Origin: Saururus chinensis
Lineage: Eukaryota; Streptophyta; Magnoliopsida; Piperales; Saururaceae
Assembly: GCA_035235625.1 (NCBI GenBank)
Contig: CP141140.1
Span: 12,854,685 to 12,918,684, forward strand
DNA: 64,000 nucleotides
Reading direction: 5' to 3'
Each line of letters starts with the position of its first letter. Within the stretch, counting starts at the first letter, position 1. Under the pieces are notes generated by a model. That model was not told where the DNA came from. It did no database searches and saw only the letters and a list, made by a program, of their open reading frames with translations. The translations under genes were made by a program, and so were the position numbers. This document shows positions 1 to 64,000 of this stretch, in pieces.

Positions 1-128
1 CAAAAACAAAAACAAAAATTGCTGCTTTCAACGAAAGCGAGAATCAGCCCCATTCCCATTACCGTCGTCTCCTTCTTCCCTCTTCCGGCTGCTCCCTCTC
101 CGTCCTCGTCTCAGACGCGTCTCACCAG

Positions 129-312
129 GTAGACTTCCTCTTCCCTCCCGCCCCGCCGCGCTAGGGTTTTACTTCCGTAGCTTACTGTGATAACCCGTTT
201 GATTTCTGTTGTTTTGATGTCCACACTTCTGAACTTCGATTTTTTTTTGTTTTTTTCGTGTTTTCTGTTTCAGATTCTTTTCTTCGTTTTCGGAGTTTTT
301 TTTCTTTTGTAG
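129..312 (+). other. Probable 5'UTR intron of the ASHH2 gene
   Basis: A donor-like CAG|GTAGAC at 126-134 and an acceptor after a long T-rich tract (TTTTGTAG ending at 312) frame a 184-bp intron between a C/T-rich leader and the coding start. Leader introns are common in plant chromatin genes. It is inferred from splice-site quality only. If removed, the mature leader keeps the short upstream ORF at 314-340. Confidence 0.55.
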
Positions 313-313
313 A

Positions 314-340
314 ATGCTTCGTTTAGGTTTACGGCGATGA
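314..340 (+). promoter_or_regulatory. Upstream ORF overlapping the ASHH2 start (ATGA)
   Basis: An ATG at 314 opens an eight-codon frame (MLRLGLRR) whose TGA at 338-340 overlaps the main ATG at 337-339 as ATGA. It lies just downstream of the inferred leader-intron acceptor, so it would be in the spliced leader. The arrangement could allow termination-reinitiation or reduce initiation at the main ATG. No conservation can be judged here. Confidence 0.5.
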
Positions 341-3300
341 GTTCAGGCGTGGAGGTCGAAGACGGCCGCGTCGTGGCATTCTTCGACAAGGCCTCCGAGC
401 GACCGGTGGGCGTGGTCGGCGGCGAGAATTATCTTCAAGCGGCGGCGACAGCGGCTGCGGTGGGTGAGCTTGAGTCTTCGTTTGTCATTAGCAGCGAGCG
501 AGGCCTCAAGTACGACCTGCAGGACGAGAGAAACCAAAGGCTGATCACTGGCCCGTCTATTTCATCCCACATTGTCCAAAACGGTGAGGCTGCTGTCCCG
601 GGCGATGGGGTTCTGAGTCGGGCTTATGAATGCTATTTGCTAAATGGCGAGGACCATCCTTATCATCCTCTGGAGAGCACTGTATCGGGTTATTTGGGTC
701 ATCAGAACGAGTTTGTTGAAGAAGAGGAAGCGGGGCTCTCTCAAATGGTTGATACAGGAGGAAATGAGTATGGTCGTACGTGCATTGCAGTGCTTGGTGG
801 GTCCGAAGAAGCAGTCAAGCCTCTCGCTTTGTCCGAGCCAGGTGACAATCTTGTAAATTCTGCAGTTGCCGCATTGCACCAGTCCCCGTTGCCAAACTGT
901 GATCAAAGTTGCCAGTTCTCTGATCGATCAGCATCTGTTGGAGAGCCGCTGATTGACAGGAACAGTGTAGAGGACCATTTTGGAGAACCCGGAGAATTAG
1001 TGGGGTTATCCTTGCCGGGCAACAGGGTTCCATCTGATGAACAGAAGGAAGCAAGTGAAGGAATTTTAGCTATAGAAGAGGTAAGGTTCAGTAAATTAAG
1101 TATAGAGGAACAACAGTTTGAAGCTGTTGTTGGGTCTTTCTCAAGAGATGAAGGCTGGCCTCCAATCGCGGAGAAAGAAGTTGCAGCTAGGAAAGCGAAT
1201 GTTGTTGAGTTCGATGTCGAGGTAGGTCTATGTGCATTGTCCCACACCACTTCGTATACAACTACCTTACAAGGGCCTTCATACTTGCAGACATCTGCTT
1301 CTATGTATAATTGTTATTTGCAGGATGAGGAGAAGGGGTCTTCTGGTGAAAGTTTGGCTTCTAGTGAAAATGAAAGTAAAATATTAAGCATAGAAAATGA
1401 TAAGGTTCTTGGTTTTATGAACGCTGGTTCTACTGGGGACATGGGAGAATTTATTGCAGAAGATTGTAGGTTTATTGAGGTTGCTTCTTCTTGCCCTCAA
1501 GATGAATCGGTACCTGTATCCGAATCATCATTTGTGTTTGATGATAAATCGGACTTTGAAAAACTGCCATTGGATTGCAAAGGTACTGGTGTAACATTTG
1601 AGACTGTTGCATATGGAAGAGAGACATTAGTTATGGGGAATGGCGCTATGCATTCTTCAGCTGTTGCTCCAGACTCGCAGAGTTTTTCAGATGTGCAGAA
1701 TAATGAGCAAAGGATTACAACTATTGTACCGTCTGTTAATGAAGTTCGACTAAAAGCATTGAATGTGGAAGGAAACCCCTGCAGTCCAACTGATTTTGCT
1801 TCCTGTGACGTGTCTGAAGATTCTGCAGCTCCATCAGAAGTATCTTTGATGTTTGGTTTTCTGGGACCAATTCCTTATGCATCCAGGCAATTGAAGTCTT
1901 TAGAAAACAGTTGCAGTTCCTCCATTTTGGAGAATAATGGAAAGGACCACTTGTGCTCTCTAGGAATGCCTCTTGTTAAAACTTGTATCAGGGAGCATGA
2001 ACAGAAGGGAGCCTCTATTGAAACCTTTACGGAGCAGCTTTGTTTTTCATGCAATGTGGTAGAAGTTGCTTCTTCCTCTGCTGCTGAAGAATATTCCTGC
2101 AATGATGTGAATTTCATATCTAGCAAAAGTGTCACAGGTGGAAGTTCACCACGGTTAACTAGAATGAGGAATGCTGCAAGGCAGTGTAGCAAGATATTGG
2201 AAGCCATTGCAGTCTCAGTAAGTAAATTAAGAAAGAAAAGAAGCTTGTTTTGCAGACGTGTCCGTTCTTCTGTTTGGGGCACACCGGTAAGAATCACAGA
2301 ATTGTTTGTAGAAAATAAAAAGTTACTGAAATGTGGTGATGTCCAGTTAAAGGGTAGTCAAGGAAACGTGAAGGGAGGATCAGTGAGACAGAGACGGCAA
2401 AAGAAGATTCAAACTAGAGGTAGCAGGTTTGGATCCAAAGTAAAACAGCGGAGCCGAACTGGCATTGGCCATTCAAAGGTTTCTGAAGTAGAGTCTTCAG
2501 CTTTGGTACAGATTGTCATCAATGATTGCCCACAGAAAATAGATTCAAAGGTAAACAGGGGAAATTTTTCTGGGGTTGCAGTTGGACCCAAGCCAGAGTC
2601 AGATACTGGTAAGGTTGACAACGGAGTGCTAATGGTTGAGATTCTGCGGGATAAAGACTTTGAAAGCACTGTAACCCAGGATGTGCTAGTTGAAAATGGA
2701 CTAGATTATTCTCTAGGCATTTCATCTCAAATAGTGTCTGAAAGCACAGGGGAAGCAACTTTTGCTAGGAATACAGATTCAGGGGCATCTCCTGATTCAG
2801 TTATGCTTCATACGGATCTTGGGGCAATTGAAGAGAATGTTGATATTTCCACTTCAAGGGAATCACTTAGCGGAGACAAAGATCCTGAGAAACCTTCCTT
2901 ATTGGGTTCAATGAGCATGATTCCATGTCATAAAAGTTCTACATGCATAAATGGTGGAGAAAAGTATGAAAATGCTTCATCATTTGAGACTGCAGTTCCT
3001 GATATGCAGCAAAATTGCGTGGAAAATGGGTGTATAATCATTAATTCTAACGACAGTCTGAACCAGATGCCTGATCCAGGTCAATTTTTTAACACAGGGA
3101 CTACAAAGAAGGAAAAGAAATATTCAAGGCGTAGGCCTCGAAAGAAGGCTGAAGAAGGAGTTGGTCTTTCTGGTAACAATTCTTCAACGAGTGAATTACT
3201 TCATTTGGACCCACCTATATTAGAAATAGCTCAACTGGGACGAGGGCTTGATACTCCAAAAGTAGAATCTGGGCATGAATCGAGTAAATATGCTTCTGGA

Positions 3301-6300
3301 GCAATGGAAAGTAAAGAGTGTACACTGATTCGAAAATCCAGAAATGTTGATAACAAACAAAGGAAGAAAAGTGATACAGTTGAATCACCTAAAGGAAAGT
3401 CATGCAGGCAGAGGAAAGGTTCCACAATGAAGAAATCAGTTACTAAAAGAAATGCTAATAGAGAATCTACCTTGGGGCAGCAAACCCCTTCTGCCTCAAG
3501 TGCAGTAGACAATTTCAACAGTTACACATCTCTGCACAATACCTTGTCATTAGTAGCAATAGTGGTTATCATTGTTTATGGTTAATAGGTAAACTAATTT
3601 TTTTTGTTATTTTGCAGAAATTCATGCTGTAGCAAATGACAGTAATGTTGCTTTAGAAGGCATTTTTGCCTCTGATATTCAAGTGGCTTGTAGCCACCTC
3701 GGCTTAGAGCCATTACCTCGGGTTGCATGGGTTCGCTGTGATGATTGCTTTAAATGGCGGTGTATATCAGTTGAACTGGCAGAGAAGATAGAGGAAACAA
3801 ACTGTAAATGGTAACGCCCCATATGTAGAATTTATTTTTGAATGTGGTTTCTTAGTGGGTTTAAACCGCAAATCTTGTCACTTTGTCAGATGTGAGCAGC
3901 TTTGTAGATACCACTCACCTTGTTGTCATTTGAATGGGGGGTGAATACTTTTCACTTTGCATTGAGTTATAATCCTTCTCATTTGGTTGAAGGATATTTT
4001 GAGCATTAATTTTATTTTTTTAAGTTTAAACATAAGATGACTAAATAAATGAGGCAAACAACTGAGTGTGACATGTAACTTAAAGGACTGGCGATGTGAT
4101 TGATTTTATTCCCATCCTGCTGTTGAGGTGTGTTTTTCATTTTTGTTTTCTATTCTCTTTTTTTTTTGTTCTTTTTTTTAGGGGGGGGGGGGGGATAAGG
4201 TTTCCTTCAGGGCTTATCCGAATGTATACATTACATGTAGCCAACAGTTTTGGCCCTTCATTCTGCCTTTAGGAACCATTGTTGGCTTGCAAAAGTAACT
4301 GCTTGAGTTTTAAGATAGTTACTTTGGCAGTTCTTTTCGGTGTGGTTTGGGTTGCATTTTTAAGGCTGAGCTTTCTATTCAATTTTTTTTTTAAATTGTT
4401 CATATAAGTGTATTTAATGAGTGCTTTTGATGGGAATGAGTTGTGGCGTATTTTTTCTTTTTTTGATGAAAGAAAACTTCATCAAATCAAACACAAAGTT
4501 AACAGATCACAAAAGTGAGCTGTTTGAACATTATGAGGCACTTCATTTTACCATATAATAGAGGAATTCAAGAATTTAACATGACGAGCTAACTGGTCTG
4601 CCACTTGGTTGCCATCCCTTCCAACATGGACAACTTTGAAATTATGAAAAAAAGCTATAAATCTTTAGCTTGAGCAACTACATGCCCCCAAGATGACCCA
4701 TCATAATCTTGATTCATGAATGGTGTTGTTGGAATCCCCTTCAAAAATGACATCCAGAAAGCCCAATTCCACAACAACTGAGATTGCTCTAGCTGCTGCT
4801 AGAGCTTCTACTTCATCAGATTTAGGGACTGTTTATTTAGTAAATTGTGGGTGATTTATGGATTCTTCCTGAATTTGGATTCAGCCTCACTTCCATGGGT
4901 ATTTTGGGTCCTGTGCCTGAATAGGAGGGGCTGAATTTTTCTGAATCTAGCTTGAGGAGATTCGCAGGTTTGGGCAAAATTTAGCCAAAATCTTGAATTA
5001 TGGCTTCAGGCAGAATATCTAACCAACAATCTCTAATTCAAGCTAGATTCGAGTTATTCAAGCCAAATTTTAAGCTGCCCCGATTCTGACAATAAGTAAA
5101 CAAACAATCTCCATGCTGAATTTATCCCATAATTAGCTATCCGATTAGCCCCGTAATGTTGTGCTTTTTAAAATCTTGGTATGCGTGCGTGAAGATTTTA
5201 GAGGAGTATTGTTCATATTTGCTTAAGTCCTTAGTATTGGGTTTTCTATTAATAAGGGGATTTTAGTCCTTTATACGTAATCTTATATTCTGATTGCATT
5301 TTAGTGGGGGCATAAGAGTCTTTTCTTGTGGTGGCCTCGAGTCTATTAGAGGCTGGTCATGCTCTTTTTTAAAATTTTTTTTTTCTTCATTATTCATCAT
5401 ATTGAGAGTTTACCCCCTCTCTCAAACCCCAATTCCTTAAACATTGCATCAGAGCCAGAGCTCCTGGCTTTGATGCCTGCCCCTGCATATTATTCTGAGC
5501 ATGGGGAAGCCTTGCATCTTTTAAATCATGCTTACCTGGGCAGGGGGTGTTGGACAATGTGTCTATCCATCTGTCTTCTCAGGCCTGGTACTTGTGCTTG
5601 ATTGGGTCGTTCCTTAACAACGAGAACTTTTGAGGCAACTTGGTTTTCAACAGAAATAACATGTGGACCCCAAGTTAAGGAGCCTACAGAATCACTATGG
5701 GAAGCCTCAAAGGCAATGTACTCTCAAATGTTGGGATTGGTATGAGCATTGGAAATCACTCATCTAATTACATGAAATCATAGCCCTTCCATGGTTTCCC
5801 CTGCAGACGGTTTTTTTTGGGGGGGGGGGGGTGAGGGTTCTGAAAAAAAAAAAAACCTTTCTCTCTCTGCTCTCTCTTCTCTCTCTGCTCACTCTTCTCT
5901 CTCTCTTTGCTCTCTCTCTCTCCGGCCCTCCCTCCCATCACATTCTCGGATGTGACTGGCTTGTATAGCTTAGTAACTGATGCAAACAAGGAGATCAGTG
6001 AAGGTGCTTATAAACTAACAGTTGGGCCCTTGAAGAGCTATCATTTTGGTGTGGCAGAAAAAAAACATGTAGAAATTTCAAGACTCACATCAGCAATGTC
6101 ACAATGAGAAGTTGTTAGGAGTTCCTTTAGTTGGTGATAAACTGAAACAATGCAGAATTTATGTTCGTGCCCCCTGATAATTGGGATAGGATGTTGATGA
6201 TATTTAGCTTTTTTTAGTGCTTTTGGAGAAGAATCACTTGCTCAGCCTTTCTCAAGAACATTTTTTTAGCGTTAAATTTTCCTTCATTCCTAACTTTTGA

Positions 6301-7631
6301 AAATTTCAAAGCATGCTGAACCAGTCTTGGGAAACGCTTGCTATGGTTTTAGAAAATTCATAGAAAAAAACAATTGTTTCAAGTGCATTTTTAGGGATGT
6401 GCTACGTGCCAGTTTTTAAGCATATTCCTAGTATGGTATGGGATAACAATTGTAGTTTGTCATTAATGAAATGGCTGCCCTTCTACCCTCTGCATTGGGA
6501 AACACAGAAAGTTACTGTATGAATGTACCTGAAAATTATCTGTGTTTGATGTGTAGGCATTATTATTGTTAGAGCATGTAACTTGATATGATGAGATGTA
6601 AGTGATGAGAAATTATCGCTGCTATGCTTAATAGATTTGAAATTTTTGGAGTCTTTCTTTTCTGTTGCCTGCTGTTCAGGTTTATACCGAGCAGATAACC
6701 CTTGTTTTGCTGCATGTGTCACAATTACGGTAGCACATGTGGACTTCATGTCAAAACAAAGTTTGACATGATTACTGTGTTTAAGATTATTTTAATGGTT
6801 TGAGAGTCAGACTAATTTAGGGGAGTTAAAAGACAATTTTGGGTGATATTAAGATGAAACTTGCAAGATTCCTCATGGAAGCGGTTTTTTTTTTCCTTGG
6901 ACGTGGCATCTATCCAGCAAATAGCAAGGTTTTGTCTTTTATAATTTCAGTGGATGTTTACATAAGTGTTGGGATCTTGACGTTTCATTCTTGTTCCCTG
7001 TTACTTTCCCAAAATAAATTTGACTTCTAGCTAATTATATAATTTTTTGTATAGGATATGTAAAGACAATGAAGACAAAAGATTTGCTGACTGCTCAGTA
7101 CCTCAAGAGAAGTCAAATACTGAGATAAATGCTGAACTGCAAATATCAGATGGCTCTGGCGATGAAGGTTTGTCTAGGATGGAGCCTATATCTAAAAGGC
7201 TTGGGCCAAAAGATTTAACTGGTAAATATTTTGTTCCTTCTATTCATAGAAGAAATTAGGCCGTTTTACGGTCCAACTTTGTATAAAATTGTTTTCTGTG
7301 GTATGTGTTTTTTTGTCAGCTAAACAGCAGGCTTCTTGGACTCCTGTTGACCACAATATATTTTTGCATCGCAGTAGAAGAACACAGACAATTGATGAGG
7401 TTTGAAAATTTTTATTCAATAAATGTTGACGGTATGTGTGTACCATATAAAAGCAGGTTTAATTTGAATCTCTACGTTTTTTTTATTAATTTACATCAGA
7501 TAATGGTTTGCCACTGCAAGCAACCTTCAGGTCGCAGTTTAGGCTGTGGTGAGGAATGCTTGAATCGCATGCTTAATATAGAGTGTGTTCAAGGGACATG
7601 CCCTTGCGGGGATTTTTGTTCTAATCAACAG

Positions 7632-7662
<31 letters not shown>

Positions 7663-10600
7663 ACAGATGCACACTGACACAATATTGACTCATAGATATG
7701 TCTATGTTCATCTTTATTTTGCATTGAAAGTGACAACTTCTTCTGAATGTATGTCATATGCATGGTTCAGTTCCAGAAGCGTAATTATGCCAAATTTAAG
7801 TGGTTTCGTTGTGGAAAGAAAGGATATGGTCTGCAACTGCAGGAAAATGTTTCTAAAGGACAATTTCTTATTGAGTATGTTGGAGAGGTAATGCTGTATT
7901 CTTCTTAATTTGTACCTAGAAGTAAGAGTATATATTGATATAATATGTTGGCTGTATGGCTGGACACCTGGCCATTTGTCTCGCTGTTTGTGGTTTTTCG
8001 GGGGTTTTCTAAGTTCAAAAGTGTTATGATACCGTAGACTGCGTAGTTGTAACTGGTTTTTAAGTGCTGCAAATTCTTAGTATTCATAAATATTGCTAGG
8101 TATTTTCTCTTGTGCTTTGGTGTTTTTTGTTCAAATTTGATTTCTTGAACCTTTTGCTTTTGAAACATTCAATTTCTCTTTGATTTTTTTTGTTATAAAA
8201 GCTGTGCTAATTGAGTATTTAGAACATCTGATTTTTTTCGATAGATGGTTGGCATGGTAAGATGGAGATAATAGGAAGTTGCCATCTTATTGGTGCTGAC
8301 CATTTTAAATTGGAACTTTTTAAGTTGAAAATTATCATTTTAGTGATACATTTAACGTAAAAATTTTACTGTATTAAGGGCCATAAGTAGGCAAATGTCA
8401 TTTGTCCATGCTTTTCTGTTTCCTTAAACGGCATCATGTGGTGGACTGGAATGGCAAATACACCCTTGTGTTTCCCCCTTTGTTCTTCTGTATCTTCAGT
8501 TCATTTTGTACTTGTTTGACTGATATCTATAGCCAGAAGATATATGTGCGTAATCTCTGGAATGGGTCTGTAAACAAGAAAATGTGACCCACGTCCGTAC
8601 TCTCGTCTATGTATAGTGTTCCTTGTCATAGGCCTGAAGAGTCCAATGTTTCTTTGTGAAATCCTAAATTAGCGATCAAGTCAACTTAAGAATAGAAAGC
8701 ACATAGTTCCGATAATTCCTTTCATTGTTTTCCAAATTTTTTAAGTCTATGAGGAAAAGAGTGTGGGACCGTTGTCATTCACCTATACCCTGTTTTCTAC
8801 ACAGGAGACCTGCTGTGGGTGGGGTGGGGGGGAGGAAGTTTATTTGTAACGAGGTGTAGGGACTGTTTGGAAAGACTACTGTGAATGGCAGCAGCCAGCA
8901 GATTTAAGAAAAGAAGGATGTTTTGTGGGGTTCACTTTATTAAAAGGAAACTGTCAATTGTATTCATAATGGACGATGATCTTGTATTCTTAAATGACAA
9001 CTATTGATATTTGCTTCTACTTGTTTTTGCTTTTACAAAATAATATATAGAATTGAATTTCTAGTTCTGTTCTTCTAGGTTCTTGATTTGCATGCTTATG
9101 AAGCACGACAAAGGGACTATGCTTTCAGAGGGCAGAAGCATTTCTACTTCATGACATTGAATGGCAGCGAGGTCTGACGTTTATACCTTGGTCTATAAGT
9201 ATCAAAGTGAATCTCACCAATGTTATATCATGTGGTATTGATTTTCAATGTTAAGCGTGTTGTGATAATTTTGTAGAAACAAAAAATATTGAAGAAATTT
9301 GGTTGATATTTTTTCCCAAAAGTTGCTGTATTTGGCTACATTATGGGTCTTGTTTAGGCATGGACATTGTTTTCTACAAATATTTTCTCTTCATTCTGGT
9401 CTCTTATAAATATTCTCTGAATTTGATAAAATCATTCTGTTTGACTGTTGTGCTTTTTCAAAGTATTTCAAAGTCCTGAAACAAGTTCATTTAGAACCTT
9501 TTGATAGAAATTGTTAAATCATTAAAAATGGCTTTTGTGTTATACTTTGAGGACCACCTTGCCAAGTAAAAATTCTGTTTCTTTCAGGGGCTTGTTTAGT
9601 TGGAAGATTATTGTGTCTGTGATGCTAGAATGATGGATTTTAACTCGTACGATTGTATTCCATGGGTATTTTAAGGAGGACATGGCGTGCACAAAACTGG
9701 ATTTTTCAAGTCTATACAGGAATATAATTTTATGAAAGTTGATATTTCAGGCAAAGTTGCATGTTATGATTACTCTGACTCACAGGGATGACCATTTTGT
9801 TGAAGCTGCTTGTTTCTCTTTTGATGGTCAACTTTATTTGCTATCTATTTGGTTGATTTTATTTAAACTGGCTAATTTTGTTTGGTTTTATTTTGTTTCA
9901 GGTGATAGATGCATGTGCAAAAGGAAATTTGGGACGCTTTATTAACCATAGTTGTGATCCAAATTGTCGGACTGAAAAGGTTATTTCTTTTCTCTTTAGC
10001 TCTTGGTTTATTTATTTACTTATGAGTGTGCCTAGTCTCCTCTATAGGCAAATAAACTTAACGTAATTTTTTTAATTTGTGCTTGATTGACTGTGTATGT
10101 AATTTGTCATTTTTAAGAACACATTTGTTAAATAGTCTTGACTTTGAATGAATGCTCCACATTAGGATGGTGTCTAGGCAAGTCACTTGTCGAGTTCACC
10201 TGTTTAGTTGAAATGGGTTAATTGCAAGCACTGTAGCAAAATTCTTTTCGGTAAATTAAAATAGTAGCATGCAAGGAATATATGCTGCAACATGCTATTC
10301 TGCTTGTTATCTTATTTTTAGGTAAAAAATTAAATTTCTGTTATAGATGAAATGGTGAAATGGTAGCAAGAATATTGGCCATAAAAAGTATAGGGAACAC
10401 AGAAATACTATCCATACTTCTGGAGATAATTCATGCAGAAGTGTGACAGACCATAATGGAACACATTAGAATCTTTGGTTGTGCATACAGGCTTGAATTC
10501 TATGGATGCTTGGAAAATTTGGCTCTTAATTTTAGTCTAAGCAGCCGAACTCAACTAATGTGAATCAGTTTGATTTTATTTGGACTTACAACCACCAAAT

Positions 10601-11202
10601 GAGATGACAAGGGTTTTCTGGAAATGTTTTAGAGCATTCGCGAACTTTTTCAGAAAATCTGAAAGCTTCCTTTAGATGCATTGTTCTGAAAATGATTTCC
10701 TGACAAAAGATGCAGAGATTTTTTATTGAAATTATTCAGCGGTTCATAATGGAGAAATTAGAGGCATAATTTAGATGCAGATAAATTATCTTAGTAAAAG
10801 AATGTTGAAATTATTCGGATCTTAACTGGGTAATTTGAATGATGGGAGTTGCTCATTTATTTAAGTCCTTAGTATTAGTGTTCCTCATTATAGAGGATAA
10901 TTTAGTCTTATATACGGATGCTACATCTAATCAGTCCTGGAATCTAATTCGTTGCATGCTGACATAAATGGCTTGTACGGTATTACTTACAGAGGTAGTT
11001 TAAGCTGATATTGCGGATTGCCAATCTTTAATTGCACCTCTTGGTGATGAAAATAGTAGTGATAGTTTAGGGCTACTTTACATTCCATGTTTATAAAGAG
11101 ATGGAGTGGAGGCTTAAGATGAGGATAACAATAGTTTGCTGCTTTCAGAATCTGCATTATACTTTCTTCATTAAGAATCCTATTTAAGTGCAGTAAGCTT
11201 TC

Positions 11203-11238
<36 letters not shown>

Positions 11239-14200
11239 GGGAGAGAGAGAGAGAGAGAGGGAGGGAGGAGGGAGGGTGGGGGGAGAGAGATCATAACTCA
11301 GCGACCATAACTCAGGGGCTGGCAGGTTTAACTCACCACTTGCTCCATTGCGGTGTCAGATCTTGATCTGACGGCTGGGAGAGAGAGAGAGAGAGAGAGA
11401 GGGAGGGAGGAGGGTGGGTGGGGGGAGAGAGATCATAACTCAGCGACCATAACTCAGGGGCTGGCAGGTTTAACTCACCACTTGCTCCATTGCGGTGTCA
11501 GATCTTGATCCGACGGCTCGAGATGCCCATGTTCACGGTGGTGCCTGTGAGCCCTGGCTCATACTAACTATATATGTATGTATGTATATATATAAATATA
11601 TTAGAATGGCCTTACCTTTTTTGTTATTGAGGTAAATGACTTGCTTTTTTATTTGGAAAAAGCTTGCCAGAGCTGCAGCCCTGGCTAGACATTCTCTTTT
11701 TATTTTTGGAAATGCATATTTGGCATGGCTGACTACTGACTAGATTAATTTCTCAAATGGATAGTCGCTTACAGAAATTGACGTGATTAAGATTTTCCAA
11801 TAATAATATTTGCATTACCCTGATAATGTGCATACAAATATGGCATAGTACATCTGTGGTACATTTGATGATATATGCAATAGATGCTTTTAATTGTCAG
11901 ATATCCTGACTGAAATCAATTCTACACCGTTACTATTTTGTTGATATTTCTCAAATCTTGATGGGCAGTGGATGGTGAATGGAGAAGTTTGTATTGGGCT
12001 CTTTGCACTAAAGGATATAAAGAAGGTAACAGGTTATCGTGCATTCCTTTATATCTATCTTTTATTTTTCATTGTGACTGATCTCAATCTTTGCTATGTT
12101 TTTTCTTGTACCGTCTTCTTTTCTTTCAGTTGATTGTATATCAGCATTGGCCTTTGATGGTAAAAGACACCTAAGTTTATATTCATTTAGGTTGCTTAAC
12201 CAGAACGAATTTGAGAAGACGATTTTCTGATTATTGGCCTGGCCTAGCTGGTTCTTGTCAGACTTAATGGCTTTTGTAGAGTTCATTCGAACAAAGTTGG
12301 ATTTTTAAATTTAAAAACTGTGTGTTCTTGTTGTATCTACTGCCAACTTTTTCAGATATAGTGTGTGCAATTGATTGTTTTTATTGTCAGGGAGAAGAGG
12401 TGACATTTGATTACAACTATGTTCGGGTTTTTGGGGCAGCTGCTAAAAAATGTGTGTGTGGCTCTCCTGGATGTCGAGGCTACCTTGGTGGTGACCCAGC
12501 AAATACTGAAGCCATTGTTCAAGTTGATTCAGATGATGAATATCCTGAACCCATTATGGTGCAGGAAGATGGCACAACTGTAATTAGCACGAGTGAATCA
12601 ATTTCAGATGCAGAGGTGCCTTTAGATTCTAGAGACGAGTTGAAGCATTCCACACCATTTGCTCAGAAGCTAGAGACTCTGTCCCATTTTGAAGACGGCA
12701 CGACTAATTCTGATCAAACTTTAAGTGTTTCTCTTGAGACAAAAGATTTGCAGGATAAATTTAGTAATGCTGTACAGCCATTAGAGGCTTCCATAACTAT
12801 TGAAAAGGATCAGTACACATCTTCAGCTGCTGCTTCCATTTCGCAGGCAGATAGTGTTCAACAGACTGATGTTTCACGAAACAACAGTTTAGATGCTACT
12901 GGAAGGTCCGAAACCAGAAGGGAAGCTAGTATGAGCAATGCATCTGTTGTTTCTGTACAAGATGGAGAAACTGGAAGTGAATCTGTTCGTAAGACTCACC
13001 AGTTGCAAATTTGTCCCCACTGGGAAAGCACTATAGGCAAATCCCTCCATGACTCAAAAACTTTAGATGGTAATAACTTGTTAGTTGGAGATAATAACAA
13101 GCAAAACAATAAGGATAAATCGAGGAGTGTAAAACTATCTGCTCGCACAAAATCTTCTAATTCATTTAGCTTGATAAAAAAGAGCAGGTCTGCCACCAAT
13201 CAAGTGGTTGCTGCTAAGTCGAAAAAATTAGTTGTGGGTTCTATTAGTGGTCGCTTTGAAGGAGGTAATGTCAGTTAACTGTCTTAACTTTTTTTTTACG
13301 AATTATGTGGTCCAAACCTCATTTTAATTATCTTAATTTTTGGAAAAAAAATAGTGGAAGAGAAACTCAATGAATTGCTGGATGCTGAAGGAGGGATAAG
13401 CAGAAGCAAGGTAAGTGTGTCCTAATATTTTCTACTTGGACTTGTATGTTTTGAAGGGCTTTTTGGGCATATCTTCTTTCATGTATGTCACTTGTCATAT
13501 ATTAAGTCTTATCTGGTAAACAATACTAATTATATTGAAAGTGAGTTTGACCTGTTTTCTTGGTTATTGTTTATTATGTTTTCTCCACCATGAATATAAC
13601 CTTATGATAATGTCTGTAATTGTATCACATTGTGTCGTGATCCTTTGTTAAAAAAAAAGTACTGGATGATGACAATGACGACGATGATGATTCTATTAGC
13701 AGAGTATATATTTTAGTTTATTTAGGGATAATTCCTGCTAAGACCTAATTTAACCCTATCTACTGTAACACGGAAGTTTATTGGAGAAAACTTCTTGGTT
13801 CCACGTTCTTTTTTAATCTTATTTTTTATGAAAATTTTACACTAAATGGTACTGGTTGAGTATTGTTATTATCCTTTTTTTTTCATTTGATTATTATCCT
13901 TGTATTTGTTATGCATAGGATGCTACCAAAGGCTACTTGAAGCTTTTGGTTGTCACTGCTGCTTCAGGAGACAATGCTAATGGGGAGACTTTTCAAAGGT
14001 TGTGATTTACTATGTAAATAAAAAATTTTTACATGCCTTGTTGATTTGTTTCTGTAGGTAGACTTACTTTTTAATATGATTATACTTTTTATGCAGCACT
14101 AGAGATCTTTCCATTATTCTTGATGCACTTTTGAAAACAAAGTCGCGCACCGTTTTGCTTGACATAGTTAACAAAAATGGTTTGTTTCTGTTTTCATACT

Positions 14201-17200
14201 TTATTGCCTTTCTTATGTGATGTTAACATTGATTTGGTGAGGAAGCGAGCAAAATTGAGCAGACAAATGATTTTATTTTCTGTTATGCAGGCCTGCAAAT
14301 GCTGCACAATATTATGAAGCAAAACCGTAGGAACTTTAGCAAAATACCTATAATTCGGAAGCTTTTAAAGGTTGGTAAATAAGCTGTAACAGTTCCTTGA
14401 ATGTTTAGGGGCTGTTTGGGGCACCCTTTGAAAAGGAAAGGGTTTTTCCCTCTGAGTGCAAAACGTCACATCAGAGGGAAATTCCCTTTTGACTCCCACC
14501 CTCCTCATGAGGAGTGTTGGAGTGGGAAGGCCTATACGGAGCCTTTCCTTTCTTTTTGACCATGTTGCCAAGCGTGCTCTTAAGATCTATTTTTATCTTT
14601 TGAGGGTTGCTATCTCCCAGTTTGAGTTGACATATGGTCCACATGGTTTTTCTGTTTCAAATAGTACAATCACATGTTTTGCACATCTGTTAGTGCTTAG
14701 ATAAGTAGTTGTCTCTGGTAATAAATGCATTAAAAATGGCATCCAGTTGGTGCATGTTTATTTGTCATGCTAGGAGATATTTGATTCTGTTTTTGACTCA
14801 GGTAATTGAGTATTTGGCTACCAAGGGAATCCTTACCTCCAACCACATAAATACACCTCCTCCTTGTGCTGGAATGGAAAGGTGATCCATTTGCTTGCCC
14901 ACCATGTTTTAACTTTTCTTTTCAGGCTCAGTTTTGTTGTTTCTTTACATTGATTTATGCCATCATTTTGATTCTGATTAGAGTCAAATATGGTGTAGAA
15001 TCCGTGTCCCTGACCCCAGATGTCTGGGATTAGGCACATGATAATGATGAATTTTTATTATGGAAAGACAAAATAAAGTTTGGAAAGGTTGCTATACTTG
15101 GGTCCCTTTTCTAACAACTTTGATATATACTAGATTCATTTCTTAATTTATGGCATTTAATCACTAACATTAGCTCAGTGTTGGTTCTGAGTATTCTTTG
15201 GCCATTTTTTTTAAGTATGCCTTCTAAGATCTAATATGCAAATAGTTTTTATTTTATTCTATGTTTACTGTATGTTTTTATGGTGTAGCTGACATTATTA
15301 TGTCCAATCACTATAAGGTTTTCCTTGTTTGGTTTGGCATTCTTATTGTAGTGTTTGCTTTCGCAGTTTTAAGGATTCAATGTTGGCATTGACTTGGCAT
15401 AATGATGTACAGGTAATGTTGTGGAAACTTTTATTTTTTTAAATCAGTGTCCGTTTAATTCAAAATAATCATGGGCATTCAAACAAAACGGTTAGAATTA
15501 GAATGGTCATGGCCATATGAACCAAAATGATTAAGTGAATAGGTTGTGGAGCCAAGTTTCTTGTTTTTGTAGAGTGGAAGTTCACTATTATATGAGGCAT
15601 CAATGGCTCAATTGCTCCATGCCTCATTGATAAGGGATAGTCTTGTGGATATCTAGTGGCATTAGCTGCGGCTGATCCTCTAGTCACCTTGTGAACTGTA
15701 CCTGATATGGCAACAGTTTGTGGTTATTGAAGATTCACGAAATCCGTGGCTTAAGACTTGAAAAGAGGCTGTGTTATCTTGTACAGGTCAAAGTATGATG
15801 GTTATTGGGCAACTTTGCCTTATATATGTACAGTATTATGATATACAGGTGGTTATCCTAAGGAATGCCCTCTGAGTTGGATATTTCGCCAATGCAATTC
15901 CCTTAAAATTTCATGCTTTTTTGTTGGTTGGATTTTATGCGATGTGAGTCTAAATCTCGAGTTTTGGACAGGAATTAATTGAAAAACAGAGAGAGCATAA
16001 TTACTTTCTCTTTGATAGTTCAGTTATTAATAAGGTTCCTTTCTTCGTCTGCTTGTTTTACCTACAGAATGCCCTCTGAGTTGGATATTTCACCAATGCA
16101 ATTCCCCTAAACTTTCATGCTTTTTTGTTGGTTGGATTTTATGTGTTGTGAGTCTAAATCTCGAGTTTTGGACAGGAAGGAATTGAAAAACAGAGAGAGC
16201 TTAATTACTTTCTCTGTGATATTTCAGTTATTAATAAGATTCCTTTCTTCGTTTGCTTTCTTTTCCTACAGGTTCATCAAATGGCTCGGAATTTCAGGGA
16301 TCAGTGGATTCCAAGAACAATCAAGAAAATTTATCCAGACAGGGATGACAATAGAGATTTATTGAGCGGCACCTATAATCAATTCCAAGTACCACATAAG
16401 CATTGGCATGATCATGCTGCCAGACCTTCTGATGCCATTTATTGCATTACGGCGTCAGATGCAGGATCCACTTCTCACAGTGCAAGTGTTACTTCTGAAG
16501 CACATTCTGTTGCTAATGGCAACTTGATAGATAGACCCAAGAGGGTACGCAAGCGTAAAAGCAGGTGGGACCAGCCTGAAGAAACAAAACTTCAGGGTTT
16601 TGTACAGCCATTTGATACTCAAAAAGTGGAAGCAGCTGACACAAGAACGAAACAGAGCATGAAGAAATTGGGTGTATGCGAGGGAAATGCAGATCAGATA
16701 ACTGTAACAACTAGCCAGTCAACACTTCAGCTAGATGATACATCAAGTGGGACCACTAATGAGGATGCACCTCCGGGGTTTTCATGTCCAAGTAATTCGC
16801 AGATTGTTTCGACCATCACATCTTCTAGTTGCGTTGCTGACACAGCTGTGGGACAACCACAACCTAGGTACCTTGGGCACTTGCCAGTGTCATATGGAAT
16901 CCCTTGGACTGTTGTCCAAGAGTTTGGAACTCCTGGAGCAGAAAAGGGTGGTCCGTGGACTGTTGCCCCAGGTGTGCCCTTCCATCCTTTTCCACCGTTA
17001 CCATCATATCCTCGTGAGACAAGAAGTTCTAGCGAATCACCCCAAGTTTCAGGTTCCCGGCAAAGTGAGTCTTCTGGTAGCCCTCGGGAAGTCATGGTGA
17101 CCAGGTGGTCTTCTACATCAGATGCTACCTTGTCAAAAAGATACTTTAGGCAACAGAAGTGGAACAATAAGGGGGGGAATCGCCACTTGCCTCCGTGGCT

Positions 17201-17294
17201 CCGGCGGCAGAGGGATGGATGGGCATTCCAAGATGACGGTGTAACTTGTATAGGAGACACACAAACAGGGGGATCCTGCGTCAGTGAAACCTGA
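337..17294 (+). CDS. ASHH2: Histone H3 lysine-36 methyltransferase, ASHH2/SDG8/EFS type
   Basis: Seventeen coding exons join in frame to 2160 codons: 337-3580, 3618-3810, 7055-7221, 7320-7399, 7500-7631, 7771-7887, 9079-9171, 9902-9979, 11969-12025, 12391-13264, 13355-13410, 13919-13998, 14097-14179, 14291-14370, 14802-14881, 15367-15412, 16272-17294. A long low-complexity N-terminal half with basic patches precedes a CW zinc finger (about residues 1117-1165; [11 protein letters not shown], later NCKW and FADC). The AWS cysteine cluster is at 1229-1272 and the SET domain at about 1273-1398, with NHSC at 1357-1360 and [10 protein letters not shown] at 1388-1397. Post-[11 protein letters not shown] starts at 1408. 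A helical segment at about 1700-1850 resembles TFIIS-N/LEDGF-type folds (inference). In Arabidopsis this protein writes H3K36me2/3 on transcribed chromatin and supports FLC expression and brassinosteroid and carotenoid genes. All catalytic motifs are intact. The 3580/3618 junction is the least certain. Confidence 0.93.
4824..5111. mobile_element. MITE-like element in an ASHH2 intron
   Basis: The left edge GGGACTGTTTATTTAG and the reverse complement of the right edge (GAGATTGTTTGTTTACTTA) form an imperfect terminal inverted repeat around about 290 bp with no coding capacity. Internally the segment is partly self-complementary (AGCTAGATTC-type pieces occur on both strands). I could not identify a clean target duplication, so the superfamily (hAT or Harbinger) is open. 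Confidence 0.45.
5190..5470 (+). mobile_element. LTR-retrotransposon edge fragment (fossil)
   Basis: The stretch contains AAGTCCTTAGTATT, a TTTAGTC...TATACG block, and a CATCAGAGCCAG motif. The last is reminiscent of the Met-tRNA primer-binding context next to Copia LTRs. A related block (AAGTCCTTAGTATTAG) recurs at about 10862-10920 in another ASHH2 intron, so it is a dispersed family. Only fragments remain and no coding domain is visible. Confidence 0.3.
7637..7665 (+). repeat. (CT)n microsatellite right after an ASHH2 donor
   Basis: An uninterrupted CT dinucleotide run starts a few bases inside the 139-bp intron between the AWS exon and the first SET exon. A long C/U-rich tract this near the donor may influence recognition of the short intron. 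That role is inference. Confidence 0.8.
9980..11968 (+). other. Long ASHH2 intron inside the SET domain
   Basis: The intron follows the NHSC exon (…RTEK) and precedes [10 protein letters not shown]. It carries the second copy of the 5.2-kb LTR-like block near 10862-10920, a CT run at about 11207-11235, two tandem 138-140-bp units at 11239-11518, and a short TATG/TATA run near 11570-11600. No ORF with family resemblance was seen. Confidence 0.65.
11239..11518. repeat. Two tandem about 138-bp units with GA microsatellite heads
   Basis: Each unit starts with a (GA)n/GGGAGG purine tract. It continues with ATCATAACTCAGCGACC, a CAGGTTTAACTCACC segment and GTGTCAGATCTTGATC, then ACGGCT. The second unit starts at 11377. 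The copies are nearly identical outside the microsatellite, so the duplication is recent. A CT run just upstream is complementary to the GA heads and could form a hairpin or triplex. Confidence 0.85.
14407..14583. mobile_element. Small hAT-like MITE in an ASHH2 intron
   Basis: The left end GGGGCTGTTTGGGGCAC and the reverse complement of the right end (AAGAGCACGCTTGGCAAC) are similar, and sub-terminal AAAGGAAAGG / CCTTTCCTTT also pair. A shorter internal pair (ACTCCCACCCTCCTCATGAG with GGAGTGTTGGAGTGGGA) adds to the hairpin. It has no coding content and the target duplication is unclear. Confidence 0.45.
15864..16271 (+). repeat. Exact-length 204-bp tandem duplication carrying the last ASHH2 splice acceptor
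   Basis: Copy 1 is 15864-16067 and copy 2 is 16068-16271, each 204 bp and about 90% alike by eye. Both begin AATGCCCTCTGAGTTGG and end in a pyrimidine tract plus CCTACAG. Copy 2 ends exactly at the start of the last coding exon (16272). Copy 1 is therefore a second branchpoint/acceptor set 204 nt upstream. Confidence 0.9.
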
Positions 17295-20200
17295 AGCACA
17301 GCATCAGTAGCAGTGAAGCTGATAATTGTGCCTCGGCGGAAAGGCTACAAGCGCAAGGTCAAAACCCACATTAATTATAGACAGTGTAAACTTCTTTTAA
17401 TTTTCTTTTCCATGCGTTCTTTCTTTTGTCTATTCATCAATTCTTTTTTTTGTGTTCAATTTGCATTCAATTCATGTAATATCACAGAATTTTTAGGGGA
17501 AATCAATGTTGTTGCTCTTGGATCCTCTTGCTTCCTCGGAACACAAGCAACTTATCTGATTGAACGATACTTGATATCCTGACATGTACAGGGAACACCA
17601 GCCACTTGGGCAATAATCGTGAGTCCAAGTTAACATGTAAAGCAAAATTTCCTTGCCATGTAAAAAATCCTCTAATCCCATAAATATTTGAGCTTGAATC
17701 AGCTGTGGGGACTGCGGCCATGGAGGCGGGGCTGGGCCCGGTTTCCTTGGCCTCCTGAGTCCTGATGTTGAGTCCCGGACACCGGTACTCGTTCGTCCAC
17801 ACCACCTTACACCATTCTCGAATGTCCGAACGAATTTTTAACTGAGAAAAATATCTAATGTTGACGAGACAATTTTCTTGGTGGGGGCCCGAATCTACTT
17901 TCCGAAGATTTAATACAGCAACTGAGAGCTGACTGATAACTGATTCGCTCAACGCTAAAAGTACTGCCAATATTCTAGTGCATGTACCCTACAAAGTCGG
18001 GCCCAGGCCCATGTTCATGCGCGATAAACCGGAGAAAAAAAAAATTCGCGGACCCTCTGGGACCTTTCAGCAGCACGTCGTCTACAGCGACAGGAGTCGG
18101 ACGTGGGCTTAAAATCTAACATGCATGGATTTGGTGGCCGACAGGGGGCCTGGGTGCTATCAATTTTTTTATTGGGAAATATCTCATTTGCACGTGTTTG
18201 GTCGCCGACGTGGCCACTTTATCCGCGGTCCTTGTCCCGGTGGGCTCAAATTCGGCGTGGACGGTGGGACGAGGGGAGCGTGGGCCGTTAATTCGGCGCT
18301 CTGCCCACCGACGGGGTTGTGTTGTTTATATCTTCCGCGAGCCCAGCCACTACCGCAGCGCCGGTAACACGTGACGTCAGGTAAGAGAACGTTTTCGTGG
18401 TGGGCCCGCCACTACCGCAGCTCCGCTCCGGAACCGAGCGAATTGCGTGATTAGATGTTGGGTCGGTAGTTGAGGCCCAGATAAGGCTTAGCCCAACTAT
18501 CTGCCACCAAAGATGATTTGCTGTCTCTTTCTCTCCTCCTCTCAAAGTGCATCTATTCATTCATTGCAGTACGATTTTAACCATTGGTGGGTCGACACCG
18601 GCCGTTATATCACAACGATCAGAAGAGTTTTTCATGCTCGCTGTTTACCGTTAGCCAAGTTTAAGGAATATATTCGAAGTGTCCATTTTTCAGATCGATT
18701 CGTGTGTTAGTGTATGCGTTGTCCATCTAAAAAATAAACGATTCACTTAGCATTTTTTTATGCTCGGCTCATTATGAAACATGAAAACGCTTCCCATATA
18801 ATCATAACATTCAATAGAGGGTGGGCAACAGGCAGGTGAAATTACCATCAAACAATAAAAAGAGCGAGGTGAAAATGGGCAATCTGAAGATTTTCATGGG
18901 GGACATTTTGTGCATGCTAAGATATCACTAGGCTGTTGCTTTTGCAATTGGGTACACTAGTCTTGCTTCTGCAAATAATTTGGCTTCATGTCATGACTAT
19001 CCTCTGATGTGCACCCAAATCAGATTATTGGTCGTCGTCACTCAATATGGACGGCAACTAAATATGTAGGGTGTTGTAGATACACCCACCAAGTTTTTGG
19101 AACAAGGAATTGGCTGCATATAACCAAGTGGTGTAAGGTTCCGGTTATTAGCATAATGTAGCAGCTGACGTGGATCAAAAGCTATTAGTGTCTCATAAAA
19201 GAAACTCCAAACTTGACATTATTGGGGCAAGGAAGATAATCCCAGCAACATATGAATCACAAAATTTTCCTGTTTCCATTTTTTTTTGCATGAAAATCTT
19301 GAGCAAGTCTTTTTTTATGATTGGATGTAACTTTTTACTGAAAAAAATGAAATAATAAATTAGTTAATGTAAAAGTAATATGTGTGTTTCGTCGGTGTGC
19401 GTTAGATCACGGGGCGGGCAGGTACGTCAATGAAAACAACTTTGTTCAATGTGGTCAAAAAGCTAGTAGCTCCTTCATCTGATCTTAGTATTTAGCGTTG
19501 AGTTAGGGCTAAAGAAAGCTCTAAATGGAATGGTTGTCTACTCTTATGATCGTTACCACATATGTAGACCCAGCAACGACACCATAGTAGAATGTTAATT
19601 GTCTAATCCTTGACCTAATTGTTCACAGCATAATCTTCACGTTAAATTTGACGTGTGGGGCTGTTCATGCTAACTTTGTAACCGACGCTCTAACAAACCC
19701 CCAAGATAAAGCATTAGTGCGGCGCTATGATTGTCAGATTTAAGCAAAATTATACGTCAGCAGCAGGCAACCGGAAACCGTGATTGAGGGGTCACTGCTT
19801 GCAGCGGCGGTGGCCGGATCTGACATTACAGTGTTCGCGGTCTGCAGATGGGTCCTACCTTTTGGTTCTTTTCATTACTTCGTTGGGAAACCGGTTAATC
19901 TTTGCATTAGTACCTAATCACGTCTACAAGTACTAATTTCTTTTCAGCTGTTATTCACGTGAATGGCAGACAACCCATGATGCTGGCTAATTGCTGCGCT
20001 AACAGGATCACTTGTTTGATCATGATGCATAAAACAGTTGGTGTCACTTGGTCCCATCAGATAATGAAAGTTATGCTACATATGAATATAATACTGCCCC
20101 CTGTGCATCGTGGAATTGACTTCCACCAGACAGGCAATGTGCTCTCTCTTGTCTCCTCTTTCCCCTATTTGAAATGCGCATCAATGGGGGAGAGCATATC

Positions 20201-22540
20201 CTTCCAAGAGAGAATGTTGAATGTTAGAATGTGGGCGAGTAGAACGTGGTCATGGCAGTTGTTGAACACAGTGAAAAAAATGTTTTAAGCGAAGATAGTG
20301 ATCAGCCGAGCGCCGAGAGTAAGGAATGTGAGGCGTTTATTTTTAAGATCAGTGATGCACATGTTAGTACAAGTTACTATAAATAATATTTATATTAACG
20401 TACACCAATGTGTGTATCGTCGATTTTAAAAATAAACACCTCATGGATATTCTTTACGCTCAGCTCATAATGAACATTGAACGTAAAAAAACGCTTCAGA
20501 CGAGGTACACTGAATTAATACAGTAATATCCTTGGGATTTCTGATCAACAGGCTTAAGATGTCCTGCAAATTAGGTCATCAAGGAAGCAGATGGAGTGCC
20601 CGTGACGACACAAACGGTTACCCTAAGTTATCTGTTTCTCAAGGAATGGCCCTTCTACTAAAACAATACAGCTTTTTGGTCATCGAAGAGACGGAGGACC
20701 TCCAATAGATTTGATTAGAGATAAAGATAATTAAATGTTACGTATAAATTTTCCTATGACGTGATGGGAAGATTTTTTATGTTCTTCACTTTCAAATTAA
20801 GGTGTGCATGAGAGCCCTATCTCATAGGGCACATGCTAGGGCACATTTGTGTCAGCCCACATATATCGTCAATCTTTATACTAAGCTCATTATCAATCAG
20901 AAATAATAATATATATTACAATCATCATTAATGTGATATAAATTTAAGGTGCCATCCATCCTCCTCTGACGGGTGCAATTTTAAGCAAGGTATCAATCAA
21001 TGAATTAAAAACCAGAATAATCAATTCAATTGAGGGACAGAATGGCGGGAACCACTTAATAAATGATGGTTAACCTGTTAGGGCTAAGTGGGAGGAGAGT
21101 GATTACAAGAATCGGTCAAGTGGTTGCCTGGATTAGACCTGTAACATATTTAGATGAAAATGATATCAAATCGTCCTCAGTTTCCTCCGCCGATCTCAGG
21201 CCAATGGGTCAACTCACACATGCTACCGCAGCCAAACGTGCCAATGTCACACCACATGGCCATCGTCCCCACAACAATAATGGGACAAGATGGCAAGCTT
21301 TCACGTGGGAGGCCTTTCCAGATATTAAATTACTCCCTCAAATCAAACCTTTGGTTTGCCTAATGATTATGAGCTTAATTACCTGAGGCGGTGTAAAGGC
21401 AAAGAGAGGTTGACCCACATAAGTAAAATTAATTAAGAATGGATTAACGAGTTAATCTAAAAGGGACGGTGGCTGGAAGTATCCCATCATGTCAGCTTAC
21501 AAGTACAAATACAGGTAGAGTTGATTGATGGCTTTGGTATTCTGTTTTGGTAGGCAAGACAGCAAAAACAGAAGGCAAGCAAGCCATCAGCGTCCGAGAA
21601 CATGCGTCTACTACGCTCTCTCCTTTTAATAACAAATTTTTTAATCATTAAATGAAATACCACTAATTTAATTGATTTGTGATTCAATTCATGTATGTTG
21701 CGTATCACACATGCATAATCGCAACCAATAATCAATTTCCAGCCACACAAATCTGTATTAATATATGGGCATGGCAACATATACAAAGTGACAATAATGG
21801 GTATTTGTCGTAAGAGTCGATTATTAGACGTATCTACCAATGTTGGGCCCGTAGTAGGTGAAGGGATACTTTTGAGTTTTGACTGGAGCCTCCCGTCCTT
21901 CCCCAAGTCCGACCCACGAGCCCACGACCTTTTAGTTACAACTTACCTCTCTTTTTCCTAACTGAAATCAAACAAGTGGCCCGGCCCAATAGGCCCCCAC
22001 AGTTTTCCGTGAGATCGATTGATTGGGGGCATTTTGGTCAACTGGGCTAATCTCTGTGTCTGAGCGAGGAGATGAGATGATGAGACACTGAAACAGTTTT
22101 TATAATAATGACTGTAATACGAGTCAATAAGTAGAGATTAGAGATGATAAAACAAGGCGCGCCTCGCCCCTTCCCTTTCACGCATGAAAAGGCAAGAAAA
22201 TGGCGGAAGCTTTCTGAACAGAGCGCAGTTAATGTGGAGTGGCGGAGAGCCTCATCATCCCTTTCCCTCCTGAGTCCTGCCCTCCTTATTAATAAATTTG
22301 AGGGGTGCTTTTTCCCTCCCAAAGTGTAGTTGTAGGAGTTGGTCTCTAGCCATGGACGGAGTTGGACCATCCCCCTCCCAAAGTATGAGTGTCGGCAACA
22401 TTCATGCGGAGTTCATGTGACGACGCACAGGCCGCTAAAAGGAGTGCGGCAGAAAGTATCAGTTAGCGATATCAGGCGAGGGAGCAGAGCCGAGGGAAGA
22501 GGATCTTACTTAAGAGGAAGAAGAGGAGGAGGAGAGGAAG
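17295..22540. other. Intergenic region between ASHH2 and the USP-kinase gene
   Basis: No supported gene. A CpG-rich patch lies at about 18000-18450 with a bZIP-type site. A dispersed repeat pair occurs at about 18725-18800 and 20410-20490 (AAAATAAAC…GCTCRGCTCAT…AACGCTTC). The rest is AT-rich with short random ORFs. The last 500 bp are purine-rich and include the leader of the kinase gene, with poly-GAAGAGG just before its ATG. Confidence 0.6.
18368..18379. promoter_or_regulatory. Composite bZIP site: G-box fused to TGACGTCA
   Basis: CACGTGACGTCA joins a G-box (CACGTG) and a perfect palindromic C-box/CRE-like TGACGTCA sharing TG. It sits in a CpG-rich patch between two CACTACCGCAGC copies (about 18348 and 18409). 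Such sites bind bZIP factors in plants. No start of a gene follows nearby, so its target is unknown. Confidence 0.45.
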
Positions 22541-25500
22541 ATGAAGATGGTGATTAGACCAGAAGGGTCTGAGGAAGGAGGGCAAGGGAGCCTTTCCATG
22601 AACAGAACAGTGGTGGTGGGGGTGAAACTGGACCAGCCCAGCAAGGAATTGCTCACCTGGGCTCTTGTCAAGGTTGCCCAGCCGGGGGATCGGGTGGTCG
22701 CCCTCCATGTCCTTGATCCCGATGGTAATTAATTATGGATTCAAATCAAGTTTTGTATTTTTTCGGCTTTTTTTTAACTTGTTTAATGACAAAGTTTGCA
22801 TTTTTTTCTCCTCACAATCTAATGTACCTTGTGGAAGCAGAGTTACTGGATCGGGAGGGGCAATCCTCGCTCCTGTCACTGGTGAAGGCATTTGACACCG
22901 TTCTGGCTGTGTACGAAGGGTTCTGCAATCTGAAACAGGTGGATTTGAAGCTGAAGATCTGCAGGGGGTCGTCGGTGAGGAAAGTGCTAGTGAAGGAAGC
23001 CAAAGCGTTCGCCGCTTGCAAGGTCATTTTGGGCGTCGCTAGTACAAGCCGCCCCATTGGGTATGTATTTTCAAACTCCCGACTTCACCCAACCATTCAT
23101 TTCGTGTTTCAAACAACTTTTGTTTGGATTCAGTTTTTTGTCTCTTTTGGTCTGTAAAATTTTACTGGTCCTTTGCTGGGGGCTGGCGCTGTTTTTTCCT
23201 TACTATCTTTATTCATTTACTGACGACTGAAATTGGGTGTCCGCGGGAGTCCCTTTTTTTTTCGCAATTCAATTGAAGATGACCTAAGGCTTTTGTAATG
23301 TCCCAGTCATATATGATAGAACAGAATCCTTCCTCCTATCCTTTTGTTGAATTGATGGACAGAGTTAAAATGCAGCAAATCTCTTCTAATATTGATCCCA
23401 AATTTATCCTACTCTTTCTTAGAGTTTAAGTGAATTTTGGTGCTGAAATATTCAGATTCACGGCCTCGATTGCTAAATACTGTTCAAGGAAACTTCCCCG
23501 TGAATGCTATGTTCTAGCTGTGAACAATGGCAAGGTGGTATATCAAAGAGAAGGCTTTCCAAACTCATCAGGTATCCTTTTGTTATCTTTGTTTTCATAT
23601 TCTAATTTCTTTTGAATCCCTCTCTATTAATCTACAACTTCTTGTTTTCCTATTAAATTTGCAGGTAACTTTAAAGGGGATCGTCAAGTTGTATCTGGCT
23701 TGTTCGGTGTTTTTCATCGGAGTCTGAGTAAGAACTCCAAATCTTCAAACATAAAACTTCTCGAGTACCCGTCACCTAATCCAAATTCGAAGAAGGCTGA
23801 AGATCAGAAAATTCAAGACAAAGCTTTGGGAAATGTAGATGCTATCAATGGTTTACATGAAGATCTTATCACTAAACAACCTCCAAAGAAGAAATGTTCC
23901 ATTTGCTCTCGGTTCTCTGTATTATCGGAAGATGCGCTCTGCCATGACCCTCCGGAACCTGACCGTCCCAGCTGCGATGAACCCACAGGGGGTGGCACCA
24001 CTACATCCGACGATTCATTGGCTCTAGTACCTGTACAGGGCCCGGATGCTGCAACAAGCTCAGTGTCGCTCTTGGTTAAAGAAGTATCTGAAGTGAAACC
24101 TGGTTGGCCGCTACTTCGTCGTGCATTTTTGTCGGACAGAAAAACTCCGGAAAAGCGGAAAGGCAGACGTATCTCGGTTGTTCAGTGGGCATTGCGTCTA
24201 CCTAGTAGGCAGCACTCTTCTGCAGCCGTTCATCCAGATCATAAGTCCGTCAAAATGAAAGACTCAGCTGCGACCAGTTTGGATGGAGAGAGTGGGGCAA
24301 TGGTTTTAGTTGGAGACCCTGCTTCTCCAGCTTTCGAAGTAATTAATGATGTGGAGCCAAAAATCATTCCAAAGGAGTTGGAGTATCTTCATGCAAAGTA
24401 TTCTGCTACTTGCAGACTATTCAACTACCAGGAGCTAGCGCGTGCCACTTCCAATTTTTCACCAGGTTTGTTTTCTTTATTGTACATCCAATGCAGATGC
24501 TGTTTTGTTGAATTTTAAAGAAATTGATTATTTCTTTTTGGTCTTTCCAGAGAATTTCATTGGAAAAGGAGGAACTAGCAGAGTTTACAGGGGTTGTCTT
24601 CCTGATGGCAAGGAATTGGCTGTGAAAATTTTGAAGCCATCTGAAGACGTAGTTCAAGAATTCATTCTGGAGATTGAGATTATCACCACTGTAACGCACA
24701 AGAACATAATTGCACTGTTTGGATTTTGCTTTGAAGACAATAATCTTCTCTTGGTCTATGATTTTTTATCAAGAGGAAGTTTGGAAGAAAACCTTCATGG
24801 TGAATTACTTAAGTTGATGGCAATTGGCACCTAATGTTTTGATACGAGTATTTTCTTGTGTTCAAATGCCTGATTTGGATTTTATCTTGTCGACAGGTAA
24901 GAAAAACGAGCGTGTACTTGGTTGGGAGGAGAGATATAAGGTGGCCTTAGGTGTAGCAGAAGCTCTGGACTATTTGCATAGCAGGAGTGATCAGCCTGTA
25001 ATCCACAGGGATGTGAAATCATCAAATATACTTTTGTCAGATGATTATGAGCCTCAGGTACTGTAGTTTTTTTAAAAATCAATTTATCTGGAGTGGGGAA
25101 AAATATAACAACTGAATGTTTACTAATGAGAATGGATTAAAATTTTGTTGGAGAAGCTGAAATTTCTTTTTGTTGTGACTCCAGTTATCTGACTTTGGAC
25201 TTGCTAAGTGGGCTTCAGCTTCCTCTGGTCACATAACTTGCGGTGATGTTGCTGGCACATTTGGGTTCGTGCCTATTTTCAACTATTTAATCGAGTGTCA
25301 ATTTGTCACATGTTGAAATTTCGTATGTGAAATGTGTTTCACTCTTGTAGATATCTGGCTCCAGAGTATTTCATGTATGGAAAGGTTACTGATAAGATTG
25401 ATGTGTATGCATTTGGAGTTGTGATTCTTGAACTTCTTTCTGGAAGAAAACCCATTAGCAACGAGCATCCTAAAGGACAGGAGAGTCTGGTGATGTGGGT

Positions 25501-26402
25501 ATGTTCCTACATGCAATACATCATATGTTTGTAAGCTGGTTCTTTCCCTTAATCTGCATTCTGAACTCTGAATGGTTCATTGTACATGACATCCAGGCCA
25601 AGCCGATTCTGTCAAGTGGAAAGTATATGCAGCTGTTGGATCCGCTTTTGGGAGACCTGTTTGACAAAGATCAAATAGACAAAATGGTTATGGCTGCTTC
25701 CCTTTGCATTCGAAGGGCACCTCGATTTCGACCTCGTATGGGCACAGTAAGTAATAACTGATGTCAGAAAAAAATAAACTTATCTGCTATCATTATTGAT
25801 AAATATTAAATGTGGTTCTTTTTCTTTTGGTTTGAGGTGATTAATGTTTCTAGTCCAATAAGCTTTACATGGAGCTTTACACAGTAAAGCCTTACTCTAT
25901 AGGGGCTTATTCTGATCTGTTGATAGCTGAGTTTTCTATTCTGTTGATGGTGAGATCATAAAATGCACTTGTTTGCTTATAGCCTGATAGCTCTTTTCTA
26001 GTCATTTTCCATTAAACAATGGCCATGCGCTTAAAACTGTGGCTTTAATTATCAAACTTAGGTTTGGGTATCCTTTTTTTTCGTACATTACAACTTTTAT
26101 CTTATCAGTCATTACAAATTTGTATTTAAATCCCACAGATCTTAAAGCTACTGCAAGGGGACAAAGAAGTGATGAAGTGGGCGAAATTGCAAGTTAATAC
26201 TTCAGAGGAATTGGATGTGATTGACGAAGATTCATTTCCTGTGTCCAATATCCAATCTTATCTTACTCTCGCGTTGCTTGATGTGGAGGACGACGCTCTT
26301 TCTGTAAGCAGTACAGAGCCAAGCGTCCATTACCTGACTGCCAATAAATCATTGGAAGATTATTTGCAGGGCAGATGGAGTCGGTCTTCAAGCTTTGATT
26401 GA
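22541..26402 (+). CDS. Receptor-like cytoplasmic kinase with N-terminal universal stress protein (USP) domain
   Basis: Ten exons join in frame to 791 codons: 22541-22724, 22841-23060, 23456-23571, 23665-24465, 24551-24799, 24897-25057, 25185-25264, 25351-25498, 25597-25746, 26139-26402. Residues about 20-170 match the plant RLCK USP domain ([20 protein letters not shown]… and [15 protein letters not shown]). A variable Ser/Lys/Pro-rich linker follows. The kinase domain (about 441-720) has [14 protein letters not shown] (K466), HRD (560-562), DFG (580-582) and APEY, so it should be active. There is no signal peptide or membrane span, so a cytosolic RLCK VI/VII-like relative is likely. Family members act in stress or developmental signalling; the substrate is unknown. 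Confidence 0.92.
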
Positions 26403-27075
26403 CTTGGGTTCTCTCAACCCATTTGTAATGTGTATAGCTTTTCTTTTTATTTGTTCCAATATTTTGTTTGGGGCTGTTCTCCATCTCTTCTGTTATCTTT
26501 CATATTTAAAGGGGTGCCTGGATGAGAGGTTGTTTGCAGAACCAGCACCCTCCTCCTCGACCCGGAAGACATTCATCACTTTTTTTCGTTTTTTATTTTT
26601 ATTTTTTTGAGGTTGAGAAAAAACTATGCCTGATTTGATGGCTGTAACGGGATTGCCTGCTTGTTATAGAAAGGCTACTGAAATGCCTGCAATTTGCGTT
26701 TGAATTATATGGAACGCGTCCATTCTTTTGCTAGTCAGTAAACATAATCTAGATTTATTCAGGAGTTATTATTCGGTTCATTTAACATGAACCAGCACTT
26801 GTGTAGAAACTGTGAAGTAAATAATTCTGACGCAACTTTCAAGCCACTAGTGAGATAGCCCACCCAATCTCTCTCCGGGGAAAGAAGATAACAAAAGATG
26901 GGTTACTCTTATCACCAGGGAGGATAAAAAAGGCGAAGAGGAACCTCATCCATACAAAACGTAGATAAAGTCATCCTAATATATGGATGTCTCATGTCTG
27001 AGATACAAATGTGACGATAAAGAAAGGGATTGAGAGACTACCACCCACTCCCCAAGCCCAAAATAAACCCAGGCC
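26403..27075. other. Intergenic: kinase 3' end and NdhM promoter
   Basis: The first part is the probable 3'UTR (T-rich, near 26580-26610). The part close to 27076 holds the short NdhM leader. No further ORF of interest, repeat or clear TATA box was seen. Confidence 0.5.
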
Positions 27076-27978
27076 ATGGCCGCCACTTACACCCAGGTAC
27101 CTCCCACCAAGCTCTCCACTCCAGGGTGGTCCAGGCCCTGGAGGGCCGTCCGCCGGGCAAGTCTCGTACGAGCCCAACAACAAGTCGAAACCCAACCAGA
27201 AGTCAGCGTAGAACAACCACCGCAAGAACAAAAGCAACAGGCCGATGTTGTGGAAAAGCAGCAAGAATTCCCAAAGACGCAGGAGCCGCAGCCGTTTGCT
27301 AAGAGCAAGAACATGAGCACGGAATATGGCGGGCAATGGCTCAGCAGCTGCACTCGCCATGTGAGGATCTACGCGGCCTATATTGATCCTGTCACCTATG
27401 CCTTTGATCAAACACAGATGGACAAGCTGACCCTCATCCTGGACCCGACCAATGAATTCGTGTGGACAACAGAGACTTGCAACAAAGTTTATGCTTACTT
27501 CCAAGAGCTCGTCGACCACTACGAGGTATGTTACAGTTCATCTCTGCTCCAGATACAAGTTACACTAATATCATTCTCTCTGTCAGTGTCTAATTGCAAT
27601 ATCAAATGGAAATAGTTATTCCTATACACTTAAAATTCTATTGAAGTTTCGAGGGAGTGGGCAACGATTGGAATTGAGTCCAATCTTTTGATTGAAAAGT
27701 TGTCTTGAATTGCCCCATCTAGCTGAAGTAAGAAAAATGAAACGTCAGTAGTATTATGCATCTTTGTTACATAATTGAGGTGGTGGGTGGAATGGATGCA
27801 GGGAGCCCCATTAACAGAGTACACACTGCGTTTGATTGGATCGGACATTGAGCACTACATTCGTAAGTTGCTATATGACGGGGAGATTAAGTACAACATG
27901 AAGTCCAGGGTTCTCAATTTCAGCATGGGGAAACCTCGCGTCATATTCAACAACAATCAACTTCCTGATGAACAATGA
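27076..27978 (+). CDS. ndhM: Chloroplast NAD(P)H-quinone oxidoreductase subunit M
   Basis: Two exons (27076-27525 and 27802-27978, phase-0 intron) give 208 residues, close to the 217 of Arabidopsis NdhM. The first about 40 residues are Ala/Ser/Thr/Arg-rich and lack acids, as in a chloroplast transit peptide. They are followed by a Gln/Glu/Pro-rich linker. From about residue 80 the sequence is the conserved NdhM body (YIDPVTYAFDQTQMDKLTLI, EFVWTTETCNKVY, LTEYTLRLIGSDIEHYIRK, VLNFSMGKPR). NdhM is a nuclear-encoded part of subcomplex A of the thylakoid NDH complex, which runs cyclic electron flow around photosystem I. All conserved blocks are intact. Confidence 0.96.
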
Positions 27979-29093
27979 AGTCTAAATTCTCTTGTCCATA
28001 AACCGCCATGATCAGAATATATATTGTCATACTCGATTTGATTTGATTTTTTATTTTCTGAATGTCAACAAATGTATACTTAGATGAAGATCAACAATTA
28101 ATTTGCCCCCGTTGCGAGTTCTTTTTTACCGTCTCCTTTTCTTTTGTGAGAAATGCTGAATTTATTTTATTTTATTTAGAACTTCGGTCCCAACAATGTG
28201 ATTCATCTGCAGCTAGAACGAACGGCGTAAACTTGGGTCAAATTATTCCATTGCAATTTGGACATGTAAAACATCTCGTATTGTGTTTTTAGCCTCCACA
28301 TCCTTTTCAAAACCTGTTTACACGGGTTTTTAGATTCTTAAATGTTCACTGTCACAGTGACCGGTAATTTTGTCCATTAGTTTACAACACATTCCATTTC
28401 CTGTTGCATTTACGTTCTAATCCAGTGATTTATTATCGGCGACGCAAGTTCCATCTTGCAAGTGATATTGGAGGAGATAAGGACCGAGGAGAAGAATGGC
28501 GTGACTAGTCCCAGAAAATTATGGGCAGGGCTGGGACCCAAGACGTGAATTTAGGAGAATCTTCCTTCCTATGGAAGCCATGCAACGTGTGACACAAGAC
28601 CAACGCGCACAAGACACATCTTCTGTTTCAGATCCTACGGCCATTTGAGTCCCCTCCTCCCGGTCTAGCAGGATCAAATAACGTCCATCTCTCACTGTTG
28701 CATGGAGCCGAGCCCTGCAGATATACTCCCTCCTACCTATATTACATCAACACCTCCTTCTTCACGAACGGCTTTACGCCTTTACCCTTCCTGCCTTCCT
28801 CCTTAGCGCTCTTTCTTCTTTCTTACGTGGTTTGTTGGTTTTACAGGACGCAACAAGGCCTTGTTTTACGTTTTTTAGAGAATTTCCACCATGCAATAAT
28901 ACCCCAATATTTGCTGCCGCTAGCTAGCTTTGCCACCCTTCTTCCCCCCTGATCCTCCCCCCCTCCATCGTTCCTTCCACATTCTGGTCTAACTCTACGA
29001 AAGCAGAGGCCGGCGCTAGACCAGAATGCCAAGACCATGATCCTCGACGCCGCGATCTGGAAGCCTGAGTCTGTCATTTGATCTATATCCTGA
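27979..29093. other. Intergenic between NdhM and the membrane protein gene
   Basis: NdhM 3'UTR, then unremarkable AT-rich sequence. A C/T-rich stretch from about 28650 to 29093 probably is promoter and leader of the next gene. It includes a CTACCTATATTACATC block near 28733 that could serve as a TATA region (weak). Confidence 0.4.
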
Positions 29094-29612
29094 ATGCCTC
29101 TCATGGAAGCCAAGAGGGCCAGCGACGTTCGTATATGGCTTGTCACCCTCTTCTTCCTCTCTTGCATTGTTGGCGGTGGCATCTTCCTCGCCTTGTACCT
29201 CACCTTGCCGGAGGCAGAGGACACCCTGTGGTACGCGGTGGCAGGAATGGTCTTGGTGGCAATTCCCTGGTTTTTTTGGTTCCTTACCTTTCTGTACAGG
29301 GTCCTATGGAAGGGACGGGTGGCCCTCCCTCACCCCAGCGGTGGAGCTGTGGTGGCAGCAGTCGGGGCCAGCACGATGTCTGTGACGAGGGATGTGGAGT
29401 CTCCGGAGTCCGTGGGTGGCGGCGAGCGGAGAGTTCGTTTTGGTGGGGCCACGGTGATGGAGAGTGCAGAGGGAGGCCAGCAGCATGGCCTGGCTCAGGG
29501 ATCAAACCGTGGGAGTGGCGGAGACTCCATAGTCACCACCACCTCCTCCGAGGGGTCTTCTCTCGCCTCACGGGAATGTGAAGTGCCTCTAGCATTAGCA
29601 ATGTCAGCCTGA
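29094..29612 (+). CDS. Small two-span membrane protein, family not recognised
   Basis: A single-exon frame of 172 codons. An alternative in-frame ATG at 29103 (MEAKRAS) is also plausible. Two hydrophobic helices are visible: about 14-36 (VRIWLVTLFFLSCIVGGGIF) and about 46-66 (WYAVAGMVLVAIPWFFWFLT). A basic turn and a long Gly/Ser/Val-rich hydrophilic C-tail follow. A charged start (EAKRASDVR) before span 1 suggests a cytosolic N-terminus and a hairpin topology with both ends cytosolic. High GC and no stop over 516 bp in a locally AT-rich genome support coding. I do not recognise the family; the pattern resembles anonymous plant 'transmembrane protein' entries. No function is inferred. Confidence 0.72.
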   Translation: MPLMEAKRASDVRIWLVTLFFLSCIVGGGIFLALYLTLPEAEDTLWYAVAGMVLVAIPWFFWFLTFLYRVLWKGRVALPHPSGGAVVAAVGASTMSVTRDVESPESVGGGERRVRFGGATVMESAEGGQQHGLAQGSNRGSGGDSIVTTTSSEGSSLASRECEVPLALAMSA

Positions 29613-32548
29613 AAAATATTGATCCAGATCCAAATCATGTATGTATGGTTTTCCTTTTTTTATTCAAACCTGTGGATTCAGCCACTCTTCTTGATTCTTG
29701 TCCAATATAAAATTCCAGAGCTTGCCCTCTGTCTGAATTTTGATTCTTTTGCCATCGTATAGAACATATTGGTAGATGTTGAGCAAAATTAGAATAACCA
29801 TGTAACAGAACCATTTCGTTGGATTTCCTAAGCTTATACTTCTACGATAGAAGACTGTCTAAAATTACTAATTATCGTTTGCATTGTGTTAGTATGTTAG
29901 ACAAGGAAGCTTGTATTCATACTTTATTTTCTCTGTACCATAAGCCTTACACTATATTTTTTCTGTACCACCGTAAGCCTTACACTACTTATGATTATTT
30001 AGGAAAAAGTGAATCTCTTCTCGACCCACCTTCCCTATCAAATCAAAACTAATATAAGACCTATAATATATAAAAAATAGCGTATGAATATCATTTTCCC
30101 ATAGACAATACCCACAGAAGAAGAAGACAACCGTGAGATATAAAAAAGACACTGAATTTGATGAAAAAAAACAAAGAGAGATTAAACTAAAGAACAGCAG
30201 TAGGTGTGGAAGTTTGTTCATATCAAGAAATTGCAATGAGGGAAGGGTAGATTTAGAGACAGGGTCCGCCTGCATACACCATATCAGGCGCAGAAAGGAA
30301 ACATTTGTTCACATGAAAATGTTAAACATGTGATAAGCCAAAACCGAAGGACCAGTCTTTTGCCAGCCATTACAGAATAATCGAAAATTTTAGACCATAG
30401 CTCGAGCAAGGCATCAGAGTTGAAAAGAAGACTGTTGAACCCTATAAGAACTTCACAACTACAGTGCGCATAAATTGGATAAAGCTCTAAACGTCCAATA
30501 TAAAAAATCCAGTAAGAGACATTTTGAGAATTGGATCAATATAGATACCTAGAGTACCAGATACAGGATTAATCTTAGTTATTTTCGTCATATATTGCAC
30601 TTCAAACCTATGACTTCCCTCATAGCTCAATCACCTGCAGTGGTACTATTCCTTCAAAACAGCAAAAACTGTATAAAATCAACACATAAGTCAAACAGAA
30701 GAAGATTCCCTGCGTGAATTCAATTTGTTTATTGGTGAGAGCAAAACGACGGGCTTTGCTAGGTTTATAGAAGTGACCAATAAACTAAGAATGCTTCAAC
30801 GTTCACTTGAATTTTGATTTTTTTTCTTCCTAAAATGGAAGAATTGCTAGTTTTGAGTTATAGATGGAATGAATAAATTCAAACCAAATCATAGCACAAT
30901 TATTTGCTGTTTTCAGCCTTCTTTCCTATTATTGAAAATAAAATTAGTATGATTTCTCTTCAAGAAAATTAATTGTAGAGCTGAAATCGGGCCAACCAAG
31001 TCGGGCTAGAGGACCCAACCCTATCCTTTAGGCAGGCTTCCAAAAGTCCGACATTAAGTAGGCTCAGGTTGAGCCATGGGCTTTTATTCGTTTTTATTTT
31101 TATATTTTTCTAAACATAATTATCTAATAAAAAAATTTCATAATTCTCACTAGTTGACCCAATTGGGTACAAGATCATAAGCCTTTGGCCTTAGGGTGGG
31201 TTCTTTTGCAACTAACATGATAACTTGCAAGCTTAAAATCCCTTAAAGTGCCTTACAATATATAACTTCTACCTTCCTCGTTCCCTTCTAAGCTTAAATA
31301 TAATCTTTTTTATACTTAAGGAGAGGCCAAACGGGGGTGCGGGCTTTATGCCCCCTAGCCCCTACCCAACCATATTTGAAGTGAGACAAAAAATTTAAAC
31401 CTTAACATAAATTTTTATGGGTTGGGTAGGCGAGCTAGCTCTTAAAAGCTTCACCCCTTGTCAATCACCTGGCTAGCAACATAAGTTTCCATTGACTTTG
31501 GGTCAAGTTCAACTCCAGATGAACCATCAATTTTTCTTTTTTGAAAATGAAATGATACTAAAGCAGCTAAACACTCTTGAAGTTCATCATATTGGGTTAT
31601 TGTAACATATGTTTGTCAATAGCCTGAGCTTTTCTCAGTTTGGCTTGACAGATTGAGTCAAGCCAATTTGATCTCAAACTCGAAACAAGACAAGCTGGCT
31701 TGTTTTTCTTGTACTATTATTTTTTTTCGAATATCTAACATCATAATAAGCATTTGCTTGTTAAAATTTTCAGCTTTAAGAAATATTATAAATATATTTC
31801 TTTACACTTAGAACAGGCATAAAAAATTAAATGAGTAGGAATAAATTTAAAACTAATCGTATTATAATAAAATTTACATAGATTGTAGATAAGTTCGAGA
31901 CTAGTATCTCTCGAACTGAGACAAGTCAAACCAGCCTGAGCTCGAATTTGGCTCGACAAGCAGATTTTTGAGCGGGAGTCGAGGAGAGTCAAGTTGAGTA
32001 AAAAAAGCTTACAAGCCAGCTTGGATCGTTATCAGCCCTACTTAACATTTACCGTGTAAAGAAGTGCATATCCAATTTCCAGGCCACAACAAATGGTATC
32101 TTGCCATCAAATAAAATAAATTGTATGTAAAAGAAGGAATATTGAAAGCAACAAGAAACAACCTATCAGCATATAACATACTCCCTTAACAGTTTCTATT
32201 CAACAAGTCATACAGTCATGTGCTTATGAGAAACAGGTCATTTCGGTATATTCCAATCCAATTTGCAGGTGGCAAGCACAGAATAAGAGAATTGACAAGT
32301 ACATCAGTTAAAGAATTAGAAATTACAAAAGCCTGCAGGCTGATATCAGGATATCAAAAAGATAAATGCACAAACAATCAGGAGAACAGAAAAATATTCA
32401 TTTAGAAAAATTAAGAAGCATATTCATATCTGAGTGTAATCTAAGATTCCAAGTTAGTAGTTCCTTCCACTTCAACATAAAGAGAGATATTATTTAAGGC
32501 CTGCAATTTTATCATCAAGTTGCCTGAGGGTAACATGTGGTTATTTTT
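29613..32548. other. Intergenic, repeat-bearing
   Basis: It starts with the 3'UTR of the membrane protein gene. A short repeat (TAAGCCTTACACTA) occurs twice at about 29941 and 29974. From about 30976 to 32040 there is a composite hAT-like element. The final 500 bp are the 3' flank of the LON-domain gene on the other strand. No coding sequence is supported. Confidence 0.5.
30976..32040. mobile_element. Composite non-autonomous hAT-like element (degraded)
   Basis: The left edge TAGAGCTGAAATCGGGCC and the reverse complement of the right edge TAGGGCTGATAACGATCC match in 13 or more positions, of the TAGGGCTG hAT type. Inside, sub-terminal 'gactcaagctcg'-type motifs recur (about 31625-31700 and 31893-31990). 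The middle may hold a second end pair, so two related elements may be fused. No transposase is seen. Flanks (ATTAATTG / CTTAACAT) do not give a convincing duplication. Confidence 0.5.
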
Positions 32549-35500
32549 TTATGTATCCAAGGACTGAATGGCAAGTTTGGCCGCAACCATTGCTGTGCTC
32601 TCTTTAACCAATTTGATGGAACCAGTTAACCTTTCTAATGTGTCTAATAAATCCATGGAATGCAATTTCTGTCTTTGTAGAGCCAGCAACTCTGACCTTG
32701 TAGATCCTGTTGACATGAGCATGCCAAGTATCTCACAAGAAAAAAAATTACAAATTAAGAGCCACAAGTACTAGGAAATCCAGGAAAGAAATTTTTACTA
32801 GAAAACCAAAGGCATACTATTTAAACAGCATTTGAGTTCAGAAAAAGAATGCCAACCAATAAAGGTCAACATGATTTATTCAAAATGGTCCAAAACTCTC
32901 ACTTCTTTTACAATCCCATTTGTTTATTAGCTGACTAATTCACAAGCAGATTTTAGGCATGACCAGGTAAATTGTTGAGCCTGAGATTTTGTCAAAATGT
33001 TTCATATGCATGCTGAATCCATTCTTATAAGAGTGACTACTTTGGGATTTTTCTTTATTAGTCAAAAATCAGTAAGCAAAGAATGAGCATTGATGTTTTT
33101 TTTCTAGTCTGTGATTCCTTGAAAAAACCAACAAAAACATACTAGGAATACAATTCAACATTCTAGTTTAAATGATCTTATATTGAAGATGCTGTCAAAA
33201 CATACTTAAAAATTAGAATGTGAGGTAACGAAGTTGCACAGGTTATTGAAGCAAGAAATATAAAAATTTATGATTAGTAAAAAAAGAACATGATTTGACC
33301 TGAAACAGGCTGGAGAGCAGAAAAGGATATCCGCTCAGCTAATGTTGGGACAAAAGCATCATCACAATCTATGAAGGGTTTTTTCTCTGCCCATCTTATG
33401 CAGTTTGTAAGGCGAGTTTGTAACAGTTCATCTTTGTGAGTCTATGATTTGAATTCAAGAGCAACATGTCAGTTACAAGAAGAAAACATAGTCCAATATG
33501 AGATATATTGAGGAGAGAAGGTTCAATATCGCAAGTATGATTGCTATCCAGAGTCACCAGCTGAGGTTCCTACCATGATTCTCTTTCAGAGGGTTCTCCC
33601 AAATGGACAACTATAACAGACCGTTAGATTACATTTGCTGACCATGTTCAGCCAGGCAATATGTGGTTGGCAATTTCATTATTACATCTAGTTCATGATG
33701 GAACTTTACATTATAATTCAATTTAAGATAGAATTAAAATTTCAATGAACAACTAAGCTAGTTGTTTGCTTGATAATACTCCACAACTTAATGTACAAAT
33801 GTAGTAAGGTACTTCCGGTAATAACAAAATCGCAATATCTATTACTTACCTTCAATTTAATTTGCAGCATTTGTAAATTGAAAAGAGCATCTTTCAGCTC
33901 TACAACTGTGGAATTTAATGTTTCCAAGCATTCAGGTGTTGCATCTTGCATTGGCACAACAACGCCTCTCAAGTAAGGTTCAATCTATGCACATCAAGAA
34001 GCTCAGTGATAATTTATTATAAAAATTATTCCTAACATTTTTATTATAAAAAAATGTCACTGGCTGGTATAAATCTAAAAAATTGTGAGAGCATTGCAGT
34101 AAAAGCAGAATGTTATAACCACTATATTTTCAGCAAAATATATAATTCAATGGTTAGTAAGGCTCATATATATGTTGCCAGTGAAATATGTTCTCCTCTT
34201 ACCTGCTTTAGCCATGATCATCAACATAATTATTATATATTGTCACACCAGACAAGAGTCCTAAAAGTAACATGTATATAATCGACTTCACCTTTCCTCT
34301 CTGTTATAATTTTTTTTCTGGTCAGCTTTCAAAATCTATCAGCAGGGGTAATACCACGAATTTCTCATTCTACAGAGGTAGATATAATATGCAGAAAATT
34401 ATGTTGGGAGAATGATTTGATTTAAACCTCCTGTTCAACTGCTCTGGGACCTCTTTTTGTACCACACATGTAAAGAAATTCAGAGCCCCAAGCATGTTGC
34501 TTTTAGCCATCATTTCCTCAATCATCAGTCTCATCATTGATCTCTTCTCATCAAATCTGTTTTATGTTAAATGACTTCACCTAAACTTTACCACCTACCA
34601 TGCATGTAATAGCTGGACAAACTTGTTTCATGTCTTATCAATAAGAAAATTGAACTTTTACTAAGCCAAAAATACTTTATCACCTACAGAGAATACTCAA
34701 GTTTCATCAAATGTGTTTTCTATCAAATGACATCATCTGAGTCTTTCCATCCATCCTTCTCAAGGTTCTCAATGCTTGTCCCTTTTTTTTTATGGACTGA
34801 AAGTTCTCATTTAAACCGTGCTCATTCTATACATGCCTCTTCTTAGCCGCCTAGCACTTAACCTGGTGCCAAGCAACCAGTTTTGCTCCCACCAAGCAGA
34901 ACTTACTCAGTTTTGCTCTCACAATGTCATTGGAACACCAGGAAAAGCAATCCTAATATGGCTTTCCATTTTAAGCTAATTGGTTACAAATGTAAAAGAA
35001 AGGAAATTAATTTTGGTGAATCCTATTCTGAAGGAATCCCTTATTGAAATTTAAATTTTTTTACTGGAACGCACGTAAATGTGCATCTTCCAACACAATC
35101 AAATTTACTACATTTTCATTTACTATTACAAAACTTGAATTTTCGTTAATCTGGCTACAAAAAATACATCTTCCACTGGCTTGACTTTATTAAGAGATAG
35201 TATATCTCAACTATTGACTATCAATTTTTGCAGGTCATCAAATGTGACAAAACTATAGGTCTTGAGTTTAATTAGAATAACAATCTCTTTATGTGTTAGT
35301 CAGTGCACAAACATGTATAATAACTAGGATTAATGCAGTCCAATTCAAAACTATGTATTAGCAAGCACTTGCTGTGACGTACTTGTTCAAGTTTCACAAT
35401 GTTCACACGCCCAATTCCTCGTATTGAAACTAGAGCGCCAATATCCAACTGTTCAACCTAAGCCGAGACGAGAAGTAAATAAAACAATTAGAGCAAAATA

Positions 35501-36680
35501 GTATGGAGTGTTGTTGATATCCCCGAGTCAACCCCCGATTGGCATATAGCCAAACGTATCCAATTTCAAACACTTACATTTTCCACAAGAACTAGACAGC
35601 CGAATCTAGCAGCAAATGATGCTTCATATGATGAATCTTGAGTAACAACTGGATCCAACACGAAGTGGACAAAAAGATTCTTCTTTCTGAGTAAGGACTG
35701 TAGAAAGCAGAGCCAATGAACTAAAATATGATGTCATATGATTCGTACCCATATATAGGTCCAGCTGGTCAGGATTAAAATATAATTCGATAGTACAATG
35801 ACAAAGCAATATTGTCCACAAATTTACATTAAATTCTGTAGTGTTGCTAATTTAAATTAGATATTTTCAGGGATTAACAAAAGCCAAAGACAATTTGTTT
35901 TACAGTATTGAGTTATACACAATTTTTTGTGGACACAGATATTACAAAACAACAATGTAGCTCAAAAGTCTTGTTCAAATGCAGAAGAGCTGATTGTTTT
36001 GTTCTTCTCCATTTTTTTCAACAATAAAGAGAATTCACTTGCCTAGTCCTACAAAAGGTAAGCAACTTGGTCTTACCAAAAATCAAATGACAAGGTGAAA
36101 AACATGCCACAAAAAGAGTGGGACAGCAGTCATGATCTCTAATGAATTTTATTTTTTTTGTCTTTTCTTCATTGATAGTGCTATCACCAAGTAGAAGAAC
36201 TACAGCACGAAAGAAGAAACAAATCAAATATATCTTAAAAGGGAAATTAGAAGACCTCCTCCAGCAGTGCAAGAAACCTCGCCTCATATAAATGCAGCGT
36301 CTTAGTCTCTGAAGGAACGAGAACCTACAACGTAGTAAAACGCACGAAAATAATAAACCAGATTGAATCCATCATATCTATTCTAGAGTTCGATTCCTCT
36401 TAGTTGCTAAGATTTAGTTAAGTATTGCGGTCATATAACCTTTCATTCTAACTTGACGAAAGTGATTTTTTGTTACCTCATCCGACTGGAAAGGAAGAAG
36501 AGGAAGATCGAGAGAGGACGACTTGAGCTCCCAACGGCGGCCGACTTGAAGACGCCGAACACACGTATTTTTTGGAGCATGGTTGTGCAGAAGTAAGGGA
36601 GAGAGTGGAGTCAGCCTGGTGGGAAAGGAAGAAGGACGGGCACTTGGGAGATTTATGGCCGGGGAGGTTTTGACGCTCAT
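32549..36680 (-). CDS. LON N-terminal (substrate-binding, PUA-like) domain protein, probably plastid
   Basis: Seven exons on the minus strand join to 301 codons: 36477-36680, 36256-36324, 35578-35697, 35383-35457, 33850-33984, 33300-33441, 32549-32706. Residues 1-50 are Ser/Pro/Arg-rich with few acids, fitting a chloroplast transit peptide. LDLPLLPFQSDEVLVPSETK…HLYEARFLALLEE (from about 57) is the start of the LON N-domain. Its PUA-like barrel continues through RFGCLVLVEN…LVSIRGIGRVNI, and a helical C-terminal region follows. There is no AAA+ or protease domain, so this is the stand-alone type found in plants (for example Arabidopsis At1g19740/At1g75460), whose role is poorly known. All conserved blocks are intact. 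Introns are large (1.4 kb between exons 4 and 5). Confidence 0.9.
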
Positions 36681-37084
36681 GATAATATTTTCAAAATGGT
36701 CTCTGCCTGCCTGAAGCTGTCTGTAGTTCTACTCTATTCCCATCTGATGAAGCTCCCGCTTTTAACGCTCAGTCACTACTCCCATGCCTTCACCTGCTTA
36801 CGGCTTATCCAACGGAAGATGCAATTGAGGATGATGAACTGAAATGGACAGTTGGACACCATCTCCGACTCCGGCCCGGGCGCCATCGATCCCGATAGAT
36901 CGACGGCCGGTGAAAGACAACAGCGTACTTGGGTTCCACAGCGTGGGCCCTGAAGTCGATTAGAAATTCTTGCCTACGCATGGGCCCACAAGTCAAGTCT
37001 CGAGCAAACTGGGACTATGTGTAAACCGTGTTGTTTCTACTAATTGGCTTGAACCCGGTTCGGGTCCGAGTGCCGTCGGGCTTT
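36681..37084. other. 5' flank of the LON-domain gene
   Basis: Short upstream region of the minus-strand gene, with an unusual GC-rich patch (about 36860-36920, CCGGCCCGGGCGCC). The LTR copy on the plus strand begins soon after; its U3-like part may start near 36970, where GGGCCCACAAGTCAAG resembles the other LTR copies. The gene's promoter therefore abuts the fossil. Confidence 0.4.
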
Positions 37085-41405
<4,321 letters not shown>

Positions 41406-43935
41406 ATCCATAGTCCTAAGATTCTGGACCAGGTTCAAGAGGACAAAAAAAAAATCAGCCCTGTTATTAAAACACGAGTTTACAACATTAGTAGCTATTT
41501 TATACTTATATATGATAACCCTTCGGTGAAACACATGTTAGTTGAATCAGTAAAAGTTTAGTTAGGTTATATGTTTTAGATTAAATTCTTTTATCTCTTG
41601 CTGTATGTATGTATATATATATATATATATATAATTGTATTGCCTCGGGAGTGCTGGAGCGAAGAACCAGCATTCCGTTTTCTCTTCCCGAATTCCGCCG
41701 TGAACGTCGACGCCTAAAGCGACGGACGGCAACAACAGACAACAGTGAGGAGCGATTCATCCAAATTCGTCCTTCCTTTGCTAAAGTATTTGTAACCCTT
41801 CAATCTTGTCAACGTCATGTAATTTTTTTTTGTTGTCCGGAAGCCCGCTTGGATTAATGTATCATTTCTCCACTTCTTTTGCATGTTTTGGCAAATTAGG
41901 CTTATCGGCATGAAAAAATTATTTTCCTGGAAATGTTCGATATTTTTGGCTCCGAGGGACGTGATCTAACTCAAAATTTTACCGAAACGTGAAGTTTTTT
42001 TGGTTGATTTAGTAGTAGAATAACTTATTCTCTTTGCATTTTTGTACTCAGTCGCGACTGTCTTCGGATCGGAAGGAGTTCATTTTGTAAGAATTTGTTT
42101 GAAGCAGATTCGAATTGAGCTAATTATGTGTGGATTTGCTACGGCATGGGTTGATAGCTTCTCATAGCTCTGACCTTTTTGCTTCTAAATTTATGGAAGT
42201 AAATATTTATTGTCACAATTTAACAACTTTTTTGGTTGACCAAAACTTTTGATGTATCATTTCTCTTCTAATCTCTGTCACAAAGTCGCCGGCGATTAAT
42301 CAGAAAATTCGCCATTTTGCCCCCAGCAGAATAACTCGCCGCCTATTCGAGCCATTGGGCGGCCTTTTCCGAATTATCACAATGTCGGCGCCTTTTTGTG
42401 TTCATTCTGAAAGTTCGCCGTTAAATAAAAATTGCCCTAAATGTCTGTCTGCCCTTCCCATTCTGCCTTCACAGTTCGCCTAAGCCCAAAAAGCCAGACT
42501 CCAGAGTCCAGAGCCGGTCGCCAGACTCGCCGCCGTCGCCACTCGCCAGGTCCGATCGGGGACGATAAGCAGGAACCGAGGAAGCCCCTCCGCGGCTCCG
42601 TTGCAGTTGCGGCCTCCACAAACGCCAGTCACCAGAACAGAAGTTCTCCACTGCGCCTGCTCCCATCTGATTCTGAATTTCTGATCCTGTTGGCTGGTGC
42701 AAGCTCTGTCACAAACTTCATTTTACTACGGCTGCTTCTGAGGTGAGCCTTTGTTTTGTTCTTCTTGTTTAGGCTATTTCGTATTTTGGTTCGGTGTTTT
42801 CAATATATCTAAATTTGTGATTCGTTGATGTTCGTTTTTTATATGAAAATGTTTCCCTTCTATTCATCGGTTAATTTGATGCCATTGTCTGATGCAATCT
42901 GCTCAAATGCAGCTCAAGGTTATCTGTGTCGATTATTTTTTTTTGGGGTCGTAATATGGTCGGCTTAATGCTATTTTTGTGTCTGATGAATGTTATTCGG
43001 TAGTTTTTGCATCTCGTTAAGGTTGTCTACCTTTGTGTATATGGCTAGTTTTTACATCTCGTTAAGGTTTTCTACCTTTGCGTATATGGGTAGTTTTTAC
43101 ATCTCATTAAGGTTGCTAACCTTTGCGTATATGGAAATTTTTTTTTCTTTAGCAGATATTGCAATGGGTAATTTTCTCGCCTACTACAGATCCCATGGTT
43201 GTACTATACGAAGATTTCTCATGAAAGTTGTTGGCTGTGTTCGTCCTATAGGTTTTTTCAATTTTTATTTCTTTAGTTGCTTGATGAACAGAGTTCCTAT
43301 GGTCATGTGCTTGGCTCTCTGAATTTTGCATGCGTGAAAAATGTTTAAAGTAGCCGATAGCAGATTGTTTCTTGGGAGTCTTGGAATGGAAATTGGTTTT
43401 GATTGAATTTTGAATGGATGGAATGAATAGGTTCGATATTGAAGGGTTATTTTCTTTAGCTTTGCAGGAAGCAATGGGTACATTGGAGTGATTTAAATTT
43501 GTAGTTCAGATTTTCCATTGCTTTATATTTGATAAGGTATTTACAGTCTAACTACCTTGTCTATTTTATACTTGGGTTTTATGTTGATAACTTTTGGGAT
43601 TAATCATTTGTTATATTAATAGCATTGATTTGCATCTTCAAATATATTAATATCATAGTTTTCTAGTTGCCGATTTTTCCCTGTATTTTCCGAGCCAAAT
43701 TGGCCCCTATCTGATTTTTTTCCTGCCCTACGACTTTGCGATAGAGCTCTTTTTTAGTTGTAATTTATCTGGTGATGTTCAAATTATCTGGGGTTAAAAT
43801 CTTTCTGGGATTTGTGCCATTTGGTGTGATCTAGTAATGTTTTGGGACATTGATTTCGTCAATGCATTCTGTAGCAACAGCCTGGAACCCTTGCTCAAAA
43901 GAGAGCTTCCTTCTTTTGCTGGTCTAGAATCGACT
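41406..43935 (+). other. Upstream region and 5'UTR intron of MOZART1
   Basis: After a TA microsatellite at about 41610-41632 the sequence has no ORF with family resemblance. A C-rich leader exon is likely around 42440-42741, ending at a TGAG|GTGAGC donor. The intron then runs to a CTGTAG acceptor near 43875, leaving about 60 nt of leader before the ATG. The intron carries a 45-bp tandem triplet at 43001-43135. Placement is inferred from base composition and splice motifs. Confidence 0.5.
43001..43135. repeat. Three perfectly phased 45-bp tandem units
   Basis: Units start at 43001, 43046 and 43091, each reading TAGTTTTTRCATCTC, then TTAAGGTT, then ACCTTTGYGTATATGG, and differing at a few bases. 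They read in frame through a plus-strand ORF (YISLRLSTFAYMGSF-like), but this is a by-product of 45 being a multiple of 3. They lie in the inferred leader intron of MOZART1. Confidence 0.9.
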
Positions 43936-44151
43936 ATGAATCCAGAGTCTGCTCGGAATGCTCGGGAATCTCTGGAGTTGGTATTTCAAATGTCCAAGAT
44001 TCTGGATACAGGCCTTGATCGTCACACGCTTTCAATACTAATCGCCCTCTCTGAGCAGGGCCAGAATCCGGAGGCACTTGCAGCCGTTATTAAAGAGCTC
44101 CGAAGAGATGAAATTGCTTCACAGAACCAACATGTCGTCAAAAAACATTAA
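43936..44151 (+). CDS. GIP1: Mitotic-spindle organizing protein 1 (MOZART1 / GIP1)
   Basis: A 71-residue single-exon protein, the usual family length (Arabidopsis GIP1 and GIP2 are 67-73). It matches the family throughout: ARNARESLELVFQMSKILDT, GLDRHTLSILIALSEQG and NPEALAAVIKELRRD. MOZART1 binds the N-terminus of gamma-tubulin complex proteins (GCP3), docks the complex at nucleation sites and is needed for spindle and nuclear-envelope organisation in plants. The frame is open upstream to 43837, but homology begins at MNPESARNARE, so 43936 is chosen. The upstream part is leader after a probable intron. No defects are seen. Confidence 0.95.
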   Translation: MNPESARNARESLELVFQMSKILDTGLDRHTLSILIALSEQGQNPEALAAVIKELRRDEIASQNQHVVKKH

Positions 44152-45097
44152 AATTTGTTGGTGATATTTTTGGATCGATGTGGTTGATGCTCGTTAAGTC
44201 TTTTGCTTTGGAGATATAATTGGCTTTGATGGTACTAACTTTCTTATGTGAAGTATGATCAAGGTCTTCTACTTTGGAAAGATAACAGGCTTTCGTGGTT
44301 TCCATTTGATGTCTCAAATGGCTGTAAGAAAGCTTCACTTAGGGAGAATTTAAACTATAGGAGAAGCTAGAGCTGGAATCTGTAGTTCAGTAACAGCATT
44401 TTCATGTCTTTATTCTGTGGCCATTTCATGTACCACAAGGCTGTTAATTCGTTCCAATTTGGGAGGATAACCTTGATCTAGAATCTGTAGTTCAGCAACA
44501 ACATTTTCATGCCTTCATTCTTTAGGCATTTCGTGTCACTAAAAGGCTATAAGTAATCACCATTTGGTGAGAGCTGTAACGCTGTTGGAGAATGTAGAAC
44601 TGGATTCTGTAGTTCACCAACAATATTTGCATGCCTTTTCGCAATAAAGTTAACTCGTGATTATCAACCAAGATACTTGACTTCTGAAGAGATTGTACTC
44701 ACATCATCTTGATCTTCAGTTTTGCCGATGGTTTGGGGAAGATACTGGTGTTTCTCTTGTCATGCCTTGTAGCTAAATGAATATTTGTGAAGGTCAGTCA
44801 AGTTGGACATCAATGTTCGCTTTGGTATGGAAGATTAATTTATTACCTTATTCGGCCATTAATATCAGCCTAAGCTATAACATCGTATCCAAATCATAAA
44901 GTTTTGTTCTGAAATGATAAAAAGCACAATTAATTACCTAACCAAGACATAAAACCATAATGCACGCGGGTTAATTGATAAAGAACATAATTTACATATG
45001 CGCAAAAAGAAGTCTTGTTCAATCACTCTAGTGACCGTTGTGCGTCTATGCTTGCCCTTGCCTAACCAAGACAGAAGTTTTTAAAAAAAAGGGCGTT
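44152..45097. repeat. MOZART1 3' flank with degenerate 80-120-bp tandem units
   Basis: Three degenerate copies of CTGTAGTTCA(G/C)…AACA…TTTTCATGCCTT follow each other from about 44373, 44478 and 44600. Each is next to an AAGGCTRT segment. Before them, a second pair (TCTT…CTTTGGARAGATAA…GGCTTT at about 44198 and 44266) repeats with about 70-bp spacing. They probably are in the 3'UTR. The rest up to the tRNA is unremarkable. Confidence 0.65.
45083..45090 (-). terminator. RNA polymerase III terminator of tRNA-Met
   Basis: Eight T residues on the minus strand start 7 nt past the tRNA 3' end, a standard pol III stop signal. Confidence 0.85.
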
Positions 45098-45182
45098 GGG
45101 GTGAGAGAGGCTCGAACTCTCGACCTCAGGATAACTCGGAAAGCTATGAGACCTACGCGCTAGCCAACTGCGCCACCACCCC
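45098..45182 (-). tRNA. Elongator tRNA-Met (CAU) with a 12-nt intron
   Basis: The minus strand folds as a cloverleaf: acceptor GGGGTGG/TCACCCC (one G-U), D-stem GCGC/GCGC, anticodon loop CUCAUA with CAU at 45146-45148, and T-arm GAGAG/CTCTC with loop TTCGAGC. The spliced length is 73. The 12-nt intron (45133-45144) follows position 37, as in plant elongator tRNA-Met genes; tRNA-Met and tRNA-Tyr are the intron-bearing plant nuclear tRNAs. The U31-U39 mismatch is typical of elongator Met. Internal A and B boxes are intact, so the gene looks functional. Confidence 0.95.
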
Positions 45183-47177
45183 ATAGTTTTTCTATGAAAA
45201 AAGCTTATTATATGTAATAATAATTCTTAATTAAGTTACATTACAAAATCCAATGATCTTCCACAATGTGTTTATTATATACTTCGACAAGACCATGAAA
45301 TCCGTGGCACAAAGTTGTCAAAGCATGGCCCTAAAGACGCATTAATTAAATTAACTTAAATCCAAATCGAAACTTCAGAAAGTCTACAATTAGGCCCAAT
45401 CTTTCCAACTTTTCTGTTCCAAAATTATTCTGTTAATCCAACCGTCAGACACAAATCAGCGGCCACAGTGACCTTATCTAGTTCATGAAGTTACACCTCA
45501 TTTCACACTTTTTGCCCCGCTTGTTTGGCTGGTCGTGTCATGGACCCATGTCCGCACTTTCGCGTACGAATAGAGTTTCTTACTTTGGTCAAACGATAAG
45601 CCAATTAGGGCTGTCAAATGGGTAGTGTATAAGTCAGGTAAGGCTTTACCCATATCCATACCCACTTTTAAAATTTTTACCTATACCTTACCCATTACCC
45701 ATTTTTACATTCATTACTTTTACCTTATCCATTACCTATCAGATAAATAGGCGGGTAATAGGTAAATGACTAATTAATTAATTAATAAATAATAATAACA
45801 AATATATATGTTAAAAGTCTATCTAATGTACACAAAATTTAATTTACCAACAGCATTGTTATTGCCAACCTTGCCAAGATTGACACTTTTCTGATATATT
45901 ATTATTATTGCAAGCTATAATCAATTAAAAAGCATATGACCTATACGTGTCATTGATAAATCCAACATATTATTACAAATCAAAATAAACACTATAGATT
46001 ATGCACAAATAAATAAACATATATAATATCAAAATAAACTAGTAGTTTGTAGCAAAATAGACAATAACAAAATAAATTAGATAAACAAATGACTCTTAGA
46101 TTATCAAAAGAACAATTTTTTTTCCAAATCTGACTACATGCTACAACTTTTACAAGTGAGAGTTCGAAGAAGAAAAAAAAATGATGTTTGACATGTAAAA
46201 TATACCACATGTTAAAAAATTGGTCGGTGTTGATATATTATAATCAACTATAATGAAAGTCAAAATCACAATGGCCCATATTAATGATAGCATAAGAAAA
46301 CATAGGATGAACAAAACTTGTCTGGATTTGACTCTACAAAAAAAGTAAGAAGAAGAAATGACGTTCAACATGTAGAATGTACCTAGAAATTATTCAACAG
46401 CAACACCCAGTGACAGCGCAATAAAAACTACGATTTTTAATCACCAAGGGAAGTAGGGGGTGAAAGGGAAGTGGGTCAACGATGCAGCGGAAGGGAAGCC
46501 TAACGACGTCTGACCATCACTCGATAATCTTTGGGAGAGAGCAAGTAGGCAGCCGGGTAAATCACGGAGAGATGAGGGAGGCAACTAAATAAAGGATTAT
46601 AGAAAAACCAATAGAGAAGAAGAAGCCCATGTGGCAATGCACCATTGCCCTAGCCACCAACTCCCTGGTTGATCGAAAGAAAATGTACTGCAAACTAAGA
46701 TTTAGAGTTTTTTTGGCCTGAGGTCGGGTTACGGGGTGCTTACTTTGGGCTTGGCTAGGTAAATTATTGGGCTGGGCTGGGTGGAGGTAGTGGACAAATT
46801 ATAAGTATATCTAAATATGAGTCTCTCTAGTAATCAATATTATATATATTAAAATAAGTAATAATTAATGGCATGGATAAAGGGTTATCTGTACCTACCC
46901 ATATAAAAATTTTGGTTTAGGCAAGTGGGTGAAACAGGTATATTGTTACCCGTCCGATAACCCTACAGCCAGCCAAGCGGGACTCTCTGCACGTGACACC
47001 CGCATATCCGCCTCCGTCTTCAACATGGATTATTGTCAGATAATGATATTTTAGAAGTTAATTATCAGAATAATTAAGTAGTTTTACGAAGGAAAACTTC
47101 ATCTCGTCCAGTTCCTCGTTGTCTGTCGTGTGAATCTCCTCTTCTCGGAGCTCGGACTCCTCTAACTTCTCCGATCA
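45183..47177. other. Intergenic between tRNA-Met and alcohol dehydrogenase
   Basis: Mostly occupied by one hAT-like non-autonomous element (45606-46965). The last 200 bp, C/T-rich near 47100-47170, are the promoter and leader of the dehydrogenase gene. No other gene is supported. Confidence 0.6.
45606..46965. mobile_element. Non-autonomous hAT-like element, about 1.36 kb
   Basis: Ends TAGGGCTGTCAAATGGGTA and, in reverse complement, TAGGGTTATCGGACGGGTA match at most positions, with sub-terminal TACCCA runs at both sides. The flanks (AAGCCAAT / CAGCCAGC) agree at five of eight bases, so the target duplication is eroded. Inside, a segment around GAAGAAATGAYGTTYRACATGTA is doubled (about 46166 and 46352). 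No transposase domain is seen. Confidence 0.6.
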
Positions 47178-50100
47178 ATGGCCTTCTTCTCTGTGTTGCG
47201 CGGTCTGATGCGCAGTCGGCAGTCGGGGTCGTCGACGTATCGGAGATGGATCTCTTCGGGGCTCTCCAAGAGCGAGCTGAGTGGCTATCATCTCGGAAAC
47301 GGCCCGTCTTTCATGCGCGGGGCCGTCTTCTGGGAGCCCAACAAGCCCCTCACCTTCGAAGAGTTTCACATGCCCCGCCCCAAAGCCGGAGAAATCTTGA
47401 TCAAAACCAAAGGTTCGGCATCTTTCCTTTTTACTATGCCTTTGAAGATCACGATGAAGAACATCGGATGTACTTTTGATATTGGAACAAGATAATTAGA
47501 TTAAGAAAGAAAGAGCTACCTGTCATTTGCTTTGTGTTCATGAAAAACAAAAACTGTCTAGACTAAGTCATCTCTGTAATTTCGTGACACTAATCATAAT
47601 TAGTCTGTGAATGCAGCTTGTGGTGTCTGTCATTCGGATCTCCATGTGATGAAGGGAGAAATCCCGTTTCCCAGTCCTTGTGTTGTGGGCCATGAGATTA
47701 CTGGAGAAGTAGTCGAACATGGTGCTCACACAGATGCTGGCATCATAAAGAGGTTGGTATCAGGAGTTCTGTTATCCACACTCTGATGCTGGCATCATAT
47801 AGGCTTTGATCTCTATATTGGTTAGTTTTGATTTCACAATATTGATATTGGCTTGTTGTGGATCATCAAAGTAGCATTTTCTTTCCTTACTAAGATTATC
47901 CCTGATTGGAAGGATCTGACTATGCCCCTTTCTTGCTGGAATTGACTCAGTTAGGTGTATAAACTAAGATTTTATTGGCTGTTGATAGTGTATAATCCTC
48001 ATGGTGAACACCGTTTTTGAAACATGAAGGTAAATATGTAGTAGAATGTTGAAGATTTTAGGGCTGATGTATCTGCTGGTGGATACAGGCTTCCCATTGG
48101 ATCTCACGTTGTGGGAGCATTCATCATGCCATGTGGCAATTGCTTCTACTGTGTAAAGGTAATTTTTGAATACTGAATTTTTTTACATGCTTTAGTTTTG
48201 TGCCATCTCTGCACATATGAGCATGTTTGTTTTTCTTTCCTAAAAAATTGAGCATCATTGTCCTTGACCTGGATGGGCCACTTAAACCATCTAATTTCAT
48301 TTGTACCTGAGACTAGGGTCAAGAAGATATTTGTGAGGCCTTCTTTGCATACAATCGAGCAAAAGGAACACTTTATGATGGTGAAACTCGGCTATTTCTT
48401 CGCAGCAATGGTATTCTCTTGTTGTACGATTCTTTCTCTTCTAAAAAGTGAATCACTTTAGTCATGATAGTGTTATCACACTGTGGTGACATAAAATAGA
48501 ATGGCTTGCATCTGCAATTGATTTTATATCTTCCTTTCTGGGCAGGAAAGCCAGTATACATGTACAGCATGGGAGGACTTGCAGAGTACTGTGTTGTTCC
48601 TGCAAATGCATTAGCTTCTCTTCCCAACTCAATGCCATATTCAGAATCAGCCATTTTGGGTTGTGCAGTATTTACTGCTTTTGGTGCGATGAGGCATGCT
48701 GCTGATATGCGTGCTGGAGATAGTGTAGCTGTCATTGGGATTGGTGGTGTTGGATCAAGGTTTCTAGTTTACCTTTTCTTTCTCTTTCTTTAGGGAAGGA
48801 ACTGAATTACATATGATACCTCCTGATGAATTCAAACCTTCCCTTGGGTATTGATTCTCTTGAGAGGCTGAATGTAGGGACTGGGCGCCCCCACTGGTTC
48901 TGCCTAATGATTCCAATTGACCGTGAAGTCCATTACTGTTTATTCACTAATAATTTCTGATTGGTTCTAATTTAGAATATTGTTTACAAAAAGAGAGCAA
49001 ATGAAATGAACTGAAAACTGAATTAATATCATTATTTTTCAGTCATCTAGTTCAAGGAGAAATTAACTCTTTAACGTTGTTTTATCACCTTTGTGTAGTA
49101 AAGAACAATCTATATCAAAGAATGCAACACAATATCCAGCCTATGAGAACAATATCTAGTGAAGGAAGCAATACAAATTAATTTTTATGCCTATATTCTA
49201 GCCGTCCATCATTATAACTGAAGTAAATTGTCCAGTTGTTTGCAGATAGCTCGTGCATTTGGTGGAGCTGAAGTTATTGCTGTAGACGTTCAAGATGATA
49301 AGCTTAAAAATGCAAAGATGATGGGAGCAACTCACACCATAAATGCAAGGGAAGAAAATGTTGTTGACAAGATAAAGGTACTTACTGTGACTTCATAGTT
49401 TTCTTGACGATTAAGGGTGTAAACAGCAATGAAATAGTAATTCGCAAAAGAGAAACCTAACCCAGAGATGACAGAAACAGTGGTCATTCTGTCCCGAATG
49501 TTGGCTGCACTGCTGTGCTCAGATATGTGCAAAACAATAGCTTTTCTCTCTAACTTTACAATGGAGAATTTTAGGTAACTATGCCTATCTAGCACTGTTG
49601 ATTTGCAACCCAACACCCCACATCCAACACACACACACACCAAACACTTTGTCAATCATGCAAGGAAGATGTTAGGCACAGTTAGATGTCAGTTTTTTGC
49701 ATAAATGTAAGAAACTAGTTTTTCTTAATTTTTTAAACTTATAAATTATATGATGAACTTTTTGCAATTCCTACGAAGAGTAATTTAGTGTATCAATACA
49801 GCGTATTCCTAGATCTTACTTTTTTAGCTAGTTCATTTGTCACTTGTTGACAAAGGCCTTACTTATCTATTGGAACACATGACTCTATGGTCAACTAGAG
49901 GATCAACTTAGCCCATATCATTGTTAAGTATTAGGATGCAATGGAAATTTATGGCACGGAATTCAAAAGCCAATCCTGGAGATTTGTTTATTGCAGTTGA
50001 TATGTCATCAAGTACTGCTCATTAACATAAAATAACTGGTTAGCCCTTGTGAATCACATTTTCATTTTCATATGTAATTGCTTGTTTAAAAATTAGTTCC

Positions 50101-50544
50101 AACCAACTGTTGACAGGAAATAACAGGAGGAAGGGGTGTTGATGTTGCTGTGGAAGCACTGGGGAAACCCGTGACCTTCTCACAATGCGCTCAAAGTGTA
50201 CGAGATGGTGGAAAAGCTGTGATGATAGGGCTTGCTGCATCTACCGCTGTTGGTGAAGTAGACATTAACCGACTAGTCCGCAGACAGGTATGCATACAAT
50301 GTGCTCAGCATTATAAAGTTGTTTTTTTGTCTGATTTACGTCTGTTATGCAGGTGAAAATTATAGGCTCATATGGAGCTCGAGCAAGGCAAGATCTCCCC
50401 CAAGTTATTAAGCTTGCTGAGACCGGTGTCTTTAATCTTAATGCTTCTGTTTCAAGGAAATGTAAATTTGAGGAAGCTGGCAAAGCCTACGAGGATCTTG
50501 ATAGTGGAAAGATTGTCGGTAGAGCTGTTGTTGAGGTCATGTAG
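47178..50544 (+). CDS. Zinc-dependent alcohol dehydrogenase, At5g63620 (HER2-like) type
   Basis: Eight exons join to 418 codons: 47178-47412, 47617-47752, 48089-48158, 48317-48410, 48546-48759, 49236-49377, 50117-50287, 50353-50544. Residues 1-40 are Arg/Ser-rich without acids early on, so a mitochondrial presequence is likely. The GroES-like domain has ACGVCHSDLH (C80) and GHE (H104) for catalytic zinc. C139, C142, C145 and C153 bind structural zinc. The Rossmann motif GIGGVG is at 243-248, and Asp267 ends strand 2, which favours NAD(H). Length and blocks fit the atypical MDR dehydrogenase of Arabidopsis At5g63620, linked in my recollection to hexenal response; the substrate is not read from sequence. 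All ligands are intact. Confidence 0.92.
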
Positions 50545-51241
50545 AAGCGAACAGTATGATTCACATGGATTTTTGAACTTTTAAGAACCATAACATGGTT
50601 AAAGCTTCCGGTGACTTCTAATTTGCACTTTCCTAAATCAAATTTGATAATAACTTCCTTCTGCTTGCTTGTTTATCTCTTGGGTAATTTGAGCCGGCCA
50701 AGACAGATAATGCATCGTATAGGATCACAATATATGAAAAATGGTTTCCTAAAACTCCGAGAGTATCTCCCCAAGAAGTTGCGACTTGCGACCTAGTTAG
50801 GTTGAAAGTGGGCTCTCATAAGTGGCAGAGCACACACAGTTGTGCTTGAGCTTGTGCGTTTTTAAACTGTTCCTTTTTATCTTCATCAATTTCCCGGTTG
50901 AACTTCGTGTAAACCATCAGTAATGCCATAATTGGATCATTCTTTTCATACCAGGTTTGAATACTAGTTTTTGAGGATTTTGTGGAAGATTTATGCAAAA
51001 TATCACGTACCCAAATTTCAAGATAATTATCTACCAGCCTTTTCAATAAAAAACAATGCATAAAAACAACAAAAAAATGATATTTTATGAAATTAAAAAG
51101 CCAGCATACTTCAAAAGGAAAAGTGTGATATAGAGTCACCTAGTCCCACTTTAATGGTACACATTGAAAAAACCAATTCCCAGATTAATGCTCATTGTTT
51201 GATTAGTAGCTAAAAAGGCATCGCTTCTCGAACCTTACATT
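50545..51241. other. 3' flank of the dehydrogenase gene
   Basis: 3'UTR and ordinary AT-rich spacer up to the hAT-like element. The minus-strand ORF at 50816-51139 shows no family resemblance. Confidence 0.5.
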
Positions 51242-53247
51242 TAGGGGTGTTAATGAGTTGAGCCAGCTCGTCGAGTAAAGGTGTCTCAATTCAACTTGAC
51301 TCGACTCGAATATGGCTTGATTCAAAGTGGCTTAGCTCGAAATCGACTCGAACTCAAATATTTTTGAGTTAAGTTTGAGTATACCCTGGCTTAACTCAAC
51401 ATGGCTCGAATAAAACTTGGCTCGTACTCAACTTGAACTTGAATGAAATTTGTAAAAATCTATAAATACATATTGATACTTATGTATACTTATGCACAAT
51501 TATCAATCCCAATTTATATTTATAATATATACATATATATTACAAGTTTATATGTTATTAATAAATGTATAATGTTTATGTATTAAATATTAGCTTATAT
51601 TACACATGACATATATTTTTGAGATGTAAACATTTAAAGACACATTATAAAGATATGTCCACATGTGATATGTATTGAAATTTAGATATATCATAGAAAT
51701 AAGATTTAATAAAGTATATACATATATAATACAATCAAGTAAAAAATATGATATATTATACTACATATCAAACAATATATTAATCATTAGACAATATATT
51801 ATGGTAATATTATTTATTATATTTATATATCAAACAAATTATGATATGTCTTTTCAAATTTTCTATGAAGACTACTATTGGAATCCTTATACATTCAAAT
51901 TTTACAATAATTTTCTAAATATTTTTAAGCATTGAGTCATATAGTCTTTTTTTTCATAAAATTAGGGTAATTTATATTTATTTGGGATAGGTCCAAGATG
52001 ACAAGACATCAAGTTTATGTTCTCACATACTAAAACTCGACTCGACCAGGCTCCTTAGCACCCCTACACATTATACATAATATAAATTATTTAAAAGTAA
52101 ATATTTTAAAGAGAGATAATATACATATATTATATAAGATATTTTTAAAATTTTATATTTATGTATAGTAGAAATAAATTATATACATTCATATATGATA
52201 TCTCATATACAAAAATATAGTTAACCACAAAGGCACTAATTTTTTCTTTTTGATGATTATAAGATTTGACACTTAAAGTAAGAAGTGAATACAAAGATTT
52301 AGAAATTTTAGGTTATCAAATAATAAATATATTTCATACAAAGGTTAGAGTATGTAAAAGAGGTTGTGATGCCGCATGTACTAATATGTGATAATAATAA
52401 TGACATGTTAATACAAAACTACTACAAAATATATAGAATATAAATATATGAACATTTTAATGGTACGGAGGGAGTACATATGTACTAATAATAGTGACAT
52501 ATTTATAGAATACTACTAAAAGATGCATATGTGGTTAAACATATAAACACAATATATAGCATAACAAATGAAAATATTAGAAAAAAAGCTAATTAATAAG
52601 TACATAATATTATTTATACTTTAGTTGTCTATTTACAAATATATGAGCTTTTAATAAATGATGACAATTCTATATAATATTGTATCTATAAATAAATACT
52701 TCATTTGTCTTATATTAATAGCTCTATTTAATTTTTAAAAATAAATTAAAATTAATTCATTTTAAAAAAATAAATAGAGTTATTAATTTAAGATGAAGAG
52801 AGTATTTGATAATATTAATTTTTTATTAAACAATTAATATATATTGGTATAATGAGGTAAAAATATTAATTAAGTTTTTGCACTCATTTTCATGTATTAA
52901 AATATATAATAAATATAAAGAAGTATAAATATTATTTAAAATAACATAAGCCAAGTGCACAACTTTAACGACGGAATGATAATATTATATTTAATAAAAA
53001 AATATTTAAATTATGAGAACATCATTTTTATTTGGTAGAATGCTTAACACAAAAGGTTAGGTAAAGTGGTCAAGTGAGCCAAATTTCAGCTAAATTATGC
53101 ATATACTAATTCAAACTCGAGCATGTATTGAATTTCTAGTTTTTTTTTTAAGTCGAGTTTAAACCGAGCTCGAGCCAATACCCAAAACTATGAATTTGAA
53201 CCAAGTTAACCCAAAACTCGACTTAGCTCAGCTCGTTAACATCCCCA
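51242..53247. mobile_element. Non-autonomous hAT element with perfect 8-bp target duplication
   Basis: The element starts TAGGGGTGTTAATGAG and ends, in reverse complement, TGGGGATGTTAACGAG. It is flanked on both sides by CTTACATT (51234-51241 and 53248-53255), an exact 8-bp duplication as made by hAT transposases. The ends carry clustered CTCGA/GAGCTCG motifs; the 2-kb core is extremely AT-rich and non-coding. An extra internal end (…GCACCCCTA near 52068) suggests a smaller relative, 51242-52070, fused with a second piece. A Stowaway element sits at 52699-52802. Confidence 0.85.
52699..52802. mobile_element. Stowaway-type MITE nested in the hAT element
   Basis: About 104 bp flanked by TA. 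One side reads CTTCATTTGTCTTATATTA…TAGCTCTATTTA. The other, reverse-complemented, reads CTCTCTTCATCTTAAATTA…TAACTCTATTTA, so almost the whole element is one hairpin, as in Tc1/mariner-derived Stowaway MITEs. It has no coding content. Confidence 0.75.
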
Positions 53248-53546
53248 CTTACATTAAAAATGCCCATATAGTATTCATACTACTAATTTAGGATATAAAA
53301 ACTACAATAGAAAAAAAAACCTTACAAATGCCCACACTACAATTAATTTAGGATGGAGGGAGCAAAATAAACAATTAATCTTGCTGCTAAAAGAAGCTTT
53401 ATCCTTGTAAACTGGGCAAAGCAAAGGTACCTATAAACATATGGCCAAAAGAAGGGCTTGCATTTACAAAATTTACATTCCAAATACGGAAAAAAATTTA
53501 CTCTAACATGAACTAGTTTCAAGACAGCATAATGTTAATTTTTTTC

Positions 53547-56147
53547 CTAATCGTCATTAGAAGTCAACCACATGAGGTATTCTATTCCTCTACTTAAAAC
53601 AGAATCTGAGCCGTGGCCAGGAGGTACAATCCTCTTTCTAAGCAAATTTTCTACATTCACCGCCTTTCTTTTCCGACCACCCCTTGGCTGTGATTGGAAT
53701 TGCTGATCAGACTCCACAAAGTCTCCCTGCAATAAAATCCAATGCTTAAATCAGCAACATATAAGACGCCATATCTCAAGCAAATATGGTACCAAAATAC
53801 ATAAAACCAAGTCAATTATCATTCTAACTAGAAGCACCTCACTCCTAGTTGAAGTTCTACTCAACCTGAAACAGAGTACTCACATGTACATATACATGAG
53901 CTCCAGATTTCTCGTGATTGTCTCTGACATGCTTGTATGGAAACGTCTTCCCACAGCCAGACACTCGACAAGTAAATTGTCGGAGCTTGAGGTGGACAGA
54001 ATTCACATGTTGCTTGAGATTTGAAATCTGCAGATCCAAGAGTATAAATGGCATATATTAACGTTACTGAAGTTGGCCAGAGTAACACAATCCTCAAACA
54101 GAAGGACATGTAAATATTACTGTAGAAAATGTGCAGTGGCAATCCTTGAAGCTGCAATGGATCTTCTTTGCATCTATAACTGCTTGGTCATGAGTGTTCA
54201 AATGTCGCTTCAAGTTTTTCTTTAGCTGTCGACTCCCACAAACTTCACAATTAACATACTTGTTACAAGTTTGTATATGGGTCTAAAGACATTCTACATT
54301 TGAAAAGTACTTCATGCATCCCGGATCAGAACATATTACTTCAACAAATTCCAATTTAACTGTAAGAAAGAAACAAGCAATTGATTTCAAACCTTCGTAC
54401 AAAACAGATCATGAATAAATATATTAACAAGATGCTCTGCAGCTGCAAATATCAAGCAATTAGGACATACACAATATACTCGTTAAAGACCTACCATGAG
54501 ATAACTCATGCTGTTTTAGTTTCGATACAAACTTGAAAGCCTTTCCACATCCAGTTTCTGGACAAATATGCAACTTCGGACCTCCAACAAAAGAACCTTC
54601 CTCATGAAATTCCTTCATATGCCGTTTCATGTTTGCTTGGAAGGTAAACTTCCGATTGCAATTTTTAGTGGAACATGTGAAGAGCTTTCCTTGGTGCCCA
54701 AGCATGTGTCTGTTTAAATGATCCTTCCGTCTATAACTTGCGTGACAGTCATCCACAGGACAATGAAATGGCCTCTTCAAGACGAGAAAATTAAAGTCAT
54801 CACCTTAAGACACAGACTAGAGAGAAAAAATTGTAGACATGAGGAATAGATTGCCATATTTATAGCACGGCCTAACACGATTGAAAGCAAGGTGTTCTGT
54901 CTCCAATTAAAAACCAGTGAGCAAAAGGCTGCCAATCATCTACAGGAAATTAAAATGGCCTCTTTAAGAAAAGGAATTTATGTCATAAAATTAACCAGTA
55001 ACATAAGACAACCATATTTCTAACACTTGATAACGTAAATCAAAGCAAGAGCTTTTCTATCTCCAATTTAAAACCAGCAAGTGGAGGCAGTCAAAGAAAA
55101 AAACAAATGAAGTCCTTGATACTATAGCAAGATGCAAGGCACCTGACGAGTCACCGTTTACTCAGAAGACAGGAATACACCACGAATGACATATATAATA
55201 AAAGAGCACTGACTAGTGGTAAAGTTACACAAGAAAAAGCCAACCTTGTGCGTGATTGAGGCGTCACTCGATGGAGTTTCACAGGAGGGTCAACCATCCT
55301 GCTACTGGTCCATTCAAGAACATCAAGTCTGCCTCTTCGCAATTTGGAGTTCTTCAAATGGGATCCAATGCTTCACACACCATTACAGAGTTCTGATATG
55401 ACTACCAAATAAAAACCTCAATCCTGCACATCCAGCACCATCTTAGAAGCAAATAAAGAAGTAATCAAGTAAGCCTAAATATACAATTGGTTTAGGAATT
55501 TGAAGACTTCTTCAATCAAAATTGTTTGGGTGAACAAACGGTATTCCAAAAACAATCCTAAACACATCCAAACAAATTGGCCATAATTACCCATTAGATA
55601 ACCAAGAGAATCAATTTCACCAACCAAGATTAAACAATCGCTACACAACAACAAAGCAACTCCAAAAGCACCAATACCCAAAAAAAATAAAATCATAAAT
55701 CAAGTATATGGGGTAGAAGATACCTCAGAGGAATGACTTAACATATGCTGCTTCAGATGTGCAGGCTTCCGAAAGCTGGCTCCGCATTCTTTGCAATTGC
55801 ATGATGAGCGCGGCTCACCAGCACCATTGTTCGCCTCATTTTTTTTCATCTCAGCTTCCTCCTAATTACATAGGATGCTTCGTCAAAATAACCGTTGGAA
55901 GAATACTCACAGAAACCAACAAACAGAGAAATCAAGGGTAAACCCTAGAAAAGGGGATGTTGCAGGGTACCTTATGCTCAGATAGGATGTGGGCAGCAAT
56001 TAGGGCTTTTTTGGATCTACAAATGCCACAAAATTCACAGTAGTGGCGCCTTATGTCTCTGACGACTGGCTCCTCCTTCCCCTCCTCCATACCCGTGGTT
56101 AGCTTCCACTTGCACGCGTTAATGCCAAGCAATCTTCCCGATTTCAT
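53547..56147 (-). CDS. TFIIIA: Transcription factor IIIA (5S rRNA gene factor), with an in-frame stop
   Basis: Six coding exons on the minus strand: 55971-56147, 55724-55861, 54495-54774, 54121-54359, 53884-54027, 53547-53726, 386 codons in frame. ATG 56090 (MEEGKEEPV) is an alternative start. Successive zinc fingers match plant [117 protein letters not shown]…, [28 protein letters not shown]…, [19 protein letters not shown]. The tail RPRGG-like QPRGGRKRK follows. The protein binds the 5S gene and 5S rRNA. Codon 54283-54285 is TAG where relatives have Lys, with homology resuming after it. The P5SM cassette lies in intron 2. Confidence 0.88.
54748..55092. repeat. Tandem duplication copying the TFIIIA post-P5SM splice acceptor
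   Basis: Segments 54748-54934 and about 54935-55092 are diverged direct copies. They share ATCYACAGGA, ATGGCCTCTT.AAG, GTCAT, TCTCCAATT.AAAACCAG and GAGC/GTGG endings. On the minus strand the first 27 nt of exon 3 and its AG acceptor are thus present twice, the upstream decoy AG being at 54963-54962. The decoy would read AGG CCA TTT TAA, an immediate stop. Confidence 0.75.
55245..55392 (-). promoter_or_regulatory. P5SM: 5S-rRNA-mimic poison exon of TFIIIA
   Basis: Between coding exons 2 and 3, a cassette framed by TATCAG| and CACAAG|GTTGGC copies blocks of plant 5S rRNA in order: GGATCCCAT, GAACTCC, AGTAG.AGGATGG.TGACC and CCTG.GAA..TCC (about 55366 down to 55273). In land plants this element is bound by ribosomal protein L5, which controls its splicing so that TFIIIA output follows free 5S RNA or L5 supply. 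Here the cassette is 148 nt, not a multiple of three. Read from exon 2 it meets TGA after 12 codons, so inclusion kills the frame while skipping joins SSE|RPFHC. The borders are inferred from splice sites. Confidence 0.9.
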
Positions 56148-56184
56148 TCAGCTAAAAAGGGGAGAGATACAAGGCAGCGATGTA

Positions 56185-56272
56185 CTCACTCCATCCAAAA
56201 ATAAGTGTCATGTTTTCAAAATTAGCTAGTTTAGTTCATTTCTCATTTTGAAAAATCAAATGGGAGAGGGAG
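56185..56272. mobile_element. Stowaway-type MITE just upstream of TFIIIA
   Basis: About 88 bp with ends CTCACTCCATCCAAAAA and, reverse-complemented, CTCCCTCTCCCATTTGA, each flanked by TA, with the CTCCCTCCGT-like signature of Stowaway elements. It begins about 37 bp upstream of the first TFIIIA ATG, so it lies in the leader or core promoter of that minus-strand gene. Confidence 0.7.
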
Positions 56273-56274
56273 TA

Positions 56275-56483
56275 TAAGAAATAAGGCAAAAGTTACATAA
56301 TCCATCTCATATCGTATGTAAGGCAAAGAACCCATAACATAATTACGAATTTCTCTTTCAGCAATGAGTCCGACTCTGGCCTATCTTATATAATTTGGAT
56401 CTAAAACTTCTGCTTGCTTGAGTACTGAAAATGTGGCTCGGAGTCACGGACTTGGACTATGGGTCAGTCGTTGTAACAATTCA
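56275..56483. other. Promoter-side spacer of TFIIIA
   Basis: Short AT-rich spacer between the MITE and the LTR cluster. No clear TATA box was found on the minus strand. Confidence 0.4.
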
Positions 56484-59400
56484 TGTCACGACCTGAGCCC
56501 TATGGAGGGTCCAAAGACAATTCCCGCTATTACTTCCCTGTCAACTGAGCATTTTAAATTCGTATATATATGTTCAAGATTATATGTACAACGGTAACCA
56601 TCCTTCACAAATTTGCAGCAAGGTTCAGTTCAGTCAGGATCAAAATCAACTAGTTAGACATTACCTGTTTCATCATCTACTAATCAACTAAATAAAATCA
56701 CATCTAGAGCACAACATATTCCCCACTATGCACAACATAATCCACAATATTTGCACCATCATCGTCGTACCTAAGCATTTCTTATTTATTCAACTTGCCA
56801 ATCTTGTCCACATATATAAAATTTTACAATATAGTAATCATTCAATTCTATGCACCCCATTCACACATAAATATTATTATTAACCGTACCAAAATATTCA
56901 AGTCATATCCAATATTTAAGAATATGATTTCTCCTATAACATAAATTTAATGCAATTAAAACCTCGTCAAACAAAAACCTCTTACCTCTAGGATAGAAGA
57001 ACTCCTCAATGATTGTCCTAAATCAAAAGGTCCTTATTCAACAAAATTAAAATTTTTCATTAGATCTAAGGTTCATGAATTAAAAAAATTTTGGGGGTTT
57101 CAGAAGAAGAAATGATGAGAATTATAATTAAATATGAAGATCCTTCAATTTCCCATTAAGAATCAAAGGCTTAAGGAGAAAATAATTAAATTACTTATCT
57201 TTAGGGAAGTGAGAGCACCACAAATTTTCATCCAAATCTAAAAAAAATTCTAAGAGTCTCTAATTAAGGCTCTTAAAACTTATTTATTGCTTGACCATGG
57301 TATGGGCTCGGGCCCATTTCGGTTCACATTGATCGGTCCGGGTGAGTCGAAACGGGCCACGGGGTCTAAGGGTGGTGGGGGCGGTCGTGCCAACCTCACA
57401 TTAATCATCATAACAATAATTTGACTGGGACCCGCCTACGTCACACACATACACTATGTAAGGACTCTCATTTTTAAACCAGTTTTCGTTTCTTTTTAAT
57501 TATCGGTTATTGCGTGGTTAACTCATTTTCTTATTAATTTGGTGGTTTCGTAAATAAATAGTGTTTCTTATAGTTTTAATCAAAACCAAATTTACAATTA
57601 TTGATTTTAAGTGATTTTGAGTCAAATTTAAATTTTTAAGATTTTTCTGATTTTCTGTGGGCCCCACCGTCAAAATTTGGGTTTTTGGACCAAATTAACC
57701 CAGACATCAACGTAAGCCTTTACCAAAAATTTTCATAATTTTTTCAAGTTTAATTAGTGCTCAAATAGCTAAATTACCCATTTTTATTCTATTTATACCC
57801 CACTACTTACCCATACATACCCCAAACCCTACTATAAATAGTATGACTTGAGCCATTTTTATTTTGGGAATAGGCTGGGAAAGGGAGGTTAGGCCTAATT
57901 CCCCAATTAGGCCCGGATTAGAAAGAGTTTAAGGTAAGTCTCTTCTAATTAAGCTATAAATCCTAGAATTTCTCCTAATCCTTTCTAAATCTATCATTTC
58001 CCCTTTGTTTTGATTCGTTTTTAAACATCAAAACTACTGATTTGCATCTCTACTTCAAACCCTAGATCTAAAAATCTGATTTTTATGTTCAACAAGCCCT
58101 AAATCTAAGTTTTTCATTAGGGTTTTCTTTATTAAATCGGTTTTAATAGAGTTTAATTTAAACTTTGTCTTTGTAAGGTTTTCAAGAAGGGTGACCATCA
58201 AATCTAAGCCTAATCAAGGGATAAGGTAATAGATTTTCGAAATTTCAGTCTTCCTATGGTAAAACTCTTGATTTTGTGGTTTATTTTGAGTGAATTTACT
58301 TGATTTAGTGCTTTAATGACATGATTAGTAAATGGTAATCTTTAATCCCGATTTTATAGGGTTTTATCTTGTTATGATGTAGATTAACTTTCTAGAAGTT
58401 ATGGTGCAATTTTAATGACATTTAGGTTGCTAGATGGAGATTTTAAGTTTCATCAATGGTGTTTCGGTTTGAAAATTTGAAATGGAGAAGAAGGTCGATT
58501 CTGCCTTGTTGGCGTTCGAACGGCCCTCCTGGGCGTTTGAACGGCAACACTGTCAGTTTGATAGATTTCCTATTTAGCCGATCGAATGGCCCTATTGGGC
58601 GTTTGAACGGCTACACAGTAGATGTTGCATTTTGTGCATGATGTTTATTTCGGTAATTTCACTTTGATATGTCATTTTTATATGTATGTAGAGTATTTTG
58701 AGCTATAGTATGCTACTGAAAGGGTATACTACTGAGGTTATGAAGTTGTGGTATATAATTGGTGTTATGTAGAATGACTTGTGGTTGGATACATGATGTT
58801 GGAATTGCCATCTTGAAGTTATAAATGGTTGATCCTCTATAGTTAAGTATATATTCAATAGAGCTACAGTGTACTAATGGACTGATATGTCATGTTAGAA
58901 TGTAGTTAATTGATGTGTGAATGTGTGGTGTATATCTTGGCTCAAGAATGAATTGAATGACCTTATATATATATATTTAGCTTGTAGATAAGCTTTGATT
59001 TGAGTTATGATTTTAACAATTCTTCTCCTATGATTTTTACTGAAATTCATGATTAGATGATACACATGTGTAGTGTGATGGTGAGTGAATTATAAGCATA
59101 TTGACATGCATTGAGTGAAGTGCTTCTACTAGGTACACACACATGTGGGGTTTAAGGATGATGATGAACATTGATATTATGATGATGAATGATGCATGAG
59201 GGGCTGATGAGAGCACTTATCATGAATTAGGATTCATGTATGCCTTGCCCACGTATGTACTATGTTATATGCATCATGAAAATGAATTTCCAATTGAGAC
59301 TTTATCAAGATTAATCGAATGTGATCGATTGGATGCAATGTGGTGAAATTGCGTGCCGGATTAATCGGTCGTGGCTTAATCGAAACTTGATTGGTTCGAA

Positions 59401-61500
59401 AGGACATGTTTTAATTTGAGTTTCTTCGTAAAACATGTCCACTCCCCGGGTTGAGTCTAGTTAAGTGGAATTATATGGGGGACGAGTTACATACTTGTCT
59501 TGCGATTTGAGATTATTATTGTCTTCTGGACCTTAAGAATCCAGTATGGTATGCTCTGTGCACCAGCTACCATGTGTTCGTGGGTTTCCTACGTGGGAAC
59601 TCGGGCTCTTCCCCATCGCAGGAGATGTCCCAAAACGAACACCCATGCTCTAGGTTCTCTTCGCGAGAATGTGACATCCTTGGCCAAGATCATCTGGGGC
59701 GAGTAGCATTAGGGATTGACAACCCCGAACTTCTTAAATTTTTGTGTAGAATTTGGACCATGACACGTCTTTATGACCTTGTCTATGTTCCCGTATGTGT
59801 GATACTAAATTGTGATTACTCCTTAATGGAGGCATTCCTTATATGATGTGATGTATGACTTGATATGTATGTTGGAGATACATCTCATGTAGGTTGATAT
59901 GATGTGATGCATAATTTGACATGTATGTTAAAGATACATTTCATGCAGGTTAATATGATGTGATGCATGATTTGATATGTATGTTATAGATACATTTTAT
60001 GCAGGTTGATATGATGTTGAGCCATGATTTGATATGTATGTTAAAGATACATCTCATGCAGGTTAATATGATGTTGATGCATGATTTGATATGTATGTTA
60101 GAGATACATCTAATGCAGGTTGATATGATGTTGAAACATGATTTGATATGTATGTTAGAGATACATTTCATATAGGTTAATATGATGTGAATGACACTAT
60201 GTGGATTATACACTATGATGCAGGTTTAGGTGATGTGTATGTGTGATTAAAAAATGATACATTTTATCAATCTTTACTTTGATTAGTTATGTTGCTTTGC
60301 CGTCGTGTTTTCAATGATGATAGTATATTAGAAAACCATTGCTGAGTTTGTTAAACTTACCCCTCTTTATTGTGTTTTGCTTTGGGGCTACGTGGCCTGA
60401 CACGCAGATGGACAGGATCTCCTCTTCTAGGAAAGGTCGGAGACGACTTGGGAGTGATCGTGTTGTCATCTTATGTGACTTATTTTACTTGGTTTATGCT
60501 TCATGTTTAGAACCTTTGTGTATGGTTCTTATTTTGATTTATGCTACTTTATACATTTGTGTTGCTTAATACCTATTTTGGAGTCTAGAGTGAGATATGG
60601 TTGACTAAGCATGTGGGTTTAAGACTTTTGTTTATCTTGAGTTGAAAAAACTCTTTCATTTTTACTTATTTACTCTTGCTTAAAGTGGTGTGCATACTCC
60701 GTAATTTTGTTAAATCGCCCGTGAATAAAGCTAAGTCTTCCGCTAAACCGTATCTCAATTCCTCTTGTCGCTCCAGTGCACTTTACCGGTCCCTGGACCG
60801 GGTTTGGCTTGGATTGGACAGTGCCGGGGCGTGACACACTAGGCATGTGATTAGGATGTGCATTAACATGTTGTGGGACCCAAATGCGCGAATTATGTGT
60901 AAATGGTGGGACTCGTGGTTAGCAAGGGTTGACCTAATCGCGGCTTGGCCGTGTGCCGGGGGTCCAAGCCTCCGTGGGCTCTGAGAGTCAGAGTCTGCTC
61001 CCGTTGTGTTTGGGCCGCCTAATCTAGTCTCTCCTCTCTCCCAATTGTCGCCCCCTCTCTCCCTCCTTGGTGAGGCCTGCACAAGCCTTGGAGAAAGGTT
61101 GCTGGCCGCACCTCTCCTTTCCTTGGCGGGCTGATTGAAGGAGAAGACTCTCCTCCCTTGGTGGGACATGTTGGTGAATCATTGGGCTTGCTTCCTTGCT
61201 AAAATCTTCATCTAAGATCAAGGTTTTGAGGGATCAACACATATAAGAGGTGATCCCCTTTTCCCTCTTGCTATCTTGTCTTTGTGAAAAGCGAATCAAA
61301 TGATTCAAGGTTGTGACAAGGGCTGGACAGCCCAAGGTCAAAATGTTTTGGATTCCAATTTGATTTTAATTATGAATGTTCTTCGTTGAATGATGTATAT
61401 TGCTTATTGATTTGAATATATATGCATGTTTTGTGTGTAGATTGATTTAAAGTTGTGATTTTTTATTGGTGCGCCACCCCCCGAGCTCGTGACTGCCACA
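56484..61500. mobile_element. Cluster of nested long LTR copies (fossil, Ty3/gypsy-like)
   Basis: A minus-strand copy ends at 56484 with …GGGCTCAGGTCGTGACA, the same terminus as the copy at 39384. A plus-strand copy carries a TATA-like CTATAAATAG at 57830, a leader with an AG|GTAAGT junction near 57932, duplicated CGTTCGAACGGCCC-type segments at 58508-58612, a row of 57-60-bp repeats, and a terminal GGGGCGTGACA at 60836. A further 5'-type piece with a leader-like C/T-rich part follows to about 61500. No gag or pol is visible. It is old and incomplete, and individual borders cannot be set by eye. Confidence 0.5.
59841..60195. repeat. Six tandem 57-60-bp units within the LTR cluster
   Basis: Each unit reads roughly GATATGATGT-GATGCATGATTTGA, then TATGTATGTTRRAGATACAT, then YTCATGCAGGTT. 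The unit count and phase are clear from the repeated GATACAT…CAGGTTRATATGATG. It lies in the downstream half of the plus-strand LTR copy. The minus-strand ORF that spans it merely reflects the period. Confidence 0.9.
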
Positions 61501-61938
61501 CTTCCGCTGGCCGGCCACTCTACATTTATAGAATGAGGGGATTAGGAAAGTTCCTAATTTCCTTAAGGTTTGGGTAACTAAATCAATTTTGGGTTACCCA
61601 AATTGGCCCTTAAACTATTATTCTTATAACTCACTTTAAATGAGCCAAAAAGGCTAAGTAAAAAGGCTCAATTTTAGGTGTAAATTGGGCAATTAGGTAC
61701 CATGCATGTAGTACAACTTCGACCAATCATGTTTCACTTACTCGAACTCCGATTTATGCATTATTGGTAACTTTTTAAAAATCTTTCTATTTAGTTTCTA
61801 ACCTATTAGTCTCAGCCTAAATTCAACATATTCGTAGAGTTATCTAACTCATAAGGCTAAAAGGTCAAACTCCTTAAATTTTTACAAGTAAACTACAAAT
61901 AAGACAAATGAAAAATAAGAATATTTGGATCTTACACT
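61501..61938. other. Spacer between LTR cluster and MULE remnant
   Basis: AT-rich sequence with no ORF, tRNA or clear repeat. It may hold the 3' part of the MULE, but no terminal inverted repeat could be found. Confidence 0.35.
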
Positions 61939-63060
61939 TTATTCTATAAAAAATAATTGTATCCAACTAGCTGGAGGATCAGAAAATAGATAATTTTTTA
62001 GTAATATAAGAAACCAACTCTGAGTTTTTTCACCTTCATTCTCAACCACTACAAATGCAATACAAAATATATTATTATTCCCGTCTAATACAGTTGCTAT
62101 CAATAGTTGATCAGGATATTTTCCCTTCAAGAATATCGCATTTATTGATAGCAATAGCCTCAATGTTGTTCTAAAATATCTTGCAATCGGTCCAAACATC
62201 CAAAATTTCTTTTAAAATCGTAGCCCCCTATAGGTCTAGGAATATCACATGATTTAATTGGAACTACTACACTATTTGGATTAATCCTTTCTTTATGAAT
62301 TTTGTATGCATGAAGTATACGATGGGATTTGTCTAGGTCCCTATCGAATAAATCACACAGTGCTTTACCTGCACAACATGAATTGATATAGTCAACATTG
62401 AAACTGCTTACATGATAGTCTAACAAGTTATGTTTCCGATAACACGAAAAGATAACTAGTCGTGTTTTTATAAAGTAGACTTTATAAGCAACATGTTCAG
62501 GGTAACACCATAAGCTAGCAAGTCATGTTTTAAAAAAATGCATTTCATAAGCCTCATTTTGTCAATTACACATCATGTTAACAAATCGTGTTTTTGTAAA
62601 CACGACTCTGTAAATATTATAAGTGTGCCTTACCTACACACTAATACTTTTTACAGTTCATATATAGTTATATACCAGTGTTTCAAAGTATATATGACTA
62701 TGCTTTGCTATGTAATGTATGTATAATCTTTAAAGAGACCATAATATTTTATTGTAATCCAAAGGTGAGATGCTAAAGGGTGGTCAATTGACTTTTTTTG
62801 CATTCTACACGCATGGTCGGGCACTAACCTTTGTCACAATCACATAATCTCCTATGTTTGATGCCCTTAGGTATCACTTGCAAGACTGGTCGGAGCATTT
62901 GCAGCATATGTATTTTTGTTCTCATCCACAACCTGATATGTGAAATTTGCCTTCATTGCAAAGTCGATTAAAACCCTTTTGAAATGTACTAGGCTATGAA
63001 AATGTGAACCCAATTAAAGTAAATTCTGGTAGTCCTTTACGTGCAAACTACTAGTCATTA
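61939..63060 (-). pseudogene. Decayed MULE (Mutator-like, MuDR family) transposase
   Basis: On the minus strand the N-terminal MuDR-type segment (FKRVLIDFAMKANFTYQVVDENK, about 63030-62960) is followed by a zinc-ribbon-like C/H region. Then come DKSHRILHAYKIHKERINP…GCLDRLQDILEQ (62426-62160) and FLKGKYPDQLLIATVLDGNN (about 62130-62060), a clear match to the MULE catalytic core. The conserved Asp of the DGT motif before FLKGKYP is replaced (SINAIF), stops interrupt the reading frame, and the two core pieces lie in different frames. The element is dead. Terminal inverted repeats were not found. Confidence 0.75.
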
Positions 63061-64000
63061 CCTCACCCTCTCTAATATTTGGTTTCAATATGTTGAGATC
63101 ATCGACTGTCTCCTACTCTGCCTTGGCCTCAACTCAGTATTACTCGGTACCTCGTTGTGTCTAAATTCTTCATGGTCAGACATACTTTCAATGTCAATTA
63201 TGTCAGTCTCGTTCCATTGGTCATCACCCTACACTTCATTAAATTCTTGTTTGTCATAATTTTTAAGGTTGTGGGGGGATCACAATTATTAAATGAAGTC
63301 CTTCTCACACCCATTGTTGGGGACATTTCTTTAAATCTAATATGAATGACTTATGAACAGGTTTTGTAGGCATTGGAATGTTGGACAATGTGTGACATAG
63401 ATTTATTATTGAAATTTTCTGGTTCTCCCAATTTACAATGGATATTAACGTGTTAATCAATATGTGATATTACTCAACATCATGTATTTGGTTACATGCT
63501 TATAAATTTTATCGTGTTATCAATGGGACGATTTGTATACAAGTCGTGTTATTGTCTCTACGCTAACAAGAATATGTGAGATATCACTTTTGTATTTCAC
63601 ATCATTAGTTATGCAATATTATAAATATTATATTTTTACTTAATACGGTATTAATATAATTGTATTTTTGAGTACATGATAAAGTATAATGTTATGATAT
63701 AATCTAAAATTCATTGTTACCTGACTATTTTATAAGTGAATTAGGTATCATTAACTCTCGTTTGCAATTTGCCATTTAAGCTGGGGACCTGGGATAAGCC
63801 GATACCGCTGATAATTTATTTTTATTCACAGTCTAATTTCTTTCCACTGATGGTGATTTTCCCCCGTTAGTAGCTCATTCATCTCCGCATACAATGATAA
63901 CACTTTTTTATTTACCTTCTTATGAATCGAAAATCTGATTGAAAGAGTCTTTCTTTGACTTGAACTCGTAGCTTGCCAAACCTTACCGAAGGATCAATGT
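63061..64000. other. Unassigned AT-rich sequence at the window end
   Basis: No ORF with family resemblance, no RNA gene and no clear repeat. It may include the 5' flank of the MULE. A palindrome-like ACACGA/TCGTGT motif recurs in the neighbourhood (62443, 62461, 62587, 63543). Confidence 0.3.

Follow-up and report, generated by a model that had tools for sequence, protein, structure and literature searches.

A P5SM exon resembling 5S rRNA in a TFIIIA gene of Saururus chinensis whose assembled reading frame is interrupted

Introduction

The minus-strand stretch 55392-55245 of the 64-kb window, i.e., the whole length of Saururus chinensis DNA analysed here, is in all likelihood the P5SM (plant 5S rRNA mimic) exon of a TFIIIA gene, a confidence that bears on the identity of the element and not on the state of the gene. 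This cassette exon (55245..55392, minus strand, 148 nt as given) is recognised from its position, from a sequence and pairing that resemble 5S rRNA, and from peptides matching it in the gene models of six other plants, all of which uphold the identification proposed in an earlier note on this DNA. P5SM is a published element of land plants, for which the founding papers, reportedly Hammond 2009 and Fu 2009, are said to describe a plant 5S rRNA mimic in the TFIIIA pre-mRNA. From what is established for the family, inclusion of the exon would introduce an early stop after two zinc fingers, and binding of the mimic by the ribosomal protein L5 would lead to exon skipping and thereby to synthesis of TFIIIA. 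As such, the switch would tie the synthesis of 5S rRNA to the supply of L5.

The L5-P5SM-TFIIIA mechanism is described in four papers (PMC5568362, PMC5972288, PMC6164485, PMC4538838), and PMC4374538 is cited on P5SM beside PMC5972288 and PMC6164485. In the engineered HyP5SM cassette retention is the default state, and the proposed model has L5 displace a splice factor that favours retention (PMC4538838). More recently, P5SM was recovered again in a plant screen of 2025 (PMC12218528). For the gene considered here, inclusion by default, L5 binding and exon skipping would follow by transfer from this literature. Given these published accounts, the phenomenon is already known; what is new is a further member of P5SM, together with an unexpectedly broken host gene. 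Like the known elements, the present one is located in the same gene, terminates the frame after fingers 1 and 2 when included and carries a 5S-like sequence with 5S-like helices; unlike them, it is hosted by a TFIIIA frame with a TAG in finger 6, its minimum-energy fold differs and its response to L5 is putative. In this added member, the helix changes relative to 5S rRNA support the mimicry model.

Gene Context and Position of the Exon

That the host gene is TFIIIA is indicated by homology: of 845 candidate proteins, 477 match at E up to 1e-3, and the ten best are 60-63% identical, most being named plant TFIIIA; comparisons with homologues were made on the best 120 of the 477. In a tree of the window TFIIIA with 30 homologues, hand-chosen out of those best 120, the protein clusters with two proteins of Aristolochia (support 93/90; the fork is not a starred one), which makes the plant a probable relative of that genus. 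The gene model comprises six exons and 366 codons on the minus strand, namely (i) a first coding exon from the ATG to finger 1 (55971..56090), (ii) an exon for finger 2 (55724..55861), (iii) the exon next after P5SM, which by finger assignment encodes fingers 3-5 (54495..54774), (iv) an exon for fingers 6-7 and the start of finger 8, which holds the TAG (54121..54359), (v) an exon for the end of finger 8 and finger 9 (53884..54027), and (vi) the last coding exon (53547..53726). A search of the 64-kb window for further TFIIIA fragments, at E up to 1e-3, found none.

The P5SM exon sits between the TFIIIA exons of zinc fingers 2 and 3, on the same minus strand, and its position, premature stop and flanking splice signals are directly visible in the DNA. 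The stretch 55392-55245 is directly preceded by AG and directly followed by GT, and its length leaves a remainder of one (148 mod 3 = 1). Reading on from exon 2, a TGA is met inside the exon after 12 sense codons (55354..55356, minus strand). The coordinates and length of the 148-nt stretch, the frame shift and the TGA 12 codons in had all been put forward in the earlier note and hold. So does its claim that minus-strand intron 2 of TFIIIA carries blocks of 5S rRNA, which were recovered as claimed: GGATCCCAT at 55366-55358, GAACTCC at 55352-55346, AGGATGGTTGACC at 55300-55288 and CCTGTGAA at 55285-55278.

Sequence Resemblance to 5S rRNA and Inserts in Other Plants

When aligned locally to a composite angiosperm 5S rRNA, the P5SM exon reaches a score of 60 over about 100 nt, which none of 5000 dinucleotide shuffles of the exon attains (mean 20.9, sd 3.9, maximum 43). 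Of all 3452 tile-and-strand comparisons made within the window, that with the exon ranks first, and the best non-overlapping tile reaches 38. Against one printed Arabidopsis 5S rRNA the score is 52, equalled by one of 5000 shuffles. The resemblance of 55392-55245 to 5S rRNA is, by these alignments against shuffles, beyond chance. Searches with Rfam 15 did not bear this out: at curated thresholds nothing in the 64-kb window matched except a tRNA, with no 5S rRNA (RF00001), and at E up to 10 the intron returned four unrelated matches at chance level, with neither a mimic family nor 5S rRNA. The covariance check with an Rfam P5SM model, suggested earlier, lent no support at either setting, i.e., at curated thresholds or at E up to 10, and Rfam may hold no P5SM model. 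When viral and prokaryote contigs were scanned with exact patterns and with proteins for plant 5S, TFIIIA or P5SM, no relative emerged.

Extra residues at the junction of fingers 2 and 3 are present in six gene models among the best 120 homologues listed, namely those of Camellia (P0033), Ipomoea (P0074), Rhododendron (P0075), Malus (P0085), Papaver (P0088) and Rehmannia (P0106). In a comparison made at the peptide level only, the best translated match of every one of these six inserts in the 64-kb window lies in the P5SM exon or overlaps it, at E values of 0.005 to 0.082 that are each weak alone; the match of the Rehmannia insert overlaps the exon and extends 36 bases upstream. With shuffled peptides, the best match fell at the P5SM exon in only one case out of 600. 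Besides, the insert of Malus domestica P0085 contains two P5SM-like peptides in tandem (PPVKLHQASLNH twice), which suggests from the peptide sequence that the apple P5SM may be tandem-duplicated.

Structural Mimicry and Folding

The base pairs of 5S rRNA helices III, IV and V were mapped onto the exon, where 15 of 15 pairs are standard, five being changed on both sides and two on one side; the mapping was hand-placed, with alignment gaps shifted and helix V picked by eye, so that this count is supportive and not a blind test. On the minus strand, helix III (UUGGA/UCCAA) with its loop C, UCCCAUUUGAAGAAC in place of UCCCAUCAGAAC in 5S rRNA, occupies 55344..55368 by fold and pair mapping. In loop C, UCCCAU and GAAC are retained and three bases are added. 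The same two approaches place helix V (AUGGA/UCCAU), loop E and helix IV at 55271..55313, where the strands of helix IV are 55302-55297 and 55286-55281, and pair mapping finds loop E intact, with AGUA at 55306-55303 and GAA at 55280-55278. What the P5SM RNA imitates of 5S rRNA is helix III together with loop C, and the arm that bears loop E, a mimicry in both sequence and structure. With 5S rRNA (RF00001), the exon shares the pairing of helices III, IV and V, most of the loop C letters and AGUA/GAA in loop E; it differs from it by insertions, by other letters in helices I and II and by the lack of an Rfam match.

An alignment of about 100 nt with 5S rRNA is also what would be expected of a diverged 5S pseudogene having landed by chance in the intron. 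Such an origin is extremely improbable, however, as the Camellia, Ipomoea, Rhododendron, Malus, Papaver and Rehmannia models have matching peptides at the same junction, the pairing of 5S positions is preserved via double changes and no Rfam 5S match occurs in the window or the intron. It was rejected on account of the junction peptides in these six other plant gene models, and the P5SM exon is retained as the identity of the element.

The predicted fold energy of the exon is -47.2 kcal/mol (z -3.43), and none of 200 shuffles was equally stable. This minimum-energy fold differs from the 5S-like fold, which reaches -43.0 kcal/mol with the helices imposed, i.e., a gap of 4.2 kcal/mol. In the free ensemble, the pairs of helices III and V have probabilities below 0.01, and three of the five outer pairs of helix IV stand at 0.93 or more. 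A possible closing helix of 8 bp, analogous to helix I and weak as a prediction, could join GUGUGUGA at 55380-55373 to UCACGCAC at 55255-55248 (55248..55380, minus strand); its probabilities are 0.86-0.98 in the isolated 148 nt, but such a helix appears in 166 of 1000 shuffles and its probability drops to 0.00 in a 348-nt context. In these models, both a minimum fold unlike 5S rRNA and the loss of the closing helix in context speak against a simple structural reading.

The alternative fold could itself be viewed as one state of a bistable RNA, in which a long hairpin, CCAUUUGAAGAAC/GUUCUUGAAUGG, would mask the L5-binding arm until L5 arrives. Its prediction as the minimum-energy structure, ahead of the constrained 5S-like fold by 4.2 kcal/mol, is in line with this proposal, which nonetheless appears unlikely: the loop C letters engaged in the hairpin differ in Camellia, Malus and Rehmannia, as back-read by inference from the inserted peptides, so that the hairpin looks lineage-specific, and the energy models give no credit to loop E or to protein binding. 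A switch based on the minimum-energy alternative fold was considered and not adopted.

Splice Borders and the Duplicated Acceptor

Splice sites in and just around the intron were ranked with a simple plant matrix. It puts the donor at 55245 in 2nd place out of 71. Among 44 acceptors, 55392 comes 19th and is outscored by two alternatives, namely 55423 (GTGCAG/GATTGA; 2nd) and 55401 (GGTAG/TCATATCAG; 4th), both on the minus strand (55401..55423). Among the claims made beforehand, those of the exact 5' border and of good splice sites around the 148 nt are not confirmed, the acceptor at 55392 being weak by this crude matrix. Because the acceptor of exon 2 itself scores equally low (-0.42 vs -0.43 for 55392), the matrix is a poor judge and does not settle the border. 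The 5' border at 55392 is uncertain, being one of three candidate acceptors on reading the sequence. With a start at 55423 an in-frame TGA is the second codon, and with a start at 55401 the exon is 9 nt longer and meets the same TGA; since the starts at 55392, 55401 and 55423 all give an early stop, the poison reading is independent of the border.

Further into intron 2, a diverged tandem copy of the acceptor of exon 4, together with its first codons, is found at 54930..54980 on the minus strand (78% over 51 nt; real counterpart 54743-54793). The tandem duplication has a second segment, 54890-54917 vs 55050-55077, at 86%, and no other internal DNA match was found in the TFIIIA locus. From this ghost acceptor, with an exon start at 54961, the sequence reads AGG CCA TTT TAA; in the same matrix it ranks 7th of 44, against 5th for the real acceptor at 54774. 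Usage of the ghost acceptor is a possible further route to an early stop.

State of the Host Gene

The TFIIIA frame itself carries two lesions, both in finger 6 and 21 bases apart. The first is an in-frame TAG at codon 205 of 366 (54283..54285, minus strand), in a column occupied by K in 105, R in 10, E in 3, Q in 1 and N in 1 of the 120 best homologues. The second is codon 212 (54262..54264, minus strand), which encodes Asn at a position where His is invariant in the 120 best homologues; by finger assignment, this His is the second zinc ligand of finger 6. As assembled, the exon-skipped mRNA does not encode a nine-finger TFIIIA, given the TAG at 205 and the Asn at 212, and both isoforms end early. 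Splicing round the TAG was discarded as an escape: the codon lies between the zinc ligands of finger 6 and its 239-nt exon, if skipped, shifts the frame.

The proposal that inclusion of the exon switches the gene off is consequently right about the early stop and incomplete otherwise, since the skipped mRNA is already broken by the TAG and by the lost zinc ligand. It is incomplete, too, with respect to other plants, where, according to one review (PMC6164485), the included form encodes a seven-finger protein and its mere destruction by decay is disputed. The TFIIIA-7ZF isoform of that review and the included form here would both come from inclusion of the same exon; in contrast to the former, the 148-nt exon here leaves the first downstream Met inside finger 3, in a frame that stops at the TAG, so that no seven-finger product is encoded in the assembly.

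Two readings of these lesions carry most of the weight. The chances are about even that this TFIIIA is a recently disabled duplicate in which the switch has so far escaped decay. The TAG and the Asn at a position with His in 120 of 120 homologues fit a damaged gene, as do the fingers after the stop (residues 206-310), whose identity, set against that of the part preceding the stop, is the 7th lowest among 121 sequences; the whole part after the stop is 14th of 121 in relative divergence. Two facts sit less easily with a disabled duplicate: TFIIIA is described as single copy (PMC6164485), and among the 97 columns that at least 97% of homologues conserve, the gene matches 96, codon 212 being the sole difference. 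This same agreement makes a sequence error plausible, and a working TFIIIA, with the TAG and the Asn codon as base errors of the assembly and a P5SM that would function as in other plants, is the main alternative, credible though somewhat less likely. It would accord with the description of TFIIIA as single copy and deeply conserved (PMC6164485), with exon junctions that hold one reading frame save for the TAG and with 35 of 36 assigned zinc ligands intact, but it has to accommodate two separate substitutions 21 bases apart in one finger, and fingers after the stop that are somewhat more diverged than usual. Very improbable is a third possibility, in which a five-finger truncated TFIIIA or a transcribed pseudogene would keep its P5SM RNA to titrate L5, such that the broken copy would tune the splicing of an intact one.

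Given the separate stop codon, the P5SM switch may be guarding a TFIIIA gene that is already damaged. If the stop is real, this would be a natural case of a P5SM switch in a disabled TFIIIA copy, and would show how long such an RNA element persists once its protein product is lost.

Other Features of the Window

Stretches resembling CTCCCTC lie on both sides of the TFIIIA gene, at 56190-56280 and at about 53360 (minus strand), and are reminiscent of small inverted-repeat transposons. A check for inverted repeats in these flanks gave a single inverted pair of 13 nt, at 56213-56254; no such pair was found at 53200-53500. Elsewhere in the window, a tRNA gene is located at 45097-45182 on the minus strand (RF00005 match, 48.6 bits). 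ARAGORN did not name its anticodon, near which the gene carries an insertion that is probably an intron.
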